Positions 1-54,650 of a stretch of DNA of 54,650 nucleotides are shown one piece after another. Every line of letters starts with the position of its first letter. The first letter of the stretch is position 1. The translations under genes were made by a program, and so were the position numbers. The stretch lies in assembly GCA_020845955.1 (NCBI GenBank), contig JADLEU010000093.1, positions 1 through 54,650 on the forward strand, read 5' to 3'. The DNA is from Anaerolineales bacterium (lineage in GTDB: Bacteria > Chloroflexota > Anaerolineae > Anaerolineales > UBA6663). The notes under the pieces are model-generated. The model worked only from the letters and a program-made list of their open reading frames with translations, was not told where the DNA came from and made no database searches.

Positions 1-1196
1 AGGGCGACCTCGGCCGCCTCGTCGCTCTCGGCCTGCAGCAGATCGTTCACCAGGCGCAGCTCGGGCGGAGCGGCGGCCTGCATCAGGGCGGCAATGGCGT
101 CGCTGATGCGGTTCAGGCGGGCTACCATGTCTGGCCGCTTGGCGCGCTCGGCGGCCTCTATGTTGACATTCAGCACCGCCAGGAACGTGTCGTCGACCTG
201 GGCCAGGTGTTCGCGCAGCGCCTGATCGAGATCGGGCGCCTCGAGCAGCGACCGCAGCAGGCTGCTTGCCTCGGCCATTTGCGCCTGCGCGGCCTTGTCG
301 ACCTCCTGGGTCATTTTGAGCAGCGTCTCGCGCGCGTGGGTCATCCGCTCCTTGTCCGGGCCGGAAGCCCGGTCGATGCGGCGGGTGATGGCCTCGAAGA
401 ACGCGTAGTCCATCGCCGGGCGCGCGAAGGTGACGTAGGCCAACAGCCGGTCGTCGTCGCCGGTCTGGCTCACCAGGTCCAGCAGCTTGTCGGGTGTCAG
501 CTTGTCGCCCAGCGCCTGCAGTTCCTTGGCGACCGTCTCGAGCGTCTCCTGGCGCGCCCGGACCTGTTGGCCCAGCGCCGAATGCTGCAGGATGGCGGCC
601 TGCAGGGCGGCCAGCTTTTGGGCGCCAGACTGGTTGCCCCCGGCCGCGTTGGCCTCGGCCGAGGCGCTCACCAACTGCAGCAGCAGCGTATCGATCTCGG
701 CGTCGTGCTGCCTGATCATCTCGGCCCACTGCGCCTCCGGCGCCGTCATCAGGTTCTGCAGCAGCTGGACCTTGGCGCGCTGTGCGTCGAGCATTTCCTT
801 GGTGACGCCCTCAGCCTCCAGCACGCGCTCCATCAGGCCCTGCAGCGTAAACGCCTGTTTGGGGCTGAGCAGGTAGCCCTTGCGCTTCTCCGGCGGCAGC
901 TTGTTGACGACCTCGTTCATCAGCTTGCCAATCAGCTTCTCCTGCTCCATCTGCGGCAAGCCCAATTCCATCGGCACAAAGCTCATCAGCAGCTCTTTGT
1001 CGGGATCGTGATAGAGGATCGGGCTGGCGACCTGGCCCTGGTAGTGGCAAGCCGGGCAGTCGATAAGATTGAAGTGGCCGCTCAGGAAGCGCTGCTTGGC
1101 GGAGGGATCCTGGCCCACATCGAAGAGCTGTTCGAGCGTCGTTGTGACCGGCATCCGGCAATTGGGGCAGGCGACCTGGGTTTTTACCGGCGGCAT
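1..1196 (-). CDS. CpXC domain protein, 3' end cut by window edge
   Basis: Read on the minus strand from ATG at 1194-1196, the frame stays open to base 1, so about 398 residues are visible and the C-terminus lies outside the window. The N-terminus carries two zinc-ribbon pairs, CPNC (residues 9-12) and CPAC near residue 48, in the arrangement of the CpXC family, which is common in Chloroflexota and has no known biochemical role. The rest is mainly alpha-helical, rich in Ala, Gln, Leu and Glu, and looks like long helices or coiled coil. A GAAAGG ribosome site sits about nine bases before the ATG. It lies 47 bases downstream of the histidine kinase gene on the same strand. The family call is from the cysteine pattern; the function is unknown. 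Confidence 0.75.
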   Translation of the reverse strand, partial: MPPVKTQVACPNCRMPVTTTLEQLFDVGQDPSAKQRFLSGHFNLIDCPACHYQGQVASPILYHDPDKELLMSFVPMELGLPQMEQEKLIGKLMNEVVNKLPPEKRKGYLLSPKQAFTLQGLMERVLEAEGVTKEMLDAQRAKVQLLQNLMTAPEAQWAEMIRQHDAEIDTLLLQLVSASAEANAAGGNQSGAQKLAALQAAILQHSALGQQVRARQETLETVAKELQALGDKLTPDKLLDLVSQTGDDDRLLAYVTFARPAMDYAFFEAITRRIDRASGPDKERMTHARETLLKMTQEVDKAAQAQMAEASSLLRSLLEAPDLDQALREHLAQVDDTFLAVLNVNIEAAERAKRPDMVARLNRISDAIAALMQAAAPPELRLVNDLLQAESDEAAEVA

Positions 1197-1243
1197 AACA
1201 CAGACCTTTCGTCTCGGCTAATAGCGCAAAGGGCAATGATACC

Positions 1244-2815
1244 TTAACTCCCGCGAGGCAGGTCGGCGGGGAGGGTAAAGAAAAACGTCGCGCCGCGCCC
1301 GGCCGGCGACTCGACCCAGATGCGGCCGCCGTGCGCCTCGACCACGGCCTTGGCCAAGAAGAGACCTAGGCCGGTGCCCTTGACGCGTTTGGTCTGTTCC
1401 GAGTCGGCGCGGTAGAAGCGCTCGAAGACGTGCGGCAGGTCGGGCGCGGCAATGCCGGGGCCCTGGTCCGAGACACTTATGGTGACCTGGCCGGGGCCGG
1501 CTGTGCCGTGCACCGTGATCTGGCCGCCGCTGGAGTACTTGATGGCGTTTGATACCAGGTTCGACAACACCTGTGTCAAGCGGGCTTCGTCGCCGATGAT
1601 GGGAGGAAAGTTGGGCGGAAAGTCGGCCGTCAACTGGTGCGCGCTGGTTTGGGTCCGGAACTTCTCGACCAGCCGTTCGGCCAGCTTGTCGAGGGCCACT
1701 TCGGCCATGTTCAACCGCAACGCGCCGGCTTGCAGGCGCGAGGCGTCGAGCAGGTTGTCGATAAGTGCCGCCAGCCGGTCGGCCTCTTCGTCGATGACGG
1801 CCAGGCTATCGCGCACGACCTCAGCATCCCAGCGCGCGTCTTCCCGCCGCAGCGTCTCGGCATAGCCCTTGATCAGCGAGACGGGCGTGCGCAGTTCGTG
1901 GCTGATGATCGAGATAAAGGTGCTCTTGAGCGCCTCGGCTTCGCGGAACTTGGTGATGTCGCGCACGTTGGCGATCATGTTCACCAGCCGGCCCTCGCGG
2001 TCAAACAGCGGGGCATAGGTGATGCCGGCCGGCAGGTAGCCGCCATCGCGCCGCAGCAGATCGCCCTCCACATACAGGGGCGCGGGGTCCTTCAGCAGCG
2101 GCCAGCCGCCGGCTTCGGCCTGAGCCAGGTCAGGGCCGGGCTGCCGCTGGGCCCACTGGATCACGTCGGCATGCGTGCGCCCTAAGGCCTCGCTGGCGTT
2201 CCAGCCTGTCATGCGGGCCAACGCCCGGTTGAAGCGCTCGATGTGATGGCCGGTATCCATGATGAGGATGCCGTCAGCCGAGCTGTCCAGGATCGCGTCC
2301 AGGCGGCGTTTTTCGGCCGCGGTCTGCTGATACAGCCGTGCGTTGTGGACGGCAATGGCGGCCTGGTTGGCGAACGACGCCAGCAGGTTGCGGTCATTGG
2401 CCGTAAAGGCCGTCGGATATCCGCGAAAGATGTAGATCAGCCCCACCACTTCGTCGCGCGCCACCATCGGGAGCGCCACCTCGTGTAGCAGGCCCAGGCT
2501 GGCAGTCTCGGTGGTGGCGCGCAGCCGCCGGTTGACCTCCGGCAGGGCGAAGCGCTTGGGATCGCCGTGCTCGGGGATGTCGGCTAGCAGCGGTTTGAAA
2601 TAGTCGAGAAACGGCTCGGGGATGCCGTAGTGAGCGCGGATCACCCAGCGGCCCTCGGCCTCGCGCAGCACGATCAGCCCGGCCTGGCCGGCCAGCAGCT
2701 CGGCTGTGGACTGCAAGATGCGCGTCAGCACCGTGGCCAGGTCGAGTTGCTCGGTGATGGCGCGAGAGATCTCCAGCAGATAGTCGCGCTGGCGAATGCG
2801 GAAGTCAGGCAGCAT
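1244..2815 (-). CDS. Soluble GAF-PAS sensor histidine kinase
   Basis: A 523-residue two-component sensor kinase that would autophosphorylate on His and pass phosphate to a response regulator not present in the window. Domains in order: GAF (about 20-165), PAS (about 170-290, linked by a short helix), HisKA with phospho-acceptor His306 in SHELRTP, and HATPase_c with an N-box around 415-430, G1 box DQGPGI (450-455) and G2 box GTGLGL (480-485). No membrane segment is visible, so it should sense a cytoplasmic cue. The start lies 12 bases after the aminotransferase stop, so the two genes are probably cotranscribed. All kinase motifs are intact. The signal is unknown. Confidence 0.93.
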   Translation of the reverse strand: MLPDFRIRQRDYLLEISRAITEQLDLATVLTRILQSTAELLAGQAGLIVLREAEGRWVIRAHYGIPEPFLDYFKPLLADIPEHGDPKRFALPEVNRRLRATTETASLGLLHEVALPMVARDEVVGLIYIFRGYPTAFTANDRNLLASFANQAAIAVHNARLYQQTAAEKRRLDAILDSSADGILIMDTGHHIERFNRALARMTGWNASEALGRTHADVIQWAQRQPGPDLAQAEAGGWPLLKDPAPLYVEGDLLRRDGGYLPAGITYAPLFDREGRLVNMIANVRDITKFREAEALKSTFISIISHELRTPVSLIKGYAETLRREDARWDAEVVRDSLAVIDEEADRLAALIDNLLDASRLQAGALRLNMAEVALDKLAERLVEKFRTQTSAHQLTADFPPNFPPIIGDEARLTQVLSNLVSNAIKYSSGGQITVHGTAGPGQVTISVSDQGPGIAAPDLPHVFERFYRADSEQTKRVKGTGLGLFLAKAVVEAHGGRIWVESPAGRGATFFFTLPADLPRGS

Positions 2816-2827
2816 GCCGGGCCCGGT

Positions 2828-4162
2828 CTACGCCAACTGCGCCTCTTGCTCGGCCTCGGTCAAGGCCTCTTCGAAGATCGCCAGGCCCTCGTCGATCTCG
2901 GCCGGGCTGATCGTCAGCGGCGGCGTCACCCGCACGGTGTTGCGGCCGCAGCCCAGCACCAGCAGCCCGCGCTCAAAGGCGTGGTGGATCACCTTCTCGC
3001 GCACGTGCGGCGCGCGCTCCTTGGTCTGCTTGTTCGTCACAAACTCCACGCCGATCATCAGGCCTTTGCCGCGCACCTGGCCGATGCTGGGATGCCGCGC
3101 CGCGATCTCCTCCAGGGCATCCAGGGTGTGCTGGCCGGTCTGGGCGGCGTTGGCGATCAGCCCCTCTTCTAGCAGCCGGATGGTCGCCAGGGCGGCCGCG
3201 CACGACAGCGGGTTGCCGCCGTAGGTGTTGCCGTGGGCGCCGGGTGGCCAGACCATCAGGCTCTTGCGCGCCACCATGGCGCCGAGGGGCATGCCCGAGG
3301 CAATGCCCTTGGCCATGCAGACGATGTCGGGCTCGGTGTGCCAGTGCTGGATGGCGAACATCTTGCCGGTGCGGCCCATACCCGCCTGCACCTCATCTAC
3401 AATCAGCAGGATGCCGTACTTGTCGCACAGTTTGCGCAGTCGCGGGAAAAAAGAATCGGGCGGCACGACGTAGCCGCCCTCGCCCTGGATCGGCTCGACC
3501 AGCACGGCCGCCACGTCCTCCGGCGGGCACTCGTAGGTAAAGATGACGTTCTCAATGTAATCGACGCAGGCGTCGCCGTAGTCGCCCTGGGTGGGGTCAA
3601 AGGCCAGCCGCGGCCGATAGGGGTTGGGGAAAGGCGCGTGCGTGACGCCCGGCATCGGGTGGAAACCCCGACGCTGCACCGCCTTCGACGCCGTGAAGGC
3701 CAGGGCGCCCATGGTGCGGCCGTGAAAGGCGCCATGAAAGCCGATGAAGCGGTGGCGGCCTGAATGATAGCGCGCCAACTTAATGGCCGCCTCCACCGCC
3801 TCGGAGCCCGAGTTGGCCATGAAACACTGCGCATCCTCTTTGAAGGGTGCGATCTGGTCGAGCTTCTCGCCGAGCTGGACCCACTTCTCGTGGTAGAAGT
3901 CCGACGAGATATGGATAAACTTCTCCGCCTGCTCCTGGATGGCCTTGACGACGGCCGGGTGGCTGTGGCCGGTGGAGCAGACCGCGATCCCGGCGGCAAA
4001 GTCCAGGAAGCGATTGCCGTCCACGTCCCAGACCTCGGCGCTGTGGCCGTGATCCATGACAAACGGGTATTCGCGCGGATAGGAGGGCGAAATAGTGGCC
4101 GCGTCGCGCTCCAGGATGGCGCGCGCTTTGGGCCCGGGGAGGTTGAGCTTCTTGCTGGTCAT
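2828..4162 (-). CDS. Class III PLP aminotransferase (GABA/acetylornithine aminotransferase family)
   Basis: A 444-residue fold-type I, class III aminotransferase. It would move the omega-amino group of a substrate such as 4-aminobutyrate or acetylornithine to 2-oxoglutarate using pyridoxal phosphate. Visible landmarks are the NSGSEAVEAA phosphate-binding loop near 117-126, the DEVQ motif (Asp256 pairs with the pyridine nitrogen) and the Schiff-base Lys285 in MAKGIASG. The length is normal. No arginine or GABA pathway genes flank it, so the exact substrate cannot be read from context. It is followed closely by the histidine kinase gene and preceded by a decayed ROK kinase. Family is certain; substrate is open. 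Confidence 0.92.
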   Translation of the reverse strand: MTSKKLNLPGPKARAILERDAATISPSYPREYPFVMDHGHSAEVWDVDGNRFLDFAAGIAVCSTGHSHPAVVKAIQEQAEKFIHISSDFYHEKWVQLGEKLDQIAPFKEDAQCFMANSGSEAVEAAIKLARYHSGRHRFIGFHGAFHGRTMGALAFTASKAVQRRGFHPMPGVTHAPFPNPYRPRLAFDPTQGDYGDACVDYIENVIFTYECPPEDVAAVLVEPIQGEGGYVVPPDSFFPRLRKLCDKYGILLIVDEVQAGMGRTGKMFAIQHWHTEPDIVCMAKGIASGMPLGAMVARKSLMVWPPGAHGNTYGGNPLSCAAALATIRLLEEGLIANAAQTGQHTLDALEEIAARHPSIGQVRGKGLMIGVEFVTNKQTKERAPHVREKVIHHAFERGLLVLGCGRNTVRVTPPLTISPAEIDEGLAIFEEALTEAEQEAQLA

Positions 4163-4528
4163 AAGTCTGTTGCACCTTCTGAACTGCTTAGCGGTCTGCC
4201 TGCCGGCACACGTCCGGCAGGCCGGCGGCCTCTAAACGGTGATCCCGACGGTTGCGCGCCGGCCAGGTGTCGCTCCGCATCCAGTGCCAGGGCCCCGGCG
4301 CCCATGAGCCCGGAGTCATCAGCCAGCGAGGCCGGCGCAATCGGGCAGAAAGCGCCAGTAGGCCTCGCACATGGCGGTCTCCAGGCGCTGTAGGATGACT
4401 TCGGCACTCTGCGCGGCCTGGGTGGGTGACTTGGTTTTGCGGGACGGAACCGGGTCTTGCCCAACAAAGCGGGCTGCGCGGACACTGGTGCCGCCAATGT
4501 CGACACCAATGTACTGAGGCGCCGCCAT
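4159..4528 (-). pseudogene. ROK-family sugar kinase remnant with internal deletion and frameshift
   Basis: The frame starting at 4528 begins with the ROK phosphate-binding signature (GVDIGGTSVRAARF) and continues for about 50 residues, then stops at 4319. A second minus-strand frame, overlapping the end of the first, reads PASLADDSGLMGAGALALD (roughly 4335-4268). That matches the extreme C-terminus of ROK kinases, where a Gly-rich 'Gly-Leu-Gly-Ala' helix is typical. A complete ROK kinase is about 300 residues. Here the two ends lie almost back to back, so about 200 or more codons are missing and the frame has shifted. I infer a former glucokinase or N-acetylglucosamine kinase gene destroyed by deletion. 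Confidence 0.7.
4199..4221. repeat. Perfect 8-bp inverted repeat in the ROK remnant
   Basis: CCTGCCGG at 4199-4206 and CCGGCAGG at 4214-4221 can form a hairpin with a 7-base loop, just upstream of the aminotransferase start on the minus strand. There is no T-run on either side, so it is not a standard intrinsic terminator. Confidence 0.4.
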
Positions 4529-4580
4529 GCGCCCAGTATATCATGGGCGGCTGACTATTCTCAAACCAGCGGGTCGCCGC

Positions 4581-4609
4581 TTGCCTTGTCATCGGTGTGC
4601 GACTAGAAT
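4581..4609 (+). promoter_or_regulatory. mutS promoter, probably leaderless
   Basis: TTGCCT (4581-4586), a 17-base spacer and TAGAAT (4604-4609). The -10 element ends nine bases before the mutS ATG, so transcription should start at or within a few bases of the start codon. No clear Shine-Dalgarno sequence is present. Confidence 0.55.
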
Positions 4610-4618
4610 GGATGAGCT

Positions 4619-7600
4619 ATGCCCGACGACGATCCGACTCCCATTCGCAAGCAATACCTTGACGTCAAGCGCCAGTATCCCGACACGATCGTCCTCTTCC
4701 GGCTGGGGGATTTCTACGAGACGTTCGACGCCGACGCCGACTTGGTGGCCCGCGAGCTTGACCTGGTGCTCACCCGCCGCAACATTGCCAAGGGCCGCTA
4801 CGTGCCCATGGCCGGCATCCCCCACCATGCGGCCGAAAACTACATCGCCCGCCTGATCGCCAAGGGCTATCACGTGGCCATTTGCGAACAAGTGAGCACC
4901 CAGGCCATCAACGGCCTGTTCCACCGCGAGGTGGTGCGCGTGGTGACACCGGGCACTGTCGTGGAGCCCGGCATGCTCGACGCCGCGCGCAACAATTACC
5001 TGGCTGCGCTGCTGCTGAGCGCGATCGGCGAGCGGGCGGCCCTGGCCCACGTCGACATCACCACCGGCGAGTTCGCCGTCGCCGCGCTGCCCGCCAACGA
5101 CGGTGGCGCGGCCGTGCGCCAGGAGTTGCTGCGTCTGCGCCCGGCCGAGCTGCTCGTAGCCGATGGGACGCCGCTGCCGCCGCTGGACGGCATCGCCTGC
5201 CCGCGCACACCGCTGGCCGCGTGGAAATTCGACCCGGCCCAGGCCCACACCCGGCTGCTGGAGCACTTTCAGGTCGCGTCGCTGGCCGGTTTTGGCCTCG
5301 AGCAGGCGCCGCTGCTGGTGGGCGCCTGCGGCGCCATCCTGCAGTATCTCCACGAAACTCAGCCCCCCGCGCTGAACCTGCTGACCAGCCTGAGCACCTA
5401 CACACTCGACGACTACATGGCGCTCGATACCGCCACGCGCCGCAACCTGGAACTGACGGAGACTCTGCGCAGCGGCCAGGTCAAGGGCTCTCTGCTGGGC
5501 GTCATCGACCACACCGTGACGGCCATGGGCGCGCGGCTGCTGCGGCAGTGGGTCAACCAGCCGCTGCTGGACCGCGGCCGCATCGAAGAGCGCCTGGATC
5601 GCGTGGCGGCCTTCCACGCCGATGGCCTGCTGCGCGCCGAGATGCGCACGGCCCTCAAGCCACTGGCCGATCTCGAGCGCATCACCAACCGCGTCGTCGG
5701 GGGCAGCGCGCACCCGCGCGACCTGGTTGCCATGCGCGCCACGCTGGCCGAGGCGCCGGAGATTGCCGCGCTGCTGCAGCGGGCCGCGCCCGCCTCGCCC
5801 GCGCTGTCGAGCCTGGCGGCCGGCCTCGACCCGTGCGCCCAGACCTTCGAGTTGCTGAACACGGCCCTGGCCGAAGAGCCGCCCGCCGTGCTTTCCAAGC
5901 CGGGCATCATCCGGCCCGGCTTCTCCGCCGAACTCGATGGCATTCTGGCCGCTTCGCGCCACGCCAAAGACTGGATCGTGGGACTGGAGGCAATGGAGCG
6001 CGAGCGGACGGGGCTGAAGACGCTCAAGGTGCGCTACAACAAGGTCTTCGGCTACTACATCGAGCTGAGCCGCGGGCAAAGCGACAACGCCCCGGAGAAC
6101 TACATTCGCAAGCAGACGCTAGTCAACGCCGAGCGCTACATCACGCCGGAGCTCAAGGAGTACGAGACCATCGTCACTAACGCCGACGAGCGCGTGCTGG
6201 AGATCGAGGCCCGCCTGTTCCGCGAGATGTGCGCGCAGATCGGCCAGGCGGCGCCGCGCCTGCTGGCCACCGCCCGCGCGCTGGCCCACCTGGACGTGTG
6301 CGCCAGCCTGGCCGAGGCGGCCAGCCGCGGCAACTATGCCCGCCCCGGTTTCGAGGCCGGCGGCGTCTTCGACGTGCGCGGCGGCCGCCACCCGGTGGTG
6401 GAGCAATTCCTGCCGGCCGGCGAGCGCTTCGTGCCCAACGACATCGTCTTCGAGCCCGGCGAGTGCGTGCGCATCATCACCGGGCCGAACATGAGCGGTA
6501 AGTGCGTCCGCGCCGATACGCTCGTCTTCTCTGACCGTGGCCTCGTGCCAGTGGCCTCCCTTCAGCCTGCCCTCATGCCGGCTGACACGTTCGCTCCGCT
6601 GACGGCGCATGTCAAAGGCATGGACGGCCTCGCCCAGGCAACGCACTTCTACTATGGTGGTTGTCAGCCCACCGTGCGCGTGAGAACGCGATTGGGTTAC
6701 GAGTTGGAGGGCACGCCTGAGCACCGGGTTTGGGTGCGCCACGCCGATGGCCGCGAGGGTTGGAAACCGCTCGCCAGGCTGAGCCTGGGCGACTGTGTCG
6801 CTATTGATCGCGAGCTGGAGGTTTGGGGGAGTGATACCCTGCTGCAGGCGCCGCGCGCGGCGAGCCTCACAGCCAGCCGCACGCGAAAGCTCTATCGGCT
6901 TCCGGCGGCGATGAGTGAGGACCTGGCCTATCTGATGGGCCTCCTGGTTGGGGGCGGCACTCTGCCTGATAGGAATTACCTGGCCCTCACAAGCGGCGAT
7001 GGATCGCTGGCCGCGGCCTTTGTTGAGGTCTGCCAGCGGCTCTTTGGCTACTCAGTGAAGCCTCGTCGTAAGGCGGGCCGCCTGGATTGCCGCATTGGCA
7101 GCGCGCAGATACGGCTTTTCTTGAAGGAACTGGGCCTGGAGCACATCACGGCCACGGGCAAACAGATTCCGGCCTCGGTTCTGGGCGCGCCGCGGCCCAT
7201 GGTCAGAGCCTTTCTTCAAGGCCTGTTCGACACGGATGGTGCCGTCGGCAAGAACGGCAATGTTTCGCTTTCCACGTCGTCGCCCGAACTCGCCCGCCAG
7301 GTGCAATGCCTGCTGCTCAACTTCGGCATTGTGTCGTTGCGGCAGGCGAAGCAGGGCGCGCGGTCGGCCAATCCCGCATTCCAGGTCTATCTCTGCGGCG
7401 CCGAAGCCAGCCGGTTCTACCAGCAGATTGGCTTCCGCCTGGCTCGCAAGCAGGGGCGCGGCGACCTGGTTTCTGCTCTGCGCATGCCCAACGCGGTCGG
7501 CATACCGTGCCTCGCGGCTGCGCTAGAACCGGTCGAGGCTCGGATCGTCGCCACGCCGGCCAAACCAGTCGCTTTGAAGTGCGACAAGGCCGTCGGTTCC

Positions 7601-8458
7601 AACGACTTCACGGTTACGCCCAGCGGCCGCCGCCGGTATTTCTACGAGCCCATCGTCCAGCTGGCGCGAGGTCAGGCGGAAGTGTACGACCTCTCCGTGG
7701 CTGGCCAGCACGCGTTTGTGGCGAACGGCTTTGTCAATCACAACTCGACCTATCTGCGCGAATCGGCCCTGATCGTCCTGCTAGCCCAGATGGGCAGCTT
7801 CGTGCCGGCCGAGTCGGCCCGCCTGAGCCTGGTAGACCGCATCTTTACCCGCATCGGCGCCCAGGATGAGATCCACGCCGGCCAGTCGACCTTCATGGTG
7901 GAGATGGTCGAGACAGCCAATATCCTGCACCACGCGACCCCGCGCAGCCTGCTGGTGCTGGACGAGATCGGCCGCGGCACCAGCACCTACGACGGGCTCT
8001 CGCTGGCATGGGCCATTGTCGAGCACGTCCACAATCACCCGCAGCTGCGCGCCAAGACGCTGTTTGCCACGCACTACCACGAGCTGACCGACCTGGCGGC
8101 GCTGCTGCCCGGGGTGCGCAACTACAACGTCGCCGTGGCCGAGGATGCCAACGCCGACCGCGTTATCTTCCTGCATCACATCGTGCCCGGCGGCGCCGAC
8201 CGCTCGTACGGCATCCATGTGGCCCAGTTGGCGGGTCTGCCGCGGCCCATCATCAATCGCGCCCAGGAAATAATGGCGCAGCTGCAGGCTACCAGCGGCC
8301 GGGCCGTCCACCTGGACGAGGCGCCGGCCCAGCAGATGGCCCTGTTCCCCGAAACGAGCCCCTTGCTCGACGAGCTGCGCGCGTTGGATGTGAACACCAC
8401 TACGCCGGTGGAGGCGTTGAATAAGCTGTTCGAGTGGAAGGCGCGGTTTGCGAAATAG
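4619..8458 (+). CDS. mutS: DNA mismatch repair protein MutS, intein-containing
   Basis: A 1279-residue precursor. Removing the intein (residues 629-1042) leaves an 865-residue MutS, the usual length. MutS recognises mismatches and starts repair through ATP-driven clamp formation. The N-terminal domain carries the mismatch-reading Phe-X-Glu (F32, E34 in DFYETF). The ATPase domain has Walker A GPNMSGK^ST, split by the intein between Lys628 and Ser1043, and Walker B LVLDEIGRGTSTYDG after the intein. The C-terminal helix-turn-helix region ends normally. The start is fixed by homology at KQYLDVKRQYPD and by the promoter only nine bases upstream. No mutL is in the window. Protein function depends on splicing, because the insertion destroys the P-loop. 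Confidence 0.97.
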   Translation: MPDDDPTPIRKQYLDVKRQYPDTIVLFRLGDFYETFDADADLVARELDLVLTRRNIAKGRYVPMAGIPHHAAENYIARLIAKGYHVAICEQVSTQAINGLFHREVVRVVTPGTVVEPGMLDAARNNYLAALLLSAIGERAALAHVDITTGEFAVAALPANDGGAAVRQELLRLRPAELLVADGTPLPPLDGIACPRTPLAAWKFDPAQAHTRLLEHFQVASLAGFGLEQAPLLVGACGAILQYLHETQPPALNLLTSLSTYTLDDYMALDTATRRNLELTETLRSGQVKGSLLGVIDHTVTAMGARLLRQWVNQPLLDRGRIEERLDRVAAFHADGLLRAEMRTALKPLADLERITNRVVGGSAHPRDLVAMRATLAEAPEIAALLQRAAPASPALSSLAAGLDPCAQTFELLNTALAEEPPAVLSKPGIIRPGFSAELDGILAASRHAKDWIVGLEAMERERTGLKTLKVRYNKVFGYYIELSRGQSDNAPENYIRKQTLVNAERYITPELKEYETIVTNADERVLEIEARLFREMCAQIGQAAPRLLATARALAHLDVCASLAEAASRGNYARPGFEAGGVFDVRGGRHPVVEQFLPAGERFVPNDIVFEPGECVRIITGPNMSGKCVRADTLVFSDRGLVPVASLQPALMPADTFAPLTAHVKGMDGLAQATHFYYGGCQPTVRVRTRLGYELEGTPEHRVWVRHADGREGWKPLARLSLGDCVAIDRELEVWGSDTLLQAPRAASLTASRTRKLYRLPAAMSEDLAYLMGLLVGGGTLPDRNYLALTSGDGSLAAAFVEVCQRLFGYSVKPRRKAGRLDCRIGSAQIRLFLKELGLEHITATGKQIPASVLGAPRPMVRAFLQGLFDTDGAVGKNGNVSLSTSSPELARQVQCLLLNFGIVSLRQAKQGARSANPAFQVYLCGAEASRFYQQIGFRLARKQGRGDLVSALRMPNAVGIPCLAAALEPVEARIVATPAKPVALKCDKAVGSNDFTVTPSGRRRYFYEPIVQLARGQAEVYDLSVAGQHAFVANGFVNHNSTYLRESALIVLLAQMGSFVPAESARLSLVDRIFTRIGAQDEIHAGQSTFMVEMVETANILHHATPRSLLVLDEIGRGTSTYDGLSLAWAIVEHVHNHPQLRAKTLFATHYHELTDLAALLPGVRNYNVAVAEDANADRVIFLHHIVPGGADRSYGIHVAQLAGLPRPIINRAQEIMAQLQATSGRAVHLDEAPAQQMALFPETSPLLDELRALDVNTTTPVEALNKLFEWKARFAK
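6503..7744 (+). mobile_element. In-frame LAGLIDADG intein in the MutS P-loop
   Basis: A 414-residue class 1 intein. It begins with Cys629 (block A), has TPEH (Thr699 and His702, block B), and ends with VANGFVNHN (block G, His1041-Asn1042) followed by extein Ser1043. All residues needed for splicing are present. Between the splicing blocks lies a LAGLIDADG homing endonuclease with two motifs: LMGLLVGGGTL (772-782) and LQGLFDTDGAV (866-876). In the first the usual Asp of Gly-Asp-Gly is Gly779 (GGC at 6953-6955), while Asp873 in the second is kept. I infer an active splicing element with a probably inactive endonuclease. Its DNA looks slightly less GC-biased than the surrounding mutS. Confidence 0.95.
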
Positions 8459-8461
8459 GGG

Positions 8462-8478
8462 CGGGCTTATGCCCGTTT
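8462..8478 (+). terminator. Short hairpin after mutS
   Basis: CGGGC (8462-8466), loop TTAT, GCCCG (8471-8475), then TTT. This is a weak terminator-like hairpin for mutS and overlaps the 3' end of the convergent gene. Confidence 0.35.
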
Positions 8479-9024
8479 GGCGTAAGCCTCCGCCAGTCGG
8501 CACAGCGCCTCGGCCACGGCCGACAGGCTCTCCGGCCGGCAGAGGACCTGGCCGGTGTTGTAGTCGCCTCCGCTGCACGGCACGCCGACGAAGCATACCT
8601 GCTCGCAGCGCTGAACGTAGACGTCCACCTCGTCCATGTCGGAGATCGGGTCGGGGCAGCCCGCGTACAGGTCAAACCTCAGGCCGGCCAGCGCCTGGCG
8701 CACGAAGGCCTGCAAGGCCGGGTGTTGGCACTTCTCGATCGTGAAGTCCTGGTCCGTCTCGGCGCCGGTCACGTCGACGACCAGCACCATATCGCCAGCG
8801 TCCAGTGTCGCGAGCACGTCATAGGCGCCCTCGAAATCGACCTCTTCGCCGTAGGTCAGCTCGATCCGCACGTGTCCGCCGGCCATGCGTCCCGTGAAGA
8901 AGGCCTGCATGACGGCATAAACCCCGGCGAAGTTGTCCAGGTGGCCCAGCAGCCGGCCATCGGGCCGGCAGGTGAGCGAGTGGGCCCGGAAGCCGGTGTC
9001 GGCGTGGCAGGAGATGACCAGCAT
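8467..9024 (-). CDS. Small metallopeptidase-like protein (M20/M28/M42-like core)
   Basis: A 185-residue protein with a compressed co-catalytic zinc peptidase pattern: His7-x-Asp9 (CHADTG), Asp30 followed by Asn (bridging-ligand position), the Glu60-Glu61 pair (catalytic Glu position) and Asp84. The final His ligand expected near the C-terminus is not obvious; the corresponding stretch reads GVPCSGGDYNTG. Family members are normally 300-400 residues with a dimerisation or lid domain, which is missing here. It starts 16 bases after the deaminase-CYTH gene and is likely cotranscribed. It may be a reduced aminopeptidase or a non-catalytic relative. The family call rests on motif spacing only. Confidence 0.5.
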   Translation of the reverse strand: MLVISCHADTGFRAHSLTCRPDGRLLGHLDNFAGVYAVMQAFFTGRMAGGHVRIELTYGEEVDFEGAYDVLATLDAGDMVLVVDVTGAETDQDFTIEKCQHPALQAFVRQALAGLRFDLYAGCPDPISDMDEVDVYVQRCEQVCFVGVPCSGGDYNTGQVLCRPESLSAVAEALCRLAEAYAKRA

Positions 9025-9040
9025 GGCGCCGCGGCCCGCC

Positions 9041-11008
9041 TCAGGCGGCGGCCAGTTCGACGTACTCTTCCCGCACCGGAACTGCCTCGGCCGTTCCGAA
9101 CAGCGCCAGCACCTCGGTGATGAGGCTGGCCTTGTGCTCGGCGTCGCGCCGCGACCAGGTGCGCGACTTGACTTCCACGAAGTAGCCGGACAGCGCCGGC
9201 TTGAGCATCTTATCCAGGTTGACGAAGAACTCTACGCCCCGGTAATCCACCAGCCAACGCCGACGGTCCTTCTCGATTTCGCGCTCCTGAGCGGGCTTGA
9301 AGTACTCGCGGTAGAAGCGCAGCGTGTGCACGGCTGGCGCCAGGTAGCGCGAGCGCGACAGCAGCACCGAGCCATACTCGCGCTCGTGCTGCAGGCCGGT
9401 CAGCGTAAGCCGGCTGCGGACGTTGAAGACCTTGCCCTGGGCGTCGATGAACTCGTCCTCGCGGAAGCGCAGGCGCCCCTGGGCGGGGTCTGCAAACTGG
9501 AAATACGTGTCGAACTCGTGATAATGCACTGAGCGGATGATGCGGAGCTGCTCGCCGGACAAGGCGGCCAGCACCGTCTCATCGCTGGGCAGCCTCACTT
9601 TAGCCTGCACCTCGAAGCTCTCTTGCTCAACCGCGCCGCCAATGGCGATCAGCTTCCGCAGCACGCTTTCTTCGCGCTGGATCAGGAACAGGTCGATCTT
9701 CTTGGCGTACTCGCGGGCGGCGAGCTGCAGCTCGGCCTCGTCCACCGTCAGCAGGCGGCCAGCGCGCATCAACCAGCGCCCGTTGCACATGACGTCGGTC
9801 ACGTCGGTGGACTTGGCAGCGTAAACCACCTGCGAATAGACGCCGTTCGGATCGCGGGTAAAGGCGGGCGAGTTGTGCAGCACCTGCAGATCGACCAGGA
9901 TCAGGTCGGCGCGCTTGCCCGCCTCCAGCGAGCCGGTCAGGTGCCCGATGTGCAGGGCCTGCGCCCCCATGCGGGTCGCCATCAGCAGCGCCTGGCGCGC
10001 CGGCAGCACAGTCGGGTCGCCGGTGCTGCCCTTGGCCAGGATCGCGGCCAGGTGCACCTCCGCGAACATATCCAGGTCGTTGTTCGACGCGGGCCCGTCG
10101 GTGCCAATGCCAACGTTCAGGCCGGTCTGCAGCATCAGGCTGACTGGCGCCACGCCGGAGGCCAGCTTGAGGTTGCTGGTGGGGTTGTGGGCCACGCCCG
10201 CGCCGGCATTCTTCAGCGTCCGCATCTCGCCTTCGTCGATGTGCACGCAGTGGGCCGCCAACAGCTTCGCGTCCAGCAGGTTCTGGCGCTTGACCCACGG
10301 CACCACCGGCATCCCGTTCTCCCTGCGCGAATTTTCGACTTCCAGCAAGGTCTCGGAGATGTGCGTATGCAGCGGCACGTCAAACTCGACCGCCAGCGCC
10401 GCGCAGGCCTTCAGGATTTCGGCCGTGCAGGTGTACGGCGCGTGAGGCGACACGGCCGGCACGATCAGAGGGTGCTCCTTCCACTGCTGGATGAAGTCGC
10501 GCGCTAGCGCCAACGAGTCCTCGAAGCTGGCTGCGTCGGGGGTGGGGAACTTGAGCACGGTCTGGCCGCACAAGGCGCGCAGGCCCGCGGCGGCCGTTGC
10601 CTCGGCCACCGCCTGCTCGAAGTAATACATGTCGGCAAAAGTCGTCACGCCGGAACGGATCATCTCGGCGCAGGCCAGCCCGGTCCCCAGCCGGACATAG
10701 TCCGGCCGCACGAATTCGCGCTCGACCGGCATCATATAGCCGAGCAGCCACACGTCCAGCCGCAGGTCGTCGGCCAGCCCGCGCAGCAGCGTCATGGGCG
10801 CGTGCGTGTGCGCGTTGACCAGGCCGGGCATCAGCACCCGGCCCCCGCAGTCGACGGTTTCGCGGGCGGTGTAGCCGGCCGCCGCCGGACCGACCGCTGC
10901 CAGCCGGTCGCCGGTAATGGCGACCGCGCCGCCGGTGTGCTGGTTGAAGCGCTCGTCCATCGTCAGGACAATGGCATTGGTCAAAAGGAGATCGCAGGTC
11001 TCGGTCAT
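9041..11008 (-). CDS. MTA/SAH deaminase-type amidohydrolase fused to a C-terminal CYTH domain
   Basis: 655 residues. Residues 1 to about 430 form a TRZ/ATZ-type amidohydrolase close to 5-methylthioadenosine/S-adenosylhomocysteine deaminases, which hydrolyse the 6-amino group of the purine. Metal and catalytic residues are visible: His67-x-His69, His214 and His216, Glu219, His253 or His256, and Asp304 in GTDG. Residues about 455-650 form a CYTH-like domain (triphosphate tunnel fold: thiamine triphosphatase, class IV cyclase, CthTTM) with RLRFRED near 512-518, REIEKDRRRW near 575-585 and YFVEVKSR near 609-616. The N-terminal E-x-E-x-K signature is changed to E466-V-Q-A-K470. The reading frame is continuous. 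A promoter lies just upstream (11080-11052, minus). The fusion is unusual; the joint role is unknown. Confidence 0.85.
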   Translation of the reverse strand: MTETCDLLLTNAIVLTMDERFNQHTGGAVAITGDRLAAVGPAAAGYTARETVDCGGRVLMPGLVNAHTHAPMTLLRGLADDLRLDVWLLGYMMPVEREFVRPDYVRLGTGLACAEMIRSGVTTFADMYYFEQAVAEATAAAGLRALCGQTVLKFPTPDAASFEDSLALARDFIQQWKEHPLIVPAVSPHAPYTCTAEILKACAALAVEFDVPLHTHISETLLEVENSRRENGMPVVPWVKRQNLLDAKLLAAHCVHIDEGEMRTLKNAGAGVAHNPTSNLKLASGVAPVSLMLQTGLNVGIGTDGPASNNDLDMFAEVHLAAILAKGSTGDPTVLPARQALLMATRMGAQALHIGHLTGSLEAGKRADLILVDLQVLHNSPAFTRDPNGVYSQVVYAAKSTDVTDVMCNGRWLMRAGRLLTVDEAELQLAAREYAKKIDLFLIQREESVLRKLIAIGGAVEQESFEVQAKVRLPSDETVLAALSGEQLRIIRSVHYHEFDTYFQFADPAQGRLRFREDEFIDAQGKVFNVRSRLTLTGLQHEREYGSVLLSRSRYLAPAVHTLRFYREYFKPAQEREIEKDRRRWLVDYRGVEFFVNLDKMLKPALSGYFVEVKSRTWSRRDAEHKASLITEVLALFGTAEAVPVREEYVELAAA

Positions 11009-11051
11009 GGATCCTTGCCTTGCTCTGACTCGCGGCCAGCGGCGAGAGGGG

Positions 11052-11080
11052 CATTATACAGTTGTGCAGACGCGCCTCCA
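11052..11080 (-). promoter_or_regulatory. Promoter for the deaminase-CYTH operon
   Basis: On the minus strand: TTGGAG (11080-11075), 17-base spacer, TATAAT (11057-11052). It drives the gene starting at 11008 and is interlocked with the opposing promoter at 11061-11090. Confidence 0.65.
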
Positions 11081-11090
11081 AAGTCTATAA
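11061..11090 (+). promoter_or_regulatory. Promoter for the PNPOx/pyrimidine phosphorylase pair
   Basis: TTGTGC (11061-11066), 18-base spacer, TATAAT (11085-11090), about 34 bases of leader to the ATG at 11131. Its -35 lies between the -10 and -35 of the divergent promoter. Confidence 0.6.
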
Positions 11091-11130
11091 TCCTCCAGCA
11101 GCGAAACCCATCTGAGGACTATTGGAGCCG

Positions 11131-11707
11131 ATGCCCAAGGATTACGACCCCGCCGCCGCCCCCTTGAATGGCCAGCGCCGCCCGCACCTGGCGCTGGGCG
11201 ACGCAGAAATCCGAGCGCTGCTGTCACGCCTGCCCGTCGGCCACGTGGCCACCGCCTGGGACGGCCAGCCGTTTATCAACCCGACAACCTTTTGGTACGG
11301 CGCGGAGCGCCACGCCATCGTCTTTCACTCCAACCTTGTGGGGCGCGTTCGGGCTAACAGCGAGCGCCACCCGCGCGTCTGCTTCGAGGCCAGCGCCCAT
11401 GGGCCGCTTCTTGCCCTCCAACGTGGCCCTCGAATTCAGCGTGCAGTACGAGAGCGTGATTGCCTATGGCGCCTGCCGTTTCATTGAAGACCTGGATGCC
11501 AAACGCGCGGCCCTGTTTGGTTTGATCGCCAAGTACTTCCCGGCCTTGCGTCCCGGTCAAGAATACCGGCCGATCACTGATCAAGAGCTCATGCGGACCA
11601 GCGTTTATTTGATTGGTATCGATAGCTGGAGTGGCAAACGTAATTGGCCGGAAAGGGCCAAGCAGAGCGACGAGTGGCCGGCGCTGGCCGAGGAGTGGTT
11701 CGCATGA
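11131..11707 (+). pseudogene. PNPOx-family flavin/F420-type protein gene, interrupted by a frameshift
   Basis: The first frame (ATG 11131) encodes a pyridoxamine 5'-phosphate oxidase-like split barrel up to VCFEAS near 11397. The homologous continuation, GRFLPSNVALEFSVQYESV onward, lies in the +1 frame from about 11400 to a TGA at 11705-11707. Joined, the two parts give one colinear protein of about 190 residues of the nitroimidazole-resistance/PNPOx-related type, which bind FMN or F420. The shift sits at AGCGCCCATGGG. It could be a real inactivating indel, a sequencing error or, less likely, recoding; there is no obvious slippery heptamer. The stop overlaps the start of the phosphorylase gene (ATGA), so the genes are coupled. 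Confidence 0.75.
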
Positions 11708-13023
11708 TGCGGGCAGTCGACGTCATTACCAAGAAACGAGACGGTGGCGAGCTGAGCCAAGCGGAGATCGAGTTCTTCGTGCGTGGCCTGACGAGCGGGG
11801 AGATCCCCGATTACCAGATCGCCGCCTGGGCCATGGCGGTGTTCTTCCAGGGCATGACCGACCGTGAAACTACCGATCTGACGCTGGCCATGGCGCGCTC
11901 GGGCGACGTGCTCGACCTGAGCGACACGGTGGCGATGGCCGTCGACAAGCACTCGACCGGCGGCGTGGGCGACAAGGTGACGCTGGTGGTCGAGCCGCTG
12001 GTAGCGGCCTGCGGGGTGCCGGTGGGCAAGATGTCGGGCCGGGGCCTAAGCTTTTCCGGCGGCACGATTGACAAGCTCGAATCGATCCCCGGTTTTCGCA
12101 CATCGCTCTCGACGGCCGAGTTCAAGCGCCAACTGCGCGAGATCGGCGTAGTGCTGACCGGGCAGTCGGCCAATCTGGCGCCCGCCGATGGCAAGCTGTA
12201 CGCGCTGCGCGATGTGACCGGGACGGTCAGTTCGATCCCCCTGATCGCCAGCAGCGTGATGAGCAAGAAGATCGCGGGCGGCGCCCAGGCCATCGTGCTC
12301 GACGTAAAGGTCGGCAGCGGAGCCTTCATGCCCAACCTGGCCGAGGCCACGCGCCTGGCCCGCGCCATGGTCGCCATCGCCCGCCGCGCCGAGCGCCGCG
12401 CCGTGGCGTTGATCTCCGACATGAACCAGCCGCTGGGGCACGCGGTGGGGAACGCACTGGAAGTGCGCGAGGCCATCGTGGCCCTGCGCGGCGGCGGGCC
12501 GGACGATCTGCGCGAGCATTGCCTGGAGGTAGCCGCCTACCTGCTCCTGCTGGCGCGCCGGGCGCGGACCGTCAAGGCCGCGCGGGTTCGGGTGTCCGCG
12601 GCACTCGACGACGGCCGCGCCTGGGAGAAGTTCAGGCAGTTGGTGGCTGCCCAGGGCGGCGAAGTGCGCGCCATCGATGAACCCGACCGGCTGCCCACCG
12701 CTCACTTGATCGAAGAGGTCGCCGCGCCGCGCGGTGGCTATCTGGCGTGGGTCGACGCGCGCGAGATCGGCATGAGTGCCGTCGACCTGGGCGCGGGCCG
12801 CGCCAAGAAGGGCGACCCCATCGATCACGCCGTCGGCCTGGTCATTCACCACCAGGTCGGCGACAAGGTGCAGCGCGGCCAGCCGCTGTTCACCATCCAC
12901 GCCAACGATGCCGGCCGCCTGGCCGCCGCCCGCGAGCGGGTGCTGGCCGCGCACCAGTTCAGCCGCGAGCGCGTTAAGCCGCTGCCGCTGTTCTATCGGG
13001 TTGTCAGGAGCCACGGGAAGTAA
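11704..13023 (+). CDS. Pyrimidine-nucleoside (thymidine) phosphorylase
   Basis: 439 residues from ATG at 11704 (a second ATG follows directly at 11707). It catalyses phosphorolysis of thymidine, deoxyuridine or uridine to the base and (deoxy)ribose 1-phosphate. The family signature is present as SGRGLSFSGGTIDKLE near residues 110-125, and the phosphate-binding KHSTGGVGDK near 81-90. Length and the three-domain layout (helical, alpha/beta, C-terminal beta) fit Pdp/DeoA. I moved the start 20 codons into the longer open frame because MRAVDVITKKRDG is the canonical N-terminus and the ATGA overlap couples it to the upstream PNPOx gene. It converges on the binding-lipoprotein gene. Confidence 0.95.
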   Translation: MMRAVDVITKKRDGGELSQAEIEFFVRGLTSGEIPDYQIAAWAMAVFFQGMTDRETTDLTLAMARSGDVLDLSDTVAMAVDKHSTGGVGDKVTLVVEPLVAACGVPVGKMSGRGLSFSGGTIDKLESIPGFRTSLSTAEFKRQLREIGVVLTGQSANLAPADGKLYALRDVTGTVSSIPLIASSVMSKKIAGGAQAIVLDVKVGSGAFMPNLAEATRLARAMVAIARRAERRAVALISDMNQPLGHAVGNALEVREAIVALRGGGPDDLREHCLEVAAYLLLLARRARTVKAARVRVSAALDDGRAWEKFRQLVAAQGGEVRAIDEPDRLPTAHLIEEVAAPRGGYLAWVDAREIGMSAVDLGAGRAKKGDPIDHAVGLVIHHQVGDKVQRGQPLFTIHANDAGRLAAARERVLAAHQFSRERVKPLPLFYRVVRSHGK

Positions 13024-13101
13024 GGCGGCAAGGACGGCTACAAGCGAGATCCCTCGGCCAAGGGAGCCTCGGCATGACATCCACGCGGGCGCGGCGGTGC
13101 G

Positions 13102-14043
13102 CTACTTCGGCCCGCCGGCGCTCCCGCCCAACCATTGGTAAACCCAGCCCCTAGCCCCGGCCCAGTTGCCGCCGCCGTCGAAGTGGATGTCGCCGCTCAG
13201 GCCGGCGTAGTCGATCTCCTCCAGCGCCCCGCTAACGCCCGCGCGGGTCGCGCCGTCCCCCGCCGCCAGGCTGTGTTCGATGGCCGCGGCCAGGAGCCGC
13301 GCCCCATCGTAGGCCAACACGGCGTTGGCGCGCGGCATCACTCCTGTGGAAATCGCGCTGTAGCGCTCGGCGAAGCCGGGGTCGCGGCTGGCGGCCGGGT
13401 AGGGGGCCGGCGCGACGAAGTAAACACCCTCGGCCGCAGGGCCGGCCAGCGCCAGGAACTGCGGCTGGCCCCACAAGGCTGGCCCGTAGATGGCGCTCTC
13501 GGGATACTCTGCCCGAGTGTCCCGCAGCCAGGTTAAATCGTCGAGCGCCGCGCAGGGCGGGGGGCATTGGCGCGCTTCGAGCGGCACGCTGGCCCGTTCG
13601 GCTTCGGCCGTCAGCCACAGCCGCCAGGCGCCGTCCGGCAGGGGACCGGTGGTGGTGGCCAGCAGCGGGAGGCCCGCTTCGGCGTAGGCCGCCGCGGCCT
13701 CCAGAGTGGTGGCGTCCAGCCAGTGAGCCAGCACGCCCACCACGTCGGGGTCGACCGCTAGCTTGCGCGCTTGCTGGATCGCCTGCTGCGGGTCGCCGCC
13801 GTCGTCGAGGGCCAGCAGGTCCAGACTATAGCCGCCGACCCCGCCGGCCGTGTTGATCTCGCGCACGGCCAGGCGAGCGGCATAAATTACCTCGTAACCC
13901 ACATCGCGATAGCGTCCCTCGAAAGGGGCCACCAGGCCGATCTTGACGATCGGCCGTGCCACCGGGAGGCAGGCCGCCAGAGGCCAAGCCAGGACGATGA
14001 GGGCCAGCCAGCCGGCAACCTGGCGCCGCCTAACGGCACGCAT
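13102..14043 (-). CDS. Periplasmic-binding-fold lipoprotein (branched-chain amino acid type), orphan
   Basis: 313 residues from ATG 14043. A 25-residue lipoprotein signal peptide has lipobox LAAC (Cys near residue 25). It is followed by the type 1 periplasmic-binding fold of Leu/Ile/Val-binding proteins: KIGLVAPFEG opening strand, AVREINTAGG, and YDGARLLAAAIEHS near the C-terminus. It is shorter than usual (about 380) because the middle is reduced. The ATG overlaps the end of mltG by 14 bases, so it is translationally coupled to mltG; no permease or ATPase gene is nearby. It may act as a sensor or orphan binding protein rather than as part of a transporter. The ligand is unknown. Confidence 0.8.
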   Translation of the reverse strand: MRAVRRRQVAGWLALIVLAWPLAACLPVARPIVKIGLVAPFEGRYRDVGYEVIYAARLAVREINTAGGVGGYSLDLLALDDGGDPQQAIQQARKLAVDPDVVGVLAHWLDATTLEAAAAYAEAGLPLLATTTGPLPDGAWRLWLTAEAERASVPLEARQCPPPCAALDDLTWLRDTRAEYPESAIYGPALWGQPQFLALAGPAAEGVYFVAPAPYPAASRDPGFAERYSAISTGVMPRANAVLAYDGARLLAAAIEHSLAAGDGATRAGVSGALEEIDYAGLSGDIHFDGGGNWAGARGWVYQWLGGSAGGPK

Positions 14044-15190
14044 TAGCCAGGTGCTGCTCGTAGGTCGCGGCAAAGGCATGCCGGCCGCTGCCGTCGCACA
14101 GCGCCCGGTAATACAAATAGTCGGTCTGGGCGGGCTGAGCCACGGCCAGGATCGAGTTCAGGCTGGGGTTAGCAATTGGGCCGGGCGGCAGACCCGACAC
14201 GGCATAGGTGTTGTAAGGGCTGTTGATACTGCGCAGGTCGATGCCGTCCAGGCGCGGCCACCAATTGGCCTCGCCGCCGAGCGCATACTGCACCGTGGCG
14301 TCGATCTCTAATCTCTGACCGGCCGCCAGGCGGTTCAGGATCACCGAGGCGATCAGCGGGCGTTCTTCGTTGACGACTGCTTCGCGCTCGATGAGCGAGG
14401 CCAGCGTGATGGCCTGGTGCAGCGACAGCCCGCGCGCGGCCACGTCAGCGCGGTAGGTGGCCGGCACGCGCGCAGCGAAGTTCGCCAGCAGCTTGTCGAT
14501 AATGTCGCTGGCCGTTGCGTCGGGGTGGAACAGATAGGTATCGGGGAACAAGTAGCCTTCCAGGCTGGCGCCCGGCGGCAAATCGGCCAGGAAGTCGTAC
14601 GTGATGGCGCGCGGGCTGTTGGCCCCGGCCAGCGCCCCGAACTGGTCGGCGACGCCGGCGAGCGCGCCGTGGGCCGCCAGCGCGGCGGCCAGCTCCTCCA
14701 TCCGCCAGCCTTCGGTCACGCGCAGCAGCACTTCGCGCGCCGTGGCGTCGGTGAGGGCCAGCGCCACCTGGGTGATCGTCATCGTCTGGCGCAGGATGAA
14801 GTCGCCGGCTTCCACCTGGCCATCCAGACCCTCGTAGCGCAGGTAATACGTCAGCAGCTGAGCGTCGCGGATCAGCCCGGCATCGGCCAGCGCCTCGGCC
14901 ACGACGCCGGCTGTGGCGCCGGCCGGAACCGAAAACATCACCGGCGAAGGGTCGCTGCCGGCCGGCTGGTTCAGGTCGTCGCTGCGCGTCGTCAAGTAAG
15001 TGAACAGCATGGCCCGCTCGGCGGGGTTCAAGGTCTCGGCCCCGGGGCCCAAGGCCCGGGTGCCGGTATGCGCCAGGTAGCTGTAGCCGAACAGACCGCC
15101 GACGAGCAAGGCGGCCAGCACGAAAATCAGCAGAAAGAACCGCGCGGCCAGGTTGGCCCGGCGGCGCTTCTCGCGTACGCGCATGGTCAT
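14030..15190 (-). CDS. mltG: Endolytic murein transglycosylase MltG (YceG-like)
   Basis: 386 residues: a short cytoplasmic basic segment, one membrane helix (about 17-38), a LysM-like region, then the YceG/MltG catalytic domain. It cleaves nascent glycan strands at the membrane and sets their length. The catalytic Glu is Glu268 in ASLIEREA, and the conserved LEGYLFPDTY (about 210-219) and SPYNTY motifs are present. It is preceded by a terminator-like hairpin and a weak -10 (TACAAT, 15309-15304 minus), suggesting its own promoter with a leader of roughly 107 bases. Its ruvX/mltG neighbourhood is common in bacteria. Intact. Confidence 0.95.
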   Translation of the reverse strand: MTMRVREKRRRANLAARFFLLIFVLAALLVGGLFGYSYLAHTGTRALGPGAETLNPAERAMLFTYLTTRSDDLNQPAGSDPSPVMFSVPAGATAGVVAEALADAGLIRDAQLLTYYLRYEGLDGQVEAGDFILRQTMTITQVALALTDATAREVLLRVTEGWRMEELAAALAAHGALAGVADQFGALAGANSPRAITYDFLADLPPGASLEGYLFPDTYLFHPDATASDIIDKLLANFAARVPATYRADVAARGLSLHQAITLASLIEREAVVNEERPLIASVILNRLAAGQRLEIDATVQYALGGEANWWPRLDGIDLRSINSPYNTYAVSGLPPGPIANPSLNSILAVAQPAQTDYLYYRALCDGSGRHAFAATYEQHLANACR

Positions 15191-15737
15191 TCGTTAGGCA
15201 GCGTGCGTCGTTCTCTGCGGCGCGCCGCCGCGTTTCCGGCCAGGCAAAGCATCTGCCCGGCCCGATTGTCGACCGGTTTGAGGCCGCGAACCCAACGAGA
15301 GCTATTGTAAAGTAGGAACAACAAACGCGCCTTGGGCCGCTGCAGCGGCCCAGGGCGCATGCCCGCTGCATGTGGTGCCAGCCGCGGAAGCCCCGCCACG
15401 CCAGCGCGAGCAGGACCGCGCCCTACAGACGCGTGATGACAGGATCCACGAAGGTCTGCCCTGGAACGCTTGGCGCCCCTTCTGGCTGCTTTACCATCTC
15501 TGGCACCCAGCCGAGTAGCGTCAATGCGCGCCCGGGCACCTGGAAGAGGGCGATTCCCAGCCGGGCGCTGACGAATCGCTGCACCAGGAAAGTAGACCGC
15601 GGTCAACCAGGAAGCAGCTTGTCGATGTGGCGCAGGCGCGGCGATGGCGCACCTTGCGGCGCTAAGGGCGGGGTCGATCGCCGGCACCACGGTATTCGGC
15701 TTGAAATGCGCGTTCAAGTCAGCAAGCCGGCGGGGCG
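15191..15737. other. Gene-poor gap between ruvX and mltG with a possible coding remnant
   Basis: The stretch has no recognisable intact gene. On the minus strand a frame from about 15600 to a TAG at 15425-15423 reads like a genuine protein tail (FLVQRFVSARLGIALFQVPG), with sensible codon use but a TGA just upstream and no good start; I take it as the end of a decayed gene. Nearer mltG are a strong hairpin (15327-15358) and a -10 element (15309-15304). Confidence 0.45.
15316..15358 (-). terminator. Strong hairpin with T-rich tail between ruvX and mltG
   Basis: 15327-15358 is a near-perfect 32-base inverted repeat (16 pairs, one G-U) centred on TGCA. On the minus strand it is followed by GTTTGTTGTTCC. 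It is a probable intrinsic terminator for the alaS-ruvX side, immediately before a -10 element for mltG. Confidence 0.6.
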
Positions 15738-16154
15738 TCATTGGCGGCCGGTCGCATCCAGATAGCTTTGAAGGATTACGGCCGCTGCAACTGCGTGCAC
15801 GTTCTCCTGGCGGGCGCGGCGCCGGCGCCCGGCGGCGCGCATGGCCTCGCCGGCGGCCCGGGTCGAATAGCTTTCGTCGTGCAGGATCACGGGCAGCGCC
15901 GTGTGCTCGCCGACCGCCGCGGCCAGCTTCTCGGCGCGGCGGGCTTGCGGCCCTGGCTGGCCCTCCGCGTCTAGGGCATAGCCAATCAGAATCAGCTCCG
16001 CGCCTAACTCAGACGCCGCGGCGGCGATCTGCTCAGCATCCGCGGCCCGCGAGTGATGCCGCAGCGTCGCCAGCGGCCGGGCGACTGTGCCGGTGGCATC
16101 CGAGACGGCCAGCCCAATGTGCCGTTCGCCGGGATCGACAGCGAACACACGCAC
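15738..16154 (-). CDS. ruvX: Holliday-junction-resolvase-like / pre-16S rRNA nuclease YqgF
   Basis: 138 residues from GTG at 16154. RNase H-fold YqgF/RuvX proteins trim the 5' end of 16S rRNA precursors. Visible are the opening strand VRVFAVDPGERHIGLAVSD with catalytic Asp, the central LILIGYALD, and HDESYSTRAAGEAM near the C-terminus. A longer frame exists upstream, but the GTG gives the standard N-terminus and sits one base after the stop of the preceding membrane protein gene, a typical coupled junction. Normal length. Confidence 0.92.
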   Translation of the reverse strand: MRVFAVDPGERHIGLAVSDATGTVARPLATLRHHSRAADAEQIAAAASELGAELILIGYALDAEGQPGPQARRAEKLAAAVGEHTALPVILHDESYSTRAAGEAMRAAGRRRRARQENVHAVAAAVILQSYLDATGRQ

Positions 16155-16155
16155 G

Positions 16156-17670
16156 CTAGCCGCCGTCCCGGATGACCACCACCGCGATCCGAAACGGCAT
16201 CCACGGCAGGCGTGGATACCAGGCTGGCGCAACCGCAATCTCCGGCAGCCCGCTCAAGGCCAGCGCGTTGGCCAGCCGCAGCTGCGCGCGGGGGATGTCC
16301 TGCCCGCGCACCAGTTCGCGCACGAGCGCCTGATTAACGACCGGCGCCGCCAGGCCGACGGCGCGCAGCGTGAAGTGGACGCGGCCCTCACCGTCGGTGG
16401 CCGCTTCTGGGAAGCGCTCAAACCGCTCGGAACCCGCCTCCAGGTATTCGCCGTCTCTCACCCGCGCCCTGAGCTCGCTCAGGCCGGCCAGGCGCGCATC
16501 GTTGTCGTCGACCACAGTGCCGGCGTAAGCCACGCGCAGGGCCAGCGGCACTAGGTCGGCCTGGTCGCCGACTGAGGCCCCATAGGTTTCGGCCACGGTC
16601 TCAACCAGCGCCACCGAATCGGCCGCCAGGAATTCGCCTGGCGCCAACTGGCCTTCCAGCGCGCTCACCGCTTCGGCCTGCAGGCGGGTCAACAGCTCAG
16701 CCTGGACGCGCTCGCGGTCGGCGGCCGTGACGGCTGGGGCCTGGCTCAGCGCGCCGCCTGTCGTCGGCGACGGGTTGGTGACGGCGAACTGCAGCCCCAG
16801 CGGCCCGTCAATGGCGTTGATCTGCCCGCCCGAGACGTTGCCGCTTGGACCCAGGTCAACGGCCTCGATCTCGGCCATGACGGCCGCCCCCACGCGCGGC
16901 TCGATGGTGACGGCGCGCACGGTGCGAAAGCGCGCCGGAGCTCCGCTGGTGGTGCGCACGCCCGTGCCGGCCGGGATGTTGGTGACGATGCCGTCCAGGC
17001 TTGTGAAGATGACGGCGCCGATGGCCGGCTGGCTAGGCACGTCGCGCCGCCCGGTCGTGGCGGTCTGGCCACTGGCTTCTACTTCTACCCGCACGCGGCG
17101 GGCAGGGATGGTCAGTCCGGCGACCTCGGCCTGCTCGGGGTCGGCCGCCAGGTCCAGCTCCACCTGCAGTGTCCGGCTCGCTGGCACGACCGTGACGGTC
17201 GCGGCCGGGCTGAGCGCCAGCGCCAGCGCGGCCAGGCCGCCCAGCCCGGCCGCGAACACCAGGGCGCGCAGGGCCCACCTGGCCCAGAGTGGCAGCCGCA
17301 CCCGCCGGTTGCTCCGCGCCGGCCGGAGCGCGGCCCGGTTGAGCCGCTTCCCGGGGGGAAGCGGAGAGGGGCGCGGCCGCCTCATCGGGCTGCGCCATCC
17401 CTCCTGGCGGCTGGCCGCCACCGTCTCGAATACCGGCAGACCCAGGCTGCGAGCGTTGTCGCTTACGGCCGGATGGGTGCTGATCAGCGCCAGGTGGGCG
17501 CCGAGCCGGCTGGCGTGCCGCTGCAGCAGCAGCAGATCCAGCCGCCGGCTCAACACCTGGCCGCGGCTCGGCCAAACTAGCAAGACACGCGCGGTCTGTG
17601 CCCAGCCCATCTTGTCGCGGGCTGAGTTGAAGTCGTCGTGCGGGTCAAGGTGGATGATCTGCTCTTTCAC
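16156..17670 (-). CDS. Single-pass membrane protein with baseplate J-like extracellular domain
   Basis: 504 residues from GTG 17670. Order: cytoplasmic alpha/beta segment (about 25-90, RVLLVWPSRGQ then ALISTHP, resembling a small Rossmann-type fold), a basic Pro/Arg linker, one membrane helix (about 132-153), then an extracytoplasmic region of about 340 residues. That region has the repeated beta-rich pattern annotated 'baseplate J/gp47-like' in Chloroflexota: NIPAGTGVRT, GPSGNVSGGQINAIDGPLGL, and a C-terminal PRLPWMPFRI. Despite the name, no phage genes surround it. It lies between alaS and ruvX and is coupled to ruvX. The biological role is unknown; envelope or wall association is an inference. 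Confidence 0.7.
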   Translation of the reverse strand: MKEQIIHLDPHDDFNSARDKMGWAQTARVLLVWPSRGQVLSRRLDLLLLQRHASRLGAHLALISTHPAVSDNARSLGLPVFETVAASRQEGWRSPMRRPRPSPLPPGKRLNRAALRPARSNRRVRLPLWARWALRALVFAAGLGGLAALALALSPAATVTVVPASRTLQVELDLAADPEQAEVAGLTIPARRVRVEVEASGQTATTGRRDVPSQPAIGAVIFTSLDGIVTNIPAGTGVRTTSGAPARFRTVRAVTIEPRVGAAVMAEIEAVDLGPSGNVSGGQINAIDGPLGLQFAVTNPSPTTGGALSQAPAVTAADRERVQAELLTRLQAEAVSALEGQLAPGEFLAADSVALVETVAETYGASVGDQADLVPLALRVAYAGTVVDDNDARLAGLSELRARVRDGEYLEAGSERFERFPEAATDGEGRVHFTLRAVGLAAPVVNQALVRELVRGQDIPRAQLRLANALALSGLPEIAVAPAWYPRLPWMPFRIAVVVIRDGG

Positions 17671-17752
17671 GCCGGTGGCAGGGCGGGGCGGTGTCCAACG
17701 CTGCTGGGCGGCCGGCGCAGATCGGCCTGAGCGCTGGCCGGTCCTTCCGGGC

Positions 17753-20533
17753 TCACCCCGCGTTCAACGCGCTCTCGACCGCCGGTTTCACCTGCGCCAG
17801 GGCCTCAGCCAGCCGGCTCGGGTCCTTGCCGCCGGCTTGCGCCAGGTTGGGCTTGCCGCCCCCGCCGCCGCCGACGACCCTGGCTACGGTCTTGACGATC
17901 TTGCCCGCGTCCATGCCGCGCTTGACCAGGTCTTCAGTCACCGAGGCCACAAAATGCGGGCGGTTCTGGAAGACAGATCCCAGCACCACGACCCCGGACG
18001 GCACGCGCGCCCGGAACCAATCTGTCATTTCGCGCAGGGTGTCGGCGTCCGCCTGTTTCACGGCGCCGGCCAACACGGCCACGTCGCGCACCTGCTCTAC
18101 CTTGCCCAGCAGGGTCTCCAGCTCGCGCTGGGCCAGCTCGCGCCGCAGCCGCACTATCTCTTTCTGTGCGGTCTGCTGCTCGTCCAGCAGCGCCAGCACG
18201 CGTCGGTCGACGTCGGCCGGGCTGGCCTTCAAATAGGTGGCCACGTTGTCCAGCACGCCCAGGCGTTGCTGGATCAAGTCCAGCGCCCCGCGCCCAGTTA
18301 CGGCTTCGATGCGGCGGACGCCGGCCGCGGCGGCTTCTTCGCTTACGATCACGAACGGGCCAATGTCGGCTGTCTCCGTCACGTGGGTGCCGCCGCACAG
18401 CTCGAAGCTGAACGGCTCGGGTTCGCCGATGCGCACGGTCCGCACCGTGGCGCCGTACTTCTCGCCGAACAGCGCCATCGCGCCGGCCTCGACCGCCGCC
18501 TGGCGATCCATGTACTCGATGCGCAGGGGGTAGTTTGCCAGAACGGCCTCGTTCACCGACCGGGCCACCTTGTCGAGCTGCTCCTGGGTCAACATGCCCT
18601 GGTGGGTGAAGTCGAACCGCAGCCGATCGGGCGCTACGAGCGATCCGGCCTGGCGCACGTGGTCGCCGAGCACGTAGCGCAGCTCCGAGTGCAGCAGGTG
18701 GGTGGCGGTATGGTTGCGCATGATGTCCCAGCGCCGGTCGGCGTCGACCGCTGCCAGCGCCAGGTCGCCTTCCTTGGGGCTGCCACGCACCACGTGTCCG
18801 GCGTGCACCACGATGCCGGCGGCCGGCCGCCGCACGTCCTCCACCTGGATCTCCCACAGCGGCTCGTCGCTCTTGGGCCGGAAGGCGGCGATGGCGCCCG
18901 TGTCGGCCACCTGCCCGCCCGAGGCGATGTAAAAGCAGGTGCGCGGAAGGACCACCTCCAGCTTGTCGCCGGGGCGGGCGCCGCTCACCCGCTGCCCGTT
19001 GCGCACCAACGCCAGCACCGGCTCTTCGAATTCCATCGCGTTGTAAGGGTCGTACTCCACGCCGTCGGGCCCCAGCGCGCCCTGCGCCTGCAAATCTTGC
19101 AGGATCGTCCGGTAGATGGCCACGTCGCCGCCGCCCGCGCTGCTGACCTCGGTGCGCGACGCTTCGGCGTGCGCTTCGCGCGCCCGCGCGAAGCCGGCCT
19201 CGTCCACCATCAGGCCGCGCTCCTGGGCCACGTCGCGCGTGATCTCGAGCGGCAGCCCAAACGTGGCGTACAGTGTGAAGGCTTCTTCGCCCGACAGGCG
19301 GGCCTCGCCGCTGGCCGCCAGGTCGCCCAACAGCGCGTTCAGGTTGGCCAGGCCGATGTCGACCGTGCGCTGGAAGCGCTGCTCTTCCTGGGTCAGGGTG
19401 CGCAGGATGTTGTCGCGGTGCTTGGCCAATTCGGCGTAATCCTGGCCGTACTGCTCGACGACGGTCTCGGCTACGCGCGCCAGGAACGGCTCATCAAAGC
19501 CGAGCTTGGCGCCAAAGCGCGCCGCCCGGCGGATGATCATGCGGCACACGTAGTTGCGGCCGGTATTCCCCGGTACTACACCATCGGCCACCAAGAAGGC
19601 TGCCGCGCGCCCATGATCAGCAATCACCCGGTAGGGGGTCAGGTTGGCCTCGCGCTCGGCGTCACTGTGTCCGGTCAGCCGCTGAATGGCCGCCAGGATT
19701 GGCGTAAACAGGTCGGTCCGGTAGTTTGAATCCACGTCTTGCATCACCGAGACGATCCGCTCCAGCCCCATCCCAGTGTCGACGTGCTTCTTGGGGAGCG
19801 GGCTGAGGTCAGCCGCCGTCGGCCCGGTGCGGTTGTACTGGATGAACACCAAGTTCCAAAGCTCGAGGAAGCGCGGGCAGTCGCCGTTGACGCGGCAGAC
19901 GTGCCCAGCCACGTCCTGCTTGGTGCAGTAAGCGGCGCCCCGGTCGATGTGGATCTCGCTGTCCGGCCCGCACGGACCGACCTCGGCCATCTCCCACAAG
20001 TTGTCCTTGCGGCCGAAGTAGAGCAGGTGGCTGCGGTCAAACCCTGGCTGCTCGCGCCAGGCGTCGGCGGCCTCGTCGTCGCGCGGGATGATGCCCCGCT
20101 CGTCCTCGAAGCAGGTGGCCCACAGCCGGTCCCTGGGCAGCCCCCACACGTCCGTCAGCAACTGCCAGGCCCAGGCGATGGCTTCTTTCTTGTAATAGTC
20201 GCCGAACGACCAGTTGCCTAGCATCTCAAAGAAGGTGTGGTGCGTGTCGTCGCGGCCGACGTCTTCCAGGTCGTTGTGCTTGCCGGCCACGCGCATGCAC
20301 TTCTGCGCGTCGGCCACGCGGGTGTAGGGGCGCGTGTCGGTGCCCAGAAAGACGTCTTTGAACTGGACCATGCCTGAGTTGGTGAAGAGCAGGGTTGGGT
20401 CGTCGCCAGGCACCAGCGAGGCCGAGGGCACGATGGTGTGGCCGTGCTTACTAAAGAACTCCAGAAAAGAGCGGCGGATTTCAGCGCCGGTCCACTTGTG
20501 CGGCGCGGGCCGTGAGGCGGGCTTTTTCGTCAT
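17753..20533 (-). CDS. alaS: Alanyl-tRNA synthetase
   Basis: 926 residues. Charges tRNA-Ala and hydrolyses mischarged Ser/Gly. Class II catalytic core at the N-terminus (EIRRSFLEFFSKHGH, FTNSGMVQFKDVFLG, motif 2 HHTFFEMLGNWSFGDYYKKE). The editing domain has the zinc ligand HTATHLLH near residue 604 and CGGTHV near 712. The DHHA1 C-terminal domain has VGGGGGGKPNLAQAGGKDP. The protein is somewhat longer than the usual 870-880. All motifs are intact. A divergent promoter region separates it from tyrS. Confidence 0.97.
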   Translation of the reverse strand: MTKKPASRPAPHKWTGAEIRRSFLEFFSKHGHTIVPSASLVPGDDPTLLFTNSGMVQFKDVFLGTDTRPYTRVADAQKCMRVAGKHNDLEDVGRDDTHHTFFEMLGNWSFGDYYKKEAIAWAWQLLTDVWGLPRDRLWATCFEDERGIIPRDDEAADAWREQPGFDRSHLLYFGRKDNLWEMAEVGPCGPDSEIHIDRGAAYCTKQDVAGHVCRVNGDCPRFLELWNLVFIQYNRTGPTAADLSPLPKKHVDTGMGLERIVSVMQDVDSNYRTDLFTPILAAIQRLTGHSDAEREANLTPYRVIADHGRAAAFLVADGVVPGNTGRNYVCRMIIRRAARFGAKLGFDEPFLARVAETVVEQYGQDYAELAKHRDNILRTLTQEEQRFQRTVDIGLANLNALLGDLAASGEARLSGEEAFTLYATFGLPLEITRDVAQERGLMVDEAGFARAREAHAEASRTEVSSAGGGDVAIYRTILQDLQAQGALGPDGVEYDPYNAMEFEEPVLALVRNGQRVSGARPGDKLEVVLPRTCFYIASGGQVADTGAIAAFRPKSDEPLWEIQVEDVRRPAAGIVVHAGHVVRGSPKEGDLALAAVDADRRWDIMRNHTATHLLHSELRYVLGDHVRQAGSLVAPDRLRFDFTHQGMLTQEQLDKVARSVNEAVLANYPLRIEYMDRQAAVEAGAMALFGEKYGATVRTVRIGEPEPFSFELCGGTHVTETADIGPFVIVSEEAAAAGVRRIEAVTGRGALDLIQQRLGVLDNVATYLKASPADVDRRVLALLDEQQTAQKEIVRLRRELAQRELETLLGKVEQVRDVAVLAGAVKQADADTLREMTDWFRARVPSGVVVLGSVFQNRPHFVASVTEDLVKRGMDAGKIVKTVARVVGGGGGGKPNLAQAGGKDPSRLAEALAQVKPAVESALNAG

Positions 20534-20567
20534 GCGTTCCAGACTCCGGGCATCAGATCGAGAGGCG

Positions 20568-20573
20568 ATTATA
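20568..20573 (-). promoter_or_regulatory. -10 element for alaS
   Basis: TATAAT on the minus strand (20573-20568), 34 bases before the alaS ATG; no good -35 match at the usual distance. Confidence 0.45.
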
Positions 20574-20669
20574 GTCGAGATTGGGGCCGTTTGGAGGTCG
20601 GCGCGGCAGGCGCGGTGTATTGGCCGTTGGTGGCCGACCTATCTGTTCAGGCGCACCCGCCGGGCGCGG

Positions 20670-20702
20670 TATAATGTGCCCCGAGCCACAAGCCCTGGAG
20701 GA
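20670..20702 (+). promoter_or_regulatory. -10 element and ribosome site for tyrS
   Basis: TATAAT at 20670-20675 with no clear -35, and GGAGGA at 20697-20702, four bases before the ATG at 20707. The leader is too short for a T-box. Confidence 0.5.
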
Positions 20703-20706
20703 ATAG

Positions 20707-21936
20707 ATGGAGTTGGACGATCAGCTGGCCCTGCTGATGCAGGGCACTGAATATGGCGACGAGATCCTCAAAGCCAGCATGACGCGCGAGCTGCGTGAGC
20801 GGCTGGCTCTGGCGGCGGCCGAAGAGCGCCCGCTGCGGGTCTACTGCGGCTACGATCCGACCACCAGCGACCTCCACCTCGGCCACACGATTACGATGCG
20901 CAAACTGCGCCAGTTCCAGGACCTGGGCCACGAGGTGACCTTCCTGATCGGCAGCTACACCGCGCTAGTCGGTGATCCGTCTGACAAGAACAAGGCCCGG
21001 CCCATCCTGACCCAGGAGCAGGTGGCACACAATTCGCGCACCTACGCGCAGCAGGCCTTCCGCATCCTCGATCCGCAGCGCACGCGCATCCGCTATAACG
21101 GCGAGTGGCTGGCGGAGATGTCGCTGCTCGACATGATCCGGCTGGGCCAACACTTCACCATCCAGCAATTCCTGGCGCGCGAGAACTTCGCCAAGCGCCT
21201 GGAGGCCGGCGAGCCCGTCTTCCTGCACGAGACGTTCTATGCCTTGATGCAGGGCTACGACGCGGTTGCCATGCAGACCGACGTACAGGTCGGCGGCACC
21301 GACCAGCTCTTCAACATCATCGTGGCGGGCCGCAAGCTGCAGGAGGCCCTCGGCCAGCGGCCATTGGTCGGCGTCATCACCGGCATTCTGCCCGGCACCG
21401 ACGGCGTGCTGCGCATGTCGAAGTCCACCGGCAACACCATCTCGATCAACACTACGCCCGACGACATGTACGGAAAAATCATGAGCTTGCCCGACGCGGC
21501 CATGGCCATTTACTTCCAGCTCCTGTCTCGCTACACGCCCGCTCAGGTGGCGGTCGTCGAGCGTGGGCTGGCAGACGGCACGCGCCACCCGCGCGACACC
21601 AAGATGGAGCTGGCCCGCGAGATTGTGTCGATCTTCTATGGGGACCCGGCCGCGGCGGCGGCCGAAGCCAATTTCCAGCGCGTCTTCCAGCGCGGTGACC
21701 TTCCGGCCGAAATGCCCATCATCGAGTTCAGCGACGCGCCGCTGCTGGTCGACTTCCTGGCCCAGCACCATTTGGCTTCGTCCAAGGGCGACGCCCGCCG
21801 CCTGATGGCGCAGAACGGCGTGCGCCTCGACGGCCAGCCCGTTTCCGACGCGGCCCGGCGCCTGGACTTCGACGAGGCCGTCATCCAGGTCGGCAAGCGG
21901 CGCTACGTTCGCGCCCGCCGCGCTGCGGCCGCCTAG
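20707..21936 (+). CDS. tyrS: Tyrosyl-tRNA synthetase
   Basis: 409 residues, class I synthetase. HLGH (57-60) is the HIGH motif, DVQVGGTDQLFNI reads the tyrosine and ATP pocket, and RMSKS near 236-240 is the KMSKS loop. The C-terminal S4 RNA-binding domain spans about 345-405. The start is fixed by a strong ribosome site. The TAG stop overlaps the TAG stop of the convergent PBP-like gene in the palindrome CTAG (21933-21936), so the two genes share three bases of stop sequence. Confidence 0.97.
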   Translation: MELDDQLALLMQGTEYGDEILKASMTRELRERLALAAAEERPLRVYCGYDPTTSDLHLGHTITMRKLRQFQDLGHEVTFLIGSYTALVGDPSDKNKARPILTQEQVAHNSRTYAQQAFRILDPQRTRIRYNGEWLAEMSLLDMIRLGQHFTIQQFLARENFAKRLEAGEPVFLHETFYALMQGYDAVAMQTDVQVGGTDQLFNIIVAGRKLQEALGQRPLVGVITGILPGTDGVLRMSKSTGNTISINTTPDDMYGKIMSLPDAAMAIYFQLLSRYTPAQVAVVERGLADGTRHPRDTKMELAREIVSIFYGDPAAAAAEANFQRVFQRGDLPAEMPIIEFSDAPLLVDFLAQHHLASSKGDARRLMAQNGVRLDGQPVSDAARRLDFDEAVIQVGKRRYVRARRAAAA

Positions 21937-23267
21937 GGTGCTGCTGCTCGCAGCAGCGCCCGCCCGATCTCGGCCGCGGCGCTCAGGCCGCCATCCTCCA
22001 ACAGCACCACCACCACATAGCGCGCCTGGGCGTAAGGCTCAAAGCCGGCATACCACGCCAGCCGCCGGCCCGCGGCGCCCGTCAGCGCGATCGCGCCGTA
22101 CCCGTTGCGCAGGAGCGGCTTCACTCGCAGGGCTGCCTCTGGCTCCAGTGCCTGAGCGGTCGGGCCGGCGGGCACCGCCGGCCGCCAGATACCGTCCGGG
22201 TTCTGCGCCGCCAGCACCAATTGCGGCGCGGGCGCCAGACCGCCTCGGGCGATGGCCGCCGTGGCGAGCGCCAACTGCAGCGGCGAAATCGCCAGCTTGC
22301 CCTGGCCGATCGCAATCTGCTCCACTGTCTCACTGCCCGCGGCCTCGGTCCCGGCCGCGGTGGGGATATCCAGCGCGGGGGCCATCGTCAGGCCGAACTC
22401 CGCCAGCCCGCGCCGCAGTGCCTCCGCTCCCAATCGGTCGCCCAAGGCAGCGATTGGTCCTGGGCAGCCGAACAGCAGGCTCTCCTGGAGCGTCAGGCTG
22501 GCCAGGCGCGGGTCGACCCGGCAGCCCAACTGCGCTCCGTTTACCGCCACGGTGCGAGTTGGCGAGGGAAAGGTCGCTTCCAGTGCGGCCGGATCGGCTT
22601 CTGCGGCCAGGCCGATCACGAGCGGCCAAAGCGCGCCGCCGGGCTGATACAGACCCAGCGTCGCGCGGTTCAACAGCGGCGCCGCGTCGTCGCCCACCAG
22701 GGCGTCCCAGTGGTCTTCCAGGGTGTTGGCGTCGAACGTCGGGTGCGAGGCCATGACCAGGATCTCGCCCGTGACCGCGTCAAGCAGCAGCGCGGCCCCG
22801 GCCCGCTCGCCCAGCGCGGTGTCAGCCGTGGTCTGCAGGGCCAGGTCAACCGACAGGCGCACGCCGCGGCCGGCGGGTGGCGCACCCAGCACCGTGGTCT
22901 GCCAGAACAGCATGGTTGGGTCCAGGCCGGCATCGCCGTGCAGGGTCGGATCTAGCGCCGCCTCGACGCCGGTCAAGCCATACAACGCCGAGACGTATCC
23001 CAGCACCGGCGCCAGCCTGGGGTAGGGGTAGTGCCGTGCGAGAGCGCCGGCCGCGCCGGCCGATTCGGCCAGCACCGCGCCGTGGCGATCGTAGATCGGG
23101 CCGCGCGGCACGCGCCGCTCGGCCAGCACGCGCCGCGGGTTGTCGCCCCGGGCCAGCAGCGTTTCCTGGCGCGCCAGGCCCCAGAAGCCCGCCGCCAACA
23201 CGACCGCGGCGAAGGCGCCGGCCAAGGCCAGGCCCACGCGCCGGATGTGGAGAGCGATGGCCGTCAT
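21933..23267 (-). CDS. Class B penicillin-binding-protein homologue lacking catalytic motifs (pseudo-PBP)
   Basis: 444 residues from ATG 23267, which overlaps the ftsW stop (ATGA). Membrane helix at about 9-30, a short dimerisation region (RGPIYDRHGAVLAES), then a transpeptidase domain. The fold landmarks are kept: NRATLGLYQPG and IGQGKLAISPLQLALA. The three active-site motifs are not. The SxxK serine and lysine are Gly211 and Trp214 (YQPGGALW), the SxN position reads Gly267-Cys-Pro269, and KTG reads Leu395-Thr-Gly. It cannot acylate with peptidoglycan by the known mechanism. Placed directly behind an intact FtsW/RodA, it may be a structural activator of the glycosyltransferase. The longer upstream frame overlaps ftsW and is rejected as start. 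Confidence 0.88.
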   Translation of the reverse strand: MTAIALHIRRVGLALAGAFAAVVLAAGFWGLARQETLLARGDNPRRVLAERRVPRGPIYDRHGAVLAESAGAAGALARHYPYPRLAPVLGYVSALYGLTGVEAALDPTLHGDAGLDPTMLFWQTTVLGAPPAGRGVRLSVDLALQTTADTALGERAGAALLLDAVTGEILVMASHPTFDANTLEDHWDALVGDDAAPLLNRATLGLYQPGGALWPLVIGLAAEADPAALEATFPSPTRTVAVNGAQLGCRVDPRLASLTLQESLLFGCPGPIAALGDRLGAEALRRGLAEFGLTMAPALDIPTAAGTEAAGSETVEQIAIGQGKLAISPLQLALATAAIARGGLAPAPQLVLAAQNPDGIWRPAVPAGPTAQALEPEAALRVKPLLRNGYGAIALTGAAGRRLAWYAGFEPYAQARYVVVVLLEDGGLSAAAEIGRALLRAAAP

Positions 23268-24583
23268 GCGCCGGTGGACCTGAGCGCCTGACCAGCGCGG
23301 CTCGACAGCCGCAGCAGCAGACCCACCAGGCAAAAGGCCGAGACCAGTGACGAGCCGCCGTAGCTCATGAAGGGCAGGGTCAAGCCCGTCAACGGCGTCA
23401 GCTTGATCACGCCTGCTGTGATCAGCAGCGCCTGCAGGCCCATGAGCACTGCCAGCCCGCTGGCCAGCAATTGTCCAAACAGGTTGGGGTAAGCGACTGC
23501 CGTTCGCAGGCCCCGGAACACCACGACCGCGAGCAGTCCAACCGCCGCCAGCACCCCGGCCAGGCCCCATTCCTCAGCCAGCGCGGCGAAGATAAAGTCG
23601 GAGTGCGCCACCGGGATCACGGTGGGCGTCCCCAGCCCGGGTCCACGTCCGATGAGGCCGCCGGCCGCTACCGCGATGAGCGACTGCACGATCTGGTACG
23701 AGCGCCCGCTAGGGTCGGCCCACGGGTTCCACCACGCTTCGACGCGCAGGCGGACCACGTCGAACAGGTAAAAACCCAGGATGGCCGCCAACGCCAGCAG
23801 CAGCGCGCCGCTGAGGACGTAGAACAGGCGCCCCGAGGCCAGGTAGAGCATGATGACGAATACGCCGAAGAACAGCGTGCTCATTCCCAGGTCGCGCTGC
23901 GACACCAGGATCAACACGCTGAATCCCCACATGACCAGCATGGGCAGGAAGTATTGCAGTGACGCTGCCGGCGGAGGCAGCCTGTCAGCGCCCGGCAGAG
24001 TCTCGAAGAGTTGGTCGCGCCGTTCCGAAAGGTACGAGGCGAGAAAGACCACTAACAGCAGCTTGAGGATCTCGGCCGGCTGCAGGTAGAGGCCGCAGCA
24101 GCCCAGCCAAAGCGCGTCGCCTGCGCCCGAGGGGTTGACGCCGAAGACGAGTGTCAAACCCGTCAGTACCAACCCGGCCAGCAGCCAGGAATAGCGGTAG
24201 CGCCGCAGCCAGCGGAGATCGCCGCCCGGCAGTGCCAGCCCGAGCATGGCCGCCGTGCCCACGCCCAGCCAGGCGGTCTGGCGCCAGCCAAACGCCGGCG
24301 TCAGCCTCCAGATCAGCACCAACCCCCAGCCCGCCAGTAAGTAGACCGCCGGCAGCAGGTATGGGTCGTGGGTGGGTAGGGTGCGCCGGACCAGCCCCGT
24401 CCCCGCGCCCGCGCAGGCCAGCCAGGCGGCCAGCAGCCAGAATGCGCTCGCGCTGGCCGGCGCGGCCCAACTTCCGCTGCGGGCCGCCGGAATCAGGGCC
24501 AGGGCGCTCACGGCGGCCGCCATGAACGCGGCTGCCAGACCCAGCAGTTGCATCTCGCGCCGCGCGGCCGGACTAGCGAACAT
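23264..24583 (-). CDS. SEDS peptidoglycan glycosyltransferase (FtsW/RodA family)
   Basis: 439 residues with about ten membrane helices. SEDS proteins polymerise lipid II into glycan strands. Key residues are intact: the catalytic Asp231 in SQRDLGMS, QPAEILKL near 168-175, and the C-terminal LTGLTLPFMSYGGSS signature. The ATG (24583) lies inside the end of the MTA phosphorylase gene (11-base overlap) and the stop overlaps the PBP-like gene, so the three genes form a tight operon. FtsW and RodA cannot be told apart from this sequence alone. Confidence 0.94.
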   Translation of the reverse strand: MFASPAARREMQLLGLAAAFMAAAVSALALIPAARSGSWAAPASASAFWLLAAWLACAGAGTGLVRRTLPTHDPYLLPAVYLLAGWGLVLIWRLTPAFGWRQTAWLGVGTAAMLGLALPGGDLRWLRRYRYSWLLAGLVLTGLTLVFGVNPSGAGDALWLGCCGLYLQPAEILKLLLVVFLASYLSERRDQLFETLPGADRLPPPAASLQYFLPMLVMWGFSVLILVSQRDLGMSTLFFGVFVIMLYLASGRLFYVLSGALLLALAAILGFYLFDVVRLRVEAWWNPWADPSGRSYQIVQSLIAVAAGGLIGRGPGLGTPTVIPVAHSDFIFAALAEEWGLAGVLAAVGLLAVVVFRGLRTAVAYPNLFGQLLASGLAVLMGLQALLITAGVIKLTPLTGLTLPFMSYGGSSLVSAFCLVGLLLRLSSRAGQALRSTGA

Positions 24584-25439
24584 ACTTGCCGATGAAGAGC
24601 TGAAGCCTGTCCTTGGCGGCGGCCGGCAGGTGGGCCGGGTCGGTGATCATGGCCGCCTCCAGCGCCGAGGCGCACGGGCAATGCGCGCGGTCAGCCGGCG
24701 CCGTCAACAGGTTCGCGATCGCCTGCTGGGCGATGGCCGTGTTCTGGTTCAGGATGCGCACGACCATCTCCACTGTCACCGCCTCCTGCGAGACGTGCCA
24801 GACGTCGTAGTCGGTAACGTGCGCCATGCACGCATAACACAGCTCGGCCTCGCGCGCCAGGAAGACCTCCGGCGAGGTCGTCATGCCCACCAGGCTCATG
24901 CCCCACTTGCGGAAGGTATTGCTTTCGGCCTTGGTGGAGAACCGCGGTCCTTCGATGGTAATAAACGCTCCACCGCGGTGCACGGTGGCGCCGGTGGCCT
25001 GGACGGCGGCCAGGAGTTGGTCTGACAGCGTGGGGCAGAACGGCTCGGCCGTTCCCACGTGGACGACCAGCCCCTCGCCAAAGAAGCTACGCGCGCGGTT
25101 CTTGGTGTTGTCGTAGACCTGATCGGGGATGACGATGTGGCCCGGTGCGTAGTCCTCGCGCAGGCTGCCGCAGGCGCTGACAGAAATCACGCGCTCGACG
25201 CCTACTTGCTTGAGCGCGTAGAGGTTCGCCCGATAGTTCACCTCCGACGGCGCCAGCCGGTGCCCGCGGCCGTGTCTGGCCAGGAATGCGATGCGCCGGC
25301 CGGCCAGGCGCCCGACCATCACTGGGTCGCTCGGCCGGCCGAACGGGGTCGAAATGTCGTACGTTTCAACGTCCTCCAAGCCGGCCATCTGGTACAGGCC
25401 CGAGCCGCCAATCACACCTAACGCCGGTTGTTCTGCCAT
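24573..25439 (-). CDS. mtnP: S-methyl-5'-thioadenosine phosphorylase
   Basis: 288 residues from ATG 25439, preceded by GGGAGG six bases upstream. Purine nucleoside phosphorylase family 2: phosphorolysis of methylthioadenosine to adenine and 5-methylthioribose 1-phosphate. Visible: GVIGGSGLY at the N-terminus, FLARHGRGHRLAPSEVNYRAN, ISVSACGSLRED, and TDYDVWH with the two Asp residues that read the 6-amino purine in MTAP enzymes, favouring adenosine- over inosine-type substrates. A longer open frame upstream is antisense to the acyl-CoA synthetase and is rejected. Confidence 0.95.
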   Translation of the reverse strand: MAEQPALGVIGGSGLYQMAGLEDVETYDISTPFGRPSDPVMVGRLAGRRIAFLARHGRGHRLAPSEVNYRANLYALKQVGVERVISVSACGSLREDYAPGHIVIPDQVYDNTKNRARSFFGEGLVVHVGTAEPFCPTLSDQLLAAVQATGATVHRGGAFITIEGPRFSTKAESNTFRKWGMSLVGMTTSPEVFLAREAELCYACMAHVTDYDVWHVSQEAVTVEMVVRILNQNTAIAQQAIANLLTAPADRAHCPCASALEAAMITDPAHLPAAAKDRLQLFIGKYVR

Positions 25440-25466
25440 CTCTGCCTCCCGCCAGTGCCGGTTCGG

Positions 25467-25472
25467 ATTGTA
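25467..25472 (-). promoter_or_regulatory. -10 element for the mtnP-ftsW-PBP operon
   Basis: TACAAT on the minus strand (25472-25467), with GTGAAC 17 bases further upstream as a poor -35. It lies about 28 bases before the mtnP ATG. Confidence 0.4.
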
Positions 25473-25507
25473 CCCCATCATTCCCGCACGTTCACATCCC
25501 GACCTGC

Positions 25508-25537
25508 CTGACAGCCCCTGGCCGATTAAGGTAGAAT
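25508..25537 (+). promoter_or_regulatory. Promoter for the acyl-CoA synthetase gene
   Basis: CTGACA (25508-25513), 18-base spacer, TAGAAT (25532-25537). The predicted start near 25544 gives a leader of about 124 bases to the ATG at 25668. Confidence 0.5.
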
Positions 25538-25667
25538 GCTCATGCTGCCAGCCATCCGCCTCCCCTTCTTTGGAGACCGCTTGTCGTCGACCCCGCCGCC
25601 GTTGCTTAGCGCGGATGCCAGCGGCCCGCTCAGGGCCGCGCGCGGACCGCGGGAAGGTGCGTGCCCC

Positions 25668-28478
25668 ATGGGATCCGAAAAAGAAGCGATCCGTCCGACC
25701 TCCAAGGCGCTCAAGATCGATCCGTCGGCCGACGTCTTGCATTATGACGTCCGCGCGCTCAACGCCATCACCGCGCCGAACAGCGTGGCCGTGATCGGCG
25801 CGAGTGAGAAGGCGGGCAGCGTCGGCCGGACCATTGTTTGGAACCTGCTCAGCAGCCCGTTTGGCGGCACCATCTACCCCATCAACCCCAAGCGAGCCAA
25901 CATCCTGGGCATCAAGGCGTACCCCAACATCGCGCAGGTGCCCGACCAGGTTGACTTGGCCGTCATCGTCACCCCGGCGCCGACCGTGCCCGGCATCATT
26001 GGCGAATGCGTCGATGCCGGCGTCAAGGGCGCCATCATCATCTCGGCCGGCTTCAAGGAGACCGGACCCGGGGGCGCCGCGCTGGAGCAGGCGATCCTGG
26101 CCCAGGCGCGCCGGGGCCGCATGCGCATCATCGGCCCAAACTGCCTGGGTGTGATGAACCCGTACGGCGGCCTCAACGCTACCTTTGCCGCCGCCATGGC
26201 CCGGCCGGGTAGCGTGGGCTTCATCAGCCAAAGTGGCGCGCTGTGCACGGCCGTGCTGGACTGGAGCCTGCGCGAGATGGTCGGCTTCAGTTTTTTCGGC
26301 TCGATCGGCTCCATGCTCGACGTGGGCTGGGGCGACCTGATCTACTACCTGGGCGATGACCCGCACACGGACAGCATCGTCATCTATATGGAGACGATCG
26401 GCGACGCCCGCGCCTTCATGTCGGCGGCGCACGAGGTCGCGCTCACTAAGCCCATCATCGTCATCAAGCCCGGCCGGACGGCGGGCGCGGCGCGGGCGGC
26501 GGCCTCGCACACCGGCTCGCTCACCGGCAGCGATGAGGTGCTCGAGGTCGCGTTCCGCCGCAGCGGCGTGCTGCGCGTCAACAGCATCAACGAGCTGTTC
26601 TACATGGCCGAGATCCTAGCCAAGCAGCCGCGGCCGAAAGGCCCGCGCCTGACCATCGTGACCAACGCCGGTGGCCCCGGCGTGCTGGCCAGTGATGCCT
26701 TGCTGACCACCGGCGGCGAGCTGGCCGAGCTGTCGGCCGAGACGCATGCGGCGCTCAACGAGATCCTGCCCGCCCACTGGAGCCGCAACAACCCGGTCGA
26801 CGTGCTGGGCGATGCCGGCCCCGACCGCTATGCCCGGGCGCTGCAGATCACCGCCCAGGACCCCAACAGCGACGGGCTGCTGGTCATCCTGACGCCGCAG
26901 TCGATGACGGATCCGACCGCGACAGCCGAGCAGTTGACGCCCTTCGGCAAGACCTACGGCAAGCCCATCATCGCCAGTTGGATGGGCGGCGACGCGGTGA
27001 CGGCCGGCGAAACGGTCCTCAACCGCGCCAACATCCCGACCTTTCATTACCCGGATCTGGCGGCCCGCATGTTCACCTACATGTGGCGCTACACGTACAA
27101 CCTGCGCAGCCTGTACGAGACGCCCATGCTGCCAGCAGACACCGACGAAGCCGGCGCTGGCCGGCGCCGTGCGGCAGAGATCTTGGCCGCGGTGCGCGCC
27201 GCGGGCCGCACCCTCCTGACCGAGGTCGAGTCTAAGGACCTGCTCGCGGCGTACGGCATCCCGACTGTGCCGACCAAGACCGCGCACTCCGTCGAGCAGG
27301 CGCTGGGCCTGGCCGAGCAATTCGGCTATCCGGTGGTGCTCAAGATCTACTCCGAGACCATCACGCACAAGACCGATGTCGGCGGCGTGCAGCTCAACCT
27401 GCGCGACGCGGACGCGGTGCGCCGCGCCTACCAGGCCATTGAGGCCGCCGTGGCTGAGAAGGTGGGGGCCGAGCACTTCCTGGGCGTCACCGTCCAGCCG
27501 ATGATCAAGCTGGAAGGCTACGAGCTGATCGTCGGGAGCAGCATCGACCCGCAATTTGGCCCGGTCATCTTGTTTGGCACCGGCGGCCAGCTCGTGGAGG
27601 TCTTCAAGGACCGGGCGCTGGCGCTGCCGCCGCTGACGACGACCCTGGCCCGGCGCTTGATGCAGCACACGCTGATCTACACGGCGCTGCAGGGCGTGCG
27701 CGGCCGGCCGCCGGTGGATCTGGCCGCGCTCGAGGAACTGGTGACCAAGTTCAGCTGGCTGGTGACCGAGCAGCGCTGGATCAACGAGTTGGACATCAAT
27801 CCCTTGATCGTCTCGTACGAGCCCCAGCCCGGCCAGCCCCCGATCGTGGCGCTGGACGCGCGTGTGGTCGTCTTCGGGCCGGAGGTGACCGAAGCCGAGC
27901 TGCCGCGCCTGGCGATCCTGCCCTATCCGACCCAGTACCTCAGCCGCTGGACGACGCGCAAGGGCCTCGAACTGACGATCCGGCCGATCCGGCCGGAGGA
28001 CGAGCCGCTGATGGTCAAGTTCCACGGCACGTTGTCGGACCGCAGCGTCTATCTGCGCTACCTGCACCCCATCCAATTGACCCAGCGCATCGCGCACGAG
28101 CGGTTGGCCCGCATCTGTTTCATTGACTATGCGCGCGAAATGGCTCTCGTGGCCGAGCGGCACACGCCGGCCGGCGCCGACGGTGCCGGCGAGCGTGAGA
28201 TCCTGGGCGTTGGCCGGCTGAGCAAGACCGCCGGGGGCAACGAGGAAGCCGAGTTCGCCATCCTGGTCACAGACGGCTTCCAGGGGCACGGCCTGGGCAC
28301 TGAACTGCTGCGCCGGCTGATCGCGGTTGGGCGTGACGAAGGTCTGGCGCGCATCATTGGCTACATCTCGGCCGAGAACGACAGCATGCAGAGCATCGCC
28401 CGCAAGCTGGGGTTTGCGCTCAAGCGCCCCAAGGGCGAAGACATCATCAAGGCCACGCTCGATCTTACCCGGGCCTAG
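25668..28478 (+). CDS. ADP-forming acyl-CoA synthetase fused to GNAT acetyltransferase (Pat/PatZ-type)
   Basis: 936 residues from ATG 25668, chosen because AAGGTG lies nine bases upstream and the longer frame overlaps the promoter. Domains: CoA-binding Rossmann (about 30-160, [15 protein letters not shown]), succinyl-CoA-ligase-like domain with candidate phospho-His281 in [12 protein letters not shown]-grasp (about 500-720), and C-terminal GNAT (about 765-936) with [10 protein letters not shown], the acetyl-CoA loop. Two activities are possible. One is NDP-linked acyl-CoA synthesis. The other is protein lysine acetylation as in PatZ/YfiQ, where the synthetase part only senses acetyl-CoA. Here the His is present, so the synthetase part may be active. 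No close operon partners. Confidence 0.92.
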
Positions 28479-28782
28479 CCGGTGCGGCTGCTCGTCTTGG
28501 GCGGGACCTTCTTCCTTCCGGCTTGAAGCCGGAATGCGAGGCGGTCTTGCTGGCGGCGGCGCGGGCCCGCACTCCAGGTCCAGCGTAGGGGCGCCTCTCG
28601 TGGTCGTAGGCTCCATCCGGGCTGGCGCTTGGCCCGAGCGCAACGCTCTGGCACCCAGACTCATCTGAATCTCTGTTAGAATCACTCCGTCTCGCGCGGC
28701 GGCCGTGCGCGGCCGCCATCGCCGAAACGACCTGGTTGGGTCCATGGCGGCCCGCGCTGCCCCGCCTTAGAATCGTCACACG
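28479..28782. other. Intergenic region before recD2
   Basis: No gene is evident. It holds the inverted repeat TTCCGGCTT-G-AAGCCGGAA (28516-28534), a possible terminator or REP-like hairpin without a T-run. It also holds two TAGAAT elements, at 28677-28682 and 28768-28773. Confidence 0.5.
28768..28773 (+). promoter_or_regulatory. -10 element directly upstream of recD2
   Basis: TAGAAT at 28768-28773 ends nine bases before the recD2 ATG, the same spacing as at mutS, suggesting leaderless transcription. No good -35 and no Shine-Dalgarno are visible. Confidence 0.4.
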
Positions 28783-30969
28783 ATGGACCACCTCGAAGGC
28801 ACCGTAGAGCGGGTGACCTATTTCAACCCCGAGAACGGCTACTCCGTGATCCGCCTCAAGCCGTCGCGCGGCCCCGACCTGGTCACGCTGGTGGGCAGCC
28901 TGCCGGAGCTTTCGCCCGGCGAGTTTCTTCGTCTGCAGGGCCAATGGACGTCGCACAGCGAGTACGGGCGCCAGTTCAAGGTCGAGCGCTGCGAACAGGC
29001 CTTGCCTGCCACGGTGGAAGGCATCCGCCGCTACCTGGGCTCCGGCCTCATCAAGGGCGTCGGGCCCAAGACCGCCGAACGCATCGTGCGCACGTTCGGC
29101 AAGGCCACGCTGGACGTGATCGACACCGAACCGCACCGGCTGCGCGAAGTGCCCGACATCGGCCCGAAGCGCTATCACCTGATCCGCGAGGCCTGGGAGG
29201 CCCAGAAGCAGATCAAAGAGGTGATGGTGTTCCTCCAGGGCCACGGGGTCAGCACCGGCCTGGCCGTCAAGATCTACAAGCACTACGGCGACGATTCGCT
29301 CAGCGTCGTCCGCACCGATCCCTACCAGCTGGCGCGCGATATTTGGGGCATTGGCTTTCGGACGGCGGACAAGATCGCCCAGGCGCTCGGCTTGCCCGCC
29401 GACAGCCCCACGCGCCTGGAAGCCGGCCTCGCCTATGCGTTGAGCGAGGCGGCCGACGAGGGGCACGTCTACGTGCCCCAGCCGGAACTGCTCAAGCAGG
29501 CCGCCGAGCTGCTGGCCGTGCCGGCCGAGCTGCTGCCCGCGGCGCTCGACCGGCTCGAGGCTGCCCGGCGCGTGCAGCGCGAGACGCTCCCCGAGGCTAC
29601 CAGCCCCGCCATCTATCTCATGCCCTTCTACCAGGCCGAAGTGCACGTCGCCCAACGTCTCCAGGCGCTGTTGCAGCCGCCCGTCTCATGGTTGGGCGAC
29701 TTTGCCCGCGTGGATTGGACCAGCGCGCTGGACGACCTCGAGCTCGACGGCAGCGCCGTGACCCTGTCGTCCGAGCAGCGCCGCGCGGTGCAGACGGCCC
29801 TGACGCACAAGGTGGCGGTGCTCACGGGCGGCCCCGGCACCGGCAAGACAACGACGCTGCGCACGCTGATGCACCTGCTGCAGCGCCGCCGCCACCCGGT
29901 GGCGCTGGCCTCGCCCACCGGCCGGGCGGCCAAGCGCCTGGCCGAGGCCACCGGCCGCCCGGCCCAGACCATCCACCGGCTGCTGGGCTTTGCGCCTGGC
30001 GGGGGATTTGAGCACAACGAGCACAACCGCCTGCCGGCGCACATGGTCGTGGTCGACGAGGCCTCCATGCTCGACCTGGTGCTGACCAACAACCTGCTCA
30101 AGGCCATCGACCCGGCCGCACACGTGCTGTTTGTCGGCGACGTCGATCAGCTGCCCTCGGTCGGCGCCGGCAACGTGCTCAACGACCTGGTACAGTCGGG
30201 CCAGGTGCCGGTCATTCGTCTTCAGACCATCTTCCGCCAAGCGGCCGGCAGCCACATCATCACCAACGCGCATCGGGTCAACCACGGTCAGGCGCCGCTG
30301 TTCGAGCGCGACGCGCGCGACTTCTTCCTCTTTGCGGAGGAAGACCCCGAACAGGCCGCCGCGCGCGTCGTGGAAGTCGTGCAGACGCGCATCCCGCGCC
30401 GCTTTGGCCTTGATCCGCTCGCCGACGTGCAGGTGCTGGCGCCCATGCACCGCGGCGCGGCCGGGGTCGGCAACCTCAACTTGCTGCTCCAGGCGGCGCT
30501 CAACCCGCCCGCGGCTGGCAAGGCCGAGCGCCCCGTGGGCGGGCGGGTCTTCCGGGTCGGCGACCGGGTGATGCAGATCCGCAATAACTACCAAAAGGAA
30601 ACGTTCAACGGCGATATCGGCCGGGTGGCCGATGTCGATTTCGAAAACCAGAGCCTGACCGCGGTCTTCGACGGCCGGCCGGTGCTGTATGAGTGGAGCG
30701 AGGCCGACGAGTTGGTCCATGCCTTTGCCGTCAGCATCCACAAGTCGCAAGGGTCGGAGTTTCGAGCGGTCGTGGTGCCGATGCTGACGCAGCACTACCT
30801 GATGCTGCAGCGCAACTTGCTGTATACGGCCATCACCCGCGCGCGGCAGTTGTGTGTGCTCGTCGGCACGCGCAAAGCGGTCAACATTGCGGTGCGGAAC
30901 GCCAAAGTGGCTGAACGCTGGAGCGGCCTGTCGCCGCGTCTGCGTGGCGCGCGTCCCGCCGAAAGATGA
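28783..30969 (+). CDS. recD2: RecD2-type SF1B DNA helicase
   Basis: 728 residues, the RecD2/TraA class that unwinds DNA 5' to 3' without RecBC. The N-terminal OB-like domain (VERVTYFNPENGYSV) and helix-hairpin-helix repeats (GVGPKTAERI, DIGPKRYHLI) come first. Then come the helicase motifs: motif I GGPGTGKTTT near 349-357, motif II VVDEASMLD, motif III GDVDQLPSVGAGNVL, the QTIFRQA motif, and the C-terminal HKSQGSEF (motif V) and TAITRAR (motif VI). All are intact. It is followed 27 bases later by the GyrA-CTD-like gene on the same strand, which suggests a shared transcript. Confidence 0.95.
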   Translation: MDHLEGTVERVTYFNPENGYSVIRLKPSRGPDLVTLVGSLPELSPGEFLRLQGQWTSHSEYGRQFKVERCEQALPATVEGIRRYLGSGLIKGVGPKTAERIVRTFGKATLDVIDTEPHRLREVPDIGPKRYHLIREAWEAQKQIKEVMVFLQGHGVSTGLAVKIYKHYGDDSLSVVRTDPYQLARDIWGIGFRTADKIAQALGLPADSPTRLEAGLAYALSEAADEGHVYVPQPELLKQAAELLAVPAELLPAALDRLEAARRVQRETLPEATSPAIYLMPFYQAEVHVAQRLQALLQPPVSWLGDFARVDWTSALDDLELDGSAVTLSSEQRRAVQTALTHKVAVLTGGPGTGKTTTLRTLMHLLQRRRHPVALASPTGRAAKRLAEATGRPAQTIHRLLGFAPGGGFEHNEHNRLPAHMVVVDEASMLDLVLTNNLLKAIDPAAHVLFVGDVDQLPSVGAGNVLNDLVQSGQVPVIRLQTIFRQAAGSHIITNAHRVNHGQAPLFERDARDFFLFAEEDPEQAAARVVEVVQTRIPRRFGLDPLADVQVLAPMHRGAAGVGNLNLLLQAALNPPAAGKAERPVGGRVFRVGDRVMQIRNNYQKETFNGDIGRVADVDFENQSLTAVFDGRPVLYEWSEADELVHAFAVSIHKSQGSEFRAVVVPMLTQHYLMLQRNLLYTAITRARQLCVLVGTRKAVNIAVRNAKVAERWSGLSPRLRGARPAER

Positions 30970-30996
30970 ACCGCCGCCTCACGGGAGTAACCACCC

Positions 30997-32061
30997 ATGA
31001 CTAACCTGGAGCGGCCCGACCTGAGCCAGGTAGCGCCCGAGGTGCGCACCTATATCGAAGCGCTCGAAGTCGAGCTGGCCCTGCGCCGCGGGCCCGACAG
31101 CGGGCAGCCGGCCGGCCAGGCCGACCTTGAGCCTCAGGAGCCCTCGGAACCGCCGACCACGCTGCAGGTCGTGGCGATTAGCGCGGCCGGGCTGGCCAAG
31201 CGCACCCCCCGCCATCTCTACGACCGCCAGCGGAGAGGCGGCATGGGCGTTTTCGACCTGGAGACCAGCGGCGGCGATGCGCCGGCCTTGCTCACGGTCG
31301 CCGATCGCGCGCACGACCTGATCGTCTTCAGCGACCAGGCCCGCGCTTTTCACGTCCCCGTCAGCCGCCTGGCTGAGACCCCGGTACGCGGGCGCGGCCA
31401 ATCGCTCTTGACTGCCGTGGCCTTGCAGGCCGGCGAGCGCCTGGCCGCCGCCCTGCCGGCAGGGAGGGGCGTCGCCCTCGCCCTAGTCAGCGAGCGCGGC
31501 TATGCCCGGGTGCTGCCGGCCCACGTGGTCGGGCAGGCCATGATCCCTGGCACGGCCCTCTTTCGATATGCAGAGTTTGGGCCGCTGGCGGCGGTGTGCT
31601 GGACAACGGGCGACGGCGATCTATTCGTGGCGACACAGCACGGGCTGGCAATCCGCTTCCCGGAGCGGGCATTGCCGTTACAGGGCGGGCTGGCCATTCG
31701 CCTGGAGGCCGGCGATCGCCCGGCGGCGGTTGAGGCGGTGCGCCCGCCGGATGGCCAGGCGATCTTCCTCCTGGGCGCCGACGGCCGCGGCACCCTCCGG
31801 CTAATGTCCGGCTTTGCGGCCAACAAGGCGCCCGGCGGGGGCGGCAAGACGGCCATGAAAACCGAGCAGCTCGTCGGCGCGGTCGCGGCCGAGCCGGGCG
31901 ACGACATTTTCATCCTGTCGCGGCTGAGCAAGATGATCCGGTTTCGCGCGAGCGAGGTGCCGGCCAAGGAAGGCGTCGTGCAGGGTGTCAACTGCATGAC
32001 CCTGCGCGCCGACGCATGTGTCGCCGTGACCGCCAGCTCGAGCGCCGTCGCCCCTGAGTGA
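30997..32061 (+). CDS. Stand-alone GyrA C-terminal-domain-like beta-pinwheel protein
   Basis: 354 residues. After an acidic, Pro-rich N-terminus (1-55), repeated blades resemble the DNA-wrapping C-terminal domain of gyrase subunit A. The first includes YDRQRRGGMGV (74-85), close to the GyrA box (QRRGG-x-G) that drives positive wrapping. Later blades carry AVSERGYARV-like, VATQHGLAIRF, LLGADGRGTLRLM and ILSRLSKMIRFRASEV strands. There is no breakage-reunion domain, so it is not a topoisomerase itself. Such free CTD proteins are known in some bacteria without a firm role. Placement behind recD2 suggests DNA binding in repair or replication. GGGAG precedes the ATG. Confidence 0.82.
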   Translation: MTNLERPDLSQVAPEVRTYIEALEVELALRRGPDSGQPAGQADLEPQEPSEPPTTLQVVAISAAGLAKRTPRHLYDRQRRGGMGVFDLETSGGDAPALLTVADRAHDLIVFSDQARAFHVPVSRLAETPVRGRGQSLLTAVALQAGERLAAALPAGRGVALALVSERGYARVLPAHVVGQAMIPGTALFRYAEFGPLAAVCWTTGDGDLFVATQHGLAIRFPERALPLQGGLAIRLEAGDRPAAVEAVRPPDGQAIFLLGADGRGTLRLMSGFAANKAPGGGGKTAMKTEQLVGAVAAEPGDDIFILSRLSKMIRFRASEVPAKEGVVQGVNCMTLRADACVAVTASSSAVAPE

Positions 32062-32133
32062 GCCACCGCCTCGTCTCTCGTGGTACGGGTTCCTCCGCTG
32101 GCCAGGCGCGGACAAACGAGGCACTCACATGGC

Positions 32134-32430
32134 ATGCCGCGCACGCCTAGGCGATTCGCCCTGGAGTTGAGTCTTGTTCCGGGAATAGCCGGCTGCACGG
32201 CCGGCGCGCAGCCGGCAGCGGTCTCGACCGCCGCCCAGCCAACACCGGCGCTGGCCATCCTAGCCCCGGACACCTTCAGCCCGGCTGCCGCCATCGCCAC
32301 AGACGTTCCGGTCGAGCCGGCGCGTGAGCCAACCGGCGCGGCGTGGCCCACCGTCGCGGTGACCCTCCTGCCGTTACGGCCACGCCGCTGCCGGTGCTCC
32401 AGGAATACCCGCCGCCGCCCGGCTTCTGGG
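32134..32430 (+). pseudogene. Possible lipoprotein remnant
   Basis: From ATG 32134 one frame gives a basic start, a hydrophobic stretch ending in a lipobox-like GIAGC, and an Ala/Pro/Thr linker. After about 32370 the plausible continuation (VTATPLPVLQEYPPPPGFWG) is in another frame and then runs into the convergent FG-GAP gene. I read it as a shifted, truncated lipoprotein gene. It is the only content of the 370-base gap at 32062-32432. Low confidence. Confidence 0.3.
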
Positions 32431-32432
32431 GA

Positions 32433-34049
32433 TCATGGCGGCGTTCCCGCCCGGAAATATGTGCCCCGGCCGGTGCCCCACAACACGCGCGCGGCGGCGG
32501 TGCCGGGCAGGTCGTAGGCCACCAGCCCAGAATGCGCCGTGTTGAGCACAACCTCCAGGTCCGCGTCGCCGTCGATGTTAGCCAGAGTCGGCGCCGCCAG
32601 CGAGCCGTTCCACGTCGCCCCGGCCGAGGCGGCGGGCAAGTCAACCTGGTGCAGCAGCCCCCCCAGCGCGCTGACAACGTACAACCGCCCCGGCGCGCCG
32701 GTGCCCTTTTGTGACCACGAGCTGAAGATTACCTCGGCGCGGCCGTCGCCGTCCAGGTCCGCTATCACCGGCTCGGAAGCGAAGCGGTACCCGCCACCTG
32801 GCTCGTAGACCTCGAACGGCCAATTGCCGTGCTCGGTGCGATCCAGCCAATAGGCGTGCAGCCGGCCATCGTACGAAGGGTACAAAATCTCTAGCTCGCC
32901 ATCGCCGTCGAGGTCAGCCGCGGCCGGGTTCGGCTGGGCGTTCTCGATCACGCCGTAGTCCTCGGTCAGTGGCGCGGCGCTGCCGTCGGGAACCGGGATG
33001 ATGGTCCAATCATAGCCGCCGGCCGCCCAGCGCGTCCGATCTAGGTTGAAGACGAACAAGCCTTCGTACAAGCCCGGGGGATGGCCGACCACGCAGTTGT
33101 AGACGTTCCCGGTGACAATGATCTCGCGCGCGCCATTGCCGTCGAGGTCGGTCAGGGTGGGGGCGGCGGCGGCGAAGTTCGGGCGGTGCTCGCTGCCGCA
33201 GTAAGCCCAGCCGCGCAGATCGACCACATGATCCACGTGCACGCCGACTCGGCTCCAGACTTTCAGGCTGCCGTCCGGGTTAAGCCCATAGATGGCGTTG
33301 GCGCGCAGCTGCGCGCCGTCGTCTTCGTAGGCGGTGATGTAATGCACGTCCGAGGGCCCGACGATCTCGCCCCGGCCGTCGCCGTCCAGGTCGGCAATCC
33401 CGACGTTGGCGTTGTAGGCCCCGGCCGCGTAGCCGTTTACGAGGTCGTCTGGCCCGTGCTGCGGCCACTCGCCGGCCCGCAGCGAGCCATCGTGCTCGTA
33501 GACGAACCACTGGTCAGAGTCGCGCGTCGAGGCCACGGCAATCTCCACGTCGCCGTCACCCTCCAGGTCAGCCGCGGCCAGAGTGCGCAGCTCGCTGCCC
33601 GGGGTTGGCTGGCGCGTAAGCGTAATTTGTCCGGTCGCATCGTAGACGTGAACGTAGCCGCCCCCGTGCGCCGTGATGATCTCAGGCGCGTTGTCGTCGT
33701 TCAGATCGGCGATCACCACGCCCGGCCAGGATCGGTCGCCCGGCGGGTCCACGCGCCACTCCTGGGCGCCCGTTTCGCCCGTCAGGGCCGTCACCGAATA
33801 GGCCGCGCCGACAACTTCGGCCGCGCCATCGCCGTCGATGTCGGCCACGGCCGGCGACGAATACCACCCCGTCTCGCAGTAGATCCCCTGGCAGCCGCCG
33901 TAGGCCCATTTCAGCACGGGCGCTCGCGGTCCCAAGGCGATGACGGGCAGATAGAGCGTCGTCTGGCCGCCCGGCGCCTGCGGGGCGGCCGTGGCGCGCG
34001 GGGCCGCCGCCATCAGCAGGCCGAGCAAAAGGCACGTGAACCGCGCCAT
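32433..34049 (-). CDS. Secreted FG-GAP/VCBS repeat protein (integrin alpha-like propeller)
   Basis: 538 residues from ATG 34049 (34088 is an alternative start). A signal peptide (MARFTCLLLGLLMAAAPRATA) is followed by eight calcium-loop motifs of the type D-x-[DN]-x-[DN]-G: ADIDGDG, ADLNDDN, ADLEGDG, ADLDGDG, TDLDGNG, ADLDGDG, ADLDGDG and ANIDGDA. They are spaced 50-90 residues apart as in FG-GAP beta-propellers. There is no catalytic domain, sorting signal or C-terminal anchor. A surface or secreted binding role is inferred. It is transcribed away from the HD-GYP gene. Confidence 0.85.
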   Translation of the reverse strand: MARFTCLLLGLLMAAAPRATAAPQAPGGQTTLYLPVIALGPRAPVLKWAYGGCQGIYCETGWYSSPAVADIDGDGAAEVVGAAYSVTALTGETGAQEWRVDPPGDRSWPGVVIADLNDDNAPEIITAHGGGYVHVYDATGQITLTRQPTPGSELRTLAAADLEGDGDVEIAVASTRDSDQWFVYEHDGSLRAGEWPQHGPDDLVNGYAAGAYNANVGIADLDGDGRGEIVGPSDVHYITAYEDDGAQLRANAIYGLNPDGSLKVWSRVGVHVDHVVDLRGWAYCGSEHRPNFAAAAPTLTDLDGNGAREIIVTGNVYNCVVGHPPGLYEGLFVFNLDRTRWAAGGYDWTIIPVPDGSAAPLTEDYGVIENAQPNPAAADLDGDGELEILYPSYDGRLHAYWLDRTEHGNWPFEVYEPGGGYRFASEPVIADLDGDGRAEVIFSSWSQKGTGAPGRLYVVSALGGLLHQVDLPAASAGATWNGSLAAPTLANIDGDADLEVVLNTAHSGLVAYDLPGTAAARVLWGTGRGTYFRAGTPP

Positions 34050-34149
34050 CTGGCCGCGCCCTAATTGAGAGGTTGATAGACCTTGCATATTGCGCCTGCC
34101 CGAGTATGATGGGCCGCGTGCCAATCGCCGACGGCTGCGCCCACCGACG

Positions 34150-35244
34150 ATGAACCGACCCGCTTCACTAGACGACCCCACCCGGCTCGACCTGCTGCGC
34201 CGCTACCAGATCCTCGATACTGCCCCCGAACCCGAGTTTGATGAACTGGCGTTCCTGGCGGGGCAGCTCTGCCAGGCGCCCATGGCGCTGCTGGGTTTTT
34301 TCGACGCAGAGCGCTTCTGGATCAAGGCGCAATGCGGCCTGAGCCTGGCGGCTATTCCGCGGGAGTATGCCTGGTTGGCGCTATCTGGGCAAGTGCCCGA
34401 AATCCTGGTGGTGCCTGACGCGCTGGCCGACCGGCGCTTTGCGCAGCATCCGATGGTGCGCCTGGGGCCGAAAGCGCGCTTCTATGCCAGTGTGCCGCTG
34501 ATGGCCGCCGGGCACCTGCTGGGCGCGCTGGAAGTCCTGAGTCCGGCGCCGCGTGATCTCGCGGCCGCTCAGGCAGCCGGCCTGCAGTCGCTGGCGCGCC
34601 AGGCCGTGGCTCAGCTCGAGCTGCGCCGGTTGAGGGCCGAGCACGCAGCCGCGACGCAGCGCAGCGCTCAGGTCACGCGCGACCTGAGCGTGGCCTACGA
34701 TGCCACCCTCGAACGGCTGGCGCGTGTCATCGACTTACGCGAGCGCGAAGCCGAAGGGCACCTGCAGCGCGTCGCCGGCATCACCGTGTTGTTGGCGCGC
34801 GCCCTGGGCGTGTCCGAGGCCGAACTGCCGCACATTCGCCGCGGCGCGCTGCTGCACGACATCGGCAAGCTCGCCATCCCCGACAGCGTGCTGCTGAAGC
34901 CCGAAGCTCTGACGGAAGACGAGTGGCGTGTCATGCACCAGCACCCGGCCTATGCGTACGACATGCTGGCGCCGATCGCGCTGCTCAAGACCGCGCTGGA
35001 CATCCCCTACTGCCATCACGAACGCTGGGATGGTGCGGGCTATCCCCGTGGTTTACGCGGCGCCGACATCCCCCTGGCGGCGCGCATCTTCTCGGTCGTG
35101 GATGTGTGGGACGCGCTGCGCTCTGACCGGCCCTACCGTGCCGGCTGGCCGGACGACCGGGTGCGCGACTACATCGGCAAACGGGCCGGCGCCGACTTCG
35201 ACCCGCAGGTCGTCGAGGCGTTCCTGCGCCTGCCGCTGCCTTAG
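34150..35244 (+). CDS. GAF/HD-GYP cyclic-di-GMP phosphodiesterase
   Basis: 364 residues from ATG 34150. GAF domain (about 1-150, opening RLDLLRRYQILDTAPEPEFD), a coiled linker (about 150-185), then HD-GYP. The metal-binding His236-Asp237 lies in LLHDIGKLAIPDSVLLKP, His289-His290 in CHHERWDG, and the Gly297-Tyr-Pro299 signature is intact. It would hydrolyse c-di-GMP to pGpG or GMP under control of the GAF sensor. There is no membrane segment. Its product links functionally to the c-di-GMP riboswitch at 41709. The upstream 20 codons of the longer frame lack a ribosome site. Confidence 0.92.
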   Translation: MNRPASLDDPTRLDLLRRYQILDTAPEPEFDELAFLAGQLCQAPMALLGFFDAERFWIKAQCGLSLAAIPREYAWLALSGQVPEILVVPDALADRRFAQHPMVRLGPKARFYASVPLMAAGHLLGALEVLSPAPRDLAAAQAAGLQSLARQAVAQLELRRLRAEHAAATQRSAQVTRDLSVAYDATLERLARVIDLREREAEGHLQRVAGITVLLARALGVSEAELPHIRRGALLHDIGKLAIPDSVLLKPEALTEDEWRVMHQHPAYAYDMLAPIALLKTALDIPYCHHERWDGAGYPRGLRGADIPLAARIFSVVDVWDALRSDRPYRAGWPDDRVRDYIGKRAGADFDPQVVEAFLRLPLP

Positions 35245-35284
35245 TCCCGCCCCAGTCTGGCGCGCCACGGCCGATTCCGCCGGC

Positions 35285-37105
35285 CTAAGCCGGCGCGACG
35301 CCGGTCATGCGATTCAGGTCGTAAGCCTGTTCGAGTTGATGGCGAAACTGGCGGGTGTACAGGCGGTAGTAGTGCCCGCGGCGGCGCAGCAGTTCGGTGT
35401 GCGTGCCCGCTTCCGCGATGCGGCCGCCCTCGATCACCAGGATTCGGTCCGCGCGCCGGATGGTCGACAGCCGGTGAGCGATGACAAAGCTGGTCCGGCC
35501 GGACAGCAGTTGTTCCATCCCCTTCTGGATCAGGGCCTCGGTCAGCGTATCGACTGAGCTGGTGGCCTCGTCCATGATGAAGATGTCGGGCTTGGCCAGC
35601 ACGGCCCGCGCCAGGCTGATCAGCTGTTTCTGGCCGGTAGACAGCAGGTTGCCGCCTTCGCCGACGTTCTCGTCGTAGCCTTTGGGCAGCGTGGTGATGA
35701 AGTCATGCGCGCCGGCCAGCCGGGCGGCCGCCTCGACCTCGTCGTCGTCGGCGTCCAAGCGGCCATAGCGGATGTTCTCGCGCACGGCGCCCGAGAACAG
35801 GTGCGGCGTTTGCAGCACGACGCCGATGCGAGACTGGATGGCCTGCAGCGTCAGCCGCGTGTAGTCCTGGCCGCCAATCCGGATGGCGCCGCGGCTCGGC
35901 TCGTAGAAGCGACACACCAGGTTGGCGATGGTCGACTTGCCGCCGCCGGTCGGCCCGACCAGCGCGATGGCCTCGCCGGCCCGCACGCGCAGACTGAAGT
36001 CGCGCAGCACCGGCTTGTCGGCCTCGTAGTAGAAGTCGACGTTCTCAAACTCGATGTCGCCCGCCAGCGTGCCCGGATCGGCGGCGCCCGGCCGGTCTAC
36101 CACCTCCGGCACGGCGTCGATCAGAGAAAACATGCGCTCGCCGGAGGCAATCGCGTGCTGCATTTCTGAGAACACGCGCGCCATGTCCTGGATCGGCCAG
36201 AGCATGAAGGTGACATACGAGACGAAGGCCTGGATGCCGCCCACGGTGATCAAGCCCAGGTCGGCCTGCAGGCCCCCGTACCAGGCGATGCCGCCCAGGG
36301 CAAAGGCGCTGATGATCTGGACCGCTGGCAGGAACAGGGCCGAGAGCCAGGCGGCGCGGTAGGCCGAGCGATACATCTCGCTCGTCAACCCGCCGAACTC
36401 GGCGGCGTTGGCGTCCTCCCGGCCGAGTGCCTTCACGACGCGCACACCCGTGATGTTCTCGTTGTACGCGCCCGTCACCCGCGAGTTGAGCCGGCGGACG
36501 TTGCGGAACTGCGCCAGGATGCGCTTGCGAAACTGGATCGCTACCCAGATCAAGACCGGCAGGATCGCCAGCACGATCAAGGCCAGCTGCCAATTGATGC
36601 GCAGCATGAAGTAAGCGGCGCTGACGATGTTGAGCGCGGCCCACGTGCTGTCCAACAGGCCCCAGGTGACTAGTTCGGCCACGCGATCTGAGTCGGACGT
36701 GACCCGCGACATGATCCAGCCCACCGGCGTGCGGCTATAGTAAGACAGCGAGAGATCCTGGAGGTGATTGAACATCTTCTGGCGCAGGTCGTAGCGCACG
36801 CGCTCGCCCAGGATGCCTGTCAGGTAGATCATGACGAACACGGCCGCCGCCTGGACCAGGATCAGCAGGCCGTATTGCGTCACGATGCTCTGCAGCGCGG
36901 CGGGGTTGTGCGCCATGATGCCTTCGTCCACGAGGCGCTTGTGCAGGAAGGTGAGGTATGCGTCCAGAAACGAGACGACCGCGATGGCGGCCAGAAAACC
37001 CGCGACCCACTTCCAGTGGGGGCGGGTCTGCCCCAGGATGCGGCGCAGGGTCTGCCCGTTGAACTGGGTCTGGAACTCTTCCTCTTCGAATTCAACGTGG
37101 GCCAT
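35285..37105 (-). CDS. ABC exporter half-transporter, catalytically canonical subunit
   Basis: 606 residues: six-helix exporter membrane domain (about 30-330), then an ATPase domain. Walker A GPTGGGKST, ABC signature LSTGQKQ (a Thr in place of Gly), Walker B IMDE with catalytic Glu513, switch His in IAHRLST. It starts three bases after the partner gene ends. With the partner it forms a heterodimeric MsbA/TM287-288-like exporter in the cytoplasmic membrane. Substrate (lipid, peptide or drug) is unknown. Confidence 0.93.
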   Translation of the reverse strand: MAHVEFEEEEFQTQFNGQTLRRILGQTRPHWKWVAGFLAAIAVVSFLDAYLTFLHKRLVDEGIMAHNPAALQSIVTQYGLLILVQAAAVFVMIYLTGILGERVRYDLRQKMFNHLQDLSLSYYSRTPVGWIMSRVTSDSDRVAELVTWGLLDSTWAALNIVSAAYFMLRINWQLALIVLAILPVLIWVAIQFRKRILAQFRNVRRLNSRVTGAYNENITGVRVVKALGREDANAAEFGGLTSEMYRSAYRAAWLSALFLPAVQIISAFALGGIAWYGGLQADLGLITVGGIQAFVSYVTFMLWPIQDMARVFSEMQHAIASGERMFSLIDAVPEVVDRPGAADPGTLAGDIEFENVDFYYEADKPVLRDFSLRVRAGEAIALVGPTGGGKSTIANLVCRFYEPSRGAIRIGGQDYTRLTLQAIQSRIGVVLQTPHLFSGAVRENIRYGRLDADDDEVEAAARLAGAHDFITTLPKGYDENVGEGGNLLSTGQKQLISLARAVLAKPDIFIMDEATSSVDTLTEALIQKGMEQLLSGRTSFVIAHRLSTIRRADRILVIEGGRIAEAGTHTELLRRRGHYYRLYTRQFRHQLEQAYDLNRMTGVAPA

Positions 37106-37108
37106 GCC

Positions 37109-38941
37109 TCAGTCCTCCACCAGCTCCACCGCGGCGCCGGCGATCTCGCGCTCCAGCTCGACTTCGATACGCGTCTGGATGTCAAAGATCTGCCGGTAGA
37201 TGCCCGGCTGCTCCAGTAGCCGCGCGTGTCGCCCCTGCTGCACCACCTGGCCCTTATCCAGCACCAGGATCAGGTCGGCGTTCATCACGCTGTGGATCCG
37301 GTGAGCAATAATGAAGGTGGTGCGGTTGTGCATCAGCGCTTCGAGCGCCGCGCGGATTTCGGCCTCGGTTTCGGTATCGACCGCCGAGGTCGAGTCGTCC
37401 ATGATCAGGATGCGCGGGTTCTTCAGCAGCGTGCGGGCAATGGCCACGCGCTGCTTCTGCCCGCCCGACAGGGTGACGCCCTTTTCGCCCACGATCGTCT
37501 GGTAGCCCTCGGGGAAGGCCGCGATAGCGTCGTGGATCGCCGCGGCGCGCGCCGCGGCCTCGATCTCGCCCTGCGGCACTTCGCGGCCGACCCCGTAAGC
37601 GATGTTCTCGGCAATGCTGCGCGAGAACAGGAATGGCTCCTGCTCGACGATGCCGATCTGCCGTCGCAGGTAGCGACGCGGATAGTGGCTCAGTTCGATC
37701 CCATCCAGGCTCACCCGGCCGCGCGTGTATTCGTAGAAGCGCGGCAGCAGGTTGACCAGCGAGGTCTTGCCCGAACCGGTGGCGCCCAGCAGGGCCACGA
37801 CCTGGCCTGGCTCGCAGCGGAAGCTGATGTCCTTCAGCACCGGGACCTTGGGATCGTACTCGAAGCAAACCCGCTCGAACTGGATCGCGCCGCGCACATC
37901 ACCCGTGGGTGTGTGCCCGGCCTCATCCAGCGGCTCGCGCTCCTGGCGGATGATCTCCCTGACGCGCTCATAGGACACCAGGCCGGTCGAAGTCTGCACG
38001 ATCAGCCGGCCTAACATGCGCATCGGCCAGATCAGCCAGACCACCAGGCCGGCGTAGGCCAGGTAAGTCCCCACCGAGATCGCCCCGGTCAGCGCCATGC
38101 TGGCGGCGAACGCGAAGCCACCCAGCATCTGGGCCCCGCACAGCAGATCTGAGATTGGCCAAAAGAGGGCGTGCATCACCAGCAGGCGCCGCCCGCGGCT
38201 GTACTTCTCCCGGTTGACGTCCTCGAACTTGGCGCGCTCGTAGCCCTGGCGCGCAAATGCCTTCACCACGCGCACGCCGCTCAGGTTCTCCTGCAGCGTG
38301 GTCGAGAGTACGGCCTCCTGCTCCTGGTAGGCCTCGTAGGCCTTGTTCACCTGACGGAAGAACAATATGGACAACAGTATGACGAAGGGCACCACGATGA
38401 CTGAGATCAAGGCCAGGATCGGGTGCAGGCTCAGCAGCGCCGCGAAGTTGATGAGAAACAGCAGGATAATGCGCCCGACCCCGATGGCTTGCTCTGAGAA
38501 GAACCGGCGCAGCGCGTCGACGTCTGACGTGGCCCGCTGGATCAGGTCGCCCGTCGGCGTTTTGGCGTGGTAGGCGAATGACAACCGCTGCATATGGTCG
38601 AACAGGTAGTTGCGCAGACGGCGCGCTACGCCCTCGGCCGTGAAGGCCGCCTGCCGGCCGCTCAGAAAGGTGAATGCCCCCTCCAGCGCGGCAAACCCGA
38701 CAAACCCGGCCGCGACCCACGGCAGCAGCCCCGTCTGGCCTTGACCCAAGATACGGTCGACGAAGTGCCGCAGCAGCAGATATGTGGCGGTTTTCGCCCC
38801 AGCGGCCAGCGCCAGGCTAAGTGTGGCGCCCAGGTAGGCGAACTGGTAGCCGCCCATCAGGCGCCACAGACCCACCAGCCGGTTCTTGGAAACGGCGTGG
38901 CTGAGGTCAGGATTGAGTTGACTGGTCTTGCTTTTCGACAT
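37109..38941 (-). CDS. ABC exporter half-transporter with degenerate Walker B
   Basis: 610 residues: six-helix membrane domain, then an ATPase domain with Walker A GATGSGKTS, canonical signature LSGGQKQ, and Walker B IMDD where Asp516 replaces the catalytic Glu. This is the asymmetry known from heterodimeric exporters such as TM287/288: the Asp subunit contributes a non-hydrolysing site and the partner gene supplies the active Glu. It is the first gene of the pair; its leader holds a hairpin (38943-38971). Confidence 0.93.
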   Translation of the reverse strand: MSKSKTSQLNPDLSHAVSKNRLVGLWRLMGGYQFAYLGATLSLALAAGAKTATYLLLRHFVDRILGQGQTGLLPWVAAGFVGFAALEGAFTFLSGRQAAFTAEGVARRLRNYLFDHMQRLSFAYHAKTPTGDLIQRATSDVDALRRFFSEQAIGVGRIILLFLINFAALLSLHPILALISVIVVPFVILLSILFFRQVNKAYEAYQEQEAVLSTTLQENLSGVRVVKAFARQGYERAKFEDVNREKYSRGRRLLVMHALFWPISDLLCGAQMLGGFAFAASMALTGAISVGTYLAYAGLVVWLIWPMRMLGRLIVQTSTGLVSYERVREIIRQEREPLDEAGHTPTGDVRGAIQFERVCFEYDPKVPVLKDISFRCEPGQVVALLGATGSGKTSLVNLLPRFYEYTRGRVSLDGIELSHYPRRYLRRQIGIVEQEPFLFSRSIAENIAYGVGREVPQGEIEAAARAAAIHDAIAAFPEGYQTIVGEKGVTLSGGQKQRVAIARTLLKNPRILIMDDSTSAVDTETEAEIRAALEALMHNRTTFIIAHRIHSVMNADLILVLDKGQVVQQGRHARLLEQPGIYRQIFDIQTRIEVELEREIAGAAVELVED

Positions 38942-38942
38942 C

Positions 38943-38971
38943 GACGCCTCCGCAAAACGCCAAAAGGCGTC
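38943..38971 (-). promoter_or_regulatory. Alternative hairpins in the ABC exporter leader
   Basis: On the minus strand, GACGCC (38971-38966) can pair with GGCGT across a TTTT loop (hairpin 38957-38970, followed by TTTG). It can instead pair with GGCGTC (38948-38943), which overlaps the GGAGG ribosome site just before the ATG. The two pairings exclude each other. Regulation is a guess. Confidence 0.3.
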
Positions 38972-39463
38972 TCCGAGGATTTATGTAGCGGATGTAATTC
39001 TGTGACAGGTCAGGCGCGGCCCAAAAGTGGGCAGTCGACCACAAAGTGCCAGGCGACGGCGTCCGAAAGCCGCCGGCCGTGAGCCAGGTCCGGCGCGCCC
39101 CTGGCACTAAATTGCCGAAGCAGCAGAACCGAGGGAAGCGCGGGACCTACAAGAGGGCATTGAGGAGCAACATGCAGCACCAACCAATCTGGCCCAGCCA
39201 CCGGTGGAGGTTTCAGCCCGTGGGGCCCGGTCCGCCGGCGAGTGACCGCCAAACATTCTAACATTGGATGCGGGCGAACACAATCCGCCATTCGTCGGAT
39301 GACAGCTGCCGTTCGTCCTGACTCACGAACTGCTCAGCGCTTCCTAACCCAAAAGTATTGCGCGCCGCTGCCATTTGGGATACGATTACCTAAACCTGAT
39401 GACGTCGGGTGAGTGCATCTAATAACGGTATCAGTGTAGTTGTCTCCCCGAGGAAGGTGCACC
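38972..39463. other. Gene-poor region between the ABC exporter and the 79-residue protein
   Basis: About 490 bases with lower GC than the surroundings. The frames here have no recognisable protein signature. I see a plausible plus-strand promoter, TTGCGC (39358-39363), 17 bases, TACGAT (39381-39386), for the gene at 39464, and nothing else I can support. Confidence 0.4.
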
Positions 39464-39703
39464 ATGATAAGCGCAGCGGCTACTGCCCCACCACCGGTAG
39501 CGCCGGCCGATTCCCGCCTACGCTACAAGCCAGGCGATCTGATCACTACAGCCACAGGGTACCCGGTCTTGTACGAGATTTTGGCCGTCGAGGCCGGCGG
39601 TTTGCTGCGGGTCAGGGGTGTTGAGTGGGCCCCCGGCTACAGCGCCACGGTCAGCGTAGACGCCGTGCGGCCGGTGACCGGCATCCTCTCAATGGTCACC
39701 TAA
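39464..39703 (+). CDS. 79-residue protein of unknown function
   Basis: Starts at ATG 39464 with AGGAAGG six bases upstream. After an Ala/Pro-rich N-terminus (1-20), residues 22-75 alternate hydrophobic and polar in short strands (YKPGDLITTATGYPVLYEIL, LLRVRGVEWAPG, ATVSVDAVRPV), suggesting a small SH3-like beta-barrel. There is no signal peptide, membrane segment or Cys. I do not recognise a family. A promoter-like sequence lies upstream at 39358-39386. It lies 190 bases before the ParB-USP gene on the same strand. Confidence 0.6.
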   Translation: MISAAATAPPPVAPADSRLRYKPGDLITTATGYPVLYEILAVEAGGLLRVRGVEWAPGYSATVSVDAVRPVTGILSMVT

Positions 39704-39854
39704 TTGCTGGGGCGTTTTGCGCATCCTCCGCGGGCCGCCTATTTAAGGCGGTCCGTCTGCTATTAGAGTGGATCCACATCGTGGGATTAAGCGCGGCCAC
39801 GACCATGCCCCGGCCGCGCTGCCGATGGCTCGTCTCTTTTCGCCATGTAAGCGA

Positions 39855-39880
39855 TATAATCCGGGTGGTTGCCCAGGAGA
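39855..39880 (+). promoter_or_regulatory. -10 element and ribosome site for the ParB-USP gene
   Basis: TATAAT at 39855-39860 and AGGAGA at 39875-39880, ten bases before the GTG at 39891. Both lie inside the longer open frame and support the GTG start. Confidence 0.5.
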
Positions 39881-39890
39881 CAGCCCCAAC

Positions 39891-41636
39891 GTGTCGGATC
39901 AGTTGCGTAGGAGTTGGGCTATCGAGGACTTTCGGCGGGCGCGCCAGCGGGCTGCGGTCCAGCAGGTCCTGGCCCGGCTCAGCGGCAGGCCTAGCACGCT
40001 ATTGACTTTCGAGGCCGTCACGCGCCACCTGAAACCGACCGGCAGCTCAGAACGAGGGCTGCAGGAGATCCCGCTGGACGCCATCGCCGGCAGCGTGGGC
40101 CGGCCCAACGACTTCACCCGAGACTTTCTGCCCATCCAGGATTCGGACCAGGACCGCTGGGCGCGGGTGAGGGCGGCCGCGGCCGACCCGCATGGCAGCG
40201 GTCTGCCGCCCATCCAGGTCTACCAGATCGGCGCGGCCTATTTCGTCATCGACGGCCACCACCGGGTTTCGGTGGCGCGCCAAATGGGCGCTACCCATAT
40301 CCAGGCCTACGTGACCGAAGTCCGCACCAAGGTCCCCTTGTCGGCTCAAGCCACCCCCCAAGAGGTGATTGTCAAATCAGAATATGTGAATTTCCTGGAG
40401 GAAATGGGGTTTGACCAGGCGCGGCCGGAGGTCGATCTTTCCGTAACGGCGCCTGGCGAGATCGAACGGCTCCGCCAGCAGATCCACCTGCATCAGGCCG
40501 ATTTGGAGCACGAGCGCGGCCGGGCGGTTCCACTGGCCGCCGCCGCGGCTGACTGGTATGAGGCGGCTTATCTGCCCGTGCTAGACGTCATTCGGCAGCG
40601 GGGTACCCTGCGCGAGTTCCCGGGGCGCACCGAGACCGACGTTTATGTCTTGATTTCGGCGCACCGGGCAGCGTTGCAGGGCGCCCTTGGCTGGGAGATT
40701 GCGCCGGAAATCGGGGCTCTAGACCTGGCCGCCAAACTTGGCGCCGAGCGCAAGACGCCCATTGTGCGGGCCGGACGGCGTCTGGTCTCGGCTGTCATAC
40801 CCGACGAATTTCTGCCGGGCCCGGCAACAGGCCAGTGGCGCCGTGAGAAGATGGCCGCCCGGTACAGCGCCCATCTTTTCGGCGACATCCTGGTGCCCGT
40901 CAACGGCGAGCCGGGCGGCTGGCAGGCGCTCGATCAGGCGCTGCAGATCGCGCAGCGCGAAGACGCACGCGTGCATGGCCTGTACGTTGTCGCCTCCTCT
41001 TCCCTCCAGGCAGGACCGGCCGCCAAGGCGGTCCGCACCGAGTTCAATCAACGCTGCCGGACCGCCGGCCTCCCCGGAAGTCTGGCGGTCGAAACCGGCG
41101 GGGTGCCGGCCAAGATCTGTGAACGCGCCGCACTGGCCGATATCGTGGTCCTCAGCTTGACTCATCCACCCCGGCCGCCAATGCTGGCCAGGCTCGGTTC
41201 TGGTTTTCGGACGACCATCCGGCTCTGCCCGCGGCCCGTGCTGGCCGTGCCAGAAACCTCTTTGCCGTTCGAGCGGATCCTCCTGGCCTACGATGGCAGC
41301 GCCAAGGCTGAGGAGGCCCTCTTCATTGCGGCCTATTTCGCTGAAACGTGGGGACTGCCGCTGGCCGTGGTCACGGTCAAGGAGGCCGGCGAGGTCTCCG
41401 ACGCCCAGGTCGGGCACGCACGCGCCTATCTGGAGATGCATGAGGTCGAGGCCTCGTATCGAGTCCACGACGGCGGGGGCGTGGCTAAGACCATCCTGGC
41501 CGAGGTCGAGGCCCTGGACAGCAGCCTGGTCGTGATGGGGGGCTATCGGACGAATCCGGTCGTGGAGGCCGTGCTGGGCAGCGTCGTGGAAGAGGTGCTG
41601 CGCCGGACGCGGCGCCCAATCCTCATTTGCCAATAA
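39891..41636 (+). CDS. ParB/Srx-like domain fused to two universal stress domains
   Basis: 581 residues from GTG 39891. The N-terminal third has a ParB/sulfiredoxin-like fold signature, PIQVYQIGAAYFVIDGHHR then VSVARQMG (about residues 112-140), as in DUF4032-type proteins. A helical middle (DWYEAAYLPVLDVIRQRG) follows. Two UspA-like domains end it: ILVPVNGEPGGWQALDQAL (from about 345) and ILLAYDGSAKAEEALFIAAY (from about 464, ending VVMGGY...VLRRTRRPILI). The nucleotide-binding Gly loop of the second is fairly conserved; the first is more divergent. It may be a stress protein whose ParB-like part binds nucleotide or DNA. Function unknown. Confidence 0.82.
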   Translation: MSDQLRRSWAIEDFRRARQRAAVQQVLARLSGRPSTLLTFEAVTRHLKPTGSSERGLQEIPLDAIAGSVGRPNDFTRDFLPIQDSDQDRWARVRAAAADPHGSGLPPIQVYQIGAAYFVIDGHHRVSVARQMGATHIQAYVTEVRTKVPLSAQATPQEVIVKSEYVNFLEEMGFDQARPEVDLSVTAPGEIERLRQQIHLHQADLEHERGRAVPLAAAAADWYEAAYLPVLDVIRQRGTLREFPGRTETDVYVLISAHRAALQGALGWEIAPEIGALDLAAKLGAERKTPIVRAGRRLVSAVIPDEFLPGPATGQWRREKMAARYSAHLFGDILVPVNGEPGGWQALDQALQIAQREDARVHGLYVVASSSLQAGPAAKAVRTEFNQRCRTAGLPGSLAVETGGVPAKICERAALADIVVLSLTHPPRPPMLARLGSGFRTTIRLCPRPVLAVPETSLPFERILLAYDGSAKAEEALFIAAYFAETWGLPLAVVTVKEAGEVSDAQVGHARAYLEMHEVEASYRVHDGGGVAKTILAEVEALDSSLVVMGGYRTNPVVEAVLGSVVEEVLRRTRRPILICQ

Positions 41637-41659
41637 GCCAATATGCCAACAATTCCCGA

Positions 41660-41687
41660 TTGACTTTGCGGGAATACGTGTTAGAAT
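41660..41687 (+). promoter_or_regulatory. Strong promoter for the riboswitch/subtilase transcript
   Basis: TTGACT (41660-41665), 16-base spacer, TAGAAT (41682-41687) with an upstream TGT (extended -10). Transcription should start near 41694, just before the riboswitch. Confidence 0.7.
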
Positions 41688-41708
41688 AGGGTTTGAGACG
41701 CTAACCGA

Positions 41709-41793
41709 AACGGCAAACCCGGCGAAAGCTGGGGGCGCAAAGCTATGGGTCTACCGCCATGTCCCGCATGGCCACGACTGCCAGGCCGCCGAA
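41709..41793 (+). ncRNA. Cyclic-di-GMP-I (GEMM) riboswitch aptamer
   Basis: The conserved core is visible in order. CGGCAAACC (41711-41719) is followed by a stem capped by a GAAA tetraloop (41724-41727), then GGGGCGCAAAGC (41732-41743) and GGGTCTAC. A second stem GCCATG/CATGGC spans 41756-41772, and CTGCCAGGCCGCCG closes it, with GCCG (41788-41791) pairing back to CGGC (41711-41714). This matches the Vc2-type c-di-GMP-I class. It sits between a strong promoter and the subtilase gene. Confidence 0.88.
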
Positions 41794-41818
41794 GTCTAAC
41801 GTTCAGCACCCTTTGGGC

Positions 41819-41848
41819 AGGCCTGGTATTTCCAGGCTTGCTGTGTTT
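41819..41848 (+). terminator. Candidate expression-platform hairpin after the riboswitch
   Basis: AGGCCTGG (41819-41826), loop TATTT, CCAGGCTT (41832-41839), then a weakly T-rich stretch (GCTGTGTTT). It lies between the aptamer and the subtilase ATG and could act as a regulated terminator. Confidence 0.4.
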
Positions 41849-41909
41849 AAGGGCAGAACGGCCCCTCGGGCAGCCCGGCGCAGCGGCAGAAAACACGAGG
41901 AGATCCGCT

Positions 41910-43835
41910 ATGTCCAGGCGAACGGCAGCAGCCACACTCCACACAGCACTCTCGCTCGCGGCCATCCTGGCGCTTCTAGCGCCACTGCTGCTCGGTCCGG
42001 CCACGGCGCTGGCCCAGGCCTCGACGCGCTCGCTTTATATCGTCCAGGCCGAGAGCGCAGCTGGCGCTGCCCGCCTGGTCACTGCGCTGGGCGGCCGTGT
42101 CACTTCGCAGTTGGAGATTATTCGAGGCGTAGGCGCCTGGCTGACCCCAGCCATGGCGGCCGGTCTGCGGCAGGATCCCGAAGTCACCGCCGTGACGCCA
42201 AATGGCGTGCTGAAGATCGATGGCGTGGTCGAGGCCGCGGGTCCGAGCGCTGCAAGGGGCAACTGGCCAGCCACGGACTTTGCGGACGTAACCGGCGCCG
42301 ACGCGGTGTGGAACCACGCCGTCACGGGCAGCGGCCTCACCGTGGCCGTCGTCGACAGCGGCCTGGACGCCCAGCCAGGTGTTATCAGGGGCGCCGGGGC
42401 CGGCCGCCGGCTGGTCGGGTGGGTAGACTTCGTGGACGGGTACCGCAAGCCGCGAGACCCCCATGGCCATGGCACCTTCGTGGCCGGCGTCATCGCCAAC
42501 AGCCAGGTGGGCGCCGACGGTGAGTGGAACGGCATGGCGCCGGACGTGCAACTGGCCGCGGTGCGCGTGGTAGACGAGACCGGTTCGGCGACCTACGAGC
42601 ACGTCGTCCAGGGCATTCAGTGGGTGCTGGACCACAAAGACGCGCTGAATATCCGCGTTATGAACTTGTCGCTTTCGGCGCCGGTCCGCTCACCCTACTG
42701 GGCGGACCCCGTCAACCAGGCCGTCATGGCCGCCTGGGCGAGCGGCATCGTCGTAGTGACCTCGGCTGGCAACCAGGGGCCTGCGCCGCTGAGCGTGGGT
42801 GTGCCGGGGAACAATCCCTACGTGATCACCGTCGGCGCCTTCACCGATGCCTTTACGCCGGCCGACTGGAGTGACGACTACGTGCCGGCCTTCTCCTCGG
42901 CCGGCCCAACGCACGATGGCTTTGTCAAGCCCGATCTGGTCGCGCCGGGCGGCCATATCGTTTCGACCATCTCGCGCCCGAGCTACCTGGCCCGGGCCTA
43001 TCCGGACAACCGGGTCGGCCCGCACTACTTCAAGCTCTCAGGCACCTCGCCCGCTGCGGCGGTCGTCTCGGGCATCGCGGCCCTCATGTTGGCGCACGAT
43101 CCCGGCCTGACGCCCGACCAGGTCAAATATCGGCTGCGCGCCACCGCGATCCCGCACTTCCAGCCGGCGGGCGAGAGCGCCGGCTATCGGGCCTGGCAGC
43201 AAGGCGCGGGGCGCGTATTCGCGCCGCTGGCGGTGTACGCCGTCCTGGCGCCCGGCTCCGCCAACGGCAGCATGGATGTGCAGGCCGACCTGGCTGGCAC
43301 AGCGCACTATCTTGGCTACAGCTATCGCGATGAGGCCGGCGTCTACCGCGTTTATGGCGACGACGGCTCATGGGCGCGGGGCGCAGGTGTGTGGGACGGG
43401 GCGTATGTGCCCTACTCGGGCGGGTTTTGGGCCGATGGCGGGTTTTGGGCCGACAGCGGCTTCTGGGCGGACAGTGGCTTTTGGGCCGATGGCGGGTTCT
43501 GGGCGGACAGCGGCTTTTGGGCGGATGGCGGTTTTTGGGCCGACGGCGGTTTTTGGGCCGACAGCGGTTTCTGGGCCGACGGCGGCGGCTATGACAGCGC
43601 CGGCGGGTTCTGGGCCGATGGTGAGCAGTGGGGCGATCCGGATTTTGCGAGCGCGGGCGGTTTTTGGGCCGACGGCGGTTTTTGGGCGGACGGCGGTTTT
43701 TGGGCCGATGGCGGCTTCTGGGCGGACGGCGGCTTCTGGGCCGACAGCGCCTATAGGGCAGACGCGGGGTACTGGGCCGACGGCGGTATTTGGGCCGATG
43801 GGCGTTTTGAGGCAGGGTATCTGATACAGGAGTAA
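41910..43835 (+). CDS. Secreted S8 subtilase with C-terminal GFWAD hexapeptide repeats
   Basis: 641 residues from ATG 41910, with GAGGAG eight bases upstream. Signal peptide (about 1-36), inhibitor I9-like propeptide (about 38-105), then a subtilisin domain with catalytic Asp149 (VVDSGLD), His187 (HGHGTFVAG), oxyanion Asn288 (SAGNQG) and Ser380 (SGTSPAAA). After a short beta-rich linker, residues 505-632 consist almost entirely of hexapeptides GFWAD[GS]. There are 15 exact GFWAD units and three degenerate ones, broken by one acidic spacer. No anchor motif follows. The gene has a c-di-GMP riboswitch in its leader, so the enzyme is probably tied to surface or biofilm state. The protease is intact; the repeat role is unknown. 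Confidence 0.93.
   Translation: MSRRTAAATLHTALSLAAILALLAPLLLGPATALAQASTRSLYIVQAESAAGAARLVTALGGRVTSQLEIIRGVGAWLTPAMAAGLRQDPEVTAVTPNGVLKIDGVVEAAGPSAARGNWPATDFADVTGADAVWNHAVTGSGLTVAVVDSGLDAQPGVIRGAGAGRRLVGWVDFVDGYRKPRDPHGHGTFVAGVIANSQVGADGEWNGMAPDVQLAAVRVVDETGSATYEHVVQGIQWVLDHKDALNIRVMNLSLSAPVRSPYWADPVNQAVMAAWASGIVVVTSAGNQGPAPLSVGVPGNNPYVITVGAFTDAFTPADWSDDYVPAFSSAGPTHDGFVKPDLVAPGGHIVSTISRPSYLARAYPDNRVGPHYFKLSGTSPAAAVVSGIAALMLAHDPGLTPDQVKYRLRATAIPHFQPAGESAGYRAWQQGAGRVFAPLAVYAVLAPGSANGSMDVQADLAGTAHYLGYSYRDEAGVYRVYGDDGSWARGAGVWDGAYVPYSGGFWADGGFWADSGFWADSGFWADGGFWADSGFWADGGFWADGGFWADSGFWADGGGYDSAGGFWADGEQWGDPDFASAGGFWADGGFWADGGFWADGGFWADGGFWADSAYRADAGYWADGGIWADGRFEAGYLIQE
43422..43802 (+). repeat. 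18-bp coding tandem repeats (GFWAD units)
   Basis: Tandem 18-base units of the form GG-TTY-TGG-GCN-GAY-RGC, in frame with the subtilase. Synonymous positions vary between units, so the array is protein-selected and not a CRISPR or satellite. Confidence 0.9.
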
Positions 43836-43861
43836 CGAGCAGGCAAGACGCGCGGGACAGC

Positions 43862-46800
43862 CTATCGCGGGCCGGCGGGCGCAAGAGCCTCGTCGGCCCG
43901 CTTTGCTTCCAGCCGCGCGCCGGCGCTGCGAAAGAGCAGACCGGCTTCGCGAAAGTGCAGCTGCGCCCGTTGGAGATCGCCCTGCCGGCGCGCCAGCAGC
44001 CCAAAGTCAAACGCCACGCGGCCTAAATAGAGCCGGTTGCCGAGACCGGTGAACTGCGCTTCGCTGTCCTGCAGACAGCGCAGCGCGCTGGTCCAATCTC
44101 CCTTGAAAGCGGCCAGGCGGCCGCGAAAGCGCAGGTACTCGCCGCGCTGAATCGCCGACAGCCGAACGGGTTGGCCGCTGTCGGGCGCGTATAGTGCCTC
44201 TACCCGCTCGGCCCACAACAGGGCCGCCGGCAAGTCATCCTGAGCCAGGGCTACCTCCGCCAGCAGCCGGTATATTTCCAGAAGTTGATCCGGCACGCCC
44301 AGGCCCTGGAACAGCTCGCTGCCCTGGAGCAGCGCCTGTGCCGCCGCTTCCCAGTCGCCGCCGGCCAGGTGGAACTCTCCAAAGTGCATCAATATGCTGC
44401 CGAGCAGCGAGGTGTATCCGATCTGGCGGGCAGTTTCAAGGGCTTGGCTGAGCGCCGCGCGCGCCTCGCCTAATTCGCCGCGCCGCACGTGCAGCAGGCC
44501 CAGGTTATTCAGGGCGATGGCAATGCCGTCTAACTGGCCCTGCCGGCGTTTGAGCGCCAGGCAGCGCGACAGGTTGTCGAGGGCGCTGTCGAACAACCCC
44601 ATCTCGATCTCGAGCACGCCCAGGTTGTTGAACGAGTCGGCCAGCGAGAGCACGTCGCCGATCGCTTCGCGGATGGCGATGCTCTTCCGCACGAAACTGG
44701 CGCACTGCGTCCAGTCGCCCAGGCTGTACGCCAGGCCGCCCAGCCGGTTGTAGATCGAGGCGATCACGTCGTAGGCATCCGTACCCTCGACGAGTTCCAG
44801 CGCGGCCTGGAGCAGTTGCTGGGCCTGCCCGAGATTGCCGCGCCGGAAGTGGATCCAGCCGATATCGTGCAGCAGGCTGGCCCTTTCCACGGGGGCATCG
44901 ATGCCGGGCGTCTCAAGGGCCAGTTGGGCGGCGGCCAGGCTGTCCAACGCTTCTTCGTGCTGGCCCTGGCGCTCAAAGGTGCGGCTGAGTTTGCGCTCCA
45001 GGGCGCTTCGCTCCCGCGCCAGGCTCTCCCGTTCGGCCGGAGCCGCCTCCGCCGGAAGGGTTGCCAGGGCCAGGCGGTAGCGCTCCCGCGCGGCCTCGTA
45101 ATCGCCGACAAAGAAGAGGGCGTCCCCGAGCCCAGCGTTGATCGCCAGCACCTGAGGCGGGGTATGCGGCACGTCGGGCAGCAGCGCCAGGGCCTGCTCA
45201 TAGTGGCTGCGGGCCTGCTCGACGGCATAGCCGCGGGCCGCCTTTTGGCCGGCCAGGATCAGATAGTGGACGGCCCGGTCTAGCCGCGGGCTCCAGGCAT
45301 AGTGCCGGGCGAGCACTTCGATGTGCTGGTCGAGCCGCCCGGCATAGACGCGCTCTATCGCCTCGCCCACAAAGCCATGCAGCTCGCTTCGGCTGCGGCG
45401 GAGAAGAGTGCTGTAAATCGCTTCAGACACCAGCGCATGCCGAAATTCGTATTCTGGGCCGGGCGAGTGCGGCAGCGGCACAATGAACTCGCGGGTGGTT
45501 AACAACTGCAGCGTCGTTTCGAGCTGCGGCTCGTCCGCCTCCAGCGGCCGGGTCCCGAGCTGGAGCCGGGCCGGGGCGATGGCCAGCACGGCCGACAACA
45601 ACTCGCGGCTGAACTGGCGCCCAATCACCGCGGCCGCCTGGAGCGCGTGCCGCTCGGCCTCGGCCAGGCGGTCGAAGCGGGCCAGGATCAGGTCCTGCAG
45701 CGTCTCCGGCACGCCCAGCGCGCTTACGTCCATGTGCGCCGCAATCTGCCAGCGGCCGGCCTCGCTGCGCAGTTGGCCGGAATCGATCAGCATGCGCAGA
45801 ATTTCTTCCAGGTAGAAGGGGATGCCCGCCGCCCGTTGCAGGATCTGGTCGCGCAGATCGGCTGGCAGGCTGTCGAGGCTCATCAACTCGAGGAGCAGCC
45901 GCTCGCTGTCGCCCGGCGACAATGCTTGCAGGCGGAGCAGCGTGCAGCGCTCGCCCAGCCGGCGCTCGGCTCGCTCGAACAGCCCGCCCAGCGCGCCCTC
46001 CACGTTGGGACGTGTGGTGCCGATGATCAACAAGGGCGCCGCCGGCAGGGCGTCGAAGAAAGAGGCCAGCAGGTCGAGCGAAACGTCGTCGGCCCAGTGC
46101 AGGTCCTCCAGCACCAGCACCATCGGCTGGCGCCGCGCCTCGGCCAGCAGCAGCTCGCGCACCGCCAGGAAGGTCTGCTCCCGCAGCCGGCCGGCCTCCA
46201 GCGCCTGCAGCCGGCTGGCGGCCTGGCGATCGGAGGCAGGTAATGCCAGGAGCTGCTCGAGGTAAGGCAGGATCTCGCCGGCCTGCGGGCCGGCTGCCCG
46301 GGCCACCCGGTCGGCCAACTGTCGCGCAACCTGGTCAGCGGGCCGATGGGGCGTTACCCCGAGCAGACTGCGCAGGGCATCGGTGAAGATCCAATAGGCG
46401 GCCGAGCGCCGGTAGGTCAGGCTGTGTCCCTCGACGTACTGGGCCGGGCTGCCTTCCAGGTGGCCGCGCAGCTCGGCGAGCAGCCGGCTCTTGCCAAGGC
46501 CCGCTTCGCCGCTGATGAGCAAGAGCCGGCCCTGCCGGCTGCCGGTCATGGCTTCCACGAACGACCTGATCTGGCCAAGCTCGGCGCCGCGCCCGATCAT
46601 GGGCGCTCGCAGGCCGGCGACGCCGCGCGCCGGCTCGGGCTCGCGCTTCAGGCCCAACACCAAGAAACCCGGCACGGGCCGGTTGATGCCCTTCAGCGCG
46701 AGCGGCGGGAGCGCCTCGAAATTGAACAGCGCCCGGGTCTGCTGGAAGACGGCCTCGCTGACCACGATTGTGCCTGGCCGGCTGGCCTCCTGGAGCCGCC

Positions 46801-47410
46801 GCGCCAGATTGACCGTGTCGCCGATGGCGGTGTAGTTCATCAGCATGTTCGAGCCGATGCTGCCGACAATCACCGGTCCGGTGTGCAGGCCAACGTGCAG
46901 GCGCAGCTTGCCCCGGGCCGGGCCTACCGCCGAGGCGCTGAAGCGGTCCACATCGGCCAGCATGTCGAACGCCGAGCGCAGGGCCAGCTCGGCGCTGTTC
47001 TCGTGGGCAATCGGCGCGCCAAAGAGCGCCATCAGGCCGTCGCCGGTGAACTTGTCGACCGCGCCTTCATATTTGTAGACGTCGCCGGCCAGGAGACCAA
47101 TCAACGTCTGCATCAGGTTGTACAGGTCCTCGGCGTCGAGTTTCTCCGAGAGGCTGGAGTAGCCGGCCAGGTCGGCGAACAAGATCGTCACGACCCGGCG
47201 CTGATCGGCGGCTTCGAGGCCGGCGCGGCGAAAGCGTTCGAGCAGGTTGGAGCCCATCATCATGCCCAACTGCTCAGCCGAAAAGGGGGCCGACGGGGAA
47301 GACGCGGCGTCGACCGACGTGCCGGCGAGCCGCGCGCCGCACTGGCCGCAGAAACGCATGCCGGCCGGCGCCTCGAACCCACAAGCGGGACAGGTGATCG
47401 CTGCGCTCAC
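43862..47410 (-). CDS. Class III adenylate cyclase / AAA-type ATPase / TPR protein
   Basis: 1182 residues. Zinc ribbon (CPAC, CGQC; 7-24), class III nucleotide cyclase (about 70-250), ATPase domain (about 270-600, Walker A GEAGLGKS 301-308, Walker B LVLEDLHWAD), and many TPR helices (about 720-1170). The cyclase keeps metal Asp80 and Asp124, Lys120 and Thr194 at the base-reading positions, and Asn201 and Arg205 for the transition state. Lys with Thr is the class IIIb pattern of ATP-specific, bicarbonate-responsive cyclases. I infer cAMP synthesis gated by the ATPase-TPR part. Convergent with the subtilase (26-base gap). Confidence 0.9.
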   Translation of the reverse strand: MSAAITCPACGFEAPAGMRFCGQCGARLAGTSVDAASSPSAPFSAEQLGMMMGSNLLERFRRAGLEAADQRRVVTILFADLAGYSSLSEKLDAEDLYNLMQTLIGLLAGDVYKYEGAVDKFTGDGLMALFGAPIAHENSAELALRSAFDMLADVDRFSASAVGPARGKLRLHVGLHTGPVIVGSIGSNMLMNYTAIGDTVNLARRLQEASRPGTIVVSEAVFQQTRALFNFEALPPLALKGINRPVPGFLVLGLKREPEPARGVAGLRAPMIGRGAELGQIRSFVEAMTGSRQGRLLLISGEAGLGKSRLLAELRGHLEGSPAQYVEGHSLTYRRSAAYWIFTDALRSLLGVTPHRPADQVARQLADRVARAAGPQAGEILPYLEQLLALPASDRQAASRLQALEAGRLREQTFLAVRELLLAEARRQPMVLVLEDLHWADDVSLDLLASFFDALPAAPLLIIGTTRPNVEGALGGLFERAERRLGERCTLLRLQALSPGDSERLLLELMSLDSLPADLRDQILQRAAGIPFYLEEILRMLIDSGQLRSEAGRWQIAAHMDVSALGVPETLQDLILARFDRLAEAERHALQAAAVIGRQFSRELLSAVLAIAPARLQLGTRPLEADEPQLETTLQLLTTREFIVPLPHSPGPEYEFRHALVSEAIYSTLLRRSRSELHGFVGEAIERVYAGRLDQHIEVLARHYAWSPRLDRAVHYLILAGQKAARGYAVEQARSHYEQALALLPDVPHTPPQVLAINAGLGDALFFVGDYEAARERYRLALATLPAEAAPAERESLARERSALERKLSRTFERQGQHEEALDSLAAAQLALETPGIDAPVERASLLHDIGWIHFRRGNLGQAQQLLQAALELVEGTDAYDVIASIYNRLGGLAYSLGDWTQCASFVRKSIAIREAIGDVLSLADSFNNLGVLEIEMGLFDSALDNLSRCLALKRRQGQLDGIAIALNNLGLLHVRRGELGEARAALSQALETARQIGYTSLLGSILMHFGEFHLAGGDWEAAAQALLQGSELFQGLGVPDQLLEIYRLLAEVALAQDDLPAALLWAERVEALYAPDSGQPVRLSAIQRGEYLRFRGRLAAFKGDWTSALRCLQDSEAQFTGLGNRLYLGRVAFDFGLLARRQGDLQRAQLHFREAGLLFRSAGARLEAKRADEALAPAGPR

Positions 47411-47418
47411 GGCCAGGG

Positions 47419-47793
47419 CTAGGTTTCCAGGAAATCCCCATCGGGCGCGCGCCGCGCGGGGCGCACCGCCAGGATGGCCTCGCGGCGCAGGGGACCATAG
47501 AGGTGTGGAAAGAGGCGGCCGGCCAGCGGTGAGCCGGCCGGCGGCGGCGGGTCGGGCGCTTCCCAGCGCAGCGCCTCACCCAGCCGCGCGGCCTCGACGA
47601 CGAGGACTACAAACTCGCCCGGCTCCGCGCCAAACGCCAGGTCGGCCACGTGCCGCAGCAAGCCGGCGTCCTGGGTGCAGTGGATGAAGCCGCCGGGCGG
47701 GCAGGCGACGACGACCGGCTGCCCGCCCGCGGAGGCATAATCGCTGGCACGCATGAGGTGCAGGATCTCTGGCAACGCGGACCTCGTGGCCAC
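47419..47793 (-). CDS. DUF952 family protein
   Basis: 124 residues. Shows the DUF952 pattern: an opening helix with Trp/Tyr positions partly kept (ASDYASAGG), FIHCTQ near residue 36, a central VVLVVEAARLGEALRWE, and the diagnostic FPHLYGPL near 95-102. The family resembles small ADP-ribosyl-transferase-like folds by structure, but its function is not established. It lies six bases after tatC and eight bases before the cyclase gene on the same strand, so it is probably in that operon. Confidence 0.8.
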   Translation of the reverse strand: MATRSALPEILHLMRASDYASAGGQPVVVACPPGGFIHCTQDAGLLRHVADLAFGAEPGEFVVLVVEAARLGEALRWEAPDPPPPAGSPLAGRLFPHLYGPLRREAILAVRPARRAPDGDFLET

Positions 47794-47799
47794 AGCCGC

Positions 47800-48723
47800 T
47801 CAACCGGCCTGGGCGGCCCGGCGGACGGCGTCGCGCCGGCGCCCGGCCCCGGCCACGGCGGCGCCCAGAATGCTCACGCCGTACAGCGCCGCCATCGGCG
47901 CCATGACCAGCGCCATATTCACCGGATCGACCGTGGGCGTGATCATGGCCGCCAGGACGGCAATCACGACGATGGCGGCCCGCCACTGCCGCGCGAGTTG
48001 GCGGGCGTGGAGCAGGCCCACGGCCGCCAGCGCATACACGGCCAGCGGCATCTGGAACGCCAGCCCAATCCAAAGCATCAGATTGGTGACAAGGCCGAAG
48101 TAGGCCGACGGGCGCCAGGAGGCGCGAAAGTCTAGAAAGTTGTAGAGGAAGGGGATGGCCGTGGGCAGCAGGAGAAAGTAGGTGAACGCCAGGCCCAACA
48201 CGAACAGCAGGCTGGCAGCCGGGATCGCCCCCAGCAGGAGCTGCCGGCTGCGCGGCATCAGCCCCGGGGCGATGAACAAGTAGATCTCGAGGACGATCCA
48301 CGGCATGGCGAAGGCCAGGCCCGACAGCAGCGACACCCGCATGAAGACGCCCACTGCCTCGGTGGGCTCGATGACGGTCAGCCGGGCCAGCCCGTCGGCG
48401 CCGAGCGGCCTGGCCAGCACGAGCATGAGGTCGCGCGCGAACGTGAAGCTGAGCGCGGTGGTGATGGCCAGGGCGATGAGCGAGCGCAGCAGGTGGCGCC
48501 GTAAGGCGTCGATGTGCTCGCCCAGGCCCGACAGCGTTTCGGCCAGCGACTCACGGCTGCCAAGCGCCTCGCCGACGGTTTCAGTCAGGGAGACATCCTC
48601 GGGCACTTCGGTGAAGAACAAGACGACCGCTTGCCAGCGCGCGCGCAGCCAACGGGCCGTTCGCTGGAAGGGCCGCAGCGGCAGCGTGAGCAGCCCGATC
48701 AGCCGGCGCAGAAGCGCGTTCAT
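47800..48723 (-). CDS. tatC: Sec-independent translocase subunit TatC
   Basis: 307 residues with six membrane helices. TatC recognises twin-arginine signal peptides and forms the Tat receptor with TatA/B. The N-terminal signature (GEHIDALRRHLLRS, about 68-81) and FAMPWIVLEIYLFIAPGL match the family. An extra basic N-terminal extension of about 65 residues precedes the core. The ATG overlaps the tatA stop (ATGA). Confidence 0.93.
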   Translation of the reverse strand: MNALLRRLIGLLTLPLRPFQRTARWLRARWQAVVLFFTEVPEDVSLTETVGEALGSRESLAETLSGLGEHIDALRRHLLRSLIALAITTALSFTFARDLMLVLARPLGADGLARLTVIEPTEAVGVFMRVSLLSGLAFAMPWIVLEIYLFIAPGLMPRSRQLLLGAIPAASLLFVLGLAFTYFLLLPTAIPFLYNFLDFRASWRPSAYFGLVTNLMLWIGLAFQMPLAVYALAAVGLLHARQLARQWRAAIVVIAVLAAMITPTVDPVNMALVMAPMAALYGVSILGAAVAGAGRRRDAVRRAAQAG

Positions 48724-49196
48724 GCGGCGGGGGCGTCCTCCTCCGCCGCGGGCGCATTGTCGGGCGGCAGTTCGGCTACGGGCGGCGCCTTGCCTTCGGC
48801 TGGGGAGGCGCTGGCGGCCGGCTGGGCCGCGGCTGGCGCAGACGGCGGGCCGACTGGCTTGGGCGTTGTCGCGTTGGCCGGCCCCAGGTCTTCCACCCAG
48901 GCCTGGAAAGGTTTGACGCTTTCGCCAATGCTGTTGGCCGCTTCCCTGAGTTCCCGCTCGGCCTCCTTTAACTCATTCAACTCCTCCAGGTGGGCCTCAC
49001 GGGCCAGGCGCGCGGGCAGATTGCGCACCTCCTCCGAGGCCTTGCGGATCACCTGGTAGTTGGGAGACCGGTACAGGCGGTTGAGGCCGCGGCCCAGGCC
49101 GCGGGCGGTCTTGGCAATATCCTTCGGGCTCGCCACCAGCAGGATGATGATGACGATTAAGAGCAACTCGGGGAGACCAATGCCAAGAAGGTCCAT
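48720..49196 (-). CDS. TatA/TatB family translocase subunit
   Basis: 158 residues: N-terminal membrane helix (GLPELLLIVIIILLV), a Pro-Lys hinge, an amphipathic helix (KDIAKTARGLGRGLNRLYRS), a charged helical region and an Ala/Pro-rich tail. It is coupled to tatC by a 4-base overlap. The long C-terminus is more TatB-like, but A and B cannot be separated by sequence here. It is 33 bases downstream of nusB. Confidence 0.9.
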   Translation of the reverse strand: MDLLGIGLPELLLIVIIILLVASPKDIAKTARGLGRGLNRLYRSPNYQVIRKASEEVRNLPARLAREAHLEELNELKEAERELREAANSIGESVKPFQAWVEDLGPANATTPKPVGPPSAPAAAQPAASASPAEGKAPPVAELPPDNAPAAEEDAPAA

Positions 49197-49229
49197 ACGA
49201 TGGGGGGCAGCGCGCCGGCTGTACGCGGC

Positions 49230-49700
49230 CTAGCCGGCCGGCCGCAGCGGGTCGGCCGGCGGGCGGCTGCGGTTAGGCCCGAAAAACGAGGTGATCTCAG
49301 CCTGCCGCAGCGCCAGCGCGCCCAAGACGCCGTTGACGAAGCGCGGGGCGCTGTCGCTTCCATAGAGCTTGGCCAATTCGACAGCCTCGTTGATGGCAAC
49401 CTTGATGGGTGTCTGGCGGTCGGCCGCGAACTCCCAGATGGCGATCCGCAAGATGTTGCGGTCGATGATGGCCATCTGGTCAAGCGGCCACTCGGGCGCG
49501 TACTTCTGGATCAGGGCATCGAGGGTCTGAGCGTGGCCGATGACGCCGGCCACCAGCTGCCGCGCAAAATCATTCAGCTCAGCGGGCAAAGCCTGCTCGG
49601 CCAGCCTTTCCTCCACCACGACTTCGGGCAAGTGGGCCGTGGAGTCGATCTCATACAACGCCTGAAGCGCTACCGTGCGTGCTTTTCGCCGGGCTTTCAT
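49230..49700 (-). CDS. nusB: Transcription antitermination factor NusB
   Basis: 156 residues, all-helical. NusB binds boxA RNA with S10 (NusE) for rRNA antitermination. Visible are RRKARTVALQALYEID at the N-terminus, the central APEWPLDQMAIIDRNILRIA, and INEAVELAKLYGSD..RFVNGVLG. Normal length, with a short basic C-terminal tail. Between asp23 and tatA in one run of genes. Confidence 0.95.
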   Translation of the reverse strand: MKARRKARTVALQALYEIDSTAHLPEVVVEERLAEQALPAELNDFARQLVAGVIGHAQTLDALIQKYAPEWPLDQMAIIDRNILRIAIWEFAADRQTPIKVAINEAVELAKLYGSDSAPRFVNGVLGALALRQAEITSFFGPNRSRPPADPLRPAG

Positions 49701-49734
49701 GCAGCGCTACGCCTGGCAGGGCGGCCGCCAGCGC

Positions 49735-50097
49735 TTATTGCGCCTCCTGCTCAGGATAGGCAATATCCTCGACATGGATGTTTACCGCCACCACCGCCAT
49801 GCCGACGATTTCCTGAATGGCGCGAGCCACGGCGGCCTGCACGGCCCGGCCGACCTCGCGCACGTTCCGTTCATGCTCGATGACCAGGTACAGGTCAACG
49901 GTGACGGCGTCGTCGCGCACCTCGATGCGCACGCCGTCGTTGGCGCCGCGCTTGAAGAGGCGATTGACCCCGCCCGGGACCGGGCTAGTGCGCGTGACGC
50001 CCGGCGTCCCCAGGGCCGAGAGCCGGGCAACCGTCAGCAGCACATCAGGCGCGATGCTGGTCTTTCCGCGGCGTATCTCGGGCTGATCGATGCTCAT
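49735..50097 (-). CDS. Asp23/Gls24 family envelope protein
   Basis: 120 residues from ATG 50097, overlapping the fabG stop (ATGA). Asp23/Gls24 proteins are found near the membrane in monoderm bacteria and are linked to envelope stress. The pattern IAPDVLLTVARLSALGTPGV, then a beta-rich stretch (VRIEVRDDAVTVDLYLVIEHE), and VREVGRAVQAAVARAIQEIVGMAVVAVNIHVEDI is typical. A longer frame upstream is a shadow of fabG. Its presence argues for a monoderm cell. Confidence 0.9.
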   Translation of the reverse strand: MSIDQPEIRRGKTSIAPDVLLTVARLSALGTPGVTRTSPVPGGVNRLFKRGANDGVRIEVRDDAVTVDLYLVIEHERNVREVGRAVQAAVARAIQEIVGMAVVAVNIHVEDIAYPEQEAQ

Positions 50098-50840
50098 GCC
50101 ATCACCATGCCGCCATCCACACACAAGACCTGGCCGGTGATATAGCCGGCTTCGTTGGAGGCCAGGAACGCCACCGCGTAGGCCACTTCCTCGGGCGTGC
50201 CCCATCGGCCCAGTGGGATGGCTTTGAGCGAAGCTTCTTTGAGATCGGCCGGCAGCCCTTCGGTCAGCGTGGTGGGCACGAAACCGGGCGCCACGGCATT
50301 GACGGTGATGTTGCGCGCGGCCACCTCGCGGGCCAGCGCTTTGGTAAAGCCGATCAGGCCAGCCTTGCTGGCCGAGTAGTTGGTCTGGCCGGCATTCCCG
50401 GCGATGCCGCTGACCGAGGTGATGTTGATGATGCGGCCGGAGCGCTTGCGCAGCATGGTCTTCACCGCCGCCTTGGCGCAGTTGAAGGCGCTCTTGAGAT
50501 TGGTCTGGATCACCAGGTCCCAATCGGCCTCGGGCATCATCATAATGACCATGTCGCGCGTCGTGCCGGCGTTGTTGACCAGGATATCCAGGCCGCCGTA
50601 AGCATCGATGGCCGCCTTCACCAGGCCTTCGGCCGCCTTGGTGTCAGCGACGTTGGCCTGAACGGCGCGCGCCTGGCCGCCGGCGACCTGGATCGTCTCC
50701 ACGGTGGCCTGGGCGCCCTCGGCGTCGCGCGCGTAGTTGACGACCAGGCGCGCGCCGCGCCGCGCCAGTTCCACGGCCACCGCGCGTCCAATGCCGCGCG
50801 ATGCGCCAGTCACCAGGGCTGTCTTCCCGTCCAGGATCAT
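50094..50840 (-). CDS. fabG: 3-oxoacyl-ACP reductase-type short-chain dehydrogenase
   Basis: 248 residues, short-chain dehydrogenase of the FabG type: NADPH-dependent reduction of 3-oxoacyl-ACP. Cofactor loop TGASRGIG (11-18), NNAG (89-92), and catalytic Ser142, Tyr155 and Lys159 in the expected spacing (YSASK). The C-terminal GYITGQVLCVDGGMVM is canonical. It has its own promoter (-10 TATAAT at 50886-50881) and GGGAGAA ribosome site. No other fatty-acid genes are adjacent, so a non-FAS reductase is possible. Confidence 0.92.
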   Translation of the reverse strand: MILDGKTALVTGASRGIGRAVAVELARRGARLVVNYARDAEGAQATVETIQVAGGQARAVQANVADTKAAEGLVKAAIDAYGGLDILVNNAGTTRDMVIMMMPEADWDLVIQTNLKSAFNCAKAAVKTMLRKRSGRIINITSVSGIAGNAGQTNYSASKAGLIGFTKALAREVAARNITVNAVAPGFVPTTLTEGLPADLKEASLKAIPLGRWGTPEEVAYAVAFLASNEAGYITGQVLCVDGGMVMA

Positions 50841-50880
50841 CGTTTCTCCCTCACGGCGCGCGGCTCACCGCGCGGCCTTG

Positions 50881-50886
50881 ATTATA
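50881..50886 (-). promoter_or_regulatory. -10 element for fabG with GC-rich leader hairpin
   Basis: TATAAT on the minus strand (50886-50881). The leader then contains GCGCGG-TGAG-CCGCGC (about 50856-50873), a stable hairpin before the ribosome site. Confidence 0.5.
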
Positions 50887-50903
50887 CCGCGAAGCCCTGG
50901 CCC

Positions 50904-51872
50904 CTACATCCAGCCGCGGCGCCGGAAGGCCCACAGCATGCCGAACGGCACGGCGACCATGGCCACGAAGGCGACGACCAGTAGCCAGGGGCGTTCAAAG
51001 GGGATCGTAGTGAAGTTCATCCCAAAGAAGCCCGTGATCACGGTCAGCGGCATGAACAGAGCGCTCAGCACCGTCAGGACTTTCATGACCTCGTTGATGC
51101 GGTTGGAGGTGACGGACAGGTAGGTGTCGAGCGCGCCGCTGAGTAGGTCGCGCAGGCTCTCGTTGATGTCGCCCAGGCGCACCAGTTGATCGTAGACGTC
51201 GCGATAGTAGATCCGGTCGTGGGCGTCGATCATCGGGTACTCGTCGCGCGCCAGGCGGTTGAGCACCTCCCGCTGCGGCCCGATGACGCGCCGCATGTGC
51301 AGGGCGACCCGTTTCATCGAAAAGAGCGCGTTGAGCGTCTGCTGGCTAGGCCGGTTGAAGGTCTCGTGCTCCAACTGGTCAATCTGGTCGTCGATGGCGT
51401 CCACGACGGGCATGTAGGTAGTGACGAGCAGGTCCAGCAGGTCGTAGAGCAAGAAGTCGGCCCCGCGCTCGAGACGGCGCTGGTCGGCCAGGCAGTTCGA
51501 CCACAACCGGTCGACGAACTCGACCGTTTCGGCGTGGTGCGTCACCATGAAATTGCGGCCGAGGAAGACGTCCAGCTCGCGCGTCTCGAGGTCGACGCGC
51601 TCCGCGTTGAAGACGATGCCCTGCATGACGACGTAGACGTGGTCGCCCCAGTTGTCGATCTTGGGCACGTGGGATTCGAGCAGGGCGTCGTCGATCGCCA
51701 GTGGATGAAAGTGGAAGACGCCGCGCATCAGCGGCTCGAGCTTGGCGGGCGGCTCACCGCAGAAGTCGACCCAGAAGACGCCGCCCTCGTCGCGCAAGGC
51801 CGCGCGCCAGTGGGTGACGGGCACGTCGACAGTGAAGCTGCCCTTGCCGCTGCGGTACAAGGTGCGGATCAT
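50904..51872 (-). CDS. corA: CorA family divalent cation channel
   Basis: 322 residues from ATG 51872 (ATGA overlap with the CoA-transferase gene). A large cytoplasmic N-terminal domain, a long stalk helix, two C-terminal membrane helices and the selectivity motif Gly284-Met-Asn286 in GFFGMNF. It imports Mg2+ or Co2+/Ni2+. The GMN pore loop is followed by the shorter TTIPFE variant. The last residues are basic, as usual. Confidence 0.94.
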   Translation of the reverse strand: MIRTLYRSGKGSFTVDVPVTHWRAALRDEGGVFWVDFCGEPPAKLEPLMRGVFHFHPLAIDDALLESHVPKIDNWGDHVYVVMQGIVFNAERVDLETRELDVFLGRNFMVTHHAETVEFVDRLWSNCLADQRRLERGADFLLYDLLDLLVTTYMPVVDAIDDQIDQLEHETFNRPSQQTLNALFSMKRVALHMRRVIGPQREVLNRLARDEYPMIDAHDRIYYRDVYDQLVRLGDINESLRDLLSGALDTYLSVTSNRINEVMKVLTVLSALFMPLTVITGFFGMNFTTIPFERPWLLVVAFVAMVAVPFGMLWAFRRRGWM

Positions 51873-52669
51873 GGCGCCGGCGTCCCGGCCGCCAGGCACG
51901 CCCGCACGTAATCGTCAAACCTCTGGCGCCCGCAGGCGTCCAGGTAGTCCAAGATCTCGTGGCCGTCCAGCGGGTAGAGAGGATGGCACGAGGTTGGCCA
52001 GGCGCCGCGCGGCGCGGGCGCTACCACCGTCACCAATGGTGCCACCAGGTCGGCCGTCTCCAGGGCCGGCACGATCTCTTCGGCCGTGACGATGACGGTC
52101 GGGGCCGACAGGGCCAGCTCTGAGTCGATCCCCGGATTGCGGTTCAGGCGGGCGTTGCCCTGCGGGTCAGCCTGCAGGGCGTGAATGACGGCCACGTCGG
52201 GCCGCAGGGCCGGAAAGGCCGCCAGTTCCTCGCCCGAATAGGGGTCGTGGATGGTCTTGACGTCGGGGCGCAGGCGCAGCAGGTCAGTGCCGATCCAGCC
52301 GCGGCCCGGCATGAAGCCGACGCTGGCCAGCGTGGCCCGCAGGCCGAAGGCTAGGCTGGCCTCGGTTTCTTCCACAATCTCGATGGCGCCCAGGTTGCCC
52401 GCCTGAGTGAACATAGGCGCCAGGCCAAAGCCCTCCAAGCCAAAGTAGCACGTACGCACGCGCGCCACCAGGCCGGCGCCTACCAACAGGTCGGCCTCAT
52501 AGCTGCACGTAAAGCTTAGCAGGGTCAGCCCGCGGGGCGGGGTGGGGCGCTGGAGCAGGGTGCGCACAAAGGCCACCGGCCGGCGATAAAGCGTCATTCC
52601 GCCCAAGGCCAACGTGGCGCCGGGCTCGACCAGCGCGGCGGCTTCTGCCAGCGAGATCACTTTGCTCAT
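51869..52669 (-). CDS. CoA-transferase subunit A (glutaconate/acetoacetate-type)
   Basis: 266 residues. Family I CoA-transferase alpha subunit: the N-terminal GATLALGGMTLYRRPVAFV matches the Gly-rich CoA-binding start, and TLLSFTCSYEADLLVGAG and the HALQADPQGNARL stretch fit. The catalytic Glu lies on the beta subunit, which is not encoded nearby, so either the partner is elsewhere or this half works alone. It overlaps both neighbours by four bases. Confidence 0.8.
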   Translation of the reverse strand: MSKVISLAEAAALVEPGATLALGGMTLYRRPVAFVRTLLQRPTPPRGLTLLSFTCSYEADLLVGAGLVARVRTCYFGLEGFGLAPMFTQAGNLGAIEIVEETEASLAFGLRATLASVGFMPGRGWIGTDLLRLRPDVKTIHDPYSGEELAAFPALRPDVAVIHALQADPQGNARLNRNPGIDSELALSAPTVIVTAEEIVPALETADLVAPLVTVVAPAPRGAWPTSCHPLYPLDGHEILDYLDACGRQRFDDYVRACLAAGTPAP

Positions 52670-52935
52670 GCGCCGGTCCCGGGCTGCTCGCCGTCAGCCC
52701 GCGCGGGCGGGGCCGCCAGCGCCTCGACGGCCCTGTGCAGCTCGGCCAGTTGGGCTGCCTGGGCCCTCTGGCCGGCGGCGCCGCCGCCGATGGCCGCTGT
52801 CCACTTGGACGCCTCGGCGCTGGCGCGCCGGCCGCCGCGCAGCAGGCCGAACAAAGCCGCGTTGACGCCGAGGACGAAACCAATGATCAGGCACAGAACC
52901 ACGATGGCCCGCGGGTCGGGCAGAAAGCTGGGCAT
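52666..52935 (-). CDS. Small single-pass membrane protein of unknown function
   Basis: 89 residues: membrane helix at about 9-32, then an Ala/Gln/Glu-rich helical, possibly coiled-coil, tail in the cytoplasm. ATGA overlap with the CoA-transferase gene and eight bases after the ADP-ribosylglycohydrolase gene support it as a real gene. No family is recognised. Confidence 0.6.
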   Translation of the reverse strand: MPSFLPDPRAIVVLCLIIGFVLGVNAALFGLLRGGRRASAEASKWTAAIGGGAAGQRAQAAQLAELHRAVEALAAPPARADGEQPGTGA

Positions 52936-52943
52936 GTGAGGCG

Positions 52944-53927
52944 CTACGGCGTTTCTGGGGTGTTATGAGTGGCGGCGATCAGCTGTTCCACCTTCTTGCG
53001 GGTCAGCCGCGCCGCCAGCTGGGCTAGGTACTCTTGGTTTTCGAGGCGCGCGATCCAGTCGGCCGGGATCGCGCCGGCGCCGAGGCGGGTGCCCAGGATC
53101 CCCCCAGCAATCGAGGCCACCGAATCGGAGTCCCCGCCGATGTTGGCGCCCAGCCGGACGCCGGCGACGTAGTCGTCGGGTTGGCGCATCACGCAGTACA
53201 GGGCCATGGCCACGGCCTCTTCGGCAGTCCAGCCGCCGCCGCGCGTCGGGCCAATGTAGTTCAGGGCCGTCTCCTCGTCGGGCCAGTCGAGCGCCTCCTG
53301 TGCGCGCTCGACAGCGGCATCGAACTCAGGGGCAGTGCCGCCAATGAACTTGAGCACCCGCTCGGGATACGCGGCCGGCTCCACGCCCTCCAGGGCCAGC
53401 TTGATCAGGTAGGCGGCGGCGATGCAGGCGGCGTCGGAAGTCGGGTGGCGGTGGGTGAGTATGCCCTGCGAGCGGGCTGTTGACTGTAGGCGCCCTGGCT
53501 CGTTCTGGTAAAGGAAACCCACCGGGGCCACGCGCATGCAGGCCCCACAACCTTTGGAATCGCGCACCCCGGCTTCCCGCCAGGGGGCGCCGCGCTCGAG
53601 GGCATTCACGCCCCGGATCGACGTGGCGCCCGGGGCGCGCTGCGGCGTGGTGGGGTCGCGCTTCCAGCCGATGAAGTTCCTGGCCACCGCGCCCATCAGC
53701 ACATCCAGGTCGTGCTGCCCGGCCTCGATCAATGCTTCGGCGACGGCGATCGACATCTGCGTGTCGTCGGTATACAGGGCCGGGTCGGGCGGCGCGAGGA
53801 TGCCGCTGCGGCCGTAGCGCACCAGGATCTCGGGGCGCGACATGAACTCGACCGGCCAGCCCAGCGCGTCGCCCAGGGCCAGGCCGAAGAACATGCCGCG
53901 GGCCCGGTCGCTGTCCAGCAGGCTCAC
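52944..53927 (-). CDS. ADP-ribosylglycohydrolase (DraG/ARH family)
   Basis: 327 residues. Removes ADP-ribose from modified proteins or cleaves related ADP-ribose bonds. Metal ligands are visible: Thr53-Asp54-Asp55 in YTDDTQM and Asp266-x-Asp268 in IGGDSDSVASIAG. GLALGDALGWPVEF near the N-terminus is typical. No ADP-ribosyltransferase is close by, so the substrate is open. Overlaps the HAD hydrolase gene (ATGA). Confidence 0.93.
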   Translation of the reverse strand: MSLLDSDRARGMFFGLALGDALGWPVEFMSRPEILVRYGRSGILAPPDPALYTDDTQMSIAVAEALIEAGQHDLDVLMGAVARNFIGWKRDPTTPQRAPGATSIRGVNALERGAPWREAGVRDSKGCGACMRVAPVGFLYQNEPGRLQSTARSQGILTHRHPTSDAACIAAAYLIKLALEGVEPAAYPERVLKFIGGTAPEFDAAVERAQEALDWPDEETALNYIGPTRGGGWTAEEAVAMALYCVMRQPDDYVAGVRLGANIGGDSDSVASIAGGILGTRLGAGAIPADWIARLENQEYLAQLAARLTRKKVEQLIAATHNTPETP

Positions 53928-54595
53928 ACGGCCTCCCGGGCGGAGGGGGCCGGCAGGCGGCCGGTGCTGGCCAGGGCCGCTTCGAGGGCGAGAATGTCGG
54001 GGATGACCAGGTCTACGCCGGCGGACAGCGCCGGCGCTTGCGGGCTGACCAGCACGGTGAGCATCCCCAGTGCATGAGCCGGCGCCAGGTTGCGCGCCAG
54101 GTCCTCGACGTAGGCGCAGGCGCGCGGATCTGCCCCGATGAGCCGCAGGGCGGCCTCATAGGCGGCGGGCGCGGGCTTGCTGGCGAAGTCACGGGCGTGG
54201 ATATCGACGATGCGGTCGAAATGGCGCGCGATGCCCAGTTGGCCCAGCACGCGGCGGGCGTGGGCGGCATCGGCGTTGGTGAAGACGACCTTCACCAGCG
54301 GCAGCCGCGCCAGCATCTGGTCGAGCGCCGGGTTGGGACGAACGAACTCGTCCAGCGGCAGATCGTGCACGTAGGCCAGGAAGTCGTGGGCGTCGACCTG
54401 GTGCTCCGCGCGCAAACCGTTTAGGGTCGTGCCGAAGGTCTCGTAATAGCGCCGGCGCAGGGCCGGGACACTTTCGGCCGCAAGCCCCAGGCGCTCGACC
54501 ATGAACAGCTCGATGCGCCGGCCAATGGCCGGCCACAATCCAGTCTCAGCCGCGTAGAGCGTGTCATCCAAGTCAAAGAGCGCGAAGCACAGCAT
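53924..54595 (-). CDS. HAD hydrolase, pyrimidine 5'-nucleotidase-like
   Basis: 223 residues. HAD superfamily phosphatase with nucleophile Asp8 and Asp10 in DLDDTLY, the motif II region VVFTNAD, and Lys (SKPAPAAYEAAL) and Asp (YVEDLARNL) of motifs III and IV. The sequence style (AAETGLWPAIGRRIELFM) is that of the SDT1/pyrimidine 5'-nucleotidase group, which dephosphorylates UMP or CMP. A -10 element (54609-54604) lies eight bases before the ATG. It is the first gene of the minus-strand run. Confidence 0.88.
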   Translation of the reverse strand: MLCFALFDLDDTLYAAETGLWPAIGRRIELFMVERLGLAAESVPALRRRYYETFGTTLNGLRAEHQVDAHDFLAYVHDLPLDEFVRPNPALDQMLARLPLVKVVFTNADAAHARRVLGQLGIARHFDRIVDIHARDFASKPAPAAYEAALRLIGADPRACAYVEDLARNLAPAHALGMLTVLVSPQAPALSAGVDLVIPDILALEAALASTGRLPAPSAREAV

Positions 54596-54603
54596 GGGAC
54601 GCT

Positions 54604-54609
54604 ATTGTA
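54604..54609 (-). promoter_or_regulatory. -10 element for the HAD hydrolase operon, probably leaderless
   Basis: TACAAT on the minus strand (54609-54604), ending eight bases before the ATG at 54595. No ribosome site is visible. No clear -35. Confidence 0.4.
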
Positions 54610-54650
54610 GCATGGTGGGGAGATTGCGATAGGGGCGCTGCGCCGGGGTC

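What the first reader, a model, noticed from the sequence alone, without database searches (positions are those of the whole stretch)
41660..43835. c-di-GMP-I riboswitch controls a secreted repeat-bearing subtilase
A TTGACT/TAGAAT promoter is followed by a full GEMM core (GGCAAACC, GAAA-capped stem, GGGGCGCAAAGC, closing GCCG) and a possible terminator hairpin before a secreted S8 protease. The base aligned with the ligand-reading G20 of Vc2 appears to be G, which favours c-di-GMP. This suggests a lifestyle switch that turns a surface protease on or off, perhaps to release or process adhesins. The target pairing with GFWAD repeats looks new to me.
Basis: partly seen in the sequence, partly recalled or inferred. 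Interest (0 to 1): 0.82.

Follow-up and report, generated by a model that had tools for sequence, protein, structure and literature searches.

The report
c-di-GMP riboswitch controlling a surface subtilase
A bacterium of the phylum Chloroflexota carries an RNA sensor for the "settle down" signal c-di-GMP just ahead of a secreted protein-cutting enzyme; the same sensor-enzyme pair is kept in about 20 genera and is built so that the signal should switch the enzyme off.

Summary
Confirmed and extended. The aptamer lies at 41703-41794 (+): RF03167 65.9 bits, RF01051 71 bits. The Rfam top label "GGC variant" is misleading: the GGC model has G at the position of Vc2 A47, while the window has G20/A47/C92, the canonical c-di-GMP triad. 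It is the only c-di-GMP-I aptamer in the 6.06 Mb genome, follows a TTGACT-N16-TAGAAT promoter, and precedes a secreted S8 subtilase (41910-43835) whose tail holds 15 GFWAD repeats.

New here: the pairing is not a one-off. In 400 genomes of the same order, 30 of 33 close orthologues (20 genera, 6 families) have a c-di-GMP-I aptamer directly upstream. Their tails are Trp-containing tandem repeats of varying sequence (GFWADG, GYGAWSG, GHGSWAG). A terminator hairpin follows each aptamer, its 5' arm complementary to the aptamer's 3' strand (33/37 leaders form this antiterminator in silico; shuffled 36%). Best reading: c-di-GMP stabilises the aptamer, frees the terminator and turns the protease OFF. 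This is wired like C. difficile PPEP-1, but with an unrelated protease. Substrate and phenotype are inference. The window's own U-tract is weak.

The parts
41660..41687 (+). sigma-70-like promoter, TTGACT N16 TAGAAT with TG one base before the -10
   Evidence: similar hexamers a few bases before the aptamer recur in many heptad-type orthologues
41703..41794 (+). c-di-GMP-I riboswitch aptamer (G20=41712, A47=41739, C92=41789)
41780..41790 (+). aptamer 3' strand GCCAGGCCGCC, predicted to pair alternatively with the terminator 5' arm (antiterminator)
41817..41841 (+). terminator-like hairpin GCAGGCCTGG-TATTT-CCAGGCTTGC, tail TGTGTTTAA 41842-41850
   Evidence: equivalent hairpins, mostly with better U-tracts, in orthologues
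41894..41903 (+). Shine-Dalgarno-like sequence (ACGAGGAGAT) before ATG 41910
41910..43835 (+). secreted S8 subtilase, 641 aa: signal peptide, propeptide (~41-103), catalytic domain (~130-443; D149 H187 N288 S380), C-terminal repeat tail
43395..43832 (+). C-terminal tail with 15 GFWAD repeats, low-confidence (probably disordered) in the model; found nowhere else in the genome
43862..47410 (-). convergent class III nucleotide-cyclase / AAA / TPR protein, kept as downstream neighbour in 17 aptamer-bearing relatives (plus L099)

Best explanation
A canonical c-di-GMP class I riboswitch controls a secreted subtilase by transcription termination. Without c-di-GMP, the aptamer's 3' strand (41780-41790) pairs with the 5' arm of the downstream hairpin (about 41817-41827), so the terminator cannot form and the protease is made. 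With c-di-GMP, the three-way junction locks that strand into the aptamer, the terminator forms and the gene is OFF. The protease therefore appears when c-di-GMP falls (leaving the sessile state) and acts outside the cell, most likely trimming or releasing surface or matrix proteins, possibly held near the surface by its Trp-repeat tail. Shown: aptamer class and ligand-contact bases, promoter, hairpin, protease family and triad, conservation of the arrangement. Inferred: direction of regulation (strong), cell-surface substrate (weak), role of the tail (unknown).
For: Rfam hits. 30 of 33 close orthologues in the order (20 genera, 6 families) carry the aptamer directly upstream; 30 of 31 rows of one protein clade have it, and the label needs 7 changes on the tree against 24.7 when shuffled. 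A hairpin with a U-rich tail lies between aptamer and ORF in all 37 leaders examined. The duplex of aptamer 3' strand and terminator 5' arm averages -16.8 kcal/mol against -10.1 for shuffled arms; native pairing beats permuted pairing (p 0.0003), and the pentad group's different aptamer strand (GGGCUGCC type) is matched by a different terminator arm (GGCAGUCC type): -19.7 native against -13.7 with heptad arms. With the 3' arm not yet made, 33 of 37 leaders fold into the antiterminator, against 36% with shuffled arms; the window does so in stepwise folding. Sister species L098/L095 show CCAGGC/GCCTGG against CCAAGC/ACTTGG. The genome has 11 GGDEF matches and 6 HD-GYP matches, one in this window. 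Other c-di-GMP-I targets sampled in the order are largely surface genes: sortase-like, TadE, beta-helix, further S8 proteases.
Against: The window's own U-tract (TGTGTTTAA) is weak, so termination may be leaky. Swapping arms within the heptad group changes little (native -16.7, swapped -16.3), because both strands are conserved there; related sequences inflate all these counts. Two distant members (L040, L041) show no antiterminator. No binding, transcript or protease data. EAL phosphodiesterases are absent, though HD-GYP proteins are present.
Confidence: 0.72

Rival explanations
1. Same aptamer but an ON switch (c-di-GMP turns the protease on), for example through translation or an unseen alternative structure, so the protease acts in biofilm building or nutrient digestion.
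For: Class I switches of both directions exist (general knowledge); the window's terminator U-tract is weak and about 60 nt of leader lie between hairpin and start codon.
Against: Terminator plus antiterminator made from the aptamer 3' strand recurs in 33 of 37 leaders; that order of strands gives OFF.
Confidence: 0.15
2. The RNA is a c-di-GMP-I-GGC variant with altered ligand preference, as the Rfam top hit suggests.
For: RF03167 wins the clan by E-value in cmscan and in several orthologues.
Against: The window scores higher with RF01051 (71 against 65.9 bits). The RF03167 consensus has G at the position of A47; the window and all 37 leaders have A. G20, A47 and C92 are the Vc2 ligand contacts (PMC4744006).
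Confidence: 0.06
3. A degraded or non-functional riboswitch relic that survives by linkage to a useful protease gene.
For: Single copy in the genome; weak U-tract; relatives G001, G004, G005 of the same family have no aptamer; one orthologue has lost it (L099) and its sister has a weak one (L088, 58.6 bits).
Against: All core and ligand-contact bases, the promoter and the competing strands are intact.
Confidence: 0.07

Closest known systems
C. difficile class I c-di-GMP riboswitch upstream of PPEP-1/Zmp1 (CD2830)
   Same: c-di-GMP-I aptamer ahead of a secreted protease expressed at low c-di-GMP, which releases surface adhesins (PMC6447587, PMC11477304)
   Different: PPEP-1 is a Pro-Pro metalloprotease of a Firmicute; here an S8 subtilase with Trp-repeat tail in Chloroflexota, substrate unknown, no inversely regulated adhesin identified
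c-di-GMP-I riboswitch (GEMM-I, RF01051; Vc2)
   Same: Full aptamer, ligand-contact bases G20/A47/C92
   Different: Target gene family; expression platform tested only in silico
c-di-GMP-I-GGC (RF03167)
   Same: Scores above its gathering cut-off
   Different: Lacks the G at position 47 that the model has; RF01051 scores higher in bits
LapD/LapG c-di-GMP-controlled adhesin proteolysis (from general knowledge)
   Same: Low c-di-GMP leads to proteolytic remodelling of the cell surface
   Different: LapG is a periplasmic cysteine protease controlled at protein level, not by a riboswitch
Subtilases solved in the PDB (3afg, 9ues)
   Same: Catalytic domain, E about 1e-48
   Different: The match covers the catalytic part only; the Trp-repeat tail has no significant counterpart there

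Membership tests
c-di-GMP-I riboswitch (RF01051) | covariance-model score above gathering cut-off (35 bits) | tested here: met
   71 bits
c-di-GMP-I riboswitch (RF01051) | ligand-contact bases G20, A47, C92 of Vc2 | tested here: met
   G 41712, A 41739, C 41789; contacts named in PMC4744006; the mapping of Vc2 numbers onto the motif rests on my own knowledge of the Vc2 sequence
c-di-GMP-I riboswitch (RF01051) | c-di-GMP-dependent structural change | not testable with these tools
   needs in-line probing
c-di-GMP-I-GGC (RF03167) | G at the position of Vc2 A47 (as in the model consensus) | tested here: not met
   A in the window and in 37 of 37 leaders
cGAMP-type GEMM-Ib | A at position 20 | tested here: not met
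   G in the window; A only in relatives L083 and L097
terminator-type riboswitch, OFF | intrinsic terminator before the ORF | tested here: inconclusive
   hairpin -18.3 kcal/mol but poor U-tract in the window; better in most relatives
terminator-type riboswitch, OFF | antiterminator between aptamer 3' strand and terminator 5' arm | tested here: met
   (in silico only)
Peptidase S8 subtilase | domain and Asp-His-Ser triad with oxyanion Asn | tested here: met
   PF00082 1.3e-48; D149, H187, N288, S380 invariant in 28 sequences
PPEP-1-like adhesin-release module | protease cleaves a c-di-GMP-induced surface adhesin | not testable with these tools
   no substrate known

The most novel reading that the evidence does not exclude
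Chloroflexota have placed Trp-repeat subtilases under c-di-GMP-I OFF-riboswitches several times independently, forming a widespread c-di-GMP-to-surface-proteolysis switch that parallels PPEP-1 in Clostridioides, with the fast-evolving Trp-repeat tail acting as an adhesive or matrix anchor.
Probability: 0.35. Interest if true: 0.65.

Novelty: new variant of a known kind. Interest (0 to 1): 0.52.

Why it matters
It gives a conserved, directly testable c-di-GMP output in a phylum for which I found almost no c-di-GMP riboswitch literature, and suggests that placing a secreted protease under a c-di-GMP OFF riboswitch arose more than once with unrelated proteases. It also shows that an Rfam 'GGC variant' label in this group should not be read as an altered binding pocket.

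Tried and rejected
GGC-variant reading: rejected on base 47 and bit score. Other copies of the aptamer or of the GFWAD repeats in the genome: none. AlphaFold2 of the protease: catalytic part and propeptide confident, repeat tail 496-641 below pLDDT 50, so it says nothing firm about the tail; no fold search was made for that reason. Aestuariimicrobium hit L042: only a repeat-like match, no subtilase among its longer ORFs, set aside. EAL domains absent; HD-GYP present. Literature on the pairing or the repeats: nothing in the library; the 2017 variant-riboswitch paper is not held. L140 has an aptamer roughly 350 nt ahead of a longer open frame and was not counted as a clear case.

Full report
Observation. 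The window holds one Rfam match, a c-di-GMP-I-clan aptamer at 41703-41794 on the + strand. Searched alone in the whole genome (6.06 Mb, 431 contigs), RF03167 gives 65.9 bits and RF01051 71 bits at the same place, and neither finds a second copy. The downstream protein is a Peptidase_S8 with an SD-preceded ATG at 41910; a long N-terminal helix fits a signal peptide, an alpha/beta propeptide follows, and the catalytic Asp149, His187, Asn288 and Ser380 are invariant in 28 relatives. The tail has 15 GFWAD units and is modelled with low confidence; no other gene of the genome has these repeats.

Ligand. Vc2 contacts c-di-GMP with G20, A47 and C92 (PMC4744006). By alignment these fall on G41712, A41739 and C41789. 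The GGC family's consensus has G in place of A47, so the window is canonical at the base that separates the two models, although E-values favour RF03167. Across 37 leaders A47 is invariant; G20 is G in 35 and A in two relatives, L083 and L097, which may sense cGAMP or be dual.

Relatives. I searched 400 genomes of the same order with the first 460 residues and fetched the loci. Of the 33 closest orthologues, 30 have a c-di-GMP-I aptamer directly ahead of the gene; the exceptions are L099, L101 and L102 (also negative on re-scan). The 30 cover 20 genera and 6 families. In a tree of 74 catalytic domains, 30 of 31 rows of the window's clade have the aptamer (support of that node only 85). More distant subtilases with five-residue Trp repeats also have it: L107, L110, L111, L112 (the last three with tandem aptamers), L034, and the MAGs L040 and L041; L116 and L119 from other families too. 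Many phylum relatives with similar Trp-repeat tails lack it. The label needs 7 changes on the tree, at least 4 forced by well-supported branches, so gains or losses were repeated. A class III cyclase/AAA/TPR gene lies convergently downstream in the window, in 17 aptamer-bearing relatives and in L099.

Expression platform. Every leader has a hairpin between aptamer and ORF, mostly with a good U-tract. Its 5' arm is complementary to the aptamer's 3' strand: mean duplex energy -16.8 kcal/mol against -10.1 for shuffled arms. Folding each leader up to the hairpin loop, 33 of 37 form six or more antiterminator pairs against 36% with shuffled arms. In the window, stepwise folding shows the aptamer helix at 41794, the antiterminator at 41830 and the terminator hairpin by 41846. 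Between groups the strands change together, and L095 against its sister L098 shows matched changes in both strands. This order of strands predicts OFF. Limits: relatives are not independent, within the heptad group the swap test is uninformative, and the window's own U-tract is poor.

Setting. The genome has GGDEF proteins and HD-GYP proteins, one of them at 34090-35244 in this window with HDIGK and HHE-GYP motifs; EAL is absent. Other c-di-GMP-I targets sampled in the order include sortase-like proteins (weak matches), TadE pilus proteins, a beta-helix protein, a glycosyltransferase and further S8 proteases, which fits a surface-lifestyle regulon.

Comparison. The nearest functional parallel is C. 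difficile PPEP-1, a secreted protease under a class I c-di-GMP riboswitch, made at low c-di-GMP and releasing adhesins. The wiring is the same in kind; the protease family, the phylum and the repeat tail differ, and no substrate is known. I therefore call the arrangement a new variant of a known kind, while the RNA itself is an ordinary member of RF01051.

Noticed in passing
window 34090-35244 (+): GAF-like plus HD-GYP protein with HDIGK and HHE..GYP motifs, a likely c-di-GMP phosphodiesterase, 6.5 kb upstream of the riboswitch
   Followed up: partly
window 43862-47410 (-): class III nucleotide cyclase/AAA/TPR protein convergent with the subtilase and conserved as its neighbour in 17 aptamer-bearing relatives plus L099; a functional link is possible
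   Followed up: partly
L083 882-970, L097 842-933: orthologue leaders with A at position 20, the base linked with cGAMP sensing
   Followed up: no
L110 638-875, L111 3110-3347, L112 3836-4023: tandem c-di-GMP-I aptamers ahead of pentad-repeat subtilases
   Followed up: no
L126-L129, L132-L135, L138, L142: subtilases of the same phylum with Trp tandem-repeat tails (SYSTWAG, SVSWDT) but no c-di-GMP-I aptamer
   Followed up: partly
L073 3095-3248, L074 3199-3352: cobalamin riboswitch downstream of the subtilase in two related genomes
   Followed up: no
window 32433-34181 (-): secreted protein with FG-GAP-like repeats near the HD-GYP gene
   Followed up: no
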